From contig JAFZIY010000017.1 in the NCBI GenBank assembly GCA_017554105.1, positions 1 to 64,000 of the forward strand: 64,000 bases of DNA, read 5' to 3'. A program made the position numbers and the translations under genes. The DNA comes from Prevotella sp. (lineage in GTDB: Bacteria > Bacteroidota > Bacteroidia > Bacteroidales > Bacteroidaceae). This document shows, piece after piece, positions 1 through 64,000 of this stretch (position 1 is the stretch's first letter; each line of letters opens with the position of its first letter). The notes under the pieces are model-generated. The model was not told where the DNA came from and did no database searches. It was given only the letters and a program-made list of their open reading frames with translations.

Positions 1-363
1 CTTAGGCATCTGCGCGGGTTTCCTTGTAACGGTCTTTAACTGGAAAGAAGAATAGATTGTGCCATCCTGACCGGCCACCGCAAACTGATGTGACTGCTGT
101 GTTGATCCATCGGGCTGGGTGGCCACTGAGTCTTTCTTTATTGCCCGACGCTCTGTCCTGTTCACATCTTTCTCCAGATAGCGTAAAGTCTCATTGAGTT
201 CAAGGTGTCGTGAAGCCTGATAGAGTGAGCGCTTGACAGACTCGTCAAACTGTTCCTTCTTCATCTTCACCATCTCTTCGATGTAACTGAGCTGCAAGAA
301 GAGCAAAGCCAGGAAGCTGAGCCCCATCACAGTCGCTATCGTCCATATCGTTCTTTTCTTCAT
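1..363 (-). CDS. rprX: Sensor histidine kinase, RprX-like (N-terminal part only)
   Basis: The first 121 codons of a minus-strand gene that runs off the left edge of the window. It starts at ATG 363 (MKKRTIWTIATVMGLSF...), followed by one transmembrane segment (about residues 5-25) and a charged periplasmic stretch beginning SYIEEMVKMKKEQFDESVKR. From memory this N-terminus closely matches RprX of Bacteroides, the membrane kinase of the RprX-RprY two-component pair. The HAMP, DHp and ATPase domains lie outside the window, so kinase function is inferred from the N-terminus only. A -7-like element (CAAAAGTA, minus-strand TACTTTTG) lies at 418-425 without a matching -33. Confidence 0.75.
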   Translation of the reverse strand, partial: MKKRTIWTIATVMGLSFLALLFLQLSYIEEMVKMKKEQFDESVKRSLYQASRHLELNETLRYLEKDVNRTERRAIKKDSVATQPDGSTQQSHQFAVAGQDGTIYSSFQLKTVTRKPAQMPK

Positions 364-749
364 ATCGTGATGCGTCTCTCTTGGAGGCGCTGAGAATTCG
401 TTTGTCGTTTACAATTGCAAAAGTAACATCTTTTCTCTTTTGTTGTAGTTTTTAAGTTAATTATTTTGGTTAACTTTGATTTAATTAACCATTTTTCTGC
501 TTTTTATTTAATAAATATCAATCATACAAGAAATTGTCGTCTCCACAATGTACGACAAGTGAACATAAGTTCAATGATACTCTTTTATATGGAACTGACT
601 GTAAGACATAGTAAAGCATGGTAACATCAGTCGCAACCATATTTGTTAATAATGTAAAAAAAGAAGAAATAACCATAGTATTATACAAATGAACAGCGTT
701 TTTTTTCTTATTTTTGTAAGCAGAACCGTAATCAATTATTTATAAAACT
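364..749. other. Divergent AT-rich intergenic region rprX / TonB receptor
   Basis: 386 bases without a gene between two divergent genes. It carries a -7-like TATTTTTG at 709-716 on the plus strand (for the TonB receptor; no -33 TTTG at the right distance), the possible rprX -7 at 418-425, and a dyad with arms GGTTAA (468-473) and TTAACC (485-490) that could be an operator. Nothing else recognised. Confidence 0.5.
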
Positions 750-2615
750 ATGAGAAAAGTATTATTAGTAGCAGCCACGATGTTGTGTGGTATGTCTGCT
801 TCAGCCCAATTAGCTGACACCACTTCCATCGCATTGGACAATGTTGTAGTAACAGGAACACGTAATGCTACGGACGTGCGCCATCTGCCAATGACAATTT
901 CCGTGGTAAGTCGTGAGAAACTTACCGAGAACCAACGTATAAATGTGCTGCCCACACTAGCTGAGCAAGTGCCCGGACTATTCGTAACATCACGCTCAAT
1001 GATGGGTTATGGCGTCAGCGGAGGTGCTGCTGGTGGTATTAACCTTCGCGGTATTGCATCAGGAACGGGGCAACTGTTGGTGCTTATCGATGGACATCCT
1101 CAGTATCAGGGAATCTACGGGCACTCCATCTCAGACAGTTATCAGACGATGATGGCAGAGCGTGTTGAAGTATTGCGCGGTCCTGCATCGGTACTTTACG
1201 GCTCAAACGCCCTGGGCGGTGTCATAAACATCGTGACACGTGGAATGAAAAGAGATGGTGTGCACACACATATAAACCTTGGTGCTGGCTCCTGGGGAAC
1301 ATTCCAGGCCGAAGCAAGCAACCAATTCAGAAGTGGTAAGTTCTCGTCAACGGTTGCCGCTCAATATAGCCGAACAGACAACCACCGTCCCAGAATGGGA
1401 TTTGAGCAATATGGCGGTTACATAAAACTTGGTTACGACATCGACGACCACTGGACTACTTTCGCCGATGCAGACATCACACACTTCAATTCCTCTTATC
1501 CCGGACCAGTGACGACACCAAAATATGAGGCTGACCAGTGGATAACTCGTGGTGTAATAACAGCAGCAGTGGAGAACCACTATGCTCGCACGAGTGGAAG
1601 ACTGAGCGTATATCACAACTTCGGACGTCACAAGATAAACGACGGATACGATGAGGGCAAGTCGCCTCAGAAGAGTCTGTTCCGCTCTAACGACGCGCTT
1701 ACAGGCATATCATGGTATCAGAGCGTGAATCTTTTCGAGGGCAACCGCATCACGGCAGGTGTTGATTACCAACATATATATGGACGCGCTTACTATACCG
1801 ACCGAGAGACTGGTGAGGAAACGCCACCTTCTATGGCAACAACACGTCAGCACATGAATGAGATTGCAGGTTATGTTGATTTCCGTCAGGACATTCTCCC
1901 GTGGCTCACCGTGGATGCAGGAATACGTCTCGACCACCACTCTGTATCAGGAACTGAATGGATTCCACAAGGAGGTGTCGTGGTACGTCCTATTGACGAC
2001 GGAGAGTTTAAGGTCATGGTAAGCAAGGGATTCCGTAATCCAACAATGAAGGACATGTATCTCTATAAACCTGCTAATGACGAACTGAAGCCTGAGAGGA
2101 TGATGAGTTACGAATTGTCGTGGAAGCAGCGAATGCTTGAAGGTAATCTCACCTATGGCATCAATCTCTTTCTCATCAAGGCTGACAACCTGATACAGAC
2201 AGTGGAGATGAAGAATGTAAACACAGGAAAACTGCTTAACAAGGGTATTGAGGCAGAACTCTCATACCGCATAAACAGCAACTGGAGCGTGAATACAAAC
2301 CACAGTTATCTTCACATGAACAACCCTGTTGTGGCTGCACCACAATATAAGGGATATATTGGTGTCAACTGGAATTGCTGCAAATGGTCGGCAACTGCAG
2401 GACTACAACAGATTTGCGGACTTTATACCATCATCGGAGCAGACGAGAACAAAGAGTCATTCACCCTCCTCAACGCTACTGTGGGTTATCAGGTACTCAA
2501 GAACTTAGGCCTATGGGTAAAGGGAGAGAATCTGCTTGCACAGAAGTATGAGGTTATCAGTGGCTATCCTATGCCTCGCGCTACATTCATGGGTGGGGTG
2601 AATATTAAATTTTAA
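750..2615 (+). CDS. TonB-dependent outer-membrane receptor
   Basis: 621-residue TonB-dependent receptor. A signal peptide (about 1-19, cut after SASA-Q) is followed by a plug domain that starts with a TonB-box-like segment (VVVTGTRNA, about 32-40) and carries the usual plug motifs (NLRGI, VLIDG, VEVLRGPASVLYGSNALGGVINIVT). A beta-barrel follows, ending in the typical aromatic terminus (NIKF). It lacks the N-terminal carboxypeptidase-like domain of SusC proteins, so it belongs to the BtuB/CirA-like size class that takes up metal chelates, haem or vitamins. The substrate cannot be read from sequence. The next gene, an exported DUF362 protein, starts 31 bases downstream on the same strand and is very likely co-transcribed, which suggests the two handle the same ligand. 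Confidence 0.9.
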   Translation: MRKVLLVAATMLCGMSASAQLADTTSIALDNVVVTGTRNATDVRHLPMTISVVSREKLTENQRINVLPTLAEQVPGLFVTSRSMMGYGVSGGAAGGINLRGIASGTGQLLVLIDGHPQYQGIYGHSISDSYQTMMAERVEVLRGPASVLYGSNALGGVINIVTRGMKRDGVHTHINLGAGSWGTFQAEASNQFRSGKFSSTVAAQYSRTDNHRPRMGFEQYGGYIKLGYDIDDHWTTFADADITHFNSSYPGPVTTPKYEADQWITRGVITAAVENHYARTSGRLSVYHNFGRHKINDGYDEGKSPQKSLFRSNDALTGISWYQSVNLFEGNRITAGVDYQHIYGRAYYTDRETGEETPPSMATTRQHMNEIAGYVDFRQDILPWLTVDAGIRLDHHSVSGTEWIPQGGVVVRPIDDGEFKVMVSKGFRNPTMKDMYLYKPANDELKPERMMSYELSWKQRMLEGNLTYGINLFLIKADNLIQTVEMKNVNTGKLLNKGIEAELSYRINSNWSVNTNHSYLHMNNPVVAAPQYKGYIGVNWNCCKWSATAGLQQICGLYTIIGADENKESFTLLNATVGYQVLKNLGLWVKGENLLAQKYEVISGYPMPRATFMGGVNIKF

Positions 2616-2646
2616 ACAAAACAATAAACCACTAACAAAACAAAAC

Positions 2647-3576
2647 ATGAAAAAGATTCTATTATTAATCACCATTGTGCTGATGAGCATTGGCGCGCAA
2701 GCACAAAGTAAAGTATACTTTATCAGAGACATCTCTCCCGAGTCTCTCGTTAAAATATACAAGGCTCTGGGTGTGGAAGCAAAGGGAAGAGTGGCCGTAA
2801 AGATTAGTACCGGCGAAGGAGGGAACCCGCACTACCTCAAGCCGACACTGATAAGGAACCTCGTGGAAGAGGTGAATGGTACCATTGTGGAATGCTGTAC
2901 GGCTTATGGCGGTACACGTCAGGATAAAGAGAAGCATTGGCAAACAATACATGAACATGGCTTCGACAGCATCTTCGCTGTTGACATTATGGACGAGTAC
3001 GACCAGATACGCATTCCGATAAAAGACAAGAAACATCTGAAGTATGACATCGTGGGCGGTCATCTTGCAAACTACGACTACATGATCAACCTCGCTCACT
3101 TCAAGGGACATACAATGGGTGGTTTCGGAGGCGTACTGAAGAATGCCAGCATAGGCGTGGCAAGTACAGCAGGCAAATGGTATATTCACTCTGCCGGCGT
3201 GTCTCAAGACCATTGGGTGACAGCACCACAGGACGACTTCCTTGAGTCGATGGCTGCGGCGGCACAGGCGGTGCATGAATACATGCAGGGTAAAGTGATA
3301 TACATCGATGTTATGAACAACATGAGCGTTGACTGCGACTGCGACGGACACCCTGCAAAGCCCGAACTGCTTGACATGGGAATATTGGCAAGTCTCGACC
3401 CCGTTGCTCTCGACCAGGCATGTCTGGACAAGGTATTCAACCACAACGGAAAACCTGGCGACGACAACAAGCCTCTCATTGCCCGCATCAACCGTCAGCA
3501 CGGCACGTATATCACCGACTATGCTGAGCAGATAGGACTGGGAAGTAAAAAATACAAGATTATTGAAATCAAATGA
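2647..3576 (+). CDS. Exported DUF362-family protein
   Basis: 309 residues with a clear signal peptide (MKKILLLITIVLMSIGAQAQ), then a DUF362 domain covering nearly the whole mature protein. Features typical of the family are the central NLAHFKGHTMGGFGGVLKN block and the later MGILASLDPVALDQACLD block. A short acidic cysteine cluster, VDCDCDGHP, precedes the latter and could bind metal or an Fe-S centre. Family members are often linked to iron-sulfur chemistry, but no activity is established that I can name. Most DUF362 proteins are cytoplasmic, so export to the periplasm and pairing with a TonB receptor (31-base gap) is the notable point. Function unknown. Confidence 0.8.
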   Translation: MKKILLLITIVLMSIGAQAQSKVYFIRDISPESLVKIYKALGVEAKGRVAVKISTGEGGNPHYLKPTLIRNLVEEVNGTIVECCTAYGGTRQDKEKHWQTIHEHGFDSIFAVDIMDEYDQIRIPIKDKKHLKYDIVGGHLANYDYMINLAHFKGHTMGGFGGVLKNASIGVASTAGKWYIHSAGVSQDHWVTAPQDDFLESMAAAAQAVHEYMQGKVIYIDVMNNMSVDCDCDGHPAKPELLDMGILASLDPVALDQACLDKVFNHNGKPGDDNKPLIARINRQHGTYITDYAEQIGLGSKKYKIIEIK

Positions 3577-3583
3577 AATGTAA

Positions 3584-3676
3584 GAGGTATGAGGTAAGAA
3601 GCAAGAGGTATGAGAAAACTCGCGAGTCGTGAACTCTAGTCAATTCTCTTACCTCTTGCTTCCTACCTCATACCTC
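3584..3676. repeat. Long imperfect inverted repeat with internal stutter
   Basis: Arms 3584-3614 and 3646-3676 pair at about 29 of 31 positions around a 31-base loop. The left arm itself contains the 12-mer AAGAGGTATGAG twice (3582-3593 and 3603-3614). It lies between the convergent DUF362 and EF-G2-like genes, just before a bidirectional terminator. It is one of several intergenic palindromes of this style in the window (9136-9204, 40223-40305, 41082-41157). Confidence 0.75.
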
Positions 3677-3680
3677 AACA

Positions 3681-3716
3681 AATAAAAGAACCGCTCGTTT
3701 GAGCGGTTCTTTTATT
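3681..3716. terminator. Bidirectional intrinsic terminator
   Basis: Perfect 16-bp stem (3681-3696 with 3701-3716, loop GTTT) with A-rich and T-rich ends, so it has a U-tract in both directions. It serves the convergent DUF362 gene (+) and EF-G-like gene (-, stop at 3718-3720). Confidence 0.9.
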
Positions 3717-3717
3717 A

Positions 3718-5877
3718 TTATTCTTCTTCTGCAGCTTCTGCCTCGTGCTGCTTGATGAGTTCGTTCTGGATGTCTGTTGGAACGAGTTCGTAACTTGCGA
3801 ACTTGGTAGAGAACGAAGCACGACCACCAGTGAGAGAACTCAGTGCAATAGAATAGTTTGAAAGTTCCTTCAAAGGAATCTTTGCAGAGAGTTTCTGATA
3901 ACCAGCCTCGCTGTCCATACCCATGATGAGGGCACGACGTCCTTGCAGGTCACTCATAACATCGCCCATATAGTCAGCAGGAACGAATACCTCGAGATCA
4001 TAGATAGGCTCCAGAATCTTCGGTCCAGCGTTCTTGAATGCCTCAGCGAATGCCTGACGTGCTGCAAGCATGAACGAGAGCTCATTAGAGTCAACCGGGT
4101 GCATCTTACCATCATATACCACAACGCGAACGTCACGAGCATATGAACCGGTGAGTGGTCCCTGCTCCATGCGAGCCATGATACCCTTCAGGATTGCAGG
4201 CATGAAACGTGCATCAATAGCACCACCGACAACAGAGTTAAGGAATACGAGCTTACCACCCCATTCGAGGTCAATCTCTTCCTTGTTCTTGATGTTCATG
4301 CGATACTCCTGACCACCGAACTTATAAACGGTAGGATCTGGCATGCCCTCTGCATAAGGCTCTACGATAAGGTGAACCTCACCAAACTGTCCGGCACCAC
4401 CCGACTGCTTCTTGTGGCGATAGTCGGCACGTGCTGACTTGGTGATAGTCTCACGATAAGGAATCTTTGGCTCATCATACTTTATCTGTATCTTCTCGTT
4501 GTTCTCCATACGCCACTTAAGAGTGCGCAGGTGGAACTCGCCCTGTCCGTGAACGATGATCTGCTTCAGTTCCTTCGACTGCTCAACAACCCATGTCGGG
4601 TCTTCCTGACGCATTCTTGTCAGGGCAGCCATCATCTTCTCAGTCTCGCTTTCGTTGATCGCCTTCACAGCACGAGAATACTTCGAGTTTGGATACTTAA
4701 TGAAATCGAAACGATACTCAACGTCCTTGTCATTCAAGGTATTGCCAGTCTTCACATCCTTCAGCTTAACGGTACAGCCGATGTCACCTGCACAAAGCTC
4801 GTCAACAGGCTGACGGTTTGCTCCTGCACATACATAGATACTTGCTATGCGCTCCTTTGAGCCACGGTCAGCATTAGTCAGGTCAACACCTGCCTTGAGT
4901 GTACCACTCATTACCTTGAAATAGGAAACCTCACCGATGTGTGGTTCCATACCTGTCTTGAAGAAATAGATTGATGTAGGAGCGGTGCTGTCAGCAGCTA
5001 CTTCCTCACCACGTGTATTATGAATCTTTGGCATGTCGCTCACAAAAGGAACTACGTTGCCAAGGAACTCCATCAGACGGCGTACGCCCATAGACCTTCC
5101 ACCGCATACGCAGAATACTGGGAAAATGCTACGTGTAACAAGACCCTTGCGGATGCCCTCACGCATCTCGTCTTCTGTCAGCGACTCCTCCATGAAGAAC
5201 TTCTCCATCAGAGCCTCATCGTTCTCTGCGGCAGCCTCTACGAGTGCAGCGTGCAACTCCTTTGCCTTATCCATCTCCTCTGCAGGGATCTCCTCAATGA
5301 TTGGAGCACCACCCTCTGGCTTCCAAGAATACTTCTTCATCAACAGCACGTCGATAAGAGAGTTGAAGCCAGGACCAGTAGCGATAGGATACTGCACCTG
5401 TACGCACTTCGGACCATAGATATCCTTCATCTGTGTCATCACAGAGTCGAAGTCGCAGTTCTCACGATCGAGCTGGTTTACAAGGAAGATTACTGGTTTC
5501 TTTAACTTTTCTGTATAGCGGAAAATATTCTGTGTTCCAACTTCAGGACCATACTGTCCGTTGACAAGCACCAATGCCTGGTCGGTAACGTTGAGGGCAG
5601 TGATTGCGCCACCCACGAAGTCGTCGCTTCCAGGACAGTCGATGATGTTCAGCTTCTTGTTGTTCCACTCCACATTGAATACCGTAGAGAACACGCTATA
5701 TCCGTATTCCTGCTCTACGGGGAAATAATCGCTCACTGTGTTCTTTGCTTCTACTGAGCCACGGCGCTTGATTACTCCGCTTTCGAATAACATACTCTCG
5801 GCAAGTGTGGTCTTGCCGCTACCCGCACTGCCAAGCAGCGCAATGTTTTTGATTTCGTTAGTTTGATATACTCTCAT
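3718..5877 (-). CDS. Elongation factor G paralogue (EF-G2-like), degenerate GTPase centre
   Basis: 719 residues with the full EF-G domain order (G domain, domains II-V). The G domain departs from canonical EF-G at the catalytic positions. The P-loop is GSAGSGKT (16-23) instead of AHIDAGKT. The G3 motif is DCPGSDDF (80-87) instead of DTPGHVDF, so the catalytic histidine is serine. Switch I has EQEYGYSVFS instead of the ERGITI type, and G4 is NQLD (134-137) instead of NKxD. This matches the Bacteroides EF-G2 paralogue, reported to promote translocation without GTP hydrolysis and to be needed in starvation and gut colonisation. I infer the same role here. The canonical fusA is not in this window. 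The gene is divergent from hemW, and its 3' end shares the terminator at 3681-3716. Confidence 0.88.
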   Translation of the reverse strand: MRVYQTNEIKNIALLGSAGSGKTTLAESMLFESGVIKRRGSVEAKNTVSDYFPVEQEYGYSVFSTVFNVEWNNKKLNIIDCPGSDDFVGGAITALNVTDQALVLVNGQYGPEVGTQNIFRYTEKLKKPVIFLVNQLDRENCDFDSVMTQMKDIYGPKCVQVQYPIATGPGFNSLIDVLLMKKYSWKPEGGAPIIEEIPAEEMDKAKELHAALVEAAAENDEALMEKFFMEESLTEDEMREGIRKGLVTRSIFPVFCVCGGRSMGVRRLMEFLGNVVPFVSDMPKIHNTRGEEVAADSTAPTSIYFFKTGMEPHIGEVSYFKVMSGTLKAGVDLTNADRGSKERIASIYVCAGANRQPVDELCAGDIGCTVKLKDVKTGNTLNDKDVEYRFDFIKYPNSKYSRAVKAINESETEKMMAALTRMRQEDPTWVVEQSKELKQIIVHGQGEFHLRTLKWRMENNEKIQIKYDEPKIPYRETITKSARADYRHKKQSGGAGQFGEVHLIVEPYAEGMPDPTVYKFGGQEYRMNIKNKEEIDLEWGGKLVFLNSVVGGAIDARFMPAILKGIMARMEQGPLTGSYARDVRVVVYDGKMHPVDSNELSFMLAARQAFAEAFKNAGPKILEPIYDLEVFVPADYMGDVMSDLQGRRALIMGMDSEAGYQKLSAKIPLKELSNYSIALSSLTGGRASFSTKFASYELVPTDIQNELIKQHEAEAAEEE

Positions 5878-6043
5878 ATCAGTAAGATTTAGGTTTATAT
5901 TAGATTGCTTTTTCTTAAGTGGGGGTTAAAGTTACTGCTTTTAATTAAAAAATGAGAAGCGGGAAAAGAAAAAAGAAAAATGTTTAACGTTATTTTACAT
6001 TCCAAAGATAATTCTTTGCCAAGGTTTAACGTTTTTAGAATAG

Positions 6044-7153
6044 GTGAAATCATTATACATACATATTCCATTCTGCCAGAGCCGATGCATATACTGCGGT
6101 TTCTACAGCACCACCCTGCTGGCGCTGAGAGACGAATATGTAGCAGCCGTGGTACGTGAAATGACAATGCGTGAACCTGGCAGCGACATCTGCACCATCT
6201 ATCTGGGTGGCGGCACGCCGTCGCAATTGTCAACAGGACAGTTGCGTACACTCTTATATAATATTAATAAGGTGTATCACGTGATGCCAGATGCCGAGAT
6301 TACTATCGAATGTAACCCCGACGACATCGACGAGGAATATGCTATGGAGTTGGCAGATATAGGCTTCAACCGTGTAAGTCTCGGAGCACAGACATTCTCC
6401 GACGAGCAGTTGCGCAGAATAAAACGACGACACAATGCCAAACAGGTGGACAATGCCGTCAATCTATTACGCAAAGCCGGAATCAACAACATCAGCATCG
6501 ACCTGATGTTCGGTTTCCCCGACGAGACACTAAGCCAATGGGAAAGCGACATCCAGCATGCCATAGCACTCCAGCCGCAGCATATCTCAGCATATAGTTT
6601 GATGTACGAGACGGGCACACCACTTCACCGCATGCTCATCGAGGGCAAGATTAGAGAAACCGACGAAGACCTTTCGCTACAGATGTTCGAGACACTCGTC
6701 TCCGGTCTAACCGCCGCAGGCTACGAGCATTACGAGATTTCAAACTTCGCCAAGACCTCTTTCCGTTCACGCCACAACAGCAACTACTGGCACGACGTGC
6801 CATACATAGGACTAGGTGCTGCTGCCCATTCCTACAACATCCGACAACGCTCATGGAACGTAGCCGACATCAGGGAGTATATCCGCATCATGAACACTGG
6901 AAGTCGGCCCATTGAGGACTTTGAGACCATTGACAGCGACACTCACTATAACGATATCGTGACTACCGCACTACGCACACGAGAGGGAATAGAACTGGAA
7001 AGACTAACATCAGAGCAACGCGAATACCTACTCATAGCAGCCTATCCGATGGCAGAACGCGGTCTGCTTTCCATCACCGACACACATGTTCATCTTACTC
7101 ATAGTGGCATTTTCGTCAGCAACACCGTAATGTCAGAACTGATGAAAGTATGA
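6044..7153 (+). CDS. hemW: Radical SAM protein HemW (haem chaperone-like)
   Basis: 369 residues beginning at a GTG codon (6044), since the family N-terminus SLYIHIPFC follows immediately. The radical-SAM cluster motif is CQSRCIYC (CX3CX2C), followed by the GGGTPS SAM-binding motif and ECNPDD. The C-terminal HemN_C-like part includes YEISNFAK and the LGAAAHSY motif. HemW lacks the extra N-terminal residues required for coproporphyrinogen oxidase activity and is described as a haem-binding chaperone, although often mis-annotated as HemN. Length is normal for HemW. It is transcribed alone, with a 22-bp triple repeat just behind its stop codon. Confidence 0.9.
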   Translation: MKSLYIHIPFCQSRCIYCGFYSTTLLALRDEYVAAVVREMTMREPGSDICTIYLGGGTPSQLSTGQLRTLLYNINKVYHVMPDAEITIECNPDDIDEEYAMELADIGFNRVSLGAQTFSDEQLRRIKRRHNAKQVDNAVNLLRKAGINNISIDLMFGFPDETLSQWESDIQHAIALQPQHISAYSLMYETGTPLHRMLIEGKIRETDEDLSLQMFETLVSGLTAAGYEHYEISNFAKTSFRSRHNSNYWHDVPYIGLGAAAHSYNIRQRSWNVADIREYIRIMNTGSRPIEDFETIDSDTHYNDIVTTALRTREGIELERLTSEQREYLLIAAYPMAERGLLSITDTHVHLTHSGIFVSNTVMSELMKV

Positions 7154-7205
7154 CCTTATAATCCGCTTGCATATCTCTTGGTATCCAACTCATATCAAAT
7201 GACCG

Positions 7206-7270
7206 AACAAAGTTAATAACATAGTCGAACAAAGTTAATAAGATTGTTCAACAAAGTTATTAACTTTGTT
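7206..7270. repeat. Three 14-mers at exact 22-bp period, last one palindromic
   Basis: AACAAAGTTAATAA occurs at 7206-7219 and 7228-7241, with a near copy AACAAAGTTATTAA at 7250-7263. The third copy continues to AACTTTGTT, making a palindrome (7250-7270) of two 10-bp arms around one base. The 22-base spacing equals two helical turns. It could be a terminator-like hairpin for hemW or a protein-binding array. Confidence 0.7.
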
Positions 7271-7379
7271 AGCCCATTTATATCAGTTTGAAAACTAGAT
7301 ATTTACAAAGGATGTTTTCTGAGGATAGAAATGGGGAGTGATAAATTCAGGCAAATCGACAAAAAATAACGGCAAAAGG

Positions 7380-7410
7380 GTTGCAATCTCATTTTTTTTT
7401 CGTATATTTG
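7380..7410 (+). promoter_or_regulatory. Bacteroidota promoter for lactate permease
   Basis: -33 GTTG (7380-7383; one mismatch to TTTG), 19-base spacer, -7 TATATTTG (7403-7410). Predicted start of transcription is about 7418. Confidence 0.7.
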
Positions 7411-7514
7411 TCGAAAATTTCTGCGTCAATGTATTCATCTGACAATGATGAGGACCGACGCGGCCAGCCTTAAATTACGAATACTTATATAATAATAACT
7501 AAAAATCAAATTCT

Positions 7515-9119
7515 ATGTCAGCATTAATTTCTGTAATTCCTATCGTCCTGCTCATTGTACTGATGATGGGTTTCAAGGTGTCTGGTTACAAGAGTGCGAT
7601 GATTACACTTGTAGTAACGATTCTACTCGCCCTGTTTGCTGCTCCTGCAATGGGCATCATTCCTGAAAAATACACAGGTGTGTCCATTTTTGGCATCACA
7701 CTGTGGTCGGTGATTGAGGGCTTCCTGAAGGCTTGCTTCCCGATTATCCTCATCATCATCTGCGCCATTTTCAGTTACAACATCCTGTGTGAGACAAAGG
7801 AGATTGAAACGATCAAGACCCAGTTTATACAGATGACCTCCGACAAGGGTCTTCTCGTTCTGCTCCTTACATGGGGACTTGGCGGTGTGCTCGAGGGTAT
7901 GGCTGGTTTCGGAACCGCAGTGGCCATTCCTGCTGCTATCCTCATTGGCTTGGGCTTCAAGCCGATGTTCTCCGCCGTTATCTGTCTTGTTGCCAACACT
8001 GTTGCCGTGGGTTTCGGTGCCGTAGGTCTTCCTGCCACCACGCTTGCCAACCAAGTGGCAGCCGAGGGAGTGGCATCGCCAGAAATGCTTTGCGAGGTAG
8101 CAACGTTCATTATCATACAGTTGGCACTGATGTTCTACATCACACCGTTCCTCATCCTTATGATGACCGACCGCAAGAAGATTGTAAAGAACATCACGCT
8201 GGCTTTGTTCGTGGGTACCTTCTCAATCATCGTTCAGTTCTGCTGCGCTCATTTCATCGGTCCGGAGACCCCTGCGATCCTTGGTAGTGTGGCTGCCATC
8301 ATAGCAATGCTGATATACAACAAACTGTTTATCCGTGACGAGTCGCCTGCCGACGAGGTGAAAGTTGAGAAGAAGAAATTCGGTCTCAGCAAGACATTAA
8401 AGGCATGGAGCGTCTATGGACTCATCATTTTCTTCATCCTCATATCAAGCAAGATTATTCCAGCCATCAACGGCTTGCTGAACAGCAATCTCGTAACACA
8501 GTTCGACATGCCGGTAATAGGCAACACCTTCAAGTTCGGATGGATTTCCAATGCTGGTCTAATGATTTTCCTTGGTGCTGTTATTGGTGGTCTCATACAA
8601 GGACTCAGTTTCGGAAAACTGATGAAGATTCTCGCAAAGACGACAATCAACCTGCAGAAGACCGTCGTTACCATCTGCTGCCTTGTTGCAATGGCAATGC
8701 TGATGAACAATACTGGTATGACCAACGACATCGCCAAGGGTCTTGTAGCCCTTACCGGTGCTGCATTCCCGTTCTTTGCTCCGCTCATCGGTTCTATCGG
8801 AACCTTCGTTACAGGTAGTGCAACCAATGCGAACATCCTCTTCGGTAAACTTCAAGCGACAGCAGCGAGCGACCTTGGATTGGTTAACCAGAGTACCTTC
8901 TTCGGCGTAAGCGGAAACGAAACAAACTGGCTTGCAGCAGCCAACTGTGCCGGCTCCGAGGGAGGTAAGCTACTATCGCCCCAGAGTATCGCAATCGCTA
9001 CCGCCGCCTGCGACATGGAAGGTCAGGATGGTGACATAATGAGAAAGACCATGCCATTCGCCATCTTCTGGATACTGATGAATGGTCTGATGGTATTCCT
9101 CGGACTGCATGTATTCTAA
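7515..9119 (+). CDS. lctP: L-lactate permease (LctP family)
   Basis: 534 residues, about 12-14 hydrophobic segments throughout, an integral inner-membrane transporter. It belongs to the LctP/LldP/GlcA family (lactate or glycolate with protons). The conserved WGLGGVLEGMAGFGTAVAIP block (about 120-139), the LPATTLANQ motif and the late TGSATNANILFG segment (about 435-446) are visible. The gene stands alone behind its own promoter and ends at a 26-bp perfect hairpin (9136-9204). No lactate dehydrogenase gene (lutABC, lldD) lies nearby, so whether it imports or exports lactate is open. Start ATG 7515 gives a normal N-terminus for the family. Confidence 0.9.
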   Translation: MSALISVIPIVLLIVLMMGFKVSGYKSAMITLVVTILLALFAAPAMGIIPEKYTGVSIFGITLWSVIEGFLKACFPIILIIICAIFSYNILCETKEIETIKTQFIQMTSDKGLLVLLLTWGLGGVLEGMAGFGTAVAIPAAILIGLGFKPMFSAVICLVANTVAVGFGAVGLPATTLANQVAAEGVASPEMLCEVATFIIIQLALMFYITPFLILMMTDRKKIVKNITLALFVGTFSIIVQFCCAHFIGPETPAILGSVAAIIAMLIYNKLFIRDESPADEVKVEKKKFGLSKTLKAWSVYGLIIFFILISSKIIPAINGLLNSNLVTQFDMPVIGNTFKFGWISNAGLMIFLGAVIGGLIQGLSFGKLMKILAKTTINLQKTVVTICCLVAMAMLMNNTGMTNDIAKGLVALTGAAFPFFAPLIGSIGTFVTGSATNANILFGKLQATAASDLGLVNQSTFFGVSGNETNWLAAANCAGSEGGKLLSPQSIAIATAACDMEGQDGDIMRKTMPFAIFWILMNGLMVFLGLHVF

Positions 9120-9135
9120 AATTATGAAGTTAAGG

Positions 9136-9204
9136 AGTTAAAGAATTTAAGGAGTTAAGACGAATGCATAGTGCTAATGTCTTAACTCCTTAAATTCTTT
9201 AACT
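9136..9204. terminator. 26-bp perfect hairpin after lactate permease
   Basis: Arms 9136-9161 and 9179-9204 are perfectly complementary around a 17-base loop. The left arm contains TAAGGAGTTAA twice (9131-9141, 9149-9159). It separates two convergent genes. There is no strong U-tract, so it may act by structure alone or with Rho. Confidence 0.7.
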
Positions 9205-9213
9205 ACCCAAAAA

Positions 9214-11454
9214 TTAGTTTATCTCCACATTGGTTATCTCCGAGTCTTTGCCGCGATAGATTATGTCAACCTTAAAATTGGCATAGTCGCTGTAAATGTA
9301 AAGCGGTAACTGCTCCTCATACTTCGGCTCATAATCGAATACCAAATGTATGGCGGTGCCTGAGAGATAGTTGTCTTTAGGCATCAGAGCACCCTCAGAG
9401 TCTATCTGGTGCACGGAGAATACGGGGTCTATCATTGTAAGTACCCGCGGTAACTCTATCTTTAGGTTGTTGTCAGGACGACTGAACCATGCTCCGATAG
9501 TGCCCCAGAAGCCTCTCCCCTCTTTCGGATCATCCTCCGGCTGCAATACGGTAATGCCCGAGAGCAGCGTTTCCTTCAGTTTCTGCGGTTCTATGGAATA
9601 GTGCTTCAGGAACTCTTCCTTGTCCTTCTCCACCCTTGTGTTGCGTCCATTGTTCTTTCGAGCAAAAGAGATGGCATGGCTCTTCTTGTAATTGGCGTCA
9701 TCAACCCAGCAGATGCGGTCGTCGGTGATGGCAATGGCTCGTATGCGAGTGATGTCACCGTATTTCTTATCGTTGTAATTGAGCCTGACGGTGTCAAGAT
9801 CGGCAGTGGAGTGCTTGCCTATGATATTCATTGTCTTCGGCACGCGCACCACGTCATACTCGTCCTTGTACATGTCAGTATAGTGAATGCACAGGAATAC
9901 ACGCACATTCTCAAGGTCTAGGTCAGAGCGGTTGTTTATCTTCACGCGAAGCAGTTCATCGTCACTCCAGAACAACCATTTCGACTCGGGTTCAACCTCC
10001 ACATCGATGAACGAACTCTCGATGAGCAGTTGCTTGAAACTGCCATAAAGATGATCCTCACAGAACTGCATGTCAGAGAGCAGACCGTCATAAACGCCCT
10101 GGTTGCCACGACGGAAGAAATGCTTGAATATCTCGTCCTTACTCTGGTCAAGGTCACCCTTGTCAGCATGGTATTTCGCTTTCAGCAAATTAGGGCTGAA
10201 GAGTCCGTAACCTTCCATCTCCGAACGATAGAGACGAGTGAGATACTGTCCTTCAGGAGTCTTGTTCAGATAGGTACGTGCACGATAAGAATCAAGCATA
10301 TCCTTCAAATGGTCTGCCTGACGAGGATACTCTATGGCTGCCTGATCGAAATAAGACATTGCCTGCTGCATGTTACCCGTCTGCTGCTTCAGTACTCCCT
10401 TCAACACCAGCGCCGGAGCCGTGCGGTCTGGGTAACGCTGCATGTAGTCGTCGAGCATCACATCTGCCTCCCACTGGGCGCCATTCATTCCCTGGACACG
10501 TTTTGGCATAGAGTCGGGAATCATCACTTCACCACTTCTAACAAGTGTGGAGTCGGCACTTTGGGCGCCGGATGAAGACTGTTGCGTGCTGACCTGTGGG
10601 CGTTGGATGTTCGATGATGTGGCAGATGTACCGTTACCTCCCATGATAAGGCTGAACGACTTCAGTAGCATCGCCTCGCCGTTGTTGGGATACTGGTCGA
10701 GTATCTTCTGCGAATGGGAAAGCGCACTCGTCGGCTGCCCTGAATAAAGGTCGATATATGCACGGTCTTTCTCCATGCAGATGCGGTCGTACTCACGCAT
10801 ATACTTATGATAGATGGGTGCATAATCCGACAGATACTGCATATATGATGCACGCAGTTTCTCTATGTCCTGACGAATCTCCGACTTCAGTTTCTTGTCT
10901 TTCTCGTATTGATTGAAAGCAGAGTTTGTGGCGCGGTCGGCATCTTCTGATGTCAGTATACTGAAGATGGCTATCGGATCGCCCATCGTTGCAAGTGCTA
11001 TCTGTGCCACACTCTTGCCGTCGAGCGCACTACTGCCACCTGTCGCCGCACTACGTGCCAGCATCCACATGTCGCTCAACTGCTCGTCCATTACTTGCAG
11101 TTTATACATATACTGCAGTATGGGCAGCAGTTTCTGCTTCGCCTCGATGACATCAGGTGCAACGCCGGTATAGTCTTGCTGCGCCATGAGTTTCAGATAC
11201 TCGTTGAAGTTCTTAGAGTTAGCCTGCGCCATCTCGAGCGCATTGATAACCCTAACTGTCTGCTCGATGTCGTAGTCCTCGTTGGTTGTAAGGTCGGTAC
11301 GGTTAGTAAGTGCCTCGTATGCAGGCACAAACTTGTCCACAGGCTGATAGTGTTCAAGGTCAAGGGCACTCACCTCCTTCATCTTGTCTGTACATGCCGC
11401 AAGTATCAGCACCGCGACAACAATCATAAAACTGCTGATAAAACGTTTCATCAT
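9214..11454 (-). CDS. Large TPR-containing lipoprotein, function unknown
   Basis: 746 residues. A lipoprotein signal peptide with lipobox LAAC places the lipid-bearing cysteine at residue 21. An alpha-helical middle follows (about 40-400) with TPR-like helix pairs, e.g. the YSGQPTSALSHSQKILDQYPNNGEAMLL unit and the later VLKGVLKQQTGNMQQAMSYFDQAA unit, separated by a Ser/Gln-rich low-complexity stretch. The C-terminal third is beta-rich and looks like an extracytoplasmic interaction domain (repeated predicted strands around DLENVRVFLCIHY and GTAIHLVFDYEPK). I do not recognise a named family. A likely -33/-7 pair (CAAA 11507-11510, CGAAGATA 11479-11486, minus strand, 20-base spacer) lies just upstream. 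It is probably monocistronic and envelope-located. Confidence 0.75.
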   Translation of the reverse strand: MMKRFISSFMIVVAVLILAACTDKMKEVSALDLEHYQPVDKFVPAYEALTNRTDLTTNEDYDIEQTVRVINALEMAQANSKNFNEYLKLMAQQDYTGVAPDVIEAKQKLLPILQYMYKLQVMDEQLSDMWMLARSAATGGSSALDGKSVAQIALATMGDPIAIFSILTSEDADRATNSAFNQYEKDKKLKSEIRQDIEKLRASYMQYLSDYAPIYHKYMREYDRICMEKDRAYIDLYSGQPTSALSHSQKILDQYPNNGEAMLLKSFSLIMGGNGTSATSSNIQRPQVSTQQSSSGAQSADSTLVRSGEVMIPDSMPKRVQGMNGAQWEADVMLDDYMQRYPDRTAPALVLKGVLKQQTGNMQQAMSYFDQAAIEYPRQADHLKDMLDSYRARTYLNKTPEGQYLTRLYRSEMEGYGLFSPNLLKAKYHADKGDLDQSKDEIFKHFFRRGNQGVYDGLLSDMQFCEDHLYGSFKQLLIESSFIDVEVEPESKWLFWSDDELLRVKINNRSDLDLENVRVFLCIHYTDMYKDEYDVVRVPKTMNIIGKHSTADLDTVRLNYNDKKYGDITRIRAIAITDDRICWVDDANYKKSHAISFARKNNGRNTRVEKDKEEFLKHYSIEPQKLKETLLSGITVLQPEDDPKEGRGFWGTIGAWFSRPDNNLKIELPRVLTMIDPVFSVHQIDSEGALMPKDNYLSGTAIHLVFDYEPKYEEQLPLYIYSDYANFKVDIIYRGKDSEITNVEIN

Positions 11455-11522
11455 AATTGTATGAGTATTATTCGGGTGCGAAGATATAAAAAAGATTTGT
11501 CAACTCCAAATTATTTTTTTAC

Positions 11523-12131
11523 TTAGATATCGATGCCGTATCCAAGAGTGAACATGAAAGTGCTGTTACGTGATGTGTCGTTAGCACCCTGATCTTTATA
11601 GATGTGGGTTAGCCCGATGTTGTAACGCACGTCAAAGCAAATATTCCTATACTCGTATGAAATGCCCACGGGAACAGAGAAGTTAAAACCATTCATCAAA
11701 TCCTTATATTTACTGTCGACAAGTATTTCTGGCTGGACACCTACCTTTGCCGATAATCCATACTTTGTGGTAGCTACAAACATCAGCGGAACAATGATGT
11801 TGTTATGCTCCATTTTCAGTTTCTCGTCGAGTTCTGGCACATCGTCAAACTTAGTGCCTTGCTGACTGTAGAACACACCGCCACTAAGGGCAACGGCATT
11901 ACTCATCTGATACTGCAACTCAGCACCTGCCACAATGCCTGCCTTGTACTTGGCATCGGCACGGCCATCCATAATACTACTGGAAGTAAAGAACACCTTG
12001 TCGCCAGTGAACTTTGAGAGCGTCATGCCCACTCGGGGATAAAGCGTGAGGGTTCCTACTGGTTTCTGAGCAGATGCAGAAACAACAACAAAAGAAAAAA
12101 CAAATGCGATAAACAACTTCTTGATATTCAT
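11523..12131 (-). CDS. Small outer-membrane beta-barrel protein (PorT/OmpA-barrel-like)
   Basis: 202 residues. The signal peptide MNIKKLFIAFVFSFVVVSASA is followed by a short sequence of alternating strands typical of the eight-stranded 'outer membrane protein beta-barrel' family of Bacteroidota. Examples are GTLTLYPRVGMTLSKFTG, YKAGIVAGAELQYQMS and FDVRYNIGLTHIY, ending TLGYGIDI. No enzymatic motif is present. It lies between two other minus-strand genes, 68 bases from the lipoprotein gene and about 110 from the xylanase gene, with a terminator between it and the xylanase. It is probably transcribed separately. Specific function not known. Confidence 0.8.
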   Translation of the reverse strand: MNIKKLFIAFVFSFVVVSASAQKPVGTLTLYPRVGMTLSKFTGDKVFFTSSSIMDGRADAKYKAGIVAGAELQYQMSNAVALSGGVFYSQQGTKFDDVPELDEKLKMEHNNIIVPLMFVATTKYGLSAKVGVQPEILVDSKYKDLMNGFNFSVPVGISYEYRNICFDVRYNIGLTHIYKDQGANDTSRNSTFMFTLGYGIDI

Positions 12132-12187
12132 AATAAACGTTTTCTTTTATAAACGTTATGCTCATGTTTTTATTATAACATACGGAA

Positions 12188-12217
12188 CAAAAAAGCACCG
12201 CCACTAGGACGGTGCTT
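12188..12217 (-). terminator. Terminator of xylanase/esterase gene
   Basis: GC-rich hairpin (GCACCG 12195-12200 pairing with CGGTGC 12210-12215, extended by A-T pairs) followed on the minus strand by a U-run (A-run at 12189-12194). It lies 28 bases past the stop codon of the gene ending at 12245. Confidence 0.8.
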
Positions 12218-12244
12218 GACTTTAAATATCAAAGAATATTCAGA

Positions 12245-14458
<2,214 letters not shown>

Positions 14459-14604
14459 TCAATTCCTTCATGTCACGTTTGCAAAGATAAGGAAAAAACA
14501 TGATACATACGTGCCACAATGTAACAATTTCTTCACAATATGTATCTTTGGGCAAATGCGAAACAAATAGTAATGAACATAAAGACAAATTCATCAAAGG
14601 CCAT

Positions 14605-14639
14605 AAAAAAGATGTTCCCAAGTTTTGCAACCTGGGAAC
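14605..14639 (-). terminator. Terminator of TonB receptor gene
   Basis: Stem GTTCCCA (14614-14620) with TGGGAAC (14633-14639) and a minus-strand U-tract (A-run 14605-14610). It lies 39 bases behind the stop codon at 14678. Confidence 0.8.
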
Positions 14640-14677
14640 TTAGATTAAACACTATCTAAAAGTATAATTCTTTACTA

Positions 14678-17083
14678 CTAGAAATGGAACTTTAAGTCAA
14701 CACCCATCTGAATAGGGTTACCGCGCTGTGCAAAATACTGGCCGGTGGAAGTGTTCAATGAGGCAAAGGTGTTATAGCGTGTATCCGTAAGGTTTCGTCC
14801 CCAGAGACTGAGCGTCATGAAACCAAAGTTCGCATCGGCATGAGCACCAAGTATGCAATAGAGTTTCTGAGAGTATGTATTTGCCTCGTCCCAATACGTC
14901 TTGCCCTGCGCATAGGCATTCGCTCCAATGGTTATGGCACGCAATCCACTGTCTGATACTGGGAAAGTGTAGTCGGCAAAACAACTTAGTGTATGCTCGG
15001 GAACAAAGGGCACGCGATTGTCCTTGTAACTGATAGTCACTTCCTTGCCATCAACAATCTCTGCATCATCATATTCCTTGAATGCCGCATGAGTATAGCC
15101 ATAGGCTGCCGACCATGAAAGACGATTATCAAATGCCTTGCCTCGCAACGTAAGCTCTACGCCACAACTATAGCTCTTTCCTGCATTTACCATCATTCGT
15201 CCAAATCCATAGTTGCCTGCCATTACTGACAATTGCTGGTCGCGCACCTGCATATAGAATGCCGAGAGGTCCAACTGCGTACTATTTCCGAAAAGATTAA
15301 GATGGGCACCGGCCTCATAGTTCCAACTCACCTCAGGCTTGAATGCTATGGTGTTATTCACGTTGTCATAGTCATCGCTAGTGTGCGGAATATCATAACT
15401 TGAGCGATTTGCCATGCTGCTATTTGCATTTAACTCTGTCTGAAGAATATCAGAAAACATCTGAATGTTGAAACCTCCAGCACGATAGCCTTTGCTTACG
15501 GTGGCGTAGATATTGCTACCCGTCTCGTCAAGCCTATAGCTGATGCCGAATTTAGGAAGCAACTGATTGAAATCGCTTGTATCACGCCCGTCATAGACAG
15601 AAGAAAGGATGTTTGTCGCATGCTGTCCCATTACATCTGCGGTCATTGCCATCATTGCCGAGGTGTCATAGTGAACCTTCGCATGCGTATAATCATAGCG
15701 TAAACCGAGCGTAAGTGTCAGTCGGTCAATGATGAAATTGCTCTCATGGAAGAAACCGAGGTTGAACTGCGGAGTATGGAAGAGCCCCGGCACTATCATG
15801 TCTGCAGTCATCGACACTCCTCCTGCTCTTTCTATCGCTGCCGCTGCTGCCGCTTGTGCCGCTGCCGCAGACATACCCTGGGCCTCCATCCTTGCAGCCA
15901 TCGAAGCAAGCATGGAGTTGTACATCTGTGTTTCTATCGACTTCGCTATGCGGGCAGTGAAGTCTGCGTCAAAAAATACTGGCGCACAAGTCTTCAGCCA
16001 AAGATATGAGCCGAAGGCACCTGTGGTCCACTGCCAAATACCTGGTTTGTTACTCTTCAGCGCAAGTTCCTGACTAATCGAATTCTGCAACTGACGCTGC
16101 TCCATATGCATCAAGTCGGAAGGCAGATAGTCGATATCCATCATCATATAGTCTTTCAGATGCTGGTATGATGTTGTGGAGAAGAAATCGAAATAGTTGC
16201 CGGCAAACTTCAGGTTCAAAGCACTATTGAGCATGTTACGACGATAGTTGCCCTGATGGTTTGTCGTGGGATCTGCCGTCTCACCTGTGTTGAAATCCAT
16301 TATACCATAGGGGAACCCGTTCTGTCTTACATACTGATAGTCGGCAATGAGGTCTGCGGTCCATCGCTTGTGGTCACTGTATGCCAAGCGCAGTTTTCCA
16401 CCTGCCTCATTATATTTGTCTGCACGCTCTCCTGTCGTCTGATTGCGGAAAAAGCCGTTCTGTCCGTTATAGAATCCTGCAATTGACATTGCAAGGCGTT
16501 TGCCAAGACGTGCATAGTGTTCCATCTGAACGTTGCGGTACCAGTGTGTGCCCCACCCTAACGACACGTCAGTGCCTTCATAGTTAAACGGGTTCTTTGA
16601 ATACATACGTATCATTCCACCCTCGGTGTTTAGTCCGTAGAGCGTTCCCTGTGGACCACGCAGAACGTCGATGCGGTCGATGGAATAGGTATGGAAATTG
16701 AACTGACTCTTCGTTGCCAACGGCATACCGTCAACATATATGCCAACAGCAGGACTATTAACACGCGAACCGATACCTCTGACATATATTGATGAGGTAT
16801 ATCGCGAGCCATAGTTAGGCATAGCAAGTGACGGTACGTATGTTGCGACCTCTCGCAGGTCACGTGTTCCAAGTGCAACTATGTCATCCAACGAGAACAT
16901 GGAAGAACTTACAGGCTGTAGGCGTAAGCGAAACTGTTCTTTAGGTTGTGACACTACGACTACCTCATCGAGGTCATATACACGAGAGCTGTCTGCAAGA
17001 GATGTCTCATTGATTATGTCTTTAACGTCTGCCGAGGCAGTGACAACAGCAAAAAGTGCTGCAATTAGTATAGGATTTCTCAT
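14678..17083 (-). CDS. TonB-dependent outer-membrane receptor (siderophore-type)
   Basis: 801 residues with a signal peptide (about 1-18), a TonB-box-like YDLDEVVVVS (about 36-45), and a plug domain with SIYVRGIGSR, AVGIYVDGMP and IDVLRGPQGTLYGLNTEGGMIRM. A long 22-strand-type barrel follows and ends QMGVDLKFHF. Size and absence of a SusC-type N-terminal domain fit a siderophore or cofactor receptor. Oddity: about residue 405 an extracellular loop carries an alanine-rich run (SAAAAQAAAAAAIERAGG), very unlike the rest of the barrel and probably an exposed helix. No partner gene is adjacent. A -7-like CAAAGGTA (17112-17119) with an imperfect -33 lies upstream; the terminator is at 14605-14639. 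Confidence 0.9.
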   Translation of the reverse strand: MRNPILIAALFAVVTASADVKDIINETSLADSSRVYDLDEVVVVSQPKEQFRLRLQPVSSSMFSLDDIVALGTRDLREVATYVPSLAMPNYGSRYTSSIYVRGIGSRVNSPAVGIYVDGMPLATKSQFNFHTYSIDRIDVLRGPQGTLYGLNTEGGMIRMYSKNPFNYEGTDVSLGWGTHWYRNVQMEHYARLGKRLAMSIAGFYNGQNGFFRNQTTGERADKYNEAGGKLRLAYSDHKRWTADLIADYQYVRQNGFPYGIMDFNTGETADPTTNHQGNYRRNMLNSALNLKFAGNYFDFFSTTSYQHLKDYMMMDIDYLPSDLMHMEQRQLQNSISQELALKSNKPGIWQWTTGAFGSYLWLKTCAPVFFDADFTARIAKSIETQMYNSMLASMAARMEAQGMSAAAAQAAAAAAIERAGGVSMTADMIVPGLFHTPQFNLGFFHESNFIIDRLTLTLGLRYDYTHAKVHYDTSAMMAMTADVMGQHATNILSSVYDGRDTSDFNQLLPKFGISYRLDETGSNIYATVSKGYRAGGFNIQMFSDILQTELNANSSMANRSSYDIPHTSDDYDNVNNTIAFKPEVSWNYEAGAHLNLFGNSTQLDLSAFYMQVRDQQLSVMAGNYGFGRMMVNAGKSYSCGVELTLRGKAFDNRLSWSAAYGYTHAAFKEYDDAEIVDGKEVTISYKDNRVPFVPEHTLSCFADYTFPVSDSGLRAITIGANAYAQGKTYWDEANTYSQKLYCILGAHADANFGFMTLSLWGRNLTDTRYNTFASLNTSTGQYFAQRGNPIQMGVDLKFHF

Positions 17084-17196
17084 TTTTTATAACGAAACAT
17101 TTTTCAGGCTGCAAAGGTAATGAAAATAACCTTCATATGCAATCCCTATTTATGTGGATTTTGCATCAACACCTGGACTGTCTCTTAGGATATATA

Positions 17197-18201
17197 CTAC
17201 TCGTTGATTGCTCCACATGCAGAACAACGCCCCTTGCTGTGCATCGGCTGACCACAGTTGCCACAGACATAGAACGCACGGGAATGGCGGTAATAGCGCC
17301 AAAGAGCAAAGACTATGTATGCAGCAAGCAAAAAGTAGCCAACGTACCATAGTGTAGTGACGCTGAATATGATGTAGTCGGCAGCACAAACAGCAGCAAG
17401 ACCGCAGAGATAAAGCACCGCCTCACCAAAGGGCAGACGATGGCGCACCACATCGACACTTGCCAGTCCTACAATGAGCATCGCCCACACCGAGACAAGG
17501 AAAATGGCAAGCACAGGCTCAACGACAAAGGGGTTGAGCGTAGGATGGAAGTAGAACCCACGCCATGTGTCAGGCGCAAAGTTCTGTATGCTGGCATAGA
17601 ATGAGGCTGAAGTTGCCACTATAAGGGTAAGCAACGTAGGATAGAAAGAGGCGATGTCGTTGAAATGCACTATCTTATCATTACGACGCAAAATCGTTCT
17701 CACGATATAGGCTGCCGCAATGAGTATTATGACCACGATGAAAATGGTATAATGAATATCACTGAAAATGGAGATGAACTGTGAGATAGGGTCGTCAGGC
17801 ACAACCGCAGGCAACAGTTCTGACTCATGAATCCAGCCAAACGTAAACTGATCGTGTGCCACCTGTACCCAGATGCTGTCTATCTCGTCATTAGGAACCA
17901 TGTGTATCTCGGCAACAACTACGTGGTCTCCTTTAGAAAGCTGTAACGTATCGGTTGGCATTCCAACCACCACCTCCTCAGGCAATTGCTTAAGGAGGAA
18001 CAAGGAGTCGGCACTGACCACGAAGTTATAGTTCTCTGAATAGTGATGCTCACGAGCAAAGCGCAGACTGTCTCTCTGCTTCTCATTAAGCATACTATCC
18101 ATATCTCCGCCCTTAGGCAAGACTCTCTTTCCACAAGAACTGAGCGCGAACATGAGAACCGACAATATGACGGCAAAATAATATATCTTTCTATTCCGCA
18201 T
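17197..18201 (-). CDS. Lipoprotein/membrane protein with SH3-like domain and C-terminal zinc ribbon
   Basis: I place the start at ATG 18201 (334 residues, MRNRKIYYFAVILSVLMFAL...). This gives a normal lipoprotein signal (lipobox ALSSC, Cys23). It also overlaps the stop of the preceding U32 gene by 11 bases, suggesting translational coupling; longer in-frame starts would lie inside that gene. After the signal come an extracytoplasmic SH3-like stretch (about 70-145, GDHVVVAEIH...WVQVAHDQFTFGWIHESEL), five or so transmembrane helices, and a cytoplasmic zinc ribbon CGNCGQPMHSKGRCSACG. A lipoprotein signal combined with a terminal zinc ribbon is unusual. Function unknown; the operon with metA and the RlhA-like gene gives no clear hint. 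Confidence 0.75.
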   Translation of the reverse strand: MRNRKIYYFAVILSVLMFALSSCGKRVLPKGGDMDSMLNEKQRDSLRFAREHHYSENYNFVVSADSLFLLKQLPEEVVVGMPTDTLQLSKGDHVVVAEIHMVPNDEIDSIWVQVAHDQFTFGWIHESELLPAVVPDDPISQFISIFSDIHYTIFIVVIILIAAAYIVRTILRRNDKIVHFNDIASFYPTLLTLIVATSASFYASIQNFAPDTWRGFYFHPTLNPFVVEPVLAIFLVSVWAMLIVGLASVDVVRHRLPFGEAVLYLCGLAAVCAADYIIFSVTTLWYVGYFLLAAYIVFALWRYYRHSRAFYVCGNCGQPMHSKGRCSACGAINE

Positions 18202-20044
18202 ATACCAACATCTGACAGTTTTTACAATCGAACTGCAACGGGAAACGACGACCGTCGGGAAGCACCAGACACAACGGTTCACGCCAAGAGGGTTTCTCAC
18301 CACCATTCTTCACGCAATAGCCGTAGCTGTAACGCAGGCAATGGCGGCACTGCATCAACAAGGCTCCCTTTGAAGGAGGCTTTATCTCGAATGCCTCACC
18401 GATGTTCTCTGTGCCACACGACTCATAGAACTCACGTGCAAGGTGGTTGCTTATATTATACAAATAAGGTAATGTCGCCCTGGGAGGAGACTTCATATCG
18501 TGAGTCTCATTCTCCATATTAGCCTGTGGTTTAACCTTGATACTGTCGGCAATGGCTTCAGAAAGACGAGCACATACATCACGGCGAAGGGTGGAAAGCA
18601 TACTCGACGGTATGAAGAAATTGAACGATGGCGGATTGAAACTCAGGTCATCACACTCGAACTGAGTATCTCCCAAACGCTTTAACTGACGCTCATAATT
18701 CTCACGTTGTGGTGTTCGAGCCTCCTGCTTCTCTATAGCCAACGACGAGGTGGCCTTAATGCATTTATCTACCTCTGTACCAATCACTTTCGCTTCAAGA
18801 CTAAAGCCTTCATCAGTCTCACTCAATACCATCGACAAAGCTATTCTACGAGATGCTGACTGCTTGAGCAATTCACGTTCAAATGCCTGGTCATTGTTGC
18901 GATATAACGACATCCCCACTTTCAGCGTGTGCGGAGTCTTTGCTGGATAAAGACAGTTTTTATCTGCCCTGTTCACCCGGAAGCCTTCAAGTTCGTGGTC
19001 GGCATTGATATAGCACAATCCGTCACCATTTGCGAAAGAAGCAGTACCTGCCACCTTTATCCACTTGTGACTAATCTCCTTTACCTTACCCACGTACTCA
19101 CCAATGGCTTTAGGAGTATCGGGGGAGGATATGTCTTGTTTCCTCCCATCGAGGAAATAATTGGTAAAGCCTCGGTTGAAGGTCTTCTTTAGATTAGAAA
19201 CGAACGAATAGGTTGCTGTGCCAAGTGATGCACGTGAGAGTCGTCCACCACTCTTCTGTACAATCTGATTGAGTCGGTCACTATATGCCGCCACCACATT
19301 CTTAACATATATGACATCCTTCAGGCGTCCCTCTATTTTGAATGAGGTGGCACCAGCGTCTATCAACTGCTCCAATCGGTCTATCTGACACATGTCCTTT
19401 AACGACAACAGATATCTGTCACGGTCAATCCTGTTACCTTCTGCATCCTCCAGTCCGAATTTCAAACGGCAGAACTGAGCACATTCGCCACGGTTGGCAC
19501 TGCGCCCGAAGCAATACTGTGACGCATAGCATTGACCACTGTAACTGACACATAAAGCCCCATGCACGAATACCTCAAGTTCTACGTCAGGCACCTCCTT
19601 ATGAATCTTCGAAATCTCTGATACAGACAACTCTCGTGCCAAGACTACACGCTTGAAACCTAGGGAACGCAACCACCGCACCTTTTCCACGGTGCGGTTA
19701 TCAGTCTGAGTACTTGCATGAAGCGGGATTGACGTGCGCGATATAATAGACATGTCCTGTACAAGGATGGCATCCACGCCTATACGTTGCAGGTCGTTGA
19801 GCAACTGTTCGGTAGCCTCCAGTTCATCGTCATAGATTATGGTATTAACTGTGACGTACACCTTAGCGGCAAACTGGTGAGCATAGTGGCACAACTGTTC
19901 TATATCCTCAATAGAATTGCCGGCAGCAGCGCGGGCACCGAAGCGTTGAGCCCCGATATATACAGCATCAGCCCCATGTGAGATGGCTGCGATGCCACAT
20001 TCCAAATCCTTTGCCGGTGCAAGCAGTTCTATTTTTCGTCTCAC
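18191..20044 (-). CDS. U32-family protein, RlhA-like (23S rRNA hydroxylase type)
   Basis: 617 residues. The N-terminal TIM-barrel-like U32 domain starts IELLAPAKDLECGIAAISHG with the signature VEVFVHGALCVSYSGQC (about 150-170) and Cys-containing CAQFCR further on. The C-terminal half resembles the extra domain (DUF3656-type) found in the larger U32 proteins. Although called peptidases or collagenases, characterised members are RNA-modifying: E. coli RlhA is needed for 5-hydroxycytidine at 23S rRNA position 2501, and TrhP for tRNA. Length and architecture fit RlhA best. It sits 43 bases after metA and overlaps the next gene, so it is mid-operon. Confidence 0.83.
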   Translation of the reverse strand: MRRKIELLAPAKDLECGIAAISHGADAVYIGAQRFGARAAAGNSIEDIEQLCHYAHQFAAKVYVTVNTIIYDDELEATEQLLNDLQRIGVDAILVQDMSIISRTSIPLHASTQTDNRTVEKVRWLRSLGFKRVVLARELSVSEISKIHKEVPDVELEVFVHGALCVSYSGQCYASQYCFGRSANRGECAQFCRLKFGLEDAEGNRIDRDRYLLSLKDMCQIDRLEQLIDAGATSFKIEGRLKDVIYVKNVVAAYSDRLNQIVQKSGGRLSRASLGTATYSFVSNLKKTFNRGFTNYFLDGRKQDISSPDTPKAIGEYVGKVKEISHKWIKVAGTASFANGDGLCYINADHELEGFRVNRADKNCLYPAKTPHTLKVGMSLYRNNDQAFERELLKQSASRRIALSMVLSETDEGFSLEAKVIGTEVDKCIKATSSLAIEKQEARTPQRENYERQLKRLGDTQFECDDLSFNPPSFNFFIPSSMLSTLRRDVCARLSEAIADSIKVKPQANMENETHDMKSPPRATLPYLYNISNHLAREFYESCGTENIGEAFEIKPPSKGALLMQCRHCLRYSYGYCVKNGGEKPSWREPLCLVLPDGRRFPLQFDCKNCQMLVYAE

Positions 20045-20087
20045 TGTTATGAGTTTATGTTCTTTCCCTTACGGGGATAAAAGTGAG

Positions 20088-21005
20088 CTACCCAATCAAA
20101 TTGATATCGTATGGAGTCTCCTGGTAAACGTAGTAGTTTATCCAATTGCTATAGAACAAATTGGCATGAGCACGCCATTTCACCAGAGGCTCGTTTTCGG
20201 GGTTGTCATCGCGATAGTAGTTCTTCGGCTTTTCCACGTCATCACGCTTCCCTACATCTCGACGATACTCATTGTCAAGAGTGTTGAAAGCATATTCCAA
20301 GTGTCCTGTCACATAAAACTCCCTACCACCGCGTGCCACAACGATACTTACCCCACTCTCCTCGCCCTCGGCAATCACCGAAAGATATGGATTCTGTTCT
20401 ATATCCTCCCTACGCACCTCGGTATGTCGGCTGTGTGGCATATTAAACACATCATCGAAACCCCGGAATATCGGCATCTGAGGCACCAATGGCTTCTGCT
20501 CGAAGATACCGAACATCTTTTTCTTTAACGGGTATTTAGGAATGCCATAATGGAAATACAGACCTGCCTGTGCTGCCCAACAGATGAATAGTGTTGACTG
20601 TACGTGTGTCTTAGCCCATGTGAATATCTCCTTCATCTCGTCCCAATAAGTCACATCCTCAAACTCATAGGTTTCTACTGGGGCACCTGTGATAATCATA
20701 CCGTCAAACTTTCTTGTTTTCAGTATCTCGAAGTCCTTATAGAACATCATCATGTGCTCCACAGGAGTGTTTTTGGGAGTATGGCTTTTCAGTTTCATGA
20801 ACGTTATGTCCATCTGCAACGGTGTGTTGGAGAGCAGGCGAATGAGGTCTGTCTCCGTCGTTATCTTCAGTGGCATAAGGTTCAGTATCACTATGCTCAG
20901 CGGACGAATGTCCTGATTATGAGCGCGCGAGTCGTTCATAACGAAGATATTCTCCTCTTTCAGGAGATCTATCGCTGGCAATCTGTCAGGTATTCTTAAT
21001 GGCAT
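20088..21005 (-). CDS. metA: Homoserine O-acetyltransferase (MetA family)
   Basis: 305 residues, the normal length for MetA, which acylates homoserine in methionine synthesis. The nucleophile is C142 in FICWAAQAGL, with H235 and E237 in GHLEY. Residue 111, the known switch for acyl-donor choice, is Glu (TGAPVETYEF) instead of the Gly seen in E. coli. Glu111 is reported to make the enzyme acetyl-CoA specific, so the product should be O-acetyl-homoserine despite common 'succinyltransferase' labels. It has a perfect promoter (21033-21063), a leader of only about 20 nt and no visible SAM riboswitch. First gene of a three-gene run (U32, zinc-ribbon lipoprotein). Confidence 0.93.
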   Translation of the reverse strand: MPLRIPDRLPAIDLLKEENIFVMNDSRAHNQDIRPLSIVILNLMPLKITTETDLIRLLSNTPLQMDITFMKLKSHTPKNTPVEHMMMFYKDFEILKTRKFDGMIITGAPVETYEFEDVTYWDEMKEIFTWAKTHVQSTLFICWAAQAGLYFHYGIPKYPLKKKMFGIFEQKPLVPQMPIFRGFDDVFNMPHSRHTEVRREDIEQNPYLSVIAEGEESGVSIVVARGGREFYVTGHLEYAFNTLDNEYRRDVGKRDDVEKPKNYYRDDNPENEPLVKWRAHANLFYSNWINYYVYQETPYDINLIG

Positions 21006-21032
21006 ATTAAAATAACACTATCAAATCAGATG

Positions 21033-21063
21033 CAAAAGTAATCATTAAATACGACATTACAAA
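21033..21063 (-). promoter_or_regulatory. Perfect Bacteroidota promoter for metA operon
   Basis: Minus strand: -33 TTTG (complement of CAAA 21060-21063), 19-base spacer, -7 TACTTTTG (complement of CAAAAGTA 21033-21040). Confidence 0.8.
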
Positions 21064-21194
21064 AAAGAATATCGATTTTTGAAATATTGCACCAATAGAG
21101 ATTTATTAATATATTAGCAAAATTACAAAAGACCTACTACAGTAAGTGTATTCGATATGGAAACAATGTTTTTAAAAAGAGCAAAATAACATAG

Positions 21195-22790
21195 TCAATC
21201 GCAGACAATATATTTTCTTATTACCATAGCAATAACCTCATATCCTTTCTCGTTTGGATGAAGTCCATCGTATGTATAATCACTATTGATTTTATCATCT
21301 TTCAAAAAATAATCATATATTGGGACATATATGACATTGTCCATTCTTTCCTCAACTTTTTTTTGAATTTTCCTATTAATCTCAGGATAGTGACTATTGA
21401 AATCAAAACCACCATCTTTTGCACGATTACGAGGCAATAAAGACAATAGATATATTTGCTTCGACTTCAATGATATTAAAACATCAACATAATGTTCTAC
21501 ATATTCATCCACATTTCCAGAACTAATAACCTTACGCATATCATTAGTACCAATTTCCAATACACAGACTTTTCCTTCGAGCGACTTAACATTCACCCTG
21601 CCAAGAAAAGTATCTATACCTTTAGCAGACCAACCATAATTATAACATATATACTCCGGGAAATAATCACCAACATTTTTCCAAAAGTCAATAATTGAGT
21701 CACCTAAAAAAAACAAGGATTCCGTGGCATCTACTTCATCCTCTGGTTTATCTGAACAAGAAATTGTTCCTATAGTAAAAAAACAAAACAATATCAAACA
21801 TGTCTTTTTTTTCAAGATAATGCTTTTATTTACAATATAACTTACAGGGTTTAAGATAAAATGAAATAATCTTATCTTGCTCATTAGTAATATAGTGCAT
21901 AAAACGACTGCTGTGTATAATATGGACCATAGTAATGTAGTAGGCAGATTGAACTCGTCTCGTATAATAAAACGCCATGAAAGAATAACTGAATGATACA
22001 AATATATAAACAGTGTCAACCTGCCGAATTGCGTCCAATAATAGTTCCTACGTGGAACAACACATAAGAAACAATAGGACATCAAAGTAGCTAGGAAAAG
22101 CCAACCTCCTCTCCAAATAAAGCCCTGAATAGGCGATAGACTCTGATTCATATAGCTCGTGTCTTGGAATAATAATTGCACTTCTCCTATATTGTAAAAT
22201 ACACACCACACTACCGACAAAACTACCAAGACTACCACAAGTGGTATTTTTCTTTTAAATTCCTTTTTCCGTGTACCTGCTATATATCCCATCACAAAGA
22301 AAGGAAGGAAGGCGAAAGTACGCTGAAAAGATAACTGAGAATTAAGCGGAATCCACCCTGCACCAAGAGAAAGGACTACACTAATAACAATCAACAGAAT
22401 ATGATTATTACGTATATAATGGGGAGTAAAAAAGAGCATGATCCTCCACCATATAAGACTCATAAGATACCAAAGTGTCCACCGGGGATTAATAAAAACA
22501 TATAATAGACCTATTGACTTCCCCTGTATTAAAAAAATAATTAAATGAATAATAGTAAAAACTACTAAAGTCTCTATAAACCTTATGATTCCCTTCCAGA
22601 ACTTTAAATTATCCGAAATCCTTGTAAAATACCCTGAGATAAAAATAAATAATGGCATATGGAAAGAAAATATCCATTTTACAGTAGCACCTCCAATATG
22701 ATCACTCATAGGAAGGTGCCCTAATATCACTAAAAAAATTAGCATGAATTTTGCATTATCAAAAAAAGGATCTCTGTTATTCATTTTCAA
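21195..22790 (-). CDS. Acyltransferase-3 membrane protein fused to SGNH/GDSL hydrolase
   Basis: 531 residues, AT-rich compared with its neighbours. Residues 1-315 are a ten-helix acyltransferase of the NolL/OafA type, with the typical FFDNAKFMLIFLVILGHL start (His25). After a Lys-rich turn (KKKT 327-330) comes a hydrophobic stretch ending in a lipobox-like TISC (Cys345), which looks like an internalised lipoprotein signal. Then comes an SGNH hydrolase (about 355-531) with FLGDSI (Ser365), EIGTNDM and DGLHPN (Asp508, His511). The enzyme likely adds and/or trims acetyl groups on a surface glycan. Base composition and lack of operon partners suggest horizontal acquisition. Fusion of acyltransferase-3 with SGNH is known in OafA-like proteins, but the embedded lipobox is odd. 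Confidence 0.85.
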   Translation of the reverse strand: MKMNNRDPFFDNAKFMLIFLVILGHLPMSDHIGGATVKWIFSFHMPLFIFISGYFTRISDNLKFWKGIIRFIETLVVFTIIHLIIFLIQGKSIGLLYVFINPRWTLWYLMSLIWWRIMLFFTPHYIRNNHILLIVISVVLSLGAGWIPLNSQLSFQRTFAFLPFFVMGYIAGTRKKEFKRKIPLVVVLVVLSVVWCVFYNIGEVQLLFQDTSYMNQSLSPIQGFIWRGGWLFLATLMSYCFLCVVPRRNYYWTQFGRLTLFIYLYHSVILSWRFIIRDEFNLPTTLLWSILYTAVVLCTILLMSKIRLFHFILNPVSYIVNKSIILKKKTCLILFCFFTIGTISCSDKPEDEVDATESLFFLGDSIIDFWKNVGDYFPEYICYNYGWSAKGIDTFLGRVNVKSLEGKVCVLEIGTNDMRKVISSGNVDEYVEHYVDVLISLKSKQIYLLSLLPRNRAKDGGFDFNSHYPEINRKIQKKVEERMDNVIYVPIYDYFLKDDKINSDYTYDGLHPNEKGYEVIAMVIRKYIVCD

Positions 22791-22942
22791 TTATAAAGAT
22801 GTTAGATCATTGAATATAAAGCTACAAAATAATAACAATTTACATAATCTTATTATTAAAAGTTTCATTAGAATGTCTGATTATTTTATGTATTTCAAGG
22901 TCTGCATTTAAAACAAAACAGACCTTAAAATACATTTAGCAA

Positions 22943-24979
22943 TTACCAAAGTTGAAGACGCTCTGCCTTGGGCACAAACATCTTGTCGCCCTCCTTCACT
23001 CCGAATGCATCATACCAAGCATCAATATGAGGCAATGCACCGTTCACGCGCCAGCGTCCCAGTGAGTGTGGGTCACTCTTGGTACGGTTACGAATCTCTG
23101 CCTCGGTGATGTTTCCTGCCCATACTCCTGCATAGGCAACGAAGAATCGCTGGTCAGCAGTCATACCGTCTTTTTCCTCCAAAGGAGCATTCTTCGTGGC
23201 GTTCTTATATGCGTTGTATGCCACCTGCAGACCACCGTGGTCAGCAAGATTCTCTCCAAGTGTCAGCTTTCCGTTTCCATTCAGGTCGGGCAGCACCTTT
23301 ATGTTTGAGAAGAAGTCAGCATACTTGCCTGTGCGAGCCTCAAAGTTCTTGCCGTCACTCTCTGTCCACCAGTCAGTCATGTTACCATCCTTATCATAGT
23401 GGCGACCCTGATCGTCGAAGCCGTGAGTCATCTCGTGTCCTATAACCACGCCGATGGCACCATAGTTGAAAGCATCGTCAGCTTCTGGGTCAAAGAAAGG
23501 ATACTGCAAGATTCCAGCAGGGAAACATATCTCGTTTGTGGTAGGATTGTAGTATGCGTTTACCGTCTGTGGTGTCATGTGCCACTCATCACGGTCAACA
23601 GGCTTGCCTGCTTTCTCCTCGATGTGCTTCTTCATCTTATATCTGTAGCACTCCAGGACATTCTCATAATAACTCTTAGATGGGTCGATGTTAAGGTCTG
23701 AGAAATCCTTCCACTTGTCAGGATAGCCTATCTTCACATAGAATGTGGAAAGTTTGGCAAGTGCATTAAGTTTGGTGTCGGTCTCCATCCAGTCCTGTGC
23801 CATGATACGCTCTGCAAGAGAGAGTTGAAGATTCTTAACCAGACGTTCCATGCGTTCTTTTGACGAAGCAGGGAAATAGCGCTCGCAGTAAATGCGTCCG
23901 AGCACCTCACCCATCTGACTTGCTGTTTGGTTTGTTGCACGTTTCCAGAGTGGGTAGTCTTCCTTACGTCCACGCATCGTCTTGCCGAAGAAGTCGAAAT
24001 TGGCTGCCACCACGTTGTCACTGAGATAACTTGCAGAACCGACAATCTGACCCCATTCCATATAAGCACGGAATTCGTCGGCTGTCATGTCGGCTATCAC
24101 CTTGTCGGCACCAGCAATGAAGTCAGGCTGTCCCACAACCATCTCCTGTATGTGTTTCACGTCAACGCCTCCTGCCTTTGCCAGTTCCGAGAGTTGTACA
24201 TTAGGATATTTCTGCTCAAAGTCCTTCAGCGTCATCTTGTTGTAATTGGCCTCAACATCACGTAGTTCGGTGCGACTCTTGCTCACCTTGGCAAGTGCAG
24301 TCTCTATCTTCATCACTTGCTCCATCTTCTGCTGAGCCTCACCCTTCTTGAATCCGAACAACTGGAACATTCTCACAATGTGATTCTTGTATGCCTCACG
24401 TATCTTTGTCGTTGCCTCATCATCGTCAAGATAGTATTCCTTCTGACCGAGGGTAAGTCCCGACTGATAGATGTTCAGTATATTCTGTGATGCATTCTTG
24501 TCATCGGCACCGAACGACATAGCTATGAACTGCTGGTCACCATACTCCATCAGTTCCTTCTGTATGTCGAAGAGTTGCTCCTTGGTCTTTGCTGACTCCA
24601 TCTTCTCTATCATAGGCATCACAGGCTTCACGCCCTCTTTGTTACGACGTTTCTGGTCCATCGCCAGTTTATAGAAATCGGAGAGTTTCTGCTCCACAGT
24701 ACCTTTAGCAAACGTACCCTTCTCCATTTCACTCAATATTCCGTTTATGCGCTTGTCGTTATCTTCCTGCAAACGGTCGAACGAGCCATAACGCGAATAT
24801 GCAGCGGGCAGAGGGTTCTTCTTGGCCCATCCTCCGCAGGCAAACTCATAGAAGTCGTCTGCAGGGCGTACACTCTTGTCAAGGTTCTCAGGATATATTC
24901 CTGTCTTCAGTGCTTGGGCGTTGGCACCAGTTGATACCGCAGCAATTAGCATTGTGGTCATAATAGTTTTTAGTTTCAT
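22943..24979 (-). CDS. M13-family zinc metalloendopeptidase (PepO/neprilysin-like)
   Basis: 678 residues with a signal peptide (about 1-21). The N-terminal M13 domain (from YPENLDKSVRPADDFYEFACGGW) is followed by the catalytic domain. Zinc ligands are H515 and H519 in HEMTH and E576 in GENLAD; E516 is the catalytic base. The substrate-positioning NAYYNP motif and the C-terminal aromatic end (LQLW) are also present. Such peptidases cut short peptides, here presumably in the periplasm or at the surface. It begins 18 bases after the ABC-F gene on the same strand, so the two are probably co-transcribed from the promoter at 26938-26968; a functional link is not obvious. Confidence 0.92.
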   Translation of the reverse strand: MKLKTIMTTMLIAAVSTGANAQALKTGIYPENLDKSVRPADDFYEFACGGWAKKNPLPAAYSRYGSFDRLQEDNDKRINGILSEMEKGTFAKGTVEQKLSDFYKLAMDQKRRNKEGVKPVMPMIEKMESAKTKEQLFDIQKELMEYGDQQFIAMSFGADDKNASQNILNIYQSGLTLGQKEYYLDDDEATTKIREAYKNHIVRMFQLFGFKKGEAQQKMEQVMKIETALAKVSKSRTELRDVEANYNKMTLKDFEQKYPNVQLSELAKAGGVDVKHIQEMVVGQPDFIAGADKVIADMTADEFRAYMEWGQIVGSASYLSDNVVAANFDFFGKTMRGRKEDYPLWKRATNQTASQMGEVLGRIYCERYFPASSKERMERLVKNLQLSLAERIMAQDWMETDTKLNALAKLSTFYVKIGYPDKWKDFSDLNIDPSKSYYENVLECYRYKMKKHIEEKAGKPVDRDEWHMTPQTVNAYYNPTTNEICFPAGILQYPFFDPEADDAFNYGAIGVVIGHEMTHGFDDQGRHYDKDGNMTDWWTESDGKNFEARTGKYADFFSNIKVLPDLNGNGKLTLGENLADHGGLQVAYNAYKNATKNAPLEEKDGMTADQRFFVAYAGVWAGNITEAEIRNRTKSDPHSLGRWRVNGALPHIDAWYDAFGVKEGDKMFVPKAERLQLW

Positions 24980-24997
24980 ATTATTCTTGTTTTATAA

Positions 24998-26929
24998 TTA
25001 ATGTTCTTGTAATTCTTCAAGTTCCAGAGACAACTGTGCCCAACGGTCAGTCTCCTGGTCAAGTATCTTTTTTGTTGATGTATATTCTGTTACTATAGTC
25101 ATGTCACTTGCTCCTTCAGGCGTACAGAGTATTGCGTCAAGCTCTTTTAGGCGATTCTCAAGGACTTCTATCTTAGCCTCTGTCTCCTTTACGCTTTTCT
25201 GCATGCGTGAGATGCGGCGCATGAGTTCCTTATGCTCCTGATAGGAATTGGAATTCCCCTTCCCTGCAGGGGGGACATTTGGGGACGGTGGGGCTTCACG
25301 CACTACCCCTGCGGTTGGGAGTTGGATGGGGGCTTTATTAATCCAGTCATATATACCACCGAGATATTCCTTCACCTTGCCGCCACCGAACTCATAAACC
25401 TTGCTCACCAGCCCGTCGAGGAACTCGCGGTCGTGACTTACTATGATAGCCGTGCCATCAAATGCACGTATCGCTTCCTTCAGAACATCCTTCGACTGCA
25501 TATCGAGGTGGTTGGTGGGCTCGTCGAGGATGAGCAGATTGACGGGTTCCATCAGAAGTTTTATCATTGCCAGACGGCTGCGTTCTCCACCGCTAAGCAC
25601 CTTCACTCTTTTGTCCGACTCCTCTCCTCCGAACATGAAAGCACCGAGAATGTCGTTAATACGCAAGCGTATGTCACCACGTGCCACGCGGTCTATGGTC
25701 TCGAACACCGTGAGTGACTCGTCGAGCAACTGCGCCTGGTTCTGGGCGAAATAGCCTATCTGTACGTTATGTCCTATCTTCAACATGCCGTCAAAGGGAA
25801 TCTCACCCATGATACACTTCACAAGCGTTGATTTTCCTTCACCGTTCTTGCCAACAAATGCCACCTTCTCACCACGCTTGATGGTAAGATTGACATTAGA
25901 GAACACCGTATGCGCGCCGTATGCCTTTGCTACCTCATCACATATCACGGGATAATCGCCACTTCGCAGGCACGGAGGGAACTTCAGGCGCATGGCCGAG
26001 TTGTCCACTTCGTCTATCTCTATTGGCTCTATCTTCTCCAACTGCCTTATCTTCTGCTGCACCTGAATGGCTTTCGTCGCCTGATAGCGGAACCGCTCAA
26101 TAAACGCCTTGGCATCGGCTATCTCCTTCTGCTGGTTCTCATATGCACGCAACTGTTGCTCACGACGCTCCCTGCGCAACACCACATACTCATCGTATTT
26201 TACCTTATAGTCTATTACCTTACCGCAACTTATCTCCAAAGTGCGATTGGTAACGTTATTGATGAAAGCACGGTCGTGGCTGACCAGTACCACCGCCTTT
26301 GCGCTCTGAGCGAGAAACTGCTCCAACCACTGTATAGACTCAATATCGAGATGGTTGGTGGGCTCATCGAGCAACAACACGTCAGGCTTGCGCAACAGAA
26401 TCTTTGCCAACTCTATTCTCATTCGCCAGCCGCCGCTGAACTCACTTGTCGGTCTCTCAAGGTCGGTGCGAAGGAAACCAAGTCCGCCGAGAGTGCGTTC
26501 TATCTCCGACTCATAATTCTCGGCGCCCATCATCATATAGCGTTCATGCTCCTCCGTGTACCGCTGTACGAGGTCCATGTATTCCTGACTGTCATAGTCG
26601 GTACGCTCAGCCAACTGATTGTTCATCGCATCAAGTCTTTCCTTCATGCGAGTGTTATCGGCAAAAGCCTTGCGGGCCTCCTCGCGCACGGTGGTATCGT
26701 CTTGCAGCACCATCACCTGCGGAAGATAGCCTATAGTGGTATCTGCGGGAACACTCACCGTGCCTCCAGTAGGCCGCTGTGCCCCACACAAAATCTTCAG
26801 CATCGTGCTCTTCCCTGCCCCGTTCTTACCAACGAGCGCAATGCGGTCGCGGTCGTTTATCACGAAACTGGCATCCGAGAAGAGAGGCTTGACACCGAAT
26901 TCCACTTTCAATCCATCAACTGAAATCAT
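24998..26929 (-). CDS. ABC-F family ribosome-associated ATPase
   Basis: 643 residues with two ABC cassettes in one chain and no membrane segment, the ABC-F arrangement. The first Walker A is VGKNGAGKST (about 34-43) with signature FSGGW and LLLDEPTNHLD. An arginine/glutamine-rich inter-domain linker follows (about 240-290). The second cassette has Walker A VGKNGEGKST with LSGGERSR and LILDEPTNHLD. The C-terminal coiled-coil (about 570-643) resembles YheS/Uup. ABC-F proteins act on the ribosomal E site and either tune translation or protect against antibiotics; this one looks housekeeping rather than a dedicated resistance factor. Preceded by a perfect promoter. Confidence 0.9.
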   Translation of the reverse strand: MISVDGLKVEFGVKPLFSDASFVINDRDRIALVGKNGAGKSTMLKILCGAQRPTGGTVSVPADTTIGYLPQVMVLQDDTTVREEARKAFADNTRMKERLDAMNNQLAERTDYDSQEYMDLVQRYTEEHERYMMMGAENYESEIERTLGGLGFLRTDLERPTSEFSGGWRMRIELAKILLRKPDVLLLDEPTNHLDIESIQWLEQFLAQSAKAVVLVSHDRAFINNVTNRTLEISCGKVIDYKVKYDEYVVLRRERREQQLRAYENQQKEIADAKAFIERFRYQATKAIQVQQKIRQLEKIEPIEIDEVDNSAMRLKFPPCLRSGDYPVICDEVAKAYGAHTVFSNVNLTIKRGEKVAFVGKNGEGKSTLVKCIMGEIPFDGMLKIGHNVQIGYFAQNQAQLLDESLTVFETIDRVARGDIRLRINDILGAFMFGGEESDKRVKVLSGGERSRLAMIKLLMEPVNLLILDEPTNHLDMQSKDVLKEAIRAFDGTAIIVSHDREFLDGLVSKVYEFGGGKVKEYLGGIYDWINKAPIQLPTAGVVREAPPSPNVPPAGKGNSNSYQEHKELMRRISRMQKSVKETEAKIEVLENRLKELDAILCTPEGASDMTIVTEYTSTKKILDQETDRWAQLSLELEELQEH

Positions 26930-26937
26930 AATAAATG

Positions 26938-26968
26938 CAAAGGTACATCAAAGTGGAGAGACTACAAA
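26938..26968 (-). promoter_or_regulatory. Perfect Bacteroidota promoter for ABC-F / M13 operon
   Basis: Minus strand: -33 TTTG (CAAA 26965-26968), 19-base spacer, -7 TACCTTTG (CAAAGGTA 26938-26945). The start codon at 26929 leaves almost no leader, so the mRNA may be nearly leaderless. Confidence 0.8.
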
Positions 26969-27070
26969 ATAAAACCGAAAGATTTAATCTTTTTCAACGA
27001 ACAAAGCGGTGTTCCCTCTATTTCCACGGACTCTTAGGACTTTAAGTCGCTATAAATAAAATCCCCACTA

Positions 27071-27405
27071 GTCTCAGTCTCAGTAGTCTCAAATCTCAGT
27101 TAAAAAACAAGGGTACCATTTACATCGCATTCTCCCTATATAACACTTATAACTTATTGATAATCAATAATATATATAATATAAATAGTAAAGAAGACGA
27201 AAAATGGGGTACCTTAAAAAACAACTGAGACTACTGAGATTTGAGACTGGCTCATATTAGCTTTGGGCTAATCATCTGTAAATCAACGATATACAACATC
27301 TTCAATATTAAGCCATCACAAAAACAACCCCAAAACAGTCACAGATATATGCATTTTTCTCCTCTAAAAGGCCTCAAAATAAGTGCTTGAGACGCTTATT
27401 TCGAT
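27071..27405 (-). repeat. Dispersed intergenic repeat, copy A
   Basis: Homologous, in opposite orientation, to 48196-48522. Both copies share a 28-bp identical block (27349-27376 here), a 25-bp identical AT core (27145-27169, containing TATTGATTATCAATA on the minus strand) and inverted arms built from TCTCA pentamers (27071-27101 and 27223-27247). No ORF lies inside. It is in the 689-base gap between the ABC-F gene and the AraC-type gene. Confidence 0.9.
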
Positions 27406-27618
27406 GTTTTTCAACCTACTTTGCGCACATTAGGGTGTTGCAAAAAAACAGTCTCACGACCTAAAATAGAGGTCTTTTAGGTCGTTTCAGTCCATCTTTT
27501 GCTTGTTTTAAGGCATAAAAGACCACATCTGAGAGTATAAGGAGACGCTTTTTACAATCTCAAAAGATATAAGTGACGGGGTCAAAGATATGCAATTGGC
27601 ATTACAAAAGATATCTTC
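27406..27618. other. Rest of the 689-base gap: hairpin, otherwise unassigned
   Basis: Behind copy A the gap holds a 10-bp perfect hairpin (27457-27466 with 27475-27484). It may terminate the partner-switching operon on the minus strand, since an A-run at 27442-27448 would give a U-tract. Similarity to the left flank of copy B continues weakly to about 27440. Nothing else recognised. Confidence 0.45.
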
Positions 27619-28179
27619 TCATAAGTCACGGTTGAGCATCAAGCGATAATCAACGGGACTCATACCAATGGCATCTTGTATGCGACGCTGGAGGGTGCGA
27701 ACATTTGAAAAACCCGCTTCCTCGGCTATGACAGCAATGGTGTAGTTGGGTTTCTCGCGGAGCAGGCGCAGGGCTGCCAGCGTGCGCAGGTTGTCGATAT
27801 AGGCTTCTGGCGTACGGTGGATGGTCTGATGGCGGAAGAGTTGATAAAGCCTTGTCATCGAGATGCCCAACATATCAGCCATAGCAGCCGGATTAAAATC
27901 GGGGCGCAGATGCGGACGTTCTTTCTCCACATGTATTTCTACGAGGGCCATCAACTGTGCATCGTCCTGCAAGTCGGCATTACGCTGACGTTCTACGCGA
28001 GCCTCCATAATCTCACGTGCCGCCTGAGTGCGACGACGTAAATCGACATCATACTCCAACCGCTCCGACAAGTCGAGGTTACGGCTTACCATACGTACCA
28101 ATTCATCCGTCAACCGCTCCACCTCCCCTCTCAGAAAGGTCACTTCGTCTTGTAGTTTCTTTATTTCCTCTGCTTTCAT
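27619..28179 (-). CDS. AraC-type transcription regulator with N-terminal coiled coil
   Basis: 186 residues. The first ~60 form a strongly charged heptad coiled coil (EEIKKLQDEVTFLRGEVERL...). The C-terminal ~100 are an AraC-type double helix-turn-helix (HLRPDFNPAAMADMLGISMTRLYQLFRHQ and IAVIAEEAGFSNVRTLQRRI, then MSPVDYR). There is no ligand-binding cupin. It is third in an operon behind the SpoIIE-HATPase and STAS genes (11-base gap). The coiled coil could be the docking surface for the partner-switching proteins, making this the output of the module; that is inference. Confidence 0.85.
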   Translation of the reverse strand: MKAEEIKKLQDEVTFLRGEVERLTDELVRMVSRNLDLSERLEYDVDLRRRTQAAREIMEARVERQRNADLQDDAQLMALVEIHVEKERPHLRPDFNPAAMADMLGISMTRLYQLFRHQTIHRTPEAYIDNLRTLAALRLLREKPNYTIAVIAEEAGFSNVRTLQRRIQDAIGMSPVDYRLMLNRDL

Positions 28180-28190
28180 TTCTTCTTTTT

Positions 28191-28496
28191 TTACTCTTCC
28201 ACAATAAACAACTGGAGGAATCCACTCAACTGGAATACTTCCTTCACATCCTCCTTCAAGCCTTTCAGAATAGACTTGTGTTTGTTGCTACGCGTGTGCT
28301 TGTAAACATTAAGCATGATGCGCAACCCACTACTGGAGATATAATTCAGCTCTGTACAGTCGATGACGACGTCACAGTCTGTACGCTCAAATATCGGAGC
28401 CAGGTCACGTTCTGCCTGAGTACTGGCCACATTGTCGAGGTCACCTTCAAGGGCAGCCACGAGTCTCCCGTCCAATTCACTAATCTTGATGTTCAT
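28191..28496 (-). CDS. STAS-domain anti-anti-sigma-factor-like protein
   Basis: 101 residues, one STAS domain. The start MNIKISELDGRLVAALEGDLD and the phosphorylation-site region CTELNYISSSGLRIML match the RsbV/SpoIIAA pattern, in which a serine in the SSSG motif is phosphorylated by a switch kinase and freed by a PP2C phosphatase. Both of those activities are predicted in the upstream gene (17-base gap). No sigma-B homologue is visible in the window, so its downstream partner is unknown; the adjacent AraC-type protein is the obvious candidate. Confidence 0.9.
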   Translation of the reverse strand: MNIKISELDGRLVAALEGDLDNVASTQAERDLAPIFERTDCDVVIDCTELNYISSSGLRIMLNVYKHTRSNKHKSILKGLKEDVKEVFQLSGFLQLFIVEE

Positions 28497-28513
28497 AATA
28501 ATATTATAAGTTT

Positions 28514-30829
28514 TTAATTTCTAAATTTTATAATTCTTAATAAGTTGTGTCCGCCAATGCGCTGATAATTCAATCCGTCGGTCATCTCGTGAAGCAACAT
28601 GATGCCCAAGCCTCCGGGAGGACGCTGGTCTGGTGGTATCGACAGGTCTGTAGGAGAACCGACAGTGGGGTCGAAGGGTTGTCCGTCATCGTCGATGGTC
28701 AGCACCAATTGGTTGTCTTCTTCCGTCGCCTGAAGCATGATACTGGTGGCCTGCCCGTGGTTGATGATATTGGCAACAGTTTCCTCAACAGCCAGTCGCA
28801 GGCGCTTTGCCTCCTTATCTTCCAGCCCAGCCTTCCCTGCGGCATTACGGACGAATGGTTCCAGTTGCGAGATGTCATCCATCGATGCTTTCAGCTTCAA
28901 CTGATAACCCAGCCATTTGATGGCCAACAGCGTAATATCGTCGCTCTGAGGAATATCGCCAGCATGGCGGCCAACCTCCCCTACCATGAGTTCCACCAGT
29001 TGTTGAGCCGAATCTTTAGCGTGCTCGCTGACAAGATGAAGCACATGTTTTCTGCCGAACTGCTCCTCGGTTGTATTCTTAGCCTCACTGAGACCATCGG
29101 TATAAAGGAACAGCATGTCGCCAGGCTGTAGTTGCGCTTGTTGACCCTCATACGTCCAGTCTGCCAAAGCGCCTAAAGGCAAGTTTGGCTTGACGGGAAG
29201 TCGCTGTCCTGTGAGAAGCGGTGCCTCATGGCCTGCATTGCAATAGTCGAGATGGCCCGATGCAAGATTTAGGATTCCCACGAACATCGTGACGAAATCG
29301 CCACCGTTGTATTCCTCGCAGAGGTTGCGGTTCATGGTCTCAACGATATCCGCGGCGCTGTTGGCACGACGTGCCTCGCTACGGAACATCGCCCTCATGA
29401 CAGCCATCAGCAGAGCAGCGGGCACACCCTTTCCGCTCACGTCGCCGATGCAGAACACAAGACTACCCGAGTGCATGAAGTAGTCGTATAGGTCACCGCC
29501 CACTTCGCGCGCTGGAGTAAGCGATGCAAAGAGATCAATAGAAGGATTTGATTCCATTGTCTTGGGCAGCATGGCCATCTGAATGTTGTGAGCGATTTTG
29601 AGATCACGTTCAAGCAAGGCTTTCTGGGCGGTGGTCTTCTGAAGCTCATCGATATAGATGGTCAGCGATGTCTGCATATTCGCAAAGGCATCGTGCAAGA
29701 GTCTTACCTCATCGTGTGTCTTAATCTCTGGCAATGGTGTGGAGAATTTTCCCAATGCCATCTGGTCAACGGCATCGGCGAAGTGCTGCAGAGGGGTTGT
29801 CGTTTTCCTTATCTGATGGCGGCAGATAAAATATAAAGCAATCATACCGAGCAGCATCAGCAGCAGGATAATGGCGTTCAGCCGACGACCACTGTGGAAA
29901 ATGGCCTCCTCAGGCACGACGATGGCAGCAATCATACGTCTTGTCTTGACATTCTGGTAATAAATCCATGAAGGCACCCCGTCGATGTTGATCATCGCTG
30001 AGCCCTCCTGGTTTTTCATCATATCAGCCAATACATGGTCATCGAGCGTGTCGGGTGTCTCCTTCACTTCCTCCACAAAGTTATTGTTCACGATGCGCTG
30101 TTTGTCGGGATGGGTGAGATAAACACCATCATAGGAGAACGAGATACTGAAGGAATGGCGGCTGCACCCCTTCTCGTACATCTGGTGGGCACGTTCCAAT
30201 TCCTTCATGATACCGTCGCGCAAATCCTCTAACGACAAGTCAGAACAGAGCAAAGCCACCGGGCGCCCTTCGCGGTTGTGGACGGGAACGGCCACGGTTT
30301 TCAGCACACGCGGTTCATCATTGCCTGCAAAGAACTTGCTCTCGATGTAAGGCTTTGTCCAATCCTGACGGTCTTTCTTTATCTGCTCCTGGAACCAGAC
30401 ATCCGAGAAATAACTGTGATAGGCATCGTCAATGCGCGACACCCTCACGCTGTCGTCGGAACCTCTGCGGGCACAGGGAATGAAGAGCCTGCCTTTGTCA
30501 GGATAATAGTTTGGCTCAAACAATAGATAGCAGCATACGATATTATCACTCAAATTGACAATACGCTCCACATGACCGAACATCTTCTCCGGGTCATCGA
30601 GGTCTTCCTCTATGTCGTGGGCATTGTTCAGGGTTGCCATATCAACCATTGTGGAAATACGGCGTGACTCGCCCTGTACCCTACGCAGAACGTTCAGATA
30701 TCGACCCTGAGCCTCGGTGAGCATAGACTCCCTGACCGTGAAATACACCAGACAGGTAATGACTGCCATCATTACCAGCACCACCGCCATAATGCGGTAA
30801 GTGAGCCGTGCCGACAAGGAGTTTTTCAT
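28514..30829 (-). CDS. Membrane sensor SpoIIE/RsbU phosphatase fused to RsbW-like HATPase
   Basis: I choose ATG 30829 (771 residues): longer starts would overlap the upstream gene, and this one follows its own promoter. Order: TM1 (about 13-32); a ~280-residue periplasmic sensor domain with Cache-like features; TM2 (about 317-338); HAMP (about 340-400); coiled coil; SpoIIE/PP2C phosphatase (about 410-620) with EVGGDLYDYF, GDVSGKGVPAALLMA and LYTDGL; and a GHKL ATPase (about 640-771) with EETVANIINHG and GGLGIMLL like the RsbW/SpoIIAB switch kinases. Having both opposing enzymes in one sensor chain, with STAS and AraC genes directly downstream, gives a compact partner-switching operon. The sensor ligand is unknown. 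Confidence 0.9.
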   Translation of the reverse strand: MKNSLSARLTYRIMAVVLVMMAVITCLVYFTVRESMLTEAQGRYLNVLRRVQGESRRISTMVDMATLNNAHDIEEDLDDPEKMFGHVERIVNLSDNIVCCYLLFEPNYYPDKGRLFIPCARRGSDDSVRVSRIDDAYHSYFSDVWFQEQIKKDRQDWTKPYIESKFFAGNDEPRVLKTVAVPVHNREGRPVALLCSDLSLEDLRDGIMKELERAHQMYEKGCSRHSFSISFSYDGVYLTHPDKQRIVNNNFVEEVKETPDTLDDHVLADMMKNQEGSAMINIDGVPSWIYYQNVKTRRMIAAIVVPEEAIFHSGRRLNAIILLLMLLGMIALYFICRHQIRKTTTPLQHFADAVDQMALGKFSTPLPEIKTHDEVRLLHDAFANMQTSLTIYIDELQKTTAQKALLERDLKIAHNIQMAMLPKTMESNPSIDLFASLTPAREVGGDLYDYFMHSGSLVFCIGDVSGKGVPAALLMAVMRAMFRSEARRANSAADIVETMNRNLCEEYNGGDFVTMFVGILNLASGHLDYCNAGHEAPLLTGQRLPVKPNLPLGALADWTYEGQQAQLQPGDMLFLYTDGLSEAKNTTEEQFGRKHVLHLVSEHAKDSAQQLVELMVGEVGRHAGDIPQSDDITLLAIKWLGYQLKLKASMDDISQLEPFVRNAAGKAGLEDKEAKRLRLAVEETVANIINHGQATSIMLQATEEDNQLVLTIDDDGQPFDPTVGSPTDLSIPPDQRPPGGLGIMLLHEMTDGLNYQRIGGHNLLRIIKFRN

Positions 30830-30851
30830 GTCGTGAATAGTATTATTGCCG

Positions 30852-30882
30852 CAAAGATAAATAAAAAAACTGGAAGTCCAAA
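30852..30882 (-). promoter_or_regulatory. Perfect promoter of the partner-switching operon, embedded in a terminator
   Basis: Minus strand: -33 TTTG (CAAA 30879-30882), 19-base spacer, -7 TATCTTTG (CAAAGATA 30852-30859). The -33 lies in the loop of the terminator hairpin of the upstream protease gene (30862-30892). Confidence 0.8.
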
Positions 30883-30892
30883 AACTTCCAGT
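30862..30892 (-). terminator. Terminator of C11 protease gene
   Basis: Stem ACTGGAAGT (30869-30877) with ACTTCCAGT (30884-30892), 6-base loop, followed on the minus strand by seven U. It overlaps the next operon's promoter. Confidence 0.88.
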
Positions 30893-30918
30893 GTTATTTT
30901 CGCTAGACACAGGTCTCA

Positions 30919-32184
30919 TCAGTTCACCGCTTTCCACCACGCCATTTTCTTTATATTCTCATTATACTTGGCATAGTTGCCTCTGACAGGATCCTGCTCC
31001 ACGAACATCGACACCCCGTGCATCTTCTCTTCAGTAGCTGTAAAGTCGCTGTATTTGCTGAACCAAGGCTTGTCGGTGTTCCATTTCATCGACTTGCGGT
31101 AGTCCACAATAGCCTTGTCGAGCACTTGTTTCCATTGCTGATAAACCTCTTGTGGTGCATATGTAAGGAAGAAGTTGCCGGCATCGTAGAAAATGTTATA
31201 GTCAGGATTGAACTTCCCTCTAACGTCGGTATGATAGTAGTGTATCATTCCAGTCATGTCGGCATAACCCTCGCCTTTCTTTTCATTCACTGCCTGCATT
31301 GCCTGACGGGTGGCCTGAGCCACATGCTCCATCTCACTTGTCTTGACAGCGGTCAGTGGAAGGTATTCAAAAACGCTCTTAAAGTACTTGTCGATGATGG
31401 GAGTATAGAAATTACCATCAGCAAACATATCCGGTACTATCTGGTCGTAAGGAGCACCCTGGTCGGGTACCTCTGCTGGAGAACCGATGATATAGTCACA
31501 GACATTGCGGAGCTCATAGAGGTTTTCCAAACACATGAAGTTACAACAGTCGGCCATAATGAACTTCAAGTGAGGCATATCCGACAGAATCTTTGCCAGC
31601 GAAGGGATGTTAATCCAGCGTCCGTCGCTACTTTTGTCGTCAGTGCTTTTGCCATGATCCACACCATATGCCCTACTGCAGAGAGGAGTAACCTCGTTCT
31701 CCATCAGCCAGCCACTGCCGTGTCCCCAGAGCACCAGTCCATAGTTGCCTCCTGTGGCGGGATAGTGACTGAAGGCATAGTGCAACACTCCATCCATCAC
31801 AACAGGATCGGATGCACGGTTCTCTCCGTCGCTGCTGGTGATACCCATGTCGCTAAGACTCACCGAGTCGGTCACCGCTCCATTCTGGATTCTTGCCAAC
31901 CAGGGCTGGGCACCATCGTTGTACTTGCGTACGAACACCAGCAGATTGTCTTTATTACCGAGGTGCTTCGAGCCCTCCTTCATTTCGTTAAGGTCAACTG
32001 GTACATAATCCGACAGGTCGTTTCTGCCAGCTATGTAAACCAGCACCGTCTTTGCCTGAGCTGCTATTCCCGATTCCCCGTTCTCCTGTGTCGGCTGAAC
32101 ACTCTCAAGAACATCGTCACTACTACAAGCGGTCATCATAACCACCATTGCCATCATCACTGTGTAAAATAAATTCTTTTTCAT
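30919..32184 (-). CDS. Clostripain-family (C11) cysteine peptidase, lipoprotein
   Basis: 421 residues. The lipoprotein signal (MMTAC, Cys20) is followed by a C11 domain from about residue 44 (AKTVLVYIAGRNDLSDYV). Catalytic His155 lies in LVLWGHGSGW. The catalytic cysteine is C213 or C214 in FIMADCCNFMCLE; alignment to the usual DAC motif favours C214. C11 peptidases of Bacteroidales cut after Arg or Lys, and some activate secreted toxins (fragipain acting on B. fragilis toxin). The upstream neighbour on the same strand encodes a MACPF toxin-like lipoprotein. A -33/-7 pair (32214-32244) gives it its own promoter. Confidence 0.88.
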   Translation of the reverse strand: MKKNLFYTVMMAMVVMMTACSSDDVLESVQPTQENGESGIAAQAKTVLVYIAGRNDLSDYVPVDLNEMKEGSKHLGNKDNLLVFVRKYNDGAQPWLARIQNGAVTDSVSLSDMGITSSDGENRASDPVVMDGVLHYAFSHYPATGGNYGLVLWGHGSGWLMENEVTPLCSRAYGVDHGKSTDDKSSDGRWINIPSLAKILSDMPHLKFIMADCCNFMCLENLYELRNVCDYIIGSPAEVPDQGAPYDQIVPDMFADGNFYTPIIDKYFKSVFEYLPLTAVKTSEMEHVAQATRQAMQAVNEKKGEGYADMTGMIHYYHTDVRGKFNPDYNIFYDAGNFFLTYAPQEVYQQWKQVLDKAIVDYRKSMKWNTDKPWFSKYSDFTATEEKMHGVSMFVEQDPVRGNYAKYNENIKKMAWWKAVN

Positions 32185-32213
32185 ATTTTTATTGTTTTAT
32201 TTGTTTTCTGATG

Positions 32214-32244
32214 CGAAGGTATATCGAAATTCAACAGGCCCAAA
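32214..32244 (-). promoter_or_regulatory. Promoter of C11 protease gene
   Basis: Minus strand: -33 TTTG (CAAA 32241-32244), 19-base spacer, -7 TACCTTCG (one mismatch to TAnnTTTG; 32214-32221). Confidence 0.65.
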
Positions 32245-32337
32245 CAAATTACATGTTTTTCTCTTCAAGTCTATACGACAAACACCGTTATTCTGCGACT
32301 GCCATTTTTTCACCTTAAAAATATGTCGTATAGACAC

Positions 32338-32364
32338 AAAAAACTCCCCAGCAGGGGAGTCTTT
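32338..32364 (-). terminator. Terminator of MACPF lipoprotein gene
   Basis: Stem ACTCCCC (32343-32349) with GGGGAGT (32354-32360), 4-base loop, U-tract on the minus strand (A-run 32338-32343). Confidence 0.9.
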
Positions 32365-32383
32365 TGTGTGAGTGAAAAGATGT

Positions 32384-34885
32384 TTAGTCCATCACGAGGC
32401 GGATCTGCATGGCCCAATCGTGCTCTTCCTTTTCTTTGCGGACCTTTATATTGTCGTCTGTGACAGTGACGTGACCGCCTTCCTTCGTGTAGTATTCCAT
32501 GTGGTGCTTGCCCCAGCATTGTGACTCGTAGTTGTAGTAGTACTGTTCAAAATCATCTCCTACCATATAATGATAATTTACAGCCTTGAAAGTGTACCAT
32601 CCAAACCATCTCAGTTGGAATCCTGTGACTCCCCCGCGTGCCATCATTTCAGAGATGCTCTTGCTGCCCATTTTGGCGGTGACTGCCGATTTCAGGTTTT
32701 CAAAGTCCGTCATCGTGGCAACGTGCCATCCGTTAGGAGTCTTCAAATTGTTGATGCTTTCGAGTGTGTAATAAACCATACCGTTATCAACTTTTACACC
32801 GTTACGATGTTTCCAGTTTTTGCCATGAGGGATGTTGCCACTGAAGTTATCGCGTGTCCAGATGTGATTGCCGATTTTCACCAGAGGATAATGGTAGTTG
32901 TTGTCATACTTCAGTTTTCCGATCCACGACTCGTCAATTTTATAATTATCAGTATTAATAATCAAAGTGTTTAAGTTGACATGTGTCAGTCCTAATGTGC
33001 ACGATACGTCGTCCTTGCAACGTTGAGCCACCATGAACTTGCCCTTGATGGTGCAGTCGGTGATGTCGGCATTGTTCAGTGAGAATGTGCTCTGGGCGGC
33101 TGTGAAGAACTTTGAACCGCGCAGGTAAAGTGTATTCTCCCTACCCTTGTTGCTGGCTCTTTCGATGATTTTTATCTTGCCGTTGTCCAGCATCTCGAAA
33201 CTGCATGCCTGATTGTCAGCGTCGCCTAAGAAACGTCCTTCTTTGAAGTTAGGTTTGTTGTTCTCAACGAGATAGATGGTCTGTACCATTCCGGCCTTGC
33301 TGATTTCAGGGAGATACTCTGTGCAGAGCATGGCTACCATTTCGTCCTTTTTATTGTTCCATACCTCATAGACGAGTGTTTTGTAACTGTCTTTGCTCAC
33401 CTGGCCGTATCTGTTCATCAGTTCGTTGGCGTTGGGGATGTCGATTTTCAGGATGTCACCGTTAGAGTAGTTTCCCGTTCCCTCGTAAGCCTCGTCCTCC
33501 ATCATGCCGGTCTCCATGTACTCCTTCAGTGCCTTGTAGCGCTCTGGATTGTTTTTGCGGTCGATAAGGTCGTAAAGGGGCATCAGTTCAAGTGCGTCTT
33601 CCTGTCCGAAGCCCACCACGGCGAGATTGTTCTTTTCACTGAGCGACTGTATCCATGCCTGCACATTCGCGTCGGTGTCGTTGCCCTCTCCGTAGAGCGC
33701 CGCAGTACTCTGGGTGCTACCGCCGATGGCAGAGATGGTGGTGCTGACGTGCTTCTTGTTGCTCTCGAAAGTCTTCTTCTGTTCAGCGCTGACATTGCAA
33801 CTGGTCTCAACTATCTTGTTTTTGTAACTGCAACTTGCCATCGCCTTGATTTCATCCTCATTCTTGCAATACTGCTTGTCGCAGGTGGTGCCGTAGCGCA
33901 GGCGGCCTCCGAGGTCGGCCTTCAGAATGAGGTGCGAGCCGTAGTTTTTGATGAGATCCTTGAAACCTTCAGGTGTGGAGGGATAGTATTCATTGTTGCC
34001 ATCAACGGCGTCCAGGGCTGTCTGGGTCATGAATTTGCGCACGTTGCTGCGGTCGATGCCTTCTACATACGACTCACGTACCTTTACGTCGACCAGTCCC
34101 ATACCGAACATGTTGGTCGTCTTCTCCATCTGCGATCTGCTGAATGTGGCGTTTGCCTCAGCCTTGAAACCTCCGCGCGAGCCCTTGATTTCAGCGTGTA
34201 TCTCCATCTTTCTTGAGAGTTCGTCGATGCTGGTAGCACCATACTGCTCCACTCTGATTACAGCGTTGGTTCCAGAATATGTCACGCCGCAACCTTCGTC
34301 ACTGGCAGCGTTGACAGCCTCGATTTTGAGGATTGGGTTACGCGAGATGGCGCTTTTTCCCGGAGCCTTTGTGATGTTGTAACCATATCCTACACCGTCA
34401 TTGCGGTTACCTTTCGTGTCTTTGTCTTCAGGAGCCTCTTTGCTGTCATCGTCGCCGCCACGTGTGCGTCCAGCATAATTGGGATTCTCAAGATTGCACT
34501 TCTGTGAGATGGGGAAAGACTGTACCTCGTTACCGTTCATGTCGAGGATAATCATCTTTGCCTCATTACGTTGCTCTGTCCAGTTGTCGAGCATACAGAG
34601 TTTGATAGTAGCAGGACCATGTCCGTGGTCGGGCAGCGCATAGCAGAAACTGTTTTTCTCGTCTTTGAACTTGAAGTCGATAGTCCAGTCGCCCTCAACG
34701 TTCACCTTTACGGGTACTGAGTAGCTGTACTGCTCAAGATTCATTAACTCTGTACTCTCGGAAGCTTTGTAGGTATCAGCCTCATTATAAAGATCATCGC
34801 TACAAGCTGTCATTGCTGTTGCGAAAATACCTGCGGTAAGCATGTTCATGAACATTGTCTTTACCAGATTCTTTTTTGTTGTCAT
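32384..34885 (-). CDS. MACPF-domain lipoprotein with BACON-like and FISUMP-like modules
   Basis: 833 residues. The lipoprotein signal ends at TAMTAC (Cys28). Residues about 50-130 look like a BACON domain (VEGDWTIDF, then ...NWTEQRNEAKMIILDMNGNEV...ISQK). Residues about 170-480 are a MACPF pore-forming domain with the signature YGSH (315-318) followed by ADLGGRL. The C-terminal part (about 660-833) resembles a FISUMP domain (VKIGNHIWTRDNFSG and TPNGWHVATMTDFENL). MACPF lipoproteins of gut Bacteroidales include secreted antimicrobial proteins (BSAPs) that kill related strains through outer-membrane targets. Function as such a toxin is inferred, and the target unknown. The gene ends at its own terminator, with the C11 protease next. 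Confidence 0.85.
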   Translation of the reverse strand: MTTKKNLVKTMFMNMLTAGIFATAMTACSDDLYNEADTYKASESTELMNLEQYSYSVPVKVNVEGDWTIDFKFKDEKNSFCYALPDHGHGPATIKLCMLDNWTEQRNEAKMIILDMNGNEVQSFPISQKCNLENPNYAGRTRGGDDDSKEAPEDKDTKGNRNDGVGYGYNITKAPGKSAISRNPILKIEAVNAASDEGCGVTYSGTNAVIRVEQYGATSIDELSRKMEIHAEIKGSRGGFKAEANATFSRSQMEKTTNMFGMGLVDVKVRESYVEGIDRSNVRKFMTQTALDAVDGNNEYYPSTPEGFKDLIKNYGSHLILKADLGGRLRYGTTCDKQYCKNEDEIKAMASCSYKNKIVETSCNVSAEQKKTFESNKKHVSTTISAIGGSTQSTAALYGEGNDTDANVQAWIQSLSEKNNLAVVGFGQEDALELMPLYDLIDRKNNPERYKALKEYMETGMMEDEAYEGTGNYSNGDILKIDIPNANELMNRYGQVSKDSYKTLVYEVWNNKKDEMVAMLCTEYLPEISKAGMVQTIYLVENNKPNFKEGRFLGDADNQACSFEMLDNGKIKIIERASNKGRENTLYLRGSKFFTAAQSTFSLNNADITDCTIKGKFMVAQRCKDDVSCTLGLTHVNLNTLIINTDNYKIDESWIGKLKYDNNYHYPLVKIGNHIWTRDNFSGNIPHGKNWKHRNGVKVDNGMVYYTLESINNLKTPNGWHVATMTDFENLKSAVTAKMGSKSISEMMARGGVTGFQLRWFGWYTFKAVNYHYMVGDDFEQYYYNYESQCWGKHHMEYYTKEGGHVTVTDDNIKVRKEKEEHDWAMQIRLVMD

Positions 34886-35380
34886 AAGTCGTTTTGTTTT
34901 ATTATTAATAATGTTTATTCATTCTTTTTGAAGTTGTCATTGAGAGTTTATCGAGGGAGTTTATTCAGCTCTTTTCTCGCTGCCTCTCGGTTTTGACGAT
35001 GCAAAAATATGATGAGAAAATACTGATTACAACATAAATCATGTTTTTTACTCTAACTCTTTACGACAAATGGCGTTTTTCTACGTCTCTCATTTTTCAC
35101 CCCCATAAATCTGTCGCATCAGGCCATAATCGACGCAAAAAAACACGATTTTCCCGAAAACTCTCAACCTAAGTTTAGAAATGCACCCTCGACATCTACT
35201 TTTCGGGCTTAGCCGAGGATATATTATTGTATCTTTTGTAACCTCGAAGTCGATACAATAAAAAAAAAAGGAAAATGAACATGATTTTTGAGGAACAAGC
35301 GGGATATCTCCAGAAAAAACACTATCTTTGCACCCACATAAAGGAGTTAGTGTACTCCCAATATGATACATTGTAGCCAA
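34886..35380. other. Divergent intergenic region between MACPF gene and structured leader
   Basis: AT-rich. A minus-strand -7-like TATTTTTG (CAAAAATA 35002-35009) with a poor -33 could serve the MACPF gene. On the plus strand a -7 TATCTTTG (35323-35330) lacks a clear -33 but would start a transcript near 35337 that runs into the structured leader. A small hairpin GGAGT/ACTCC (35343-35347, 35354-35358) opens that transcript. No gene seen. Confidence 0.5.
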
Positions 35381-35381
35381 A

Positions 35382-35561
35382 ACCGCTATCAGAATCACCA
35401 CTTCCGAAAACGGATAAAAGGGCTATGTACTACTCACTCACAAGGTGAAGTGTGTCTACGTATAACGTAGAGCCGCTCCACGAGTGAGTAGGGTTTGTGG
35501 TGAACCTTGATAGCGGTGTGGCAGTGGTTCTACGTTTCCGTTTACACGATTACGTCACACC
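35382..35561 (+). ncRNA. Strongly structured RNA or leader of unknown class
   Basis: Nested perfect helices: ACCGCTATCA 35382-35391 with TGATAGCGGT 35508-35517; CACCAC 35396-35401 with GTGGTG 35497-35502; CTACTCACTC 35430-35439 with GAGTGAGTAG 35482-35491; TCTACG 35455-35460 with CGTAGA 35466-35471 (loop TATAA). A small CCG-AAAA-CGG hairpin lies at 35404-35413. A further GGTGTG 35515-35520 could pair with CACACC 35556-35561 as an alternative to the end of the outer helix. It lies between a TATCTTTG -7 (35323-35330) and the gene starting at 35606, so it may be a cis-regulatory leader or an independent RNA. I do not recognise the class. The helices are visible; function is inference. Confidence 0.65.
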
Positions 35562-35605
35562 GTTGCCGTTTTACAGATTATTGTTTAACAAAAATAAAAT
35601 GTAGA

Positions 35606-36274
35606 ATGGAACAAGTCTTTATGATTATCGCCGCATTATCTCTTGTGGCATTTGTTGTGGGAATGTTCAGTCCCTCAACTGTCAAGTGTTCATCACGCAG
35701 CAAAGTCGCTTTGATTTTTGCCAGTACGTTTATCGTAGGTTGTATTCTCGGTGCATCATTCGCAAAGGAAACAGAGCCAAAGTTGGAAACTCCTAAGGCA
35801 AAGACACCGAAACAAGACATCATAAAAACAGACTCTCTGCAAAAGGGAACACCCAACGAAAAAAAAGTCAGCACCTCCAACGAAGTAAAAGTTCTTGCCG
35901 TTGGCGATGTTATCACCATTCCTTACTATAACAGCAATGTGCAAATCGCCTTTAAGGACATAAAGATAAACCGCATACCCAATAACGGTCTCAATTTGAT
36001 TTTCACGTTACGGATAAAGAACAATTCCAACGAACAATTCTTCATTAGTAATTTGGGCTTCAAACTTTTGGATTCCGAAAAAATAGAGGTTGCCGAGTCT
36101 GGAATATATGATGGTACTTTGGGCGATTTTATGCCAAGCACATTCTTCTTTACGATAATAGAGCCAAATATCGGAATAGAAGAACAAGTCGGCTACTCCA
36201 TAAAAGTAGAAGACTATTTTCTAAGCATTAACGGACATATAATGGCAAGAATACCCGTAAAATCGCAAAAGTAG
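35606..36274 (+). CDS. Small membrane protein with DUF4352-like extracellular domain
   Basis: I start at ATG 35606 (222 residues, MEQVFMIIAALSL...). The reading frame is open upstream but runs through the structured leader. Two transmembrane segments (about 1-22 and 33-54) are followed by a Lys/Thr/Pro-rich linker (about 55-95). A beta-sandwich domain of the DUF4352 type follows (about 100-222, starting VLAVGDVITIPYYNSNVQI with IFTLRIKNNSNEQFFIS). Such domains are generally extracytoplasmic and found in lipoproteins or small envelope proteins of mobile and accessory regions. Function unknown. GC is lower than in flanking housekeeping genes. The structured leader just upstream suggests RNA-level regulation. 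Confidence 0.75.
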   Translation: MEQVFMIIAALSLVAFVVGMFSPSTVKCSSRSKVALIFASTFIVGCILGASFAKETEPKLETPKAKTPKQDIIKTDSLQKGTPNEKKVSTSNEVKVLAVGDVITIPYYNSNVQIAFKDIKINRIPNNGLNLIFTLRIKNNSNEQFFISNLGFKLLDSEKIEVAESGIYDGTLGDFMPSTFFFTIIEPNIGIEEQVGYSIKVEDYFLSINGHIMARIPVKSQK

Positions 36275-36598
36275 TTATTTCTATTAGCGCTTTCTGAAGT
36301 AGGGAATGCAACGAGGTCTTTGATTCCGTCTTTCCTGATTTCATAAATAAGGTCTTCATTTCCTAAAACTTGATAAAGTACCAAATACTTTAATAATCCC
36401 TTCTTTATCTATATCGGTACAAAAATAATGATAATTATCGGTAAAAACGTGCGCACTCTTTACTTTTTTTGATTACCTGACTCTGACTCAATGGTATAAT
36501 AATAAAACGATGATTATTTACAATAAAAAACATGCCCAATTGCATTGCAAAAGGGCATGTTTTGATTGGTAATTAGTGGTTAAATGTCCTGCGAAAGA
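36275..36598. other. Intergenic region with terminator
   Basis: 324 bases between convergent genes. It holds the terminator at 36525-36563 and two copies of TATCGGTA (36411-36418, 36438-36445) of unknown meaning. A minus-strand open stretch at about 36300-36400 has no start codon and is not called. Confidence 0.5.
36525..36563. terminator. Bidirectional terminator
   Basis: Stem AAAACATGCCC (36527-36537) with GGGCATGTTTT (36553-36563) and A/T runs on both sides. It can serve the plus-strand membrane-protein gene and the minus-strand acyl-CoA synthetase gene. Confidence 0.88.
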
Positions 36599-38659
36599 CT
36601 ACTTTTCAACAAGTATTCGGGCATCAACGGCAATGACATCGTTCTCGTCTGCAAGTAGCGGATTGATGTCCATTTCCTTGATTTCGGTAGCGAAACGGAG
36701 GAGAGTTGACAGACGGACGATTATCTCAGCATACTTCTTCTCGTTTACGCCCTGCTGCCCGCGTGTTCCTTTTATTATTTTATAGCCTCGCAATGAATGA
36801 ATCATACTATAGGCTTCCTCATAAGACAATGGTGCAAGACCACTGGAAACATCCTTCAACACCTCAACAAAGATGCCGCCAAGTCCACAAAGAACGACAT
36901 GACCGAAACGCGGCTCATATTTGGCGCCGATAAACAGTTCAGTGCCCTTAATCATCTTCTGAACCATCACGGCAGTGGCATCAGGTATCTTCATCATGCG
37001 GTCAAACTCAAGGGCAAGGTGCTCTGGGGTACGCACATTAAGTGCAACGCCGCCCACATCACTCTTATGAACTGGTCCAACGACCTTTGCCACAACGGGA
37101 TAACCACTCTTCTCGGCGAATGCCAGCAGTTCGTTCTTGTCGTTGCTGACAATCTCTGGAACGGTGGGAATGCCCGCACTCTGCAATAAGTCGTGTACAA
37201 GATTAGGCGCGATGTAGCCGTTATCTGCTATTCCATCTATGATGCGACGTATGCGCGGCACGTCAACACCATGTATCTCTATCTGTCCGTCGGCAGGTGC
37301 AGGAGTCTTCATCACCTGTGTCAGGGCCGTTGCGAGCACCACCTCATCGGAGAAGTTGACGTGTCCTCTTTGCAAGAACTCGTGCACTTCAGGACCTGCG
37401 GTGCTGACACTTGGCAATATCGGGAATATAGGTTTCTTACATTCCTGTATCTTCTTGTGAAGAACATCGTAGGTCTCATATAGCTGAACAAGTCCCGGAG
37501 TACCGAAGATTACCATTATGGCATCGATGTCCTTGAACTTCTTCTCACAGAAATCTACTGCTATTCCGAGTTGTTCTGCCGTTCCCGTAGCAAGGATGTC
37601 TATAGGATTTGCGACTGAAGAGCCTGGGAAGAGTTTGTCTTTCAGTTCATCGGCACTCTTTCCCGTGAGCGGCGGCACGTTCATTCCACCCTTGGAGAGG
37701 GCATCGGTGAGCATCACGCCTGGTCCGCCAGCATGGGTGACAATAGCGAAGTTCTTGCCCGTGAAGCGCGGAAGGGTGAATATGCAACCCACTGTGGTAA
37801 GTTCGTCACGCGAGAAACAACGCACGATACCAGCCTTACGGAACAATGCCTCAACGGCGGAGTCGCTCGATGCAATGGCTCCCGTATGACTTGATGCGGC
37901 ACGACTGCCACTCTCTGACGAGCCTGCCTTGATGGCAGCGATGCGACATCCCTTGCGAATGAGTGATGTGGCATGATATAATAACTTGTCGGGGTCGGCG
38001 ATATTCTCTATGTAAAGCAGTTTAACAAGCGAGTCTTTCTCTGGATCGAAGTTGTTGTCCATGTATTCGAGAACTGTCTCGATACCTATCTGATGACCAT
38101 TGCCCACCGACCAGACGGAATTGAATGGCAGTCCCTTTGTAACGGCACTCTCAAGAATGAACACGGCTGTTGCACCTGAACCGGAAATGAAGTCCACACC
38201 CTTCGGGTTGAGGTGAGGTATCGGCTTTGTGAAAACCGAATGATGGCAACGTGTAAGCAGACCTATGCAGTTGGGTCCTATAAGTGCACATCCATAACGG
38301 TCGCAAGTGTCGAGGATGCGTTGCTCAAGTTCTGCACCCGCCTTTGTCTCCTCACCGAAACCTGCAGAGATGATGATGAAGGCACGCACCTGCTTCTCGG
38401 CCGCAAGATACTCCACATAGTCAGGACAGAAACGAGCAGCGACAACAAGGATTGCAAGGTCGGTGGGAGGCACCTCCTTGACATCGTGAAACACCTTTAT
38501 GCCCTGAACCTCATCTTCCTTCGGGTTGACGATACGTAGTGTTCCCTGGAATCCACCGCTGATAAGGTTGCGAACTACCGCACCACCTGGCTTGTGACAG
38601 TTGTTTGAGCCACCAATAACCACAATGCTCTCTGGTTGTAATAATTGCTTGTTAATCAT
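36599..38659 (-). CDS. ADP-forming acetate/aryl-acyl-CoA synthetase (single chain)
   Basis: 686 residues with the fused architecture of NDP-forming acyl-CoA synthetases. Residues 1-130 are a CoA-binding Rossmann domain (SIVVIGGSNNCHKPGGAV). About 145-300 is the ligase domain with the phosphorylated histidine in ASSHTGAIASSD. The C-terminal part (about 460-686) is an ATP-grasp domain (PVVAKVVGPVHKSDVGGVAL, and the late GVNEKKYAEIIVRLS...INPLLADENDV). The enzyme converts acyl-CoA + ADP + Pi to acid + ATP. Phenylacetate-CoA ligase lies divergently next to it, and the aromatic 2-oxoacid oxidoreductase is elsewhere in the window. Aryl-acetyl-CoA is therefore a plausible substrate besides acetyl-CoA, but sequence alone does not decide. 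Confidence 0.88.
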   Translation of the reverse strand: MINKQLLQPESIVVIGGSNNCHKPGGAVVRNLISGGFQGTLRIVNPKEDEVQGIKVFHDVKEVPPTDLAILVVAARFCPDYVEYLAAEKQVRAFIIISAGFGEETKAGAELEQRILDTCDRYGCALIGPNCIGLLTRCHHSVFTKPIPHLNPKGVDFISGSGATAVFILESAVTKGLPFNSVWSVGNGHQIGIETVLEYMDNNFDPEKDSLVKLLYIENIADPDKLLYHATSLIRKGCRIAAIKAGSSESGSRAASSHTGAIASSDSAVEALFRKAGIVRCFSRDELTTVGCIFTLPRFTGKNFAIVTHAGGPGVMLTDALSKGGMNVPPLTGKSADELKDKLFPGSSVANPIDILATGTAEQLGIAVDFCEKKFKDIDAIMVIFGTPGLVQLYETYDVLHKKIQECKKPIFPILPSVSTAGPEVHEFLQRGHVNFSDEVVLATALTQVMKTPAPADGQIEIHGVDVPRIRRIIDGIADNGYIAPNLVHDLLQSAGIPTVPEIVSNDKNELLAFAEKSGYPVVAKVVGPVHKSDVGGVALNVRTPEHLALEFDRMMKIPDATAVMVQKMIKGTELFIGAKYEPRFGHVVLCGLGGIFVEVLKDVSSGLAPLSYEEAYSMIHSLRGYKIIKGTRGQQGVNEKKYAEIIVRLSTLLRFATEIKEMDINPLLADENDVIAVDARILVEK

Positions 38660-38670
38660 AATATTTATAA

Positions 38671-38690
38671 AGTTGACAAGTTGACGAGTT
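38671..38690. repeat. Short stutter repeat upstream of acyl-CoA synthetase
   Basis: AGTTGACAAGTTGACGAGTT (38671-38690), the same word family as the hairpin behind paaK (40223-40305). A related ACAAGTTG lies at 38735-38742. No clean hairpin forms here. Confidence 0.5.
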
Positions 38691-38828
38691 CTTTCTCCGC
38701 TTCGCTATGAAAGCGCCCCTTTGGGTCGAGCGGACAAGTTGTTTGTTTAGTAAAAAACTCTCTTATATGAATTATGTTGCAAATTTAATACAATTAGAAT
38801 AAAGGACAAAAGTTTTTCTTCGTATTTT

Positions 38829-38859
38829 TTTGTATCGTGATGTTTTTATTGTACTTTTG
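38829..38859 (+). promoter_or_regulatory. Perfect Bacteroidota promoter for phenylacetate-CoA ligase
   Basis: -33 TTTG (38829-38832), exactly 19 bases, -7 TACTTTTG (38852-38859). Start of transcription about 38866. Confidence 0.85.
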
Positions 38860-38897
38860 CATAACTTTTCAGAACATAATACAATAATATACAAACG

Positions 38898-40208
38898 ATG
38901 AATTATTCAGAGTACTTTAATCCTGAACTTGAAACGATGTCAAGAGAAGACATCGAGAAACTACAACTTGAAAGACTTAAGAAAACCGTGCAGCATTGCA
39001 TGAACTCGGATTTCTACCGTAGGAAATTTGAGGAAATGGGTATAACTCCCGACGACATCAAGACATTGGACGACGTGAGGAAACTGCCTTTCACTACGAA
39101 AGAAGACCTGCGCGACAACTATCCGTTCGGACTGGCATCAATTCCATTGAAGGAATGCACCCGCCTGCACTCTTCAAGCGGAACGACAGGTAATCCCACC
39201 GTGGTGCTTCACTCAAAGAAAGACCTCGAAGAATGGGCTAATGCTGTGGCACGATGCCTATGGATGGTGGGCAGTCGACCAGATGATGTGTTCCAGAACT
39301 CGGCAGGCTACGGAATGTTCACCGCAGGACTCGGATTCCAGTACGGTGCAGAGAAAGTTGGAATGCTCACCGTTCCTGCTGCTGCTGGCAATACCAAACG
39401 CCAGATAAAGTTCATCAAGGACTTCGGAACAAATGTGCTGCATGCAATACCTTCATACGCATCGCGTATCTACGAGGTTATGCAGGACGAAGGCGTTGAC
39501 CCTCGCAAGGATACCAACCTGCGCATTCTCTGCATCGGAGCAGAGCCTCATAGTGAAGAACAACGCAAGCGCATTGAGGACAACCTCGGCGTTAAGGCAT
39601 ACAATTCATACGGTATTTCAGAGATGATGGGCCCTGGCGTTGCCTTCGAATGCAAGGAACAGAACGGACTGCACATCTGGGAAGACTATTTCATCGTGGA
39701 GATTATTAATCCTGAGACACTTGAACCTGCCAAGGATGGTGAACTGGGAGAACTGGTGCTGACGACAATCAACCGCGAGGCAATGCCTCTGTTGCGCTAC
39801 CGTACCCGTGACCTTACTTACATCCTCCCTGGCGAATGCCCATGCGGTCGCCATCATCGCCGTCTGGCCCGTCTGCAGGGACGTTCCGACGACATGATAA
39901 TCCTGAAGGGTGTGAACATCTTCCCAATACAGATAGAGAAGATATTGATGCAGTTCAAGGAACTGTCTTCCGACTTCCTCATCACACTTGAGACAATACC
40001 TAACGGCGACATCATGACCATAGAGGTGGAACTGAAGGAGATGACCGACGACTATCAGCACCTGCAGTTGCTCACTCGTGAGATAACCCGCCAGTTGCAC
40101 GATGAGATTCTCATCACTCCAAAGGTGAAACTCGTACCAAAGGGTGCCCTGAAAGCATCCGATGAGTCAAAGGCCGTGAGAGTGAAAGACCTTAGAAAGA
40201 AGTTTTAA
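38898..40208 (+). CDS. paaK: Phenylacetate-CoA ligase (AMP-forming)
   Basis: 436 residues, the usual size of PaaK. The ATP-binding P-loop is SSSGTTGNPT (about 93-102), the adenylate motif YGISEMMGPG, the hinge YRTRDLTYIL and the C-terminal GRSDDMIILKGVNIFP; near the hinge is the CPCGRHHRRL cysteine stretch typical of the PaaK branch. It joins phenylacetate (or a related aryl acetate such as indole-3-acetate) to CoA with ATP going to AMP. Bacteroidota lack the aerobic Paa ring-opening pathway, so the ligase probably pairs with IorAB for reversible 2-oxoacid/aryl-acetate metabolism. It is followed by an ACT-domain gene 126 bases downstream. Perfect promoter upstream. Confidence 0.9.
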   Translation: MNYSEYFNPELETMSREDIEKLQLERLKKTVQHCMNSDFYRRKFEEMGITPDDIKTLDDVRKLPFTTKEDLRDNYPFGLASIPLKECTRLHSSSGTTGNPTVVLHSKKDLEEWANAVARCLWMVGSRPDDVFQNSAGYGMFTAGLGFQYGAEKVGMLTVPAAAGNTKRQIKFIKDFGTNVLHAIPSYASRIYEVMQDEGVDPRKDTNLRILCIGAEPHSEEQRKRIEDNLGVKAYNSYGISEMMGPGVAFECKEQNGLHIWEDYFIVEIINPETLEPAKDGELGELVLTTINREAMPLLRYRTRDLTYILPGECPCGRHHRRLARLQGRSDDMIILKGVNIFPIQIEKILMQFKELSSDFLITLETIPNGDIMTIEVELKEMTDDYQHLQLLTREITRQLHDEILITPKVKLVPKGALKASDESKAVRVKDLRKKF

Positions 40209-40222
40209 ATATCCAGTTGACG

Positions 40223-40305
40223 AGTTGACAAGTTAACAAGTTGACAAGTTAATTGTTGACGAGTTAATTGTCCAACAAGTCTTGAAATCAAGCAACTTGT
40301 CAACT
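40223..40305. repeat. Stutter hairpin between paaK and the ACT gene
   Basis: Tandem copies of GTTGACAAGTT-like words (40223-40268) on the left. AACTTGTCAACT (40294-40305) on the right pairs perfectly with 40223-40234 and also with a second copy at about 40239-40250, so alternative hairpins are possible. It probably attenuates or terminates behind paaK. Confidence 0.65.
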
Positions 40306-40334
40306 AAAATACTAGTCCACTAAAAACCCAAGAT

Positions 40335-40685
40335 ATGACCTTCAAACAATTATCTATATTCATTGAAAACAAGCAGGGAACACTTATTAAAGTGCTCTCA
40401 ATCCTCAAGGAGGCGGGAATACAAATAATAGCTTCCACAGTAGCAGACACCCTCGATAACGGTATCTATCGCATCATCTGCAACGAGCCGGAACGTGCCT
40501 TCCTGATGCTTAGTGATGCTGGTCTGACGGTAAACATCACCGAGGTGAATGCAATAGAACTTGACGACCAACCGGGAAAGGCAGCCGATGCTCTCACTCC
40601 CATCAGCAATAGCGGAGCAGACATCGCATACCTCTATTCCTTCCTGCTCAACGGCAAGGGCATTCTGGTTTATCGAACTCGATAA
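40335..40685 (+). CDS. ACT-domain protein, apparently C-terminally shortened
   Basis: 116 residues with two ACT-like beta-alpha-beta units (start FKQLSIFIENKQGTLIKVLSIL; second from about residue 75, DIAYLYSFLLNGKGILVYR). Proteins of this type beside paaK and iorAB in Bacteroidota usually bind an amino acid and are, from memory, about 140 residues. This one stops just after the GILVYR strand, where relatives continue for one more helix and strand. The last 38 bases of the gene overlap, on the opposite strand, the end of the thioesterase gene. I infer that a deletion joined the two convergent genes; the stop codon may have been supplied by the rearrangement. Confidence 0.8.
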   Translation: MTFKQLSIFIENKQGTLIKVLSILKEAGIQIIASTVADTLDNGIYRIICNEPERAFLMLSDAGLTVNITEVNAIELDDQPGKAADALTPISNSGADIAYLYSFLLNGKGILVYRTR

Positions 40686-41070
40686 ACTGTCCCTCCTTAC
40701 GATAGCCACTTGAGGTGAAGATTGCCAGCAGATTACCTTCTGCATCGGTGACCTTCACTTCTCCGTATGGCATGCGATGATGATTGACTATTTCGTGTGC
40801 CTCAGCATATATGGTACCTTTGTTAGCCGAACGCACAAAGACAATATTCGATGTGGTGTTGAACGTCAACGTACCATGACTATTCACGGCTGCCGCAAAA
40901 GCAAGGTCAGCAAGCGTGAACAATGCGCCACCTTGGCACACTCCCCCACCGTTGAGGTGCTCATCGCCCACTTCCATCTTCGCACGTGCATATCCCTCGC
41001 CCACCTCAACGAGTTCGGCACCGGCAAGCTTTGCAAACTTGTCTTTTTCAAAGAAATCCTTTATTGTCAT
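40648..41070 (-). CDS. PaaI-type hotdog thioesterase
   Basis: 140 residues, one hotdog-fold domain of the PaaI family (GVCQGGALFTLADLAFAAAVNSHG with the catalytic Asp region, TTSNIVFVRSANKGTIYAEA). PaaI-type enzymes hydrolyse aryl- and hydroxyaryl-acetyl-CoA and act as a safety valve. Placement beside paaK, an ACT protein and an ADP-forming acyl-CoA synthetase supports phenylacetyl-CoA-type substrates. The C-terminus (about FDKPECPCR) is encoded antisense to the end of the ACT gene (38-base overlap, 40648-40685) and is probably not native to the family. Confidence 0.88.
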   Translation of the reverse strand: MTIKDFFEKDKFAKLAGAELVEVGEGYARAKMEVGDEHLNGGGVCQGGALFTLADLAFAAAVNSHGTLTFNTTSNIVFVRSANKGTIYAEAHEIVNHHRMPYGEVKVTDAEGNLLAIFTSSGYRKEGQFIEFDKPECPCR

Positions 41071-41081
41071 AATAAAAAAGG

Positions 41082-41157
41082 TATAAGGTTTTGAGGTAAT
41101 AGGTTTTGAGGTGAAACCACCTGAAACCTAAAAGTGATGTAACCTCAAAACCTTATA
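41082..41157. repeat. Stutter hairpin between thrS and the thioesterase gene
   Basis: The 16-mer at 41082-41097 pairs perfectly with 41142-41157. AGGTTTTGAGGT recurs at 41086-41097 and 41101-41112, and GCCTCAAAATCT continues the theme on the right. Same style as 3584-3676 and 9136-9204. Confidence 0.65.
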
Positions 41158-41171
41158 GCCTCAAAATCTAT

Positions 41172-43136
41172 TTAGTCGTTAGGACGAAGGTCTGTTGCCT
41201 TCAACATCTCTGCAACTTCAGCATTGAGTTGAGCAGCAAACTCTTCCATCTTCAACTGACCTTGGTCACCCTGTCCCTGCTTACGCACGCTGACAAGACC
41301 TTCAGCCTCTTCCTTCTCGCCCACGATGAGCATGTAAGGAATACGCTTCAGCTCGTTGTCACGGATCTTACGACCTATCTTCTCGTTACGCTCGTCAACG
41401 GTAGCACGTACGCCCACGCTATCGAAATAGCGCTTCACGTTGTTGGCATAGTCCACGAACTTTTCTGAGATAGGAAGTATTGCCACCTGCTCAGGAGTGA
41501 GCCAGAGCGGGAACTTACCTGCGGTATGCTCTATGAGCACGGCGGTGAATCGCTCCATCGAACCGAATGGTGCACGGTGAATCATCACTGGAGTCTTCTT
41601 CGTGTTGTCCTCTGCGGTATATTCCAGTTTGAAGCGTACCGGCAGGTTATAGTCAACCTGAATGGTACCCAACTGCCAGCGGCGACCAATAGCGTCCTTA
41701 ACCATGAAGTCGAGCTTCGGACCATAGAAAGCAGCCTCGCCATACTCTATCTTCGCATTCAGGCCTTTCTCCTTGCAAGCGTCGATGATTGCCTGCTCTG
41801 CCTCTGCCCATACCTCGTCGGAACCGATATACTTCTCATGGTCGTTAGGGTCACGAAGCGAGATCTGTGCCTCGTAGTTGTCGAAGTTGAATGTTGAGAA
41901 CACGGTTTTGATGATATCCATCACACGGATGAACTCCTGCTTAATCTGGTCGGGACGGCAGAAGATGTGAGCATCGTCCTGTGTGAACGAGCGCACACGT
42001 GTCAGTCCGTGCAACTCACCACTCTTCTCATAGCGATATACCGTACCGAACTCTGCTATGCGAAGCGGCAGGTCCTTGTAACTACGTGGCTTGTTAGCGA
42101 AAATCTCGCAATGATGAGGGCAGTTCATCGGTTTCAGCATATACTCCTCGTCCTCCTCTGGAGTGTGGATAGGCTGGAACGAGTCCTTGCCATAGTGAGC
42201 ATAGTGACCACTAGTTACATAGAGGTTCTTCGAACCGATGTGCGGTGTGATAACCTCCTGATAGCCGTAGTTCTTCTGAATCTTGCGAAGCATGTCCTGA
42301 AGACGCAGACGCAGGTCTGTGCCCTTCGGCAACCAGATAGGCAATCCCTTGCCTACACGGTCGGAGAACATAAAGAGTTCCATCTCCTTACCTATCTTGC
42401 GGTGGTCGCGTTTCTTTGCCTCCTCCAGCATTACGAGATACTCGTCAAGCATCTTCTTCTTCGGGAAGGAAATACCATAGATACGTGTCATCTGCTCACG
42501 GTTGGCATCGCCACGCCAGAAAGCACCTGCCACGCTGGTTATCTTTATCGCCTTGATATCACCTGTTGACATGAGGTGAGGACCACGACAGAGGTCGGTA
42601 AACGCTCCCTGGGTATATGTAGAGATTGTTCCATCCTCAAGATCCTGGTCGATATGCTCGCATTTATACTCCTGACCATCGGCCTTAAACTCGTTCAAGG
42701 CATCCGCCTTTGAGACATCACGACGTACAACGGGCTCATCCTTACGTGCCAGTTCCTGCATCTTAGCCTCAATCTTCGGGAAGTCGTTCTCTGAGATGGC
42801 AACGCCCTCTGGCGGCATCACGTCATAGAAGAAGCCGTTCTCGATGGCAGGACCGAAACCAAACTGTATTCCGGGATAAAGTTCCTGTAACGCCTCGGCA
42901 AGCAAGTGGGCACTGGTGTGCCAGAAGGTGTGCTTACCCTCCTCGTCCTCAAACTTATAGAGGGCGATGGTAGCGTCTTCGTTTATTGGTCTGTTAAGTT
43001 CTACTGTCTCGCCGTTCACTCCGCAACTTACAACGTTGCGTGCCAAAGCAGGCGAAATGCTTTCAGCAATCTGAAGTCCAGTCACGCCCTGTTCATACTC
43101 GCGAACCGAACCGTCTGGAAAAGTAATTTTTATCAT
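41172..43136 (-). CDS. thrS: Threonyl-tRNA synthetase
   Basis: 654 residues with the complete order: TGS domain (1-62); editing/SAD domain (about 65-245) with [11 protein letters not shown], the HxxxH zinc/editing site, and FTDLCRGPH; class II core (about 265-540) with motif 2 ([30 protein letters not shown]), [10 protein letters not shown] and motif 3 ([12 protein letters not shown]); and the anticodon-binding domain (about 550-654). It charges tRNA-Thr. In many bacteria thrS heads the infC-rpmI-rplT operon; here those genes are 15 kb away on the other strand. Three promoter-like sequences precede it (43167-43365). Confidence 0.97.
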
Positions 43137-43166
43137 ATTTACAATATATGGTTAGTTTATCGCCTG

Positions 43167-43197
43167 CAAAGTTACTGAAAGTTGAGGGCAAAACAAA
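43167..43197 (-). promoter_or_regulatory. thrS promoter P1 (perfect)
   Basis: Minus strand: -33 TTTG (CAAA 43194-43197), 19-base spacer, -7 TAACTTTG (CAAAGTTA 43167-43174). Confidence 0.8.
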
Positions 43198-43243
43198 AGA
43201 ATTATTCATTTTTTTGCCGAGACGTAGTAACTTCGACGATAGT

Positions 43244-43274
43244 CAAAGTTAGTGCAAACCGAAGACAATACAAA
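43244..43274 (-). promoter_or_regulatory. thrS promoter P2 (perfect)
   Basis: Minus strand: -33 TTTG (CAAA 43271-43274), 19-base spacer, -7 TAACTTTG (CAAAGTTA 43244-43251). Confidence 0.7.
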
Positions 43275-43334
43275 ATAAATGGGAGTTTATTTTTATTGTT
43301 AAGGTGCAGCCTAACTTCATGGAGCGAAGCGACA

Positions 43335-43365
43335 TAAAGTTACTGAAAGTTGAGCGAAAAACAAA
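43335..43365 (-). promoter_or_regulatory. thrS promoter-like P3, duplicate of P1 region
   Basis: Minus strand: -33 TTTG (CAAA 43362-43365), 19-base spacer, -7 TAACTTTA (one mismatch). The 18-mer AAAGTTACTGAAAGTTGA at P1 (43168-43185) recurs at 43336-43353, so P3 looks like a duplicated and slightly decayed P1. Confidence 0.5.
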
Positions 43366-43397
43366 TAATATTTGGGTTTTCCCTTACTTCTTACCTC

Positions 43398-45242
43398 TTA
43401 TCTCTTATTAACCACAATCACAAAACCACCACGTGGCTGGCAATCAATCTTTGAAGGCAGTTTCCCGATATTGCTTATCTGCCATTTGCCACTGGCATCG
43501 TCAGCAAACAGGCGAACATTCTTTTTCTTGCCCTTTATGAAACTGAGGTTGCAATCCAGCGTCTTCGCCTCGTCGGAGCCATTGATGCCTGCCACATACC
43601 ATATGTCGCCACTCCTACGGGCAAGTACAGCACTCTCGCCGGGATAGCCGCTAACATAACGTGTCTCATCCCATACGGTGGGCAACTGTCCCAGGAACGC
43701 CTTCACCTCATCGGGCTGTGCCAGGAAACTCTCGGGACGGTCGGCAAGGTGTTGCAATCCACTCTCATAGAGCACCGTGAGCGCCAACTCATGGGCAAGC
43801 GAGGTGATATGTGGGTGTTGTGAGTCGCTGAAGGCACACGGGGTATAGTCCATCGGACCGATGACGTTTCGTGTAAAAGGCAGAGTGGCGTTGTGGCAAG
43901 CAGCCTTCTTCGTGAAGTGAGGCACATTGTTATACCACTCGGCACCATATACGCCCTCCGTAGAGAGCAGGTTGGGATAAGTGCGCTGCCATCCGCGAGG
44001 GATTGGCGCACCGTGGAAGTTCACCAGCAGATGATGACGGGCAGCACTCTCCAACAAATCCTGACAGTAGTCCATGTTAGCCTGGTTGTCGCCACTGAAG
44101 AAGTCAATCTTCACGCCAGCCACACCTATCTTCTCACACCATGCGAACTCTTTCTCGCGGTCTTCGGGCTTGTTCAGACGATACTTAGGACCCGGGGCAC
44201 CGTTCACCCAGCCAATTGACGAATTGTACCATATCAGCGGCTTCACGCCCTTGGAATTAGCGTAGGCAACGGCATCCTCTATGGTCTTGCCCTCGTTGCT
44301 GGCCAACTTGTCCATCTCGTCCCACTCGGCATCGATGAGCACGTATGGCAGATGAAGCGTGACAGCCATATCCACATATTTCTTGATGATGTTATAGTCG
44401 TTCGAGCCATGATTGTTCGCCCAATATATCCACGACACCACTCCCGGGTGTATCCAACTGACATAGTCGAGCTTCGACGGTTCGCTGACATCGGTCACCA
44501 ATGTTGATTGCACGATATCTGCCAAATGACCGATGATGACAACACGCCAAGGGGTATGCCAGTCGCCTGTCAGCAGCAGGTCGTTCTGGTCTTGCACTAC
44601 GCTGAACACCTCGCCTTTGTTAAAAAGACTCGAAGCACTCTGCCGACGCTCGATATTTGCCTCGGTGATAAGGGCAAACACACCGTCAGCAGGCTCCATC
44701 AACAATGGATACCCCCAATGAGTGTTGATATCATTTTGGACCATAGAACCGCCAAAACCACCTAAAGTCTTCACCTGGGCTGTGGTCGTCATAGGGAAGA
44801 AACCCTCGTAGCCGTCACTCCATTGCTGCATCCAGCGCTTCGTACCCTCTGGGATGATGTAGTTGGTATCCTCACTGGGCACCTTGTTGTCCCGCAGGTG
44901 CGAATATTCATAACGGAAAGCAATACCATCGTTGTATAATCGCATCACTATCTTCGACACTGCAAAGTTTCTCAGCGGAGAGCTATACTCATTGGCCTTG
45001 TTAGTACAGTGCAGGCGCTTTCCTTCCAGCATCCGATAGTCATCCTCCACCTTCCTGACGAAATCCAGCTTTTCAAACGGGATGTCTGCCAGTTCCAGCA
45101 CCTGCTTCTTCTCATAACTGATTATTAACTTATTGCCTATTGTCTTTGCCGTCAATTTGCCATTAGGAGACTTCGCCTCCTGAGCGTTAACAGACAATGA
45201 AACACTACATAAGAATACAATAGATAGATAAAGACTTTTCAT
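43398..45242 (-). CDS. Glycoside hydrolase family 97
   Basis: I start at ATG 45242 (614 residues), which gives a normal signal peptide (MKSLYLSIVFLCSVSLSVNAQ); an in-frame ATG 42 bases upstream would spoil it. The N-terminal beta-sandwich (about 22-260) is followed by the GH97 catalytic TIM barrel (about 265-550), with WIHPGVVSWIYWANNHGSNDY, VLIDAEWDE and VKIDFFSGDNQ, and a C-terminal beta domain. GH97 has inverting alpha-glucosidases (SusB, Glu base) and retaining alpha-galactosidases with an Asp nucleophile in a VKIDF-type strand. The Asp here favours the retaining, galactosidase-like branch, but that is a moderate inference. Calcium-dependent, periplasmic. No sus or PUL genes are adjacent. 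Confidence 0.88.
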   Translation of the reverse strand: MKSLYLSIVFLCSVSLSVNAQEAKSPNGKLTAKTIGNKLIISYEKKQVLELADIPFEKLDFVRKVEDDYRMLEGKRLHCTNKANEYSSPLRNFAVSKIVMRLYNDGIAFRYEYSHLRDNKVPSEDTNYIIPEGTKRWMQQWSDGYEGFFPMTTTAQVKTLGGFGGSMVQNDINTHWGYPLLMEPADGVFALITEANIERRQSASSLFNKGEVFSVVQDQNDLLLTGDWHTPWRVVIIGHLADIVQSTLVTDVSEPSKLDYVSWIHPGVVSWIYWANNHGSNDYNIIKKYVDMAVTLHLPYVLIDAEWDEMDKLASNEGKTIEDAVAYANSKGVKPLIWYNSSIGWVNGAPGPKYRLNKPEDREKEFAWCEKIGVAGVKIDFFSGDNQANMDYCQDLLESAARHHLLVNFHGAPIPRGWQRTYPNLLSTEGVYGAEWYNNVPHFTKKAACHNATLPFTRNVIGPMDYTPCAFSDSQHPHITSLAHELALTVLYESGLQHLADRPESFLAQPDEVKAFLGQLPTVWDETRYVSGYPGESAVLARRSGDIWYVAGINGSDEAKTLDCNLSFIKGKKKNVRLFADDASGKWQISNIGKLPSKIDCQPRGGFVIVVNKR

Positions 45243-45321
45243 GCTTAAATAAATTTTCCTGCAAAGGAAATAAAAAAAATACAATTACACAAACTTTCGC
45301 CCGATTATATTACGACCTCGA

Positions 45322-45738
45322 TTACTTGTTAATAACCCACATTCCACTTTTATTACTTCCCTTTCTCTCTATAATACCAGCATCCTTAAGAGATGCAATA
45401 TGCTTTCTTGCCATTCTGCCACTAATGCCTAAGGCATAGCCAATCTCATTTGCCGTCATCAGAGGGTTGTCATGAAGCAAGGCAAGCACACTCCATGCGG
45501 AATCAGACATCAAAGGATGCTGCTTTTTCAACTTTTCAAGAACAGCATGCCGAACCTTATTAGGAATTTTATTGGGAACTTTATTAGGAACTTCCTCTGG
45601 TTCTTCCTCAATACGGCTCATTGCGTCAAGCAAGCAGTGTAGCATAAACTCTATGAAAGCAGTACTGTTGCCTATGGCATCGCATTTTGCTATCACGTCG
45701 TAGTACTCCTGCTGGTTCCCATTACAGCAGCAAATCAT
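45322..45738 (-). pseudogene. C-terminal stump of a Fic-family protein
   Basis: 138 codons. From NQQEYYDVIAKCDAIGNSTAFIEFML onward it matches the segment that follows the catalytic HPFxDGNGR region in Fic AMP-transferases. It continues with a winged helix-turn-helix (about 80-138, MTANEIGYALGISGRMARKHIASLKDAGIIERKG). The Fic core itself is absent. The ORF opens 17 bases inside the end of the unrelated gene 45722-46477 and has a non-family start (MICCC). So an insertion or deletion joined that gene to the Fic remnant. The repeated VPNKVPNKIPNKV linker is a common feature of such proteins. It might still be made as a small DNA-binding protein, but a dead remnant is more likely. Confidence 0.8.
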
Positions 45739-46477
45739 TTAGCATCTCTAATGACAGATGGTCTTCAATCTTATCCCAATTTGAATAGTCTTCATCATCA
45801 ACATGCACCATTAGCTCATTAATGTCTTTAATCTTGGGGCTTTCATTTTTACCCATATCTAGAAGGCGCTTTTTCAATTCTGGACACATGAAAGTAAGAA
45901 TATCTGCAAGCACATATTGCTTTTGATTATATGTGTCAAAATAGACATCATCACATTCATCTATCTTACGAAGTTCATCAACCAGTAAAAGCCCCAGTTT
46001 TTCAGCGACTTCTATAGACAACAGTTCACCTGCATGACCATGAAGCCAATCAACTTCTGGTATTTCCTTCATCAGTCGATCTGCTGTCAAAAGGTTGGTC
46101 TTTTCTATTCTTTGCATATACATTACTGTACATTCAATAAAACGACTGCGAGTCAGTTTCCCATTCTCGTCTTTATATTGGTATGGAGCACCATTTAGGA
46201 AGCCTCCCCAAACAATCCCATTCTGTTCCTGGCCTACTTGCATCATTACAAACAGGTCTCTATGCATCACATCCTTCCAATCCCAGATAGTCCACACGAT
46301 ATCTGTGTTTTCTATCTTTTCGATTTTACCTTTATAGTAGTTGAAGTAATCCTCAAAATCATTTCTTGTAAAACCAGAAATAGAAGGATTCCATCGCATT
46401 AGGTACACTCTTCTTTGTCTTGGAGAAATTCCTTCATTATAAAAATCGCCTCTGTCTAAATCAATATAAATTGCCAT
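45722..46477 (-). CDS. Unknown protein in low-GC islet
   Basis: 251 residues, no signal peptide or membrane segment. I do not recognise the family. The N-terminal half is beta-rich with conserved-looking aromatic stretches (VYLMRWNPSISGF, DIVWTIWDWKDVMHRDLFVMMQVG, NGIVWGGFLNGAPY), reminiscent of small ligand-reading barrels such as PUA/EVE but not assignable. The C-terminal half is helical and acidic (VDWLHGHAGELLSIEVAEKLG..., ending in a Leu-rich EMLNDLLL). It sits between a PD-(D/E)XK nuclease gene (49 bases upstream) and a Fic stump (17-base overlap), all AT-rich relative to the neighbours. A role with the nuclease is possible but unproven. Confidence 0.7.
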   Translation of the reverse strand: MAIYIDLDRGDFYNEGISPRQRRVYLMRWNPSISGFTRNDFEDYFNYYKGKIEKIENTDIVWTIWDWKDVMHRDLFVMMQVGQEQNGIVWGGFLNGAPYQYKDENGKLTRSRFIECTVMYMQRIEKTNLLTADRLMKEIPEVDWLHGHAGELLSIEVAEKLGLLLVDELRKIDECDDVYFDTYNQKQYVLADILTFMCPELKKRLLDMGKNESPKIKDINELMVHVDDEDYSNWDKIEDHLSLEMLNDLLL

Positions 46478-46525
46478 ATTCTTACTGTTTTAAATTTAGT
46501 AGTTTGATATTGTAACACTCACTTG

Positions 46526-47533
46526 TTAGTATTCTTCAGACAATGTATTATCCTCAAAATTATACCATCTATACCAAATAGGGATATTGTATAACTTGCG
46601 TAAATGAATTAAATATTTTTTATCTTTTCGGTCAGGAGCTTTTTCACCAATTATAAACATTTTTTTTGCCCTATCTTCTGATGGATAATGAGCATATTCA
46701 AGAATCTGCCCAAGTGCCTCACGTATATTTTTCTTTGCTGAACTTGTCTTAACTTCAAAGAAATGTAGTTCTCCTGTTGCTTTATGAACTCCACTTATAT
46801 CTACTCTTTGACCAAAGTTGGCACTGAGGTTTATTTCAGCTTTAATGTCTTTATAATCCCCTTTTATCAGTTTACAGACAGCCTCTTGAATCTTTTTGTG
46901 TCTTGGGTCAATTATTGTCTTGCCTTCTTTTGTGATATGAACAATCGGTTTTGTATTAAAAACCAAATCATTTCCATTTTCATCTTTTTCAAACTCGAAA
47001 GAAAAGTCTTTGTTTTGCAATACATAATGATTCGTTATGTATTCGGATTTTAAAATTGGAGGATTTGATTCATATATTATTGCATCTTTTACTTTGAACT
47101 TGACATTAAACATCATTTCCTGATCCAAATCTTTTACAACACCATCAACATAGCGAATTTCTTCTTCCATCTGTTGTATCCATCCATTTTTCTTATAATA
47201 GGCATACACCTCTTTGCTTTCATCTGGTCCTACACCTTCAGCATTATACAGACAACCTACATATATTCTCTGCTTCTGGGGTGAGATAGTAAAAAGGTGA
47301 ATATCATATGTTTGGCCAAAATGTTTTCCGCTTTTTACATTCATCGGCTGAAGAAAACCATAATGATAACCTTTATATATCTTTGACATATCTAACAACC
47401 ACTCTTCATGGCCGAAACCACTAATTTTCTCATAAGAGTTCTCGGATTTTGACTTACCTTCTTTACCAGAAGGTGTTGTCCATCCATTTGTATTCCAACA
47501 AATTCTTGCTATTTTTTCATTGTTCTTGCTCAT
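46526..47533 (-). CDS. PD-(D/E)XK nuclease-fold protein with unknown N-terminal domain
   Basis: 335 residues. The C-terminal part (about 205-290) has the PD-(D/E)XK pattern: D245 in GQRVDISGVH, E260-V-K262 in ELHFFEVKTSS, and Q276 in REALGQILEYAHYP. This resembles restriction-type and repair nucleases. The N-terminal ~190 residues begin IARICWNTNGWTTPSG and contain SGFGHEEWLLD. I recall that such a start occurs in front of nuclease domains in restriction-like proteins and may read DNA or a modified base; this is not certain. Low GC and neighbours of patchy origin suggest a defence gene. No methyltransferase or helicase is adjacent. Confidence 0.8.
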   Translation of the reverse strand: MSKNNEKIARICWNTNGWTTPSGKEGKSKSENSYEKISGFGHEEWLLDMSKIYKGYHYGFLQPMNVKSGKHFGQTYDIHLFTISPQKQRIYVGCLYNAEGVGPDESKEVYAYYKKNGWIQQMEEEIRYVDGVVKDLDQEMMFNVKFKVKDAIIYESNPPILKSEYITNHYVLQNKDFSFEFEKDENGNDLVFNTKPIVHITKEGKTIIDPRHKKIQEAVCKLIKGDYKDIKAEINLSANFGQRVDISGVHKATGELHFFEVKTSSAKKNIREALGQILEYAHYPSEDRAKKMFIIGEKAPDRKDKKYLIHLRKLYNIPIWYRWYNFEDNTLSEEY

Positions 47534-47608
47534 AATATATCGTTTTTAGTTATTTATCGCAAATAGTACTTAATTATAATTCGACAAAATATAAAAATAA
47601 TAAGAAAT

Positions 47609-48016
47609 CTACATTTTGTGTGTTCGATTATTCCCATCTACTGATAGTTCTTGCAAACGGTGCAAGATTGTGAGAAACCATTTTTTGTCTTCTTTAGTCG
47701 CATAGCTACAAGCCCAATGATTAAAGTATCTCCATTGGGAGAAAAGGCCGGAGCCCAAAATTTTGATATCGTTGGCTTTGTCAATAACTGATAATAATCC
47801 ATCATTAGAACTCCATGCTTCTTGACCATAAGTGTCAATAAAACTTTGGCCACAATCCATGTCAAAGCCAAATGCTCTACATTCGTTGGGGAAAGTCTCC
47901 GAATAAAAAAACTCATAATATGCAGCAGGGATTCGTCCAAACTTCTCATTGAAGAACTGGATATATTTCTCTGCGAAACGTTGAATGTCAGTATTTGAAT
48001 ATCGTGTTTCGTTCAT
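47609..48016 (-). CDS. Small unknown acidic protein
   Basis: 135 residues, cytoplasmic, no family recognised. It is rich in aromatic residues (YIQFFNEKFGRIPAAYYEFFYSE, FSQWRYFNHWACSYA) and ends in a short helical region. It is first in the low-GC islet on the minus strand, 75 bases before the nuclease gene, behind a promoter at 48062-48093. Size and compactness would suit an immunity or regulatory protein, but there is no sequence evidence for either. Confidence 0.65.
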   Translation of the reverse strand: MNETRYSNTDIQRFAEKYIQFFNEKFGRIPAAYYEFFYSETFPNECRAFGFDMDCGQSFIDTYGQEAWSSNDGLLSVIDKANDIKILGSGLFSQWRYFNHWACSYATKEDKKWFLTILHRLQELSVDGNNRTHKM

Positions 48017-48195
48017 CGCCTACTTGTTTATTTAGATTTGTGACTATGTTATTAGTGAGAGCAAAAATAGTGAATCTTTTACAATAACGCAAATAAATGA
48101 ATCAATTCTTCCATTTTAGCACAGAATTCGTAGTTTTTATGTCACAATGCATGAATTTAACAACAGTTAAATGAGCGAAAAATGCAGGAATTCCT
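48017..48195. other. Gap between islet and repeat copy B
   Basis: Holds the promoter for the islet (48062-48093). Weak similarity to the right flank of copy A begins about 48165. No gene seen. Confidence 0.5.
48062..48093 (-). promoter_or_regulatory. Promoter of the nuclease islet
   Basis: Minus strand: -33 TTTG (CAAA 48090-48093), 20-base spacer, -7 TATTTTTG (CAAAAATA 48062-48069). Confidence 0.65.
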
Positions 48196-48522
48196 ATCGA
48201 AACAAACGTCTCAGACACCTATTCTGAGGCCTTTTAGAGGAGAAAAATGCATGATTCTGTGACTATTTCAGGACAGAATTAGTCATAGCTTTCTATTGAA
48301 GATGTTGTATATTATTGATTTACATGCGATTAGAATGTTGCTTGTATTTATCCATCTCAACGTCTCAGCGTCTCAGTTGTTTTTAAAAGTACCCCCAACT
48401 CGTCTCCTATACTATATATTTTATATATATTATTGATTATCAATAAGTTATAAGTATCATAATGGAAGATTGGGATGTAGATAATACCATTATTTTTGAT
48501 TGAGACGCTGAGACGTTGAGAC
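48196..48522 (+). repeat. Dispersed intergenic repeat, copy B
   Basis: Inverted-orientation homologue of 27071-27405. It shares the 28-bp block (48225-48252) and the 25-bp AT core (48431-48455). Its TCTCA arms at 48355-48375 and 48501-48521 are perfectly complementary over 21 bp. The bases between the TCTCA pentamers differ from copy A, yet both arms of B agree with each other. Confidence 0.9.
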
Positions 48523-48794
48523 GGTCCCGGTTATTTATCTAATCTTGACCTTCCTCTACGAGGCATTCAAGATGGTCATCAGAACGTCGTTAATACAATT
48601 GCCAGAGATGTCTTCTGAGAGTGTCACATGTAGGTATCTGACGTACCAAAAAGACACATCTGTGAGTCCTACCAACGGCCGAACGAACAAGTTTCGAGTC
48701 CTTTTCACTCGGAAATGAATAAAATCTTTATATGATTGACTTATAATTCATTTTTTTTATCTAATTTTGCACCCTGAATAAGCTATTTGAAGAA
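48523..48794. other. Gap between repeat B and pheS
   Basis: No gene recognised. It contains a small hairpin (CGAGT/ACTCG, about 48697-48713) and, before pheS, a -7 TAATTTTG (48762-48769) with TTGAC at 48736-48740 as a loose -33. Confidence 0.5.
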
Positions 48795-49832
48795 ATGATA
48801 CTTGAAAGAATAGAACAACTTCTGAAAGAAGTGAACGAGCTGAAGGCCTCAAATGCTGAGGAAATAGAGGCTCTCAGACTGAAATATCTCAGTAAGAAAG
48901 GTGAGATAAACGCCCTCATGGCTGACTTCCGCAACGTTGCCCCCGAAAAGAAGAAAGAGGTGGGAATGAAGATTAACGAGCTGAAGCAGACGGCAATGGA
49001 GAAGATTAACGGGCTGCGTGAGCAGATGGCGACAAGTGACGACGGTACCGACGACATCGACCTGACACGCTCACCCTACCCCATTCCTCTGGGAACGCGT
49101 CACCCGCTGACTATCGTGGAGAACGAGATTATAGACATCTTCTCGCGCATGGGCTTCGTGCTTGCTGACGGACCAGAGGTAGAGGACGACCTGCACGTGT
49201 TCACCAAGATGAACTTCGCCGCCGACCATCCCGCACGCGACATGCAAGACACCTTCTTCGTGGAGACCAATCCTAACGACGTGACGAAGAACATCATATT
49301 GCGCTCGCATACCTCGTCGGTTCAGGCACGCGTGATGGAGACTCAGCAGCCGCCTATCCGCGTCATCTGCCCAGGTCGTGTATATCGCAACGAGGCAATC
49401 ACAGCACGCGCACACTGCTTCTTCCACCAGGTGGAGGGACTCTATATAGACAAGAACGTGTCGTTCACCGACCTCAAGCAGGTGCTCCTCTCCTTCGCAC
49501 GCGAGATGTTCGGAGCAGACACCAAGATACGTCTTCGCCCAAGCTATTTCCCATTCACCGAGCCAAGTGCCGAGATGGACATCTCGTGCCACATCTGCGG
49601 CGGTGTGGGCTGCGGTTTCTGCAAGCACACCGGATGGGTGGAGATTCTGGGCTGCGGTATGGTTGACCCCAATGTGCTTGAGCTTTGCGGCATAGACAGC
49701 AAGGTGTATAGCGGCTATGCCTTCGGTCTGGGCGTGGAGCGCATCACCAACCTGAAGTATCAGGTGAGCGACCTGCGTATGTTCTCTGAGAACGATACTC
49801 GCTTCCTCCGTCAGTTCGAGGCTGCGAACTAA
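48795..49832 (+). CDS. pheS: Phenylalanyl-tRNA synthetase alpha subunit
   Basis: 345 residues, the normal length. An N-terminal coiled-coil tRNA-binding arm (1-90) is followed by the class II core. It has MGFVLADGPEVEDD, motif 2 (ICPGRVYRNEAITARAHCFFHQVEGLYID), and motif 3 (GLGVERITNLKYQVSDLRMF) with the SCHICGGVGCGFC cysteine cluster seen in many Bacteroidota and other PheS proteins. It forms the alpha2-beta2 enzyme with PheT, which is not adjacent here; pheS and pheT are commonly separated in Bacteroidota. A strong terminator follows at once. Confidence 0.97.
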   Translation: MILERIEQLLKEVNELKASNAEEIEALRLKYLSKKGEINALMADFRNVAPEKKKEVGMKINELKQTAMEKINGLREQMATSDDGTDDIDLTRSPYPIPLGTRHPLTIVENEIIDIFSRMGFVLADGPEVEDDLHVFTKMNFAADHPARDMQDTFFVETNPNDVTKNIILRSHTSSVQARVMETQQPPIRVICPGRVYRNEAITARAHCFFHQVEGLYIDKNVSFTDLKQVLLSFAREMFGADTKIRLRPSYFPFTEPSAEMDISCHICGGVGCGFCKHTGWVEILGCGMVDPNVLELCGIDSKVYSGYAFGLGVERITNLKYQVSDLRMFSENDTRFLRQFEAAN

Positions 49833-49861
49833 GCATAGACATAGAATCATTATAAAAATAT

Positions 49862-49893
49862 GCGGGAACACAGAATCTGTGCTCCCGCTATTG
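49862..49893 (+). terminator. pheS terminator
   Basis: 27-base hairpin (49862-49888): stem GCGGGA-CACAG pairing with CTGTG-TCCCGC, with a single A/C mismatch. It is followed by a weak T-containing run. Confidence 0.8.
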
Positions 49894-49912
49894 TTTCAAG
49901 TGAAGACGTTTG

Positions 49913-50482
49913 TCAATCGCCGTTTTCCACTTTCGTAATCTTCAGTTGACCATTGATACGCCCTACGCTATAACGATAGGTGGTGTTATACTTGCGTGAG
50001 TGGTTCATCCAGTGGGCCGTGGTGAAGACTTTCTCGTACTGGTTGTTGCCGATGGCCTTCGCCTTGGTGGTGTTGAGCAGATCGGTGTCGCCCACAGGGT
50101 CGCCGCAGACGAGGTCCCAGCCGCGGTATTTCTCGCCGATGGCAACGTCGCGGAAGTTATCATCGTCGGGGTCAAGTTCAAGTTCCTTCAACACCTCGGG
50201 ACTGAGATACTTCTCCAGGTCGCTTACCTCCCAGCCGTCCATAGCATAGAACTCCTCGATGAATGCTATCGCCTCTTCGTCTGTAACGGCATCATTTTGG
50301 GTGTTCTCAACTTCCGTATTCTTAACGACTTTTACGTCCCAGATGCTGTCTTTCGTTGCCTCGCCGGTGGTCTCTTCTTTTTCGTATAGCCACTTCCTAA
50401 GCATTTCTTTTGGGTTGCATGATGAGCATAGACATACCGTCATTGCCGCGCATGCGATGATTATAAAATGTTTTGTCTTCAT
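49913..50482 (-). CDS. Small lipoprotein, paralogue of the gene at 50508-51155
   Basis: I start at ATG 50482 (189 residues) since this yields a lipoprotein signal (CLCSSC, Cys22) and leaves a 25-base gap to the gene before. The mature part contains EEAIAFIEEFYAMDGW...LEKYLSPEVLKEL and a later WMNHSRKYNTTYRYSVGRINGQLKITKVENGD. Both segments align with the neighbouring gene (EKAIAFIDEFY, LKRYLAPEVLQTL and GGRLYITKIDN). The pattern is that of small NTF2-like/DUF3828-type secreted proteins. Last gene of a three-gene operon. Function unknown. Confidence 0.75.
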   Translation of the reverse strand: MKTKHFIIIACAAMTVCLCSSCNPKEMLRKWLYEKEETTGEATKDSIWDVKVVKNTEVENTQNDAVTDEEAIAFIEEFYAMDGWEVSDLEKYLSPEVLKELELDPDDDNFRDVAIGEKYRGWDLVCGDPVGDTDLLNTTKAKAIGNNQYEKVFTTAHWMNHSRKYNTTYRYSVGRINGQLKITKVENGD

Positions 50483-50507
50483 TATTTGTTTGATAATTTT
50501 TATTGTT

Positions 50508-51155
50508 TTATTCGTCAAAAGCGTGCTCATAGAGGCTGTCCAGCTGTTCCTCGGTCAGGTTCTCCACACCGCCGAACTGTTGTGCCTTGCGCTCCACCTC
50601 GTTCCAACGGTTGCGCTCTTCGAGCATTTTCCACACGACGCACGCCGTCTCTCCGTTGAGGTTGTCTATCTTTGTGATGTATAGTCTTCCGCCTTTGCTC
50701 TTTACGGTGAAGAAGAGCGTCTGCGACAAGGAGAGCATCGGGTCGGCCCAGTAAAACACCTTGAAGGTCTTCGAATAGCGTCCGTCCTCGACCGGCTCCA
50801 CGGGGAAGTCCGTCTTGCTCAGCCAAATCATTTCCGAGTTGTCGATGCCCGTGAGCAGCCATGTGGCATATTTCGCCTGAGTATCCTTGTCGTATGAGTT
50901 CTTCACGCTGTCACGTAAGGTCTGCAACACTTCCGGCGCGAGGTAGCGCTTTAGAACGTCCTCGTCCCATTCGTACGACCCTTCTTTGGGTGCATGACTA
51001 TAGAACTCGTCGATGAACGCTATGGCCTTCTCCTGACTGACATCCTTCCAGACGTCCTTGTCTACACGACTTGCCGCCGTGCTATTGTTGGCCGTTAGCA
51101 ATGCCAATGTTACAAGCGCAATTGCCAAGGCAATGATATAGTTGTATCTTCTCAT
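50508..51155 (-). CDS. Small exported protein, DUF3828-like
   Basis: 215 residues with an N-terminal signal/anchor (about 1-26). It shares the EKAIAFIDEFY...LKRYLAPEVLQTL block with its downstream paralogue and has a C-terminal tail rich in Glu/Gln (ENLTEEQLDSLYEHAFDE) that the paralogue lacks. No catalytic motif is evident. Gap of 11 bases after the SH3 gene indicates one transcript. The pair probably arose by tandem duplication. Confidence 0.75.
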   Translation of the reverse strand: MRRYNYIIALAIALVTLALLTANNSTAASRVDKDVWKDVSQEKAIAFIDEFYSHAPKEGSYEWDEDVLKRYLAPEVLQTLRDSVKNSYDKDTQAKYATWLLTGIDNSEMIWLSKTDFPVEPVEDGRYSKTFKVFYWADPMLSLSQTLFFTVKSKGGRLYITKIDNLNGETACVVWKMLEERNRWNEVERKAQQFGGVENLTEEQLDSLYEHAFDE

Positions 51156-51166
51156 ATTTTAAGGAT

Positions 51167-51670
51167 TTAACAACAGTTGGTTAAAGGATTACCGCAAAGC
51201 CATTCTTCCTCAATCCATCCCGTGTGCTTGCCGTCCATGGTCTTTACCTTAACCCATCCGTTTCTGATGTCAATGGGCCTGAGGACTATCTCATTTTTGA
51301 AAGAATAGACCACCTTGCCGCCTGGCGTGCTTCTCAATGTAAGTGTCTGACCGCCATAGTTGCGTGTTCCGATGCCTATCGTGGAGTAATGAATCCAGTA
51401 GCCCTTGCTTGAGCCTTTCAGCTTAATATCTTCCCTGTCGGGCAGGTCATAACTGTCGCCTACTATTCTCCACCATCCGTTTCGTGGTGACGTCACCTCG
51501 AACATGGCGTCCTCGCCTGTTTTTACCTTACTCACGATAGCACCTTTCGGCGCATTACGTATGTTGGTGTACGGTCCGTCATAATCGACACTGAAGACAC
51601 TCAATGTCTGTGCCTTGCCTGCTAATGAACAGCAAACAAAAATCATGATTGCTAATAAAGTTTTTTTCAT
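51167..51670 (-). CDS. Secreted bacterial SH3-domain protein
   Basis: 167 residues with a signal peptide (about 1-20). It contains two SH3-like (SH3b) repeats: about 25-75 (YTNIRNAPKGAIVSKVKTGEDAMFEV) and about 100-160 (LTLRSTPGGKVVYSFKNEIVLRPIDIRNGWVKVKTMDGKHTGWIEEEWL). It ends in a cysteine pair (NCC). Such domains often bind peptidoglycan or proteins. First gene of the operon, with a perfect promoter (51733-51763) and a cluster of palindromes upstream. Confidence 0.82.
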   Translation of the reverse strand: MKKTLLAIMIFVCCSLAGKAQTLSVFSVDYDGPYTNIRNAPKGAIVSKVKTGEDAMFEVTSPRNGWWRIVGDSYDLPDREDIKLKGSSKGYWIHYSTIGIGTRNYGGQTLTLRSTPGGKVVYSFKNEIVLRPIDIRNGWVKVKTMDGKHTGWIEEEWLCGNPLTNCC

Positions 51671-51732
51671 TGTGTTTTGTTTTATTGGTTATGTAATTCT
51701 AAAAGTCAAAAGATTAATCGTATAATCCGCAA

Positions 51733-51763
51733 CAAAGATAAATATTTATATTTAAATAACAAA
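51733..51763 (-). promoter_or_regulatory. Perfect promoter of the SH3/DUF3828 operon
   Basis: Minus strand: -33 TTTG (CAAA 51760-51763), 19-base spacer, -7 TATCTTTG (CAAAGATA 51733-51740). Confidence 0.82.
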
Positions 51764-51792
51764 TGAATAATCTGTTTTTCTCTTACAAAAAA

Positions 51793-51856
51793 GTAAAACA
51801 ACTTGTTTTACCGACCAAATTAAGTTGTTTTAGTCTATAAAACAAGTTGTCTTACT
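51793..51856. promoter_or_regulatory. Cluster of ACAACTTGTTTTA palindromic sites
   Basis: A perfect 19-bp palindrome GTAAAACAACTTGTTTTAC (51793-51811) is followed by a partial copy TAAGTTGTTTTA (about 51821-51832) and an inverted copy TAAAACAAGTTGTCTTAC (about 51838-51855). They lie 30-90 bases upstream of the -33 of the operon promoter, a typical place for activator or repressor sites. Confidence 0.6.
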
Positions 51857-51891
51857 TTGCAATTTCCGTAAAATTGCGTTTAGGAATATAC

Positions 51892-53934
51892 TTAATTTAT
51901 AAGGAAAACCTTTGTCTTGCCATTATAGGTGGCCTTGATGGTGGCACGACCCTCAACGATAGGACTGATGTCGAACTTGACAGCGTCTTGAGCATTGTCA
52001 CAAGTGGCCTCTAATTTAGAGCCAGCCTTCAGCGGAGCGTAGAGCTGGTAATGGTTGCACTCTGTGTAGCCACTGGCATTAGTAGACACCATCGGACGCT
52101 CGGGGATGTTCAGCTTCTTGCCATCGGCGGTGATTGTTACCTGAGGAACAATTTGAGCCACACTGGGACTGCCAGCCTTGCCGAAACCGATGCCGTGGAG
52201 GTCGTAGAGACCTTGCGGACGCTGGGGCTGCTGGGGGCGACGACCCCACTGGGGCTGTTGCGGAGCCTCTACCTCAGGACCTTCGGTTACAAGATAGATG
52301 GCATGCTTGCCCGTAAGTCCTTCGACAGCTGGAACATCTGCAACCAAATCAATCACGCCCTTGGCATCAGCGGGAATATCGAAAGAGGCAATCTCCTTAC
52401 CCTTCCAGGGGTCGTCGAGCAACACGCGAATCTTAAAGGCACCACGTCCACTAGGTATAAGGTTCACAGTGAGTTTCGTGCCATTACCTACCTTTGTGCC
52501 CTCGAAAGCCTTCACGCCCTTGGTGTCCTTAGCCAAGCCGCCGAAACCAAAGTACTTAAAGCCGATGATACCACCATTGGTAATGCCGACAAGATCCATC
52601 GAGTTGTTCCACACGTCGTGGTTGTCCTGCATCCACTCGTTGCTGTTGGTGCCGCCATATACGAAGCAGGCATAACCGGCAGAATAATAATTATAAGGTG
52701 GCAGACCGAAGATCTGGAAACCCTCACTGGTAACCTCTGCGCCCGTATATTCGTTGCCGTCGTTGGCTTTAGCCATCCATACATTATCCTTAACATAGGG
52801 GTCATAGCCTGTAATCTTTACCACGCCGCCCTTGGCTACAGGCTTCTTGTCCCAAGTAATCTTCACAGGAGCTACCATTGCTTGTCGGGCATAGCCGAAG
52901 CCTCGTGGTGGACGATGATAGAAAACGTACCACTGGCCGTTGATTTCCTGAATGGATCCATGGGTGTTATGACCGTAGTTGGTGGTAATGAGCGAACCAT
53001 CCTGTCCTACCACGACACCACGTGAGTCAACAAGCACGCCACCTGAGCGCCAGGGACCGAGTGGAGAGTCACCAAAGGCATAGCGAAGGGCGGAGTTTGT
53101 ATTGCCCAATCCATATTCCTTACCGCTGTAGCCCGAGAACACCATCACATATTTATTGCCCACCTGACGGATGCTGCTGGCCTCGAAGAAGTTGAAGTCC
53201 AGTGGGTTCTGTCCTTCGTAGAGTGCCTTGTATTCGCTGCCAGCCTTGTCGAGCAGACGACCGTCAGCACTGCTGGCAGGGATGAATGGGTCGATGGGCT
53301 CTGTGCCTTCACGCTTAGAGTACATGGTGTTCTGGTCAAGCTCAACAGCCGTGGAGTGCTGGAAACCGTAAAAGACGTAAGCACGGAAACCCTTATCGTA
53401 GTCCTTGTCCTTCTTATCGGTAATATTCTCGATGAATACCGACGGGTCGAAGTCAATCATAGAACCAGTCAGGCAACGACGGCCATCCTCTGTGAGGTTG
53501 ATGGGTGTGAAGGGACCGTCGGGGCGGTCGCCCTTACAAACCATCGGCGTGCGGCCCCATCCACGGGAATGGGGATAAAGGTAGTAGGTCTTCTTGCCCG
53601 TCTTCTTATCTTTCACTTCCACAAGATCGGGTGCATACATCGTGTCCCACTGGCCATCTATATAATAGGTAAAGATAGGACCCTCGTCGCGCCATTGGCT
53701 TAGGTCTTCCACAGGCGCCGACCACATACGGATGTCCGGACCGCAATATTGCGTGAATGCCACATCGTGAGAACCGATGATGTATGCACGGAACTTCCCT
53801 GGATTGTCAGGGTCTTCAAAAACACGGGGTTCACCATCTGGCAGATGCTCCCAAAGTGGGAGGTAAGGGTTCTGTGCCGACGCACTGAGGTTGGCAAGAA
53901 ACGCCAGGATGAAAATACTGAAAAATTTCTTCAT
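51892..53934 (-). CDS. Glycoside hydrolase family 43 with C-terminal carbohydrate-binding-like domain
   Basis: I start at ATG 53934 (680 residues), which gives signal peptide MKKFFSIFILAFLANLSASA. The five-bladed GH43 propeller occupies about 25-335, with base Asp in VFEDPDNPGKFRAY (about D41), pKa-modulating Asp in MIDFDPSVFIE and acid Glu in FNFFEASSIRQVGNKYVM. A beta-sandwich follows (about 345-520), CBM6-like, then a second binding domain interrupted by a Pro/Gln/Arg-rich linker (about 525-545, PQQPQWGRRPQQPQRPQ). GH43 enzymes are arabinofuranosidases or xylosidases acting on arabinoxylan, but this subfamily's exact substrate is not decidable here. A -7 with near-perfect -33 lies at 53970-54000. 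Confidence 0.88.
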   Translation of the reverse strand: MKKFFSIFILAFLANLSASAQNPYLPLWEHLPDGEPRVFEDPDNPGKFRAYIIGSHDVAFTQYCGPDIRMWSAPVEDLSQWRDEGPIFTYYIDGQWDTMYAPDLVEVKDKKTGKKTYYLYPHSRGWGRTPMVCKGDRPDGPFTPINLTEDGRRCLTGSMIDFDPSVFIENITDKKDKDYDKGFRAYVFYGFQHSTAVELDQNTMYSKREGTEPIDPFIPASSADGRLLDKAGSEYKALYEGQNPLDFNFFEASSIRQVGNKYVMVFSGYSGKEYGLGNTNSALRYAFGDSPLGPWRSGGVLVDSRGVVVGQDGSLITTNYGHNTHGSIQEINGQWYVFYHRPPRGFGYARQAMVAPVKITWDKKPVAKGGVVKITGYDPYVKDNVWMAKANDGNEYTGAEVTSEGFQIFGLPPYNYYSAGYACFVYGGTNSNEWMQDNHDVWNNSMDLVGITNGGIIGFKYFGFGGLAKDTKGVKAFEGTKVGNGTKLTVNLIPSGRGAFKIRVLLDDPWKGKEIASFDIPADAKGVIDLVADVPAVEGLTGKHAIYLVTEGPEVEAPQQPQWGRRPQQPQRPQGLYDLHGIGFGKAGSPSVAQIVPQVTITADGKKLNIPERPMVSTNASGYTECNHYQLYAPLKAGSKLEATCDNAQDAVKFDISPIVEGRATIKATYNGKTKVFLIN

Positions 53935-54064
53935 GATTATTATATATATGTAAATTAATTTTCCGACCGCAAAGTTATCTTTTTTCGGCACAACGGCGAA
54001 ACAATCATGTTACATATACTTTGCATCACGTTGCCATCAGCGGATTCATACGCATACAACGCAT

Positions 54065-54098
54065 AAAAAATGGCGGAAACCAGCAAGGCTCCGCCATT
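54065..54098 (-). terminator. Terminator of the ior operon
   Basis: Stem AATGGCGGA (54069-54077) with TCCGCCATT (54090-54098), followed on the minus strand by a U-tract (A-run 54065-54070). It lies 20 bases behind the aminotransferase stop. Confidence 0.9.
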
Positions 54099-54118
54099 AA
54101 TATCTATCATGACTATCG

Positions 54119-55429
54119 TTATACGGGATTGTTCTCGGCGAAGAGTCGCATGCGCTCCTCGAGTTGTGCGTACTGATGGTCCTCGATGAATGACGTACAC
54201 ACACGAAGTCCCTCCTGATGTGAACCAGTGGTGATGAGACAGATGGCACTCACACCATAATACATCAGTTCGCGTGCCAGTTGTCCACTCGTCATTCCCT
54301 TGTACCCGATAGTGAAGTAGAAACCATCGGCAATGGGCTGGTCGAGGTCACGGTCATACACGATGTGGAAGTTATTGCGACAGAAGATTTCCTTCAGTTT
54401 ATGCGCACGTTCGCCATAGACCTTTATCTCTTCGCGGAAGTTATACTTGCCGTCGCATGCCGCACCGAGCATTGCCGCCATCGCATATTGAGCACTATGG
54501 CTCGTGCCTGAAGATAATGCATATAGCATACGGGTAGAGAACACCAGACCGAAGGGCAGACCCTCATAACGGGCGGACAGGTCATCGTAATGGCGACGGA
54601 AAAGTCTGTCGCTGATGCATGTCACACCAATGCGCTCGCCCGCATAACTGAATGCCTTGGAACCGCTTATCAAGAGAATATAGTTGTCGGTGTAATGAGC
54701 AACTGACGGTTGGTAAGGCGGCTCGAACGGACAACTGAGGTCACGACGGAAATCCATCGCGAAATACGCGAGGTCTTCCATCACGATGGTATCGTAGCGT
54801 GTGGCCAACTCGCCTATTATCTTCAGTTCGTCGTCATTGAAGCAAATCCATGAGGGATTGTTAGGATTACTATATACTATGGCGCAGATGTTTCCTTTGG
54901 AAAGATAACTCTCCAGTTTCCCACGGAGTTTCTCTCCTCTGTAGTCATAGACATCGAAGGTCTCGTATTTCACGCCCTGTACCTGTAGTTGCATCTTCTG
55001 AACGGGGAACCCCGGGTCGATGAAGAGGACGGTGTCCTTCTCATGATTGGCTTGAGAACAAGTCAGGAACGACGCGAAGGTACCTTGCATGCTTCCGCAT
55101 ACGGGAACGCATCCCTCGGGCTTGATATCCACATCGATGAATGCCTTGACAAAGCGCGATGCCTGACGTTTCAGTTCTGGCAGTCCCTGAATGTCGGGAT
55201 AACTATGGGCAATACCATCCTGCAATGACTTTATCTGGGCATCAACACCCACCTGTGCGGCAGGTAATCCGGGTATTCCCATCTCCATCTTGATAAACTC
55301 AACACCCGACTCTTTCTCGGCAAAGGCAGCAACCTGCTTTACCTCACGTATCGTGGCCTTGGCAAAGTCTTGTATTCCGAACTGGGCAATAAGACCATCA
55401 ACCAGTTCTTTCTTTATAGGAGTCTCCAT
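54119..55429 (-). CDS. PLP-dependent aminotransferase (class I/II)
   Basis: 436 residues, fold type I. PLP-binding elements are visible: SMQGTFASFLT at the phosphate-binding turn, YSNPNNPSWICF, MEDLAYFAMDF, and the Schiff-base lysine in LLISGSKAFSYAGERIG; Arg near the C-terminus (LRVCTSF) would hold the substrate carboxylate. It is the last gene of an operon with iorB and iorA (20-base gap), so it most likely makes or consumes aromatic 2-oxoacids such as phenylpyruvate or indolepyruvate. The sequence alone does not fix the substrate. Confidence 0.88.
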   Translation of the reverse strand: METPIKKELVDGLIAQFGIQDFAKATIREVKQVAAFAEKESGVEFIKMEMGIPGLPAAQVGVDAQIKSLQDGIAHSYPDIQGLPELKRQASRFVKAFIDVDIKPEGCVPVCGSMQGTFASFLTCSQANHEKDTVLFIDPGFPVQKMQLQVQGVKYETFDVYDYRGEKLRGKLESYLSKGNICAIVYSNPNNPSWICFNDDELKIIGELATRYDTIVMEDLAYFAMDFRRDLSCPFEPPYQPSVAHYTDNYILLISGSKAFSYAGERIGVTCISDRLFRRHYDDLSARYEGLPFGLVFSTRMLYALSSGTSHSAQYAMAAMLGAACDGKYNFREEIKVYGERAHKLKEIFCRNNFHIVYDRDLDQPIADGFYFTIGYKGMTSGQLARELMYYGVSAICLITTGSHQEGLRVCTSFIEDHQYAQLEERMRLFAENNPV

Positions 55430-55449
55430 TGTCTATTATCCGTTATCAG

Positions 55450-56022
55450 TTATTTCTGTGCCTCACGTCCCAATGCGAGAGCCTTGATGTTTGCCTCCAC
55501 GATGGCTTCACCCTTGCGTGAGAACACGCGACGGATGGCATCTTCGAGTTTAGAGTATTCTATGCCGAGGGCTTTCTGTGCTGCTCCAAGCAAGATTACG
55601 TTGGCAGAACGCGGAACATTGTTCTCCTTCGCCAGTTTCTCTATGTCGAGCACTATGACATTGTTTATCTTCGCGAGGTCGGCATTTATCTTCTCCATGT
55701 CGGGATAGTTGGGGATGTTCACGAACGGAGTGCTGCTGGTAATTATCCATCCCTCCTTGTTGAGATAAGGAAGATAGCGCAACGCCTCCATTGGCTCCAT
55801 GGAGATGATGACGTCTGCACCACCCTTCGCGATGAGGTCGCTATTGATGGGATCTGACGAGATGCGCAGGTTCGACTGAACGTCACCACCACGCTGGCTC
55901 ATACCATGAACCTCTGCCTGCTTGATGTATAGGTTCTCGTTCATGGCGGCCTCGCCTATTATTGTGGCGATGGAGAGGATTCCCTGTCCTCCTACACCGC
56001 ATAGTATAATGTCTGTTTTCAT
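55450..56022 (-). CDS. iorB: Indolepyruvate oxidoreductase subunit beta
   Basis: 190 residues from ATG 56022, which overlaps the iorA stop by four bases (ATGA) and follows a clear AGGAGG Shine-Dalgarno; the earlier in-frame ATG lies inside iorA. It is the gamma-type domain of 2-oxoacid:ferredoxin oxidoreductases, with GVGGQGILSIATIIGEAAM, KQAEVHGMSQRGGDVQSNLRIS and the late RSANVILLGAAQKALGI. It pairs with IorA to convert aryl pyruvates plus CoA to aryl-acetyl-CoA and CO2 (or the reverse). Confidence 0.93.
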   Translation of the reverse strand: MKTDIILCGVGGQGILSIATIIGEAAMNENLYIKQAEVHGMSQRGGDVQSNLRISSDPINSDLIAKGGADVIISMEPMEALRYLPYLNKEGWIITSSTPFVNIPNYPDMEKINADLAKINNVIVLDIEKLAKENNVPRSANVILLGAAQKALGIEYSKLEDAIRRVFSRKGEAIVEANIKALALGREAQK

Positions 56023-57641
56023 TTTTGTACCTCCTTTGCTTTCTTTTGTTTCAGGTGTCTTTGAAGTGTCTGCATACATTCGCGGCGAGGAATGATTACA
56101 GAAGTTCCCTTATAGTTAATCTCCTCACGTATGATGCGGGTAATCTCGGGCATGTTCTTTGGCAATGGCACCACTACATGCAAGTGCTCGTCACTAAGTC
56201 CGAGTCCGCGACAGATGGCCTCGAACTTGTTTGTGCCGGCAGAGTCTTGTCCGCCTGTCATTCCAGTAGTCAGATTGTCGCTGATGACAACGGTGATGTT
56301 GGCATTCTCGTTGATGGCATCGAGCAGTCCGGTCATTCCGGAATGGGTGAACGTGGAGTCGCCTATGATTGCCACAGAAGGCCATTGTCCAGCATCAGCA
56401 GCACCTTTTGCCATAGTAATGCTGGCACCCATGTCAACACAGGAGTGGATGGCACGGAATGGTGGGAGGAATCCCAAAGTATAGCATCCGATGTCACCAA
56501 ATACACGGGCATTGTCGTATTCACGCAACACCTCGTTGAGAGCCGCATAGACATCACGGTGACCACAACCCTGGCAAAGGGCTGGTGGGCGCGGAGCCAC
56601 ATCCTCACAAGGAGCATAGCACTCGCCTGTCTCCATACCGAAGGCCTTCTTCACGATGTCGGGATTCAACTCACCCGTACGTGGCAATTCGCCCGTGAGT
56701 TTTCCCATGATGTTCTTTGCCTCGTCAACACCTCTTATGATTTCCTCGATGAATGGCTGACCTTCCTCAACTACAATAATCTTATCGCACTTCTCCTTCA
56801 ACTCACGCACCATCTTCTTTGGCAATGGGTATTGTGAGATTTTCAGGATAGGATAAGGACATCCTGTAGGGAAGCACTCGTTGACATAGTTGAAACCTAT
56901 GCCGCTTGTGATGATTCCCAGGTCATATCGGCTTTGGGAACCGGGGAATGTGATATGGTTGTACTTTGAGTTCGTCGCATCTTCCTCGAGTTGTGACTGT
57001 TGTGCCGTAACGATGTCGTTGCGCTTACGAGCATTTGCCGGTAGCAATACCCAACTGCTTGCCACCGCGTTATAGTTCAGTTCGTTCTCCTTTTGTGGTT
57101 CGGTGGCGACATTAACTACCGCACGAGAGTGTGCCATACGAGTCGTAACACGCATCAGTACTGGCAAGTGCTGCTGCTCGGAATACTCGAAAGCGTCAGC
57201 CATCATGTCGTATGCTTCCTGTTGTGAACTGGGCTCGAATGTTGGAATAAGCGCAAACTTACCATAGAAACGAGAATCCTGCTCGTCTTGTGAGGAGTGC
57301 ATTGATGGGTCGTCGGCTACAAGAACCACCACTCCACCGTTAACTCCTGTCATTCCAGAGTTCACGAACGGGTCGGCACATACATTCAGTCCCACGTGCT
57401 TCATGCACACTAGTGCGCGTTTTCCCATGAACGACATTCCCAAGGCAGCCTCCATTGCCGTCTTCTCGTTAGTGCTCCAACGGCTGTGGATGCCACGTTC
57501 CCTGGCTATCGCGTTGCCTTGGATAAACTCCGTAATCTCGGTAGAGGGCGTACCTGGATAGGCATACACTCCTGAAAGTCCGGCATGTATCGCACCCAGT
57601 GCTATCGCCTCGTCACCCAGTAAAAGTTTTCTTTCTGTCAT
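56019..57641 (-). CDS. iorA: Indolepyruvate oxidoreductase subunit alpha, lacking ferredoxin domain
   Basis: 540 residues. N-terminal pyrimidine-binding domain (GDEAIALGAIHAGLSGVYAYPGTPSTEI, MKHVGLNVCADPFVN), a middle transketolase-like domain (about 240-340), and the TPP/Mg domain (about 365-530) with LCQGCGHRD, GDSTFTHSGMTGLLDA and ISDNLTTGMTGGQ. Archaeal IorA is longer and carries two [4Fe-4S] clusters at its C-terminus. Here the chain stops after RRECMQTLQRHLK with a single cysteine, so those clusters are absent and electrons must leave by another route. Second gene of the operon after the omega-amidase (29-base gap). Confidence 0.92.
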   Translation of the reverse strand: MTERKLLLGDEAIALGAIHAGLSGVYAYPGTPSTEITEFIQGNAIARERGIHSRWSTNEKTAMEAALGMSFMGKRALVCMKHVGLNVCADPFVNSGMTGVNGGVVVLVADDPSMHSSQDEQDSRFYGKFALIPTFEPSSQQEAYDMMADAFEYSEQQHLPVLMRVTTRMAHSRAVVNVATEPQKENELNYNAVASSWVLLPANARKRNDIVTAQQSQLEEDATNSKYNHITFPGSQSRYDLGIITSGIGFNYVNECFPTGCPYPILKISQYPLPKKMVRELKEKCDKIIVVEEGQPFIEEIIRGVDEAKNIMGKLTGELPRTGELNPDIVKKAFGMETGECYAPCEDVAPRPPALCQGCGHRDVYAALNEVLREYDNARVFGDIGCYTLGFLPPFRAIHSCVDMGASITMAKGAADAGQWPSVAIIGDSTFTHSGMTGLLDAINENANITVVISDNLTTGMTGGQDSAGTNKFEAICRGLGLSDEHLHVVVPLPKNMPEITRIIREEINYKGTSVIIPRRECMQTLQRHLKQKKAKEVQK

Positions 57642-57670
57642 TTTTATATTTGTTTGTAAGTTATTTTTGC

Positions 57671-58432
57671 TTATCGCATCAATTGCTTGTCCGCATCGTC
57701 AAGAACGGGAAACTTCTTCCTGAATGCCTCCAGTCGTTCCATGTCTATATCAGCCTGAGCGGAACATTCCGTTAGTTCCTCACATGTGGCGATTTCCTTT
57801 CCGTATGGACTGATAATAACCGAATGCCCGCAATAGTCGCAATTGGGGTCAGAGCCTATACGGTTCACTCCAGCCACATAGCATTGGTTCTCCATAGCAC
57901 GGGCCTTCAGCAAGGTGTCCCACACATGAATACGGCTTGTGGGCCATGCAGCCACATAAACCACCATGTCATAGTCGCCATGATTCCTACTGAAGACCGG
58001 AAAGCGCAGGTCATAGCACACCTGAAGCATTATCCTCACACCACGCCATTCCACCACAACGCGCTCATCACCACATGTGTAGTGCTCGTTTTCACCCGCG
58101 TATGAGAACAGATGGCGCTTGTCATAAAACGCAACAGAGCCATCAGGCTTCACGAAATAGAGGCGGTTGTAGTATTTCCCGCCGCTACTTATGGCTACGC
58201 TTCCAGCAATGGCGGCATCTTTTTCCTCCGCCTTGCGTTTCATCCATGACAGGGTGTCGCTACCCTCTTCCTCGGCAATGCCTTCAGGACAAGTAGCGAA
58301 ACCCGTGGAGAACATCTCAGGAAGGACATACAAATCGGCTTTCGGGGCATCGTCAATCATGGCATTTGCTTTCCTGACGTTGTCCGAAGGGTTGCTCCAT
58401 GCAATGTCCATTTGTATGATAGATGTCTTCAA
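57671..58432 (-). CDS. Nitrilase-superfamily omega-amidase (YafV/NIT2-like)
   Basis: 253 residues with the Glu-Lys-Cys triad of the carbon-nitrogen hydrolase superfamily: E39 in LPEMFSTGF, K105 in DKRHLFSYAG, and C139 in LQVCYDLRFPVF. The length, the CYDLRFP motif and the C-terminal region fit the omega-amidase branch, which hydrolyses alpha-ketoglutaramate and alpha-ketosuccinamate made by glutamine transaminases. It is first gene of the operon with iorAB and an aminotransferase, which supports pairing with an aromatic/glutamine transaminase that would be pulled forward by this amidase. Confidence 0.9.
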   Translation of the reverse strand: MKTSIIQMDIAWSNPSDNVRKANAMIDDAPKADLYVLPEMFSTGFATCPEGIAEEEGSDTLSWMKRKAEEKDAAIAGSVAISSGGKYYNRLYFVKPDGSVAFYDKRHLFSYAGENEHYTCGDERVVVEWRGVRIMLQVCYDLRFPVFSRNHGDYDMVVYVAAWPTSRIHVWDTLLKARAMENQCYVAGVNRIGSDPNCDYCGHSVIISPYGKEIATCEELTECSAQADIDMERLEAFRKKFPVLDDADKQLMR

Positions 58433-58558
58433 AGTTCCTCCCGTCTATCTGAACTTATGTTAGCACATTCCACAAGTCTCTCAGTATCTTGCGGTTTCCT
58501 TTTTTGCGATGCAAAGGTGCAAAAAATAATCCGAAAAGAAAAATAAATTCATAATTAT

Positions 58559-58589
58559 TTTGTTGTTTCCATTCTAATTCGTACCTTTG
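58559..58589 (+). promoter_or_regulatory. Perfect promoter of infC-rpmI-rplT
   Basis: -33 TTTG (58559-58562), 19-base spacer, -7 TACCTTTG (58582-58589). Transcription would start about 58596, leaving a leader of about 30 nt, too short for an L20-type leader structure. Confidence 0.85.
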
Positions 58590-58626
58590 CACCCGATTTT
58601 CGAAAATAGTCACTTAATAACATTTG

Positions 58627-59325
58627 ATGAAGAACGACAAAAAAGGTAATCAATACCGTGTCAACGAGCAGATTCGTGTTCGTGAAGTAAGAATTGTGGG
58701 TGAGGACGGTTCCACCGTAGTGCCTACTCGCCAAGCATTAGACATGGCTCGAGAGCAAGGCGTTGACCTTGTGGAGATCTCTCCCAATGCCAATCCACCT
58801 GTATGTCGTCTCATCGATTACTCGAAATTCCTCTACCAGCAGAAGAAACGTGCCAAGGAGATGAAGCAGAAGCAGGTGAAGCAGGAGATAAAGGAAATCC
58901 GCTTCGGACCTCAGACCGACGAGCACGACTACAACTTCAAGCTGAAGCACGCGAAGGAGTTTCTTGAGGAAGGTAACAAGGTGCGTGCATACGTCTTCTT
59001 CAGAGGACGTTCAATACTGTTCAAGGAACAGGGAGAAGTGTTGCTGCTGAGGTTCGCCAACGACCTTGAGGAATACGGAAAGGTTGAGCAGATGCCAAGT
59101 CTTGAGGGCAAGAAGATGTTCCTCTACCTCTCACCAAAGAAGGCAGGCGTGGCAAAGAAGAGCCAGCAGAAACGCGACCGTGAGCGCGACGAGGCTGAAG
59201 CAAAGGCTGAAGAGGCCAGACAGGCCGAGAACGACGCAGCAGCAAAGGGCGGTATCTTTGCCAACGTGAAAGGCGGAGATGAAATCCTTGCAAAACTGAG
59301 TAAGGTTGACGACCAAACGGATTAA
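58627..59325 (+). CDS. infC: Translation initiation factor IF-3
   Basis: 232 residues from ATG 58627; a TTG codon directly in front (58624) is the only longer alternative and is unlikely. N-terminal IF3 domain ([22 protein letters not shown]..., [25 protein letters not shown]), a Lys-rich linker helix, and the C-terminal domain ([39 protein letters not shown]...). It has an extra ~50-residue charged C-terminal tail (about 180-232, Ala/Glu/Lys-rich) as seen in other Bacteroidota. It blocks premature 50S joining and proofreads start codons. Heads the ribosomal operon. Confidence 0.97.
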
Positions 59326-59401
59326 CAAACCAGGGTGCGCGTAACGTCAGGTATATACGTTGCCGCCCCGCTATAAATAAACAATTTAAATAATAAAAAA
59401 A

Positions 59402-59599
59402 ATGCCAAAAGTAAAGACAAACTCCGGTGCTAAGAAACGTTTCCGTTTCACCGGTACAGGCAAGGTAAAGCGCAATCATGCTTACCATAGCCACATTCTC
59501 ACAAAGAAGACAAAGAAGCAGAAGAGAAACCTTGTTCATTCTGCAATAGTAGACAACAGCAACTTGAAGCAGGTACGCGATTTGCTCTGCCTCCGTTAA
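59402..59599 (+). CDS. rpmI: 50S ribosomal protein L35
   Basis: 65 residues, the full-length family: [23 protein letters not shown] with the Lys/Arg/His-rich helix [19 protein letters not shown]. It sits 76 bases after infC and 26 before rplT, in the standard operon. A small hairpin-forming stretch (AACGT...ACGTT, about 59342-59360) lies in the infC-rpmI gap. Confidence 0.98.
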
Positions 59600-59625
59600 T
59601 CATTAATTAAGAAAGGAAAGAAACT

Positions 59626-59970
59626 ATGCCAAGATCAGTAAATCACGTTGCTTCAAGAGCAAAGAGAAAGAGAATACTTAAACTTACACGCGGCTACTTT
59701 GGCGCACGTAAGAACGTTTGGACCGTTGCCAAGAATACTTGGGAGAAAGGTCTCACCTATGCATATCGTGACCGCAAGAACAAGAAGCGCACTTTCCGTG
59801 CACTCTGGATTCAGCGTATCAACGCTGCCGCACGTCTCGAGGGCATGAGCTACTCACAGTTGATGGGTGCTCTCCACAAGGCTGGCATCGAAATCAACCG
59901 CAAGGTTCTTGCTGACCTCGCTGTTAACAATCCCGATGCTTTCAAGGCTATCGTAGAGAAGGTGAAGTAA
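59626..59970 (+). CDS. rplT: 50S ribosomal protein L20
   Basis: 114 residues, normal length. It starts [25 protein letters not shown] and carries the [36 protein letters not shown] block. The preceding AAGGAAAG is a reasonable ribosome-binding site. Last gene of infC-rpmI-rplT, followed by a strong terminator and the Bacteroidales-1-type RNA. Confidence 0.98.
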
Positions 59971-59992
59971 GATTATTCCTATTCAAGATAAG

Positions 59993-60030
59993 TATCGCCA
60001 GGCAAGTTCACTTGTCTGGCGATATTTTTT
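59993..60030 (+). terminator. Terminator of infC-rpmI-rplT
   Basis: 14-bp stem with one mismatch, TATCGCCAGGCAAG (59993-60006) with CTTGTCTGGCGATA (60011-60024), loop TTCA, then a T-run to 60030. Confidence 0.93.
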
Positions 60031-60078
60031 CACATTACATACATTTTCGCTGAATTTGTAACTTTTTTTCCTAAAAGT

Positions 60079-60110
60079 TTTGTGGGTAATAAAAAAAATG
60101 CTTACATTTG
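60079..60110 (+). promoter_or_regulatory. Promoter of the Bacteroidales-1/6S-type RNA
   Basis: -33 TTTG (60079-60082), 20-base spacer, -7 TACATTTG (60103-60110). Confidence 0.8.
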
Positions 60111-60116
60111 CAGTGA

Positions 60117-60330
60117 AAATAAAACGCATTTCTCATACATTAAAAACATTTAGGATATTATCAATTTATCCGAACGGGAATCTGGACATTTCCTTAAATT
60201 GGGGAAGTATTTTCTACACAAGTATTTATGCAGATAAGCGTGCGTGAATACTATTTGCGTGGACGTTGCATACTTGTGTAGAAGGTAGTCCAGAACCTCC
60301 GGCCAATGTTGCTCCTGTCCACGCTTTTTT
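60117..60330 (+). ncRNA. ssrS: Bacteroidales-1 RNA / 6S RNA-like
   Basis: A roughly 214-nt transcript is bounded by the promoter at 60079-60110 and a U-tract at 60325-60330. It folds into one long irregular hairpin: TCTGGAC 60181-60187 with GTCCAGA 60288-60294, and TTCTACACAAGTA 60212-60224 with TACTTGTGTAGAA 60271-60283. Unpaired internal segments remain between the helices, the shape expected of a 6S RNA, which binds RNA polymerase. The Bacteroidales-1 motif is described as commonly lying behind the L20 gene, exactly the location here, and is regarded as the 6S of this group. GTCCACGC (60317-60324) could pair with GCGTGGAC (60257-60264), forming a terminator that competes with the main hairpin. 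Confidence 0.78.
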
Positions 60331-60349
60331 CTTTCTAAGGCTTTCTTCC

Positions 60350-62485
60350 CTACAGATTCTTCATCGAAAGCGATATGCGGTTGCGACGACGGTCAACCTC
60401 CAGCACCTTCACCTGAACGTGTTGGTGGAGATGAACCACATCGTTGGGGTCCTTGACATATCTATTGGCGAGTTGTGAGATGTGTACCAGTCCGTCCTGA
60501 TGAACGCCAATATCTACAAACGCACCGAAGTTGGTTATGTTCGTCACGATGCCCGGCAATATCATTCCCTCCACGAGGTCGTCGATTTCCTTCACTCTCG
60601 GGTCGAACTCAAACTGCTCTATCTGCTGACGCGGGTCACGTCCCGGTTTCTCCAGCTCCTGCATGATATCATTAAGCGTAGGAAGTCCGATGTCACCACT
60701 CACATATTTCCTGATGTCTATGCTCTCGCGTTTAGCCTTGTCGCTGATGAGTTCGGCAACCGTACATCCACAGTCCTTTGCCATACGTTCCACTACATCA
60801 TAGCTCTCGGGATGTACGGCAGAGTTGTCGAGTGGGTTCTCTGAGTTGCGTATGCGAAGGAATCCGGCACATTGCTCGAATGCCGACGGACCCAGTCGCG
60901 GTACTTTCTTCAGTTGTGCACGACTGGTGAATGCACCGTTCTCACGCCTGTACTCCACTATGTTTTTCGCGAGTGTCGGGCCCAGTCCACTAACGTAGGT
61001 CAGCAGTTGCTGCGATGCGGTATTCAGGTCGATGCCCACGGAGTTGACGCACAGTTCTACTGTCTGGTCGAGCGAATGCTTCAGTTTTGCCTGGTCCACG
61101 TCATGCTGGTATTGTCCCACGCCGATGCTCTTTGCATCAATCTTTACCAGTTCGGCAAGTGGGTCCATGAGTCGTCTGCCTATCGACACGGCACCACGTA
61201 CCGTCACGTCCTCATCGGGAAACTCCTCGCGCGCAAGTTTCGATGCCGAGTAGATACTTGCCCCGTCCTCGCTAACGACAAAGACTTGGGGTGATGATGG
61301 TGACATCGAGAAACTATCCTCTACAAACTCCCTTGTCTCCCGACTTGCCGTACCATTGCCTATTGCAATCGCCTCAATACCGTAGTCGCTAATCATCTTT
61401 AGCAGGTGCATACGTGCCTGCATGGTATGATTTATGGGTGGATGTGGGAATATTGCCTCGTGGTGGAGCAAATTACCCTGAGCATCAAGACACACCACCT
61501 TGCACCCGGTACGGAATCCCGGGTCGATACCCATCACGCGCTTTTGTCCCAGGGGCGGAGAAAGAAGCAGTTGCCTAAGGTTCTCCGAGAACACCCTTAT
61601 AGCCTCGTCGTCGGCCTTTTCCTTGCTCGATGCGGCAAACTCCGTCTCTATGGAAGGGCATAACAGACGCTTATAGCCATCCTCCACCGCCTCGGCAACG
61701 AGTCGCTGACATGGTCCGTACCCATGCACATAATGCCTTTGCAGTCTATTGATACATTGCTCATCGTCAGTGGTTATTGATACACGCAGGATACCCTCTG
61801 ACTCCCCACGCCTCATGGCGAGAAGACGATGGGACGAACAACGGTGCAACGGTTCGCTGAAATCAAAGTAGTCAGAGTATTTTGCGGCCTCGTCGGTGTC
61901 ACGCTTCTTGTTGACCACCTTCGAGCATATCATGGCATCACGGCGGAACTGCTGTCTCACTTGCTGTCGCGAGCCCTCGTCCTCGCTCACCTGTTCGGCA
62001 ATTATGTCCTTGGCTCCTTGCAAAGCAGCCTCGACGTCCTTTACATCGCCACGCACGAATCTCTCTGCCGCCTTCTCAGGATGCTGTTCCCTCTGCATCA
62101 GCAATATCGTTGCCAGCGGCTCCAATCCCTGCTCACGGGCCACCATGGCGCGAGTCCTGCGCTTCGGCTTGTATGGCAGATAGATGTCCTCCAGTTCAGT
62201 TGCGTTCCATGTCGCCTCGATACGCTGTTGCAGTTCGCTTGTCATGTGCCCCTGCTCTGTGATGCTTTTTATGATTGTCTCCTTGCGCTTGCCTATCTCT
62301 TTCAGGCGGTCGTTCATGTCGGCAATCTTTGCTATCAGAACCTCGTCGAGACCTCCAGTACGTTCCTTGCGATATCGCGAGATAAAAGGTATTGTGCAGC
62401 CGTCATCGAGCAGTCGCAGTGTGTTCTCCACTCCCTCCTGCGGCAGTTGCAGTTCGCGGGCAATTATCTTTGTGAATACGTTCAT
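60350..62485 (-). CDS. tex: Tex-family RNA-binding transcription accessory protein
   Basis: I start at ATG 62485 (711 residues, MNVFTKIIARELQLPQEGVENTL...); an upstream in-frame ATG adds only a non-family tail. N-terminal helical Tex region (FISRYRKERTGGLDEVLIAKI), the YqgF/RuvX-like RNase-H-fold domain (about 315-440; VMGIDPGFRTGCKVVCLDAQG, IAIGNGTASRETREF), a helix-hairpin-helix repeat (about 480-545; LLTYVSGLGPTLAKNIVEYR), and a C-terminal S1 domain (about 640-711; GMILPGIVTNITNFGAFVDIGVHQDGLVHISQLA). Tex is thought to act in transcription or RNA turnover. A -7 TATATTTG (62510-62517) with a near -33 precedes it. Confidence 0.95.
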   Translation of the reverse strand: MNVFTKIIARELQLPQEGVENTLRLLDDGCTIPFISRYRKERTGGLDEVLIAKIADMNDRLKEIGKRKETIIKSITEQGHMTSELQQRIEATWNATELEDIYLPYKPKRRTRAMVAREQGLEPLATILLMQREQHPEKAAERFVRGDVKDVEAALQGAKDIIAEQVSEDEGSRQQVRQQFRRDAMICSKVVNKKRDTDEAAKYSDYFDFSEPLHRCSSHRLLAMRRGESEGILRVSITTDDEQCINRLQRHYVHGYGPCQRLVAEAVEDGYKRLLCPSIETEFAASSKEKADDEAIRVFSENLRQLLLSPPLGQKRVMGIDPGFRTGCKVVCLDAQGNLLHHEAIFPHPPINHTMQARMHLLKMISDYGIEAIAIGNGTASRETREFVEDSFSMSPSSPQVFVVSEDGASIYSASKLAREEFPDEDVTVRGAVSIGRRLMDPLAELVKIDAKSIGVGQYQHDVDQAKLKHSLDQTVELCVNSVGIDLNTASQQLLTYVSGLGPTLAKNIVEYRRENGAFTSRAQLKKVPRLGPSAFEQCAGFLRIRNSENPLDNSAVHPESYDVVERMAKDCGCTVAELISDKAKRESIDIRKYVSGDIGLPTLNDIMQELEKPGRDPRQQIEQFEFDPRVKEIDDLVEGMILPGIVTNITNFGAFVDIGVHQDGLVHISQLANRYVKDPNDVVHLHQHVQVKVLEVDRRRNRISLSMKNL

Positions 62486-62698
62486 GTCTTTCAGTTTTAA
62501 ATTCACCTGCAAATATACAGATAAAAAATGACATTTCACAAGGCTTTGGCAAATCGCTTCGTGATTATTGTTAATCTTTCATAACAAGCGCTCCTTCCAT
62601 TTATACGTTTTGTGATGAAAAACGTCAAACAAAACATCAAGATGTTTTAGTCATCCAGAAGATGCCAGAAATCTAAATTCTAACGTAAACATATATTT

Positions 62699-64000
62699 AT
62701 GAGAAAACTTATGGTTGCGTGTCTCTTGTTGCTGGTAATGGCAACACAGGCACAGACAGCGAGAAACTTCAAGTTGCCACTCACCGAGAGCGGCGAGTCA
62801 GAGATGGTGGTGTTCCTTCCTGAGAACCCCACGGGAAAAGCAATAGTAGGTATCCCGGGAGGCGGTTACTCGGTTCTCTCGAACACCCATGAGGGCACAC
62901 AATGGTACGAGTGGCTCAACAAACGCGGCATTGCCTACATCGTGGTGAACTATCGTCTGCCCAATGGCGACCGCACGCGTCCTATTGGCGACGTAGAGAA
63001 AGCCTTCAAGACGGTACGCGACTCTGCCACGGTATGGAAAATCAATCCTCGTGACGTGGGCATCATGGGTTTCTCGGCAGGTGGTCATCTGGCATCAGTA
63101 ATCTCTACCCTCTCCGACTATGAGGTGCGTCCCGACTTCACCATCCTTTTCTATCCTGTCATCTCGATGGACGAGAACGTGTCCCATAAGTATTCATGCA
63201 TCAATTTCCTGGGCGAGGAAGGACATAAGAACCCTGAGTTAGTAAACAAGTATTCCACGCAGAACGCGGTGAAGCGCCACCTCACTCCCCCGGCCATTAT
63301 CATTACGGCCAATGACGACCGCCTCGTGCCTCCTGTGACAAACGCCATAGCATACTATACGGCAATGCGCAACGCAGGCAACGAATGTTCCCTGCACGTC
63401 TATCCCACGGGCGATCATGGCTTTGGCATCGGACCTTGGTTCAAGTATCATGACCAGATGCTCTCCGACCTCGGCAACTGGCTCGACAACCGCAATGCTC
63501 CGAAACCTGACGCAATACGCGTGGCATGTATCGGCAACAGCATTACCGACGGTCACGGCATCGAGATGGCTCCACAACACGGATATCCTGCCCAACTGCA
63601 ACATATGATGGGCAAGGACTACTGGGTGAAGAACTTCGGCGTGAGCGGACGTACCCTGCTCAGCAAGGGCGACCTTCCATATATCAACGAGACGGCTTGG
63701 CTCGACGCACAGGCCTTCAATCCCGACATCGTCATAATCAAGTTGGGTACCAACGACTCGAAACCACAGAACTGGCAATATGGTAGCGAGTTCAAGCAAG
63801 ACCTGCAGCAACTCATCACTCGCCTCTGCCCTGGCATTGGTTCAACAAAGAAGAAAGGCAAGAAACAGGCTCAGCCTGAGGTGAAGCAGCCTAAGATTTA
63901 TCTCTGCACCCCGATTCCTGCCTTCAAACCGTCGTGGAACATTAACGACGCCATCATTGCCAACGACATCATCCCCATAGAGAAGGAAGTGGCCAAGGAA
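62699..64000 (+). CDS. Bimodular carbohydrate esterase: alpha/beta-hydrolase + SGNH hydrolase (C-terminus cut)
   Basis: 434 codons to the window end, ORF open. Signal peptide MRKLMVACLLLLVMATQAQ. Module 1 (about 25-270) is an alpha/beta-hydrolase of the acetyl-xylan-esterase type with oxyanion motif GIPGGGYS, nucleophile in MGFSAGGHLAS, acid in TANDDRLVP and histidine in GDHGFGIG. Module 2 (from about 280) is an SGNH/GDSL hydrolase: CIGNSITDGHG, NFGVSGRTL and VIIKLGTNDSKP; its DxxH block lies beyond the window. A Lys-rich insert (KKKGKKQ) interrupts module 2. It probably removes acetyl groups from xylan, complementing the GH10-CE1 and GH43 enzymes here. The gene stands alone behind tex, on the opposite strand. 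Confidence 0.85.
   Translation, partial: MRKLMVACLLLLVMATQAQTARNFKLPLTESGESEMVVFLPENPTGKAIVGIPGGGYSVLSNTHEGTQWYEWLNKRGIAYIVVNYRLPNGDRTRPIGDVEKAFKTVRDSATVWKINPRDVGIMGFSAGGHLASVISTLSDYEVRPDFTILFYPVISMDENVSHKYSCINFLGEEGHKNPELVNKYSTQNAVKRHLTPPAIIITANDDRLVPPVTNAIAYYTAMRNAGNECSLHVYPTGDHGFGIGPWFKYHDQMLSDLGNWLDNRNAPKPDAIRVACIGNSITDGHGIEMAPQHGYPAQLQHMMGKDYWVKNFGVSGRTLLSKGDLPYINETAWLDAQAFNPDIVIIKLGTNDSKPQNWQYGSEFKQDLQQLITRLCPGIGSTKKKGKKQAQPEVKQPKIYLCTPIPAFKPSWNINDAIIANDIIPIEKEVAKE

Follow-up and report, generated by a model that had tools for sequence, protein, structure and literature searches.

Iteron-like Arms around an AT-Rich Core in Prevotella: Probable Solo Remnants of a Chromosomal Initiator-Origin Module

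Introduction

In the SaPI Rep-ori, the C-terminal domain of the initiator recognises short iterons that adjoin its own gene (Ubeda 2007, as cited in PMC7581432). In the account of SCCmec given in the same source, the C-terminal domain of the Cch2 helicase binds 5-nt AAGTG iterons located in the element, and the operon provides a primase function (PMC7581432). The Rep protein of geminiviruses is described with iterons of 5–6 nt upstream of rep, which often differ among close relatives and match the cognate Rep (PMC12548392); geminiviruses are single-stranded DNA plant viruses, and they are likened here without any claim of homology. Within Prevotella, PINSR of Prevotella intermedia is a 188-bp multicopy intergenic repeat, reported without terminal inverted repeats (PMC4755523).

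The present analysis starts from two intergenic repeats, copies A and B, in a 64-kb stretch of Prevotella DNA, referred to below as the window. Like PINSR, the repeat is multicopy and intergenic in Prevotella, and it is set apart from PINSR by the description of the latter, in which terminal inverted repeats are absent. Judged by comparison with intact loci, copies A and B are probably solo remnants of a chromosomal initiator-origin module, whose arms would be the iterons of a matching initiator. The best reading of the comparisons is that this module would work like the Rep-ori of SaPI and SCC, with its site upstream of the gene and with a protein outside known families. No account of this system came to light when open-licence PMC papers were searched under the family names and for iterons of Prevotella.

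Organization of the Intact Loci

Sequence comparison gives the order of an intact locus as gene X (usually present), the arm-core-arm site, a protein of ~435 aa and a CHC2/DnaG-like primase, the site adjoining the start of the 435-aa gene on its upstream side. In the genome from which the window derives, the locus on contig C5 (L034) is intact and comprises gene X (~130 aa), arm-core-arm, the 435-aa protein and a 310-aa protein in which Pfam recognises a CHC2 primase zinc finger (E 2.4e-15); contig C16 has another intact copy. By tblastn, gene X precedes the site in 64 of 88 distinct loci and the primase follows site and gene in 87 of them, which bears out the suggestion of the sequence-only reading that longer copies be searched for a neighbouring primase or HU gene; HU-HIG genes, as well as DUF4248 genes, lie downstream of some loci. 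In 16 wide loci, ORF clustering detects gene X 13 times and the primase 14 times. With regard to an IS or MITE, for which a transposase or terminal repeats matching one would be expected, no neighbour cluster other than these two genes, the 435-aa protein and HU-like genes is repeated in more than five of the 16, and a search for the full ends of the element did not locate them.

The adjoining primase recalls the SaPI Rep-ori, which has a primase gene in the same element, and the anatomy of the site is like that of the SaPI origin in combining short iterons with an AT-rich stretch, origin activity being here a prediction from sequence. In SaPI the C-terminal domain fixes iteron specificity, and the putative counterpart here is the covariation of the arm unit with residue 407 of the candidate initiator. 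Unlike SaPI, as far as its description goes, the present system has two opposed arms around a core, many solo sites and a match in a single viral contig, and its site lies upstream of the gene, whereas the SaPI origin is placed directly downstream of rep. The SaPI/PICI type has an integrase with att sites, and SCC elements carry Ccr recombinases (PMC7581432); in the present case tyrosine integrases (PF00589) were looked for. When the PF00589 matches in five genomes were compared with eight intact loci, three loci had none on the contig, and the nearest match to the other five lay at 39 kb (G656), 69, 295, 301 and 397 kb, thus at least 39 kb off or absent from the contig in all eight. Because its site and that of SaPI lie on opposite sides of the gene, and no tyrosine integrase is nearby in these eight intact loci, the module is not filed as SaPI/PICI. 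The site of SCCmec Cch2 is likened by its description (PMC7581432), in which there are three direct iterons only, in contrast to the two opposed arms found here.

Searches of Pfam, PHROGs, NCBIfam and PADLOC gave no significant match for the 435-aa protein, which, in lying outside all family libraries searched, differs from the SaPI Rep-ori as described; a PDB profile search gave one unconvincing match (E 0.012). The label DUF3987 (PF13148) was rejected, as no Pfam match to it was obtained in the genome of the window or in the 435-aa query, P0002. Two residues, K80 (P-loop-like motif) and E162 (acidic motif), are invariant in 132 of 132 loci, the motifs having been read by eye. Near the C-terminus, W409 and R412 are each conserved in 131 of the 132 loci, Q405 in 125 and L406 in 122, the variable positions 407 and 408 being set between these nearly invariant residues.

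Relatives of greater length (678–858 aa), present in nine loci, share 27–30% identity with the 435-aa protein over the common part and connect it to BT4734-like_N (PF08800), a domain detected in one of the four long relatives scanned; the 435-aa protein lacks the N-terminal part of these BT4734-like relatives and adjoins a separate CHC2 primase. An arm-core-arm built of GTTAAC units lies ~2 kb upstream in one long-relative locus (L232), and none was seen within 7 kb in the other eight. In two of these, L231 (minus strand, ~2150–2335) and L233 (1195–1395), GAAGTTA-like arrays face TAACTTC-like arrays near TTCGCA and TGCGAAA and resemble another repeat family, and a GAAGTTA/TAACTTC-like stretch is also present in L048/L110, between the arm site and the gene.

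At E 1e-10, 90 of 200 genomes of the genus have the protein, long relatives at ~30% identity being counted among these matches, and at E 1e-110 it is present in 76 of 398 genomes; in an order-wide sample, 3 of 393 genomes reach 1e-90, the genome of the window among them. The best 80 of 293 relatives in the GTDB scan come mostly from ruminant-gut assemblies and are labelled Prevotella, Prevotellaceae, Bacteroidales or Bacteroidaceae. A phage or plasmid element was rejected, as P0002 matched nothing in phage or plasmid records and a family alignment search of viral contigs retrieved one contig encoding a relative.

Diverse defence-type genes lie upstream of the site, those in L034, L072 and L081 being of restriction type. 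For 29 loci, PADLOC matched 140 families in 87 proteins taken from the 5-kb upstream flanks versus 4 in 77 downstream proteins; these figures count families, not loci, and because one protein may match many families, the number of defence genes cannot be read from them. The PADLOC names among the matches listed are of seven kinds (type IIG, pAgo, AbiEi, AbiEii, AbiD, AbiLi and methyltransferase), and Pfam matched 43 families in the same 87 upstream proteins.

The Two Copies in the Window

Copy A (27071–27405, minus strand) and copy B (48196–48522, plus strand) align at 78% identity over ~300 bp, in agreement with the homology over about 330 bp noticed in the sequence-only reading, and the 28-bp block reported there as identical (27349–27376 in A, 48225–48252 in B) is so. 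The AT-rich core is likewise identical between the copies, its extent being 35 bp (27145–27179, minus strand, in A; 48421–48455, plus strand, in B) and not the 25 bp originally given. The inverted TCTCA arms proposed to surround it were located on both sides in both copies. In copy A, the arm distal to the broken gene (27072–27098, plus strand) has four TCTCA units (27072–27076, 27078–27082, 27087–27091 and 27094–27098), and the arm adjoining the broken gene (27226–27246, minus strand) has three, read as TGAGA on the plus strand (27226–27230, 27235–27239 and 27242–27246). In copy B each arm has three units, placed at 48355–48359, 48363–48367 and 48371–48375 in the arm adjoining the broken gene (48355–48375, plus strand) and, again as TGAGA on the plus strand, at 48501–48505, 48509–48513 and 48517–48521 in the second arm (48501–48521, minus strand). 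A scan for 5-mers that occur at least three times in 32 bp, opposite at least three reverse complements 70–260 bp away, matched A and B alone in the 64-kb window, and the same scan of five shuffles of 2-base blocks gave zero paired arrays.

The earlier impression that the two arms of each copy agree with each other applies fully to copy B, in units and spacers, and in copy A to the units but not to the spacers, which from outside to inside are G, GTAG and AA on one arm versus AA and GTAG on the other. As the spacer order differs between them, the arms of copy A pair only in part, over 27 nt at 70% or over 16 nt perfectly in a shifted register.

No ORF is contained inside the repeat, as had been stated, yet an ORF, now broken, occupies the block outside the arm, and the alignments identify the 28-bp block as a decayed remnant of the 5′ end of the 435-aa gene. 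In copy B, this remnant of an initiator-like gene (48135–48315, minus strand; tblastn, the end near 48315 placed by eye) includes 48225–48252 and matches residues 16–61 at 48272–48135, with 48% identity and two stops (E 1e-6). The corresponding remnant in copy A (27286–27463, plus strand; tblastn, left end by eye) contains the block at 27349–27376, has in-frame stops and has lost its start codon (by eye); its tblastn matches, to residues 16–49 at 27329–27430 with two stops (E 0.06) and to P0002 residues 26–60 at 27359–27463 (E 0.014), are each weak by themselves, and the assignment is backed by alignment with other relics. Since tblastn reveals gene remnants with stops at the 28-bp block, both copies are regarded as relics. 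Beyond the second arm of copy B, the possible last codons of gene X (48539–48574, minus strand) were recognised by eye against other loci, a tblastn search with gene X reporting none. A clean empty site for copy A was sought and rejected: homology in G044 stops before A, and another gene comes next. Beside copy A, at 27458–27490, a short perfect stem, ACGACCTAAAA / TTTTAGGTCGT, has a terminator-like appearance by eye.

Arm Units and Their Covariation with the 435-aa Protein

The set of loci was assembled from the 80 of the GTDB scan, less 4 without a 5′ end, and 30 from the genus search, which gave 106. Three were dropped for too little upstream DNA (L123, L126 and L051) and three more for the lack of a recognisable core (L060, which is broken by N, and L110 and L048, a single locus bearing an insertion). 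Distinct proteins are encoded by 88 of the 100 that remained. A held-out set, reduced to 44 by the loss of 14 loci as duplicates or short, brings the total to 132 distinct loci. For prediction, the 44 were further reduced to 28 by removing loci at least 95% identical to the training set, those with fewer than three unit copies and those redundant at 90%; L221–L226 (misfit pattern), L169 and L217 were removed before scoring.

Across the 132 loci, the arm unit has the form 5′-xTNNCA-3′ and varies between loci, most arms consisting of three units, usually at spacings of 6 and 9 or of 8 and 8. Twenty unit types occur among clean loci, and the copies in the genome of the window alone display TCTCA, TTACAG, CTTACAG, TTTCAG and TTCCAG as arm words. 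The two arms of the same locus share a 5-mer present at least twice in each in 130 of 132 loci, versus 8337 of 17292 cross pairs (48%), a rate inflated by the common GTTCC unit type. The arms partly disagree in L161, L062, L119, L154, L099, L100 and others. A related group, L221–L226, has TCTTCAG-like units with SV at positions 407/408 and falls outside the xTNNCA form.

A column comparison of the three proteins with the arm word singled out residues 407 and 408 of the 435-aa protein. Residue 407 follows base x, with R in 44 of 52 G loci, Y in 16 of 17 C loci and N, S or A in 15 of 18 A loci; residue 408 follows NN, being K in all 42 TC loci, Q in 12 of the 16 TA loci, V in 5 of the 7 TT loci and in all 6 CT loci, and N in 4 of the 5 AT loci, whereas GA loci are mixed. 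Among 739 close pairs, for which the units of L120, L121, L127, L128, L135 and L164 were assigned by eye, residue 407 differs in 88% when x differs versus 7% when x is the same, and residue 408 in 86% when NN differs versus 4% when it is the same. In 51 disjoint close pairs, residue 407 is changed in 19 of 19 with different x and kept in 29 of 32 with the same x (table 29, 3 / 0, 19; Fisher p 3e-11), the next-best column reaching 4e-4. With Bonferroni correction in the 39 disjoint pairs of the first 88 loci, 407 versus x gives 1.5e-6; for NN, residue 408 is the best column, yet at 0.12 it is not significant. Gene X and the primase were rejected as specificity factors, no column of either surviving correction (Bonferroni 1).

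Prediction in the 28 held-out loci distinguishes the two residues further. Residue 407 predicts x in 24, the best of 435 columns, compared with 22 for the next column, 18 for the majority and 15 for the nearest neighbour; misfits to its trend are L133, L163, L089, L118, L066–L068 and L071, in addition to the four held-out failures. For NN, residue 408 is the best single column with 16 of 28 (next 14, majority 6), but the nearest neighbour, when chosen on the remainder of the protein, does better, with 21 of 28, and for the full 5-mer the putative C-terminal helix (15 of 28) and the N-terminal 394 residues (14 of 28) are about level. These last results suggest that NN is read by more than one residue, or that it reflects lineage. 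In terms of covariation, then, base x is firmly tied to residue 407, and the NN bases appear to follow residue 408 less strictly.

Proposed Mechanism and Alternative Explanations

The proposal that the TCTCA arrays are iterons around an origin-like site is now strongly supported, as the primase is present in longer copies and covariation links the units to the C-terminal segment of the 435-aa protein. Most likely, the initiator would bind the arms and open the core, and the primase would start replication. In such a mechanism, the C-terminal segment would fold as a winged helix-turn-helix, the unit being read by its recognition helix, and several protein subunits would gather on each arm; the AT-rich core would melt between the two arm assemblies, the P-loop-like domain would unwind the DNA and priming would follow. 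As a single protein of shifting specificity has to be matched by both arms, these would change jointly, and copies A and B, which keep units and core and have lost the gene, would still serve an initiator supplied in trans.

The same unit-residue covariation would arise if the site were an operator and not an origin, the 435-aa protein binding the arms to control its own operon, with the primase and the P-loop-like domain acting elsewhere. The location of the site, just ahead of where the 435-aa gene begins, favours this alternative, to which a modest chance is given; nevertheless, two opposed three-unit arms around a conserved AT-rich core and an adjoining primase suit an origin better, and the solo sites, which are numerous, mostly retain intact units and in one place stand three in a row, have no gene to regulate. 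Far less probable is selection for arm pairing, offered in the sequence-only reading as a structured RNA or cruciform, in which complementarity would be kept for a long hairpin in RNA or extruded DNA. Pairing would account for the same units on both arms of a locus, for odd units mirrored in L140 and L270 (by eye) and for the mirrored spacing of 25 of the 49 loci with at least three identical units in both arms; however, spacing is unmirrored in the remaining 24 (three of which differ by one base), the spacer order of copy A is permuted, and pairing requires neither direct repeats within each arm nor a link to residue 407. In view of this unmirrored spacing, and with zero matches at gathering score when Rfam covariance models were run on the window, a structured RNA was rejected.

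Mutational homogenisation alone, that is, template switching that copies one inverted arm into the other without selection, is as improbable as pairing: it agrees with the mirrored spacers of some copies, such as copy B and L007 (by eye), but it does not predict the association between residue and base, and spacers diverge between copies while units stay intact. As odd units are sometimes mirrored, copying between arms is kept as a step that may supply the mutational route for a simultaneous change of both arms under the initiator-origin reading.

If the initiator-origin reading is correct, ~20 natural unit types with matching protein segments in one small family would make a recognition code readable, and the series would render predicted specificities testable. 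In Prevotella, which is a major genus of the rumen and gut, origin-like modules would stand beside anti-phage genes, and a class of intergenic repeats of the genus would be explained as stranded sites.

Solo Sites and Their Distribution

A site sequence model (R1), built from 45 sequences, finds 11 distinct places in the genome of the window, two of them with an intact gene; of 12 Prevotella genomes chosen, 7 have one place or more. Units at the solo sites inspected are mostly intact by eye, one of those in L277 being decayed and L008 being a variant. Among the relics A, B, C4 and C29, the core is 92% identical in every pair, compared with 60–74% for the gene remnant; because the divergence of the remnant may partly predate gene loss, selection on the solo sites is put forward as a suggestion from these identities. 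In genome G060, three solo arm-core-arm sites stand in a row within ~720 bp (L267, C1:2592720–2593434), and their units all differ (TCTCA, CTTCCA and GTTCCA), two of them being equal to the units of intact loci of the same genome.

In 12 genomes with two copies, no unit is common to both (chance p 0.19), and among three more G725 has GTTCC twice, so that co-resident copies differ in unit in 14 of 15 genomes and share it in one, which is not beyond chance. Incompatibility as the force driving unit change is thus not supported. A wider scenario, in which integrase-less chromosomal replicons with changing anti-phage genes would amplify or spread these by firing in place, solo origins, among them runs of differing units like the trio in G060, would be decoys titrating related initiators, and iteron and helix would change to escape cross-talk, is doubtful, and the unit sharing in G725, one of the 15 genomes, has lowered its standing slightly further.

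Four weak matches to the R1 model are also present in G060, on C1 at 984572, 1016852, 1126440 and 1536955. Two of them, L272 and L273, are near-identical and consist of GGTCATTAAGGGTCA-type arrays around an AT-rich dyad, and these are perhaps another version of the module.
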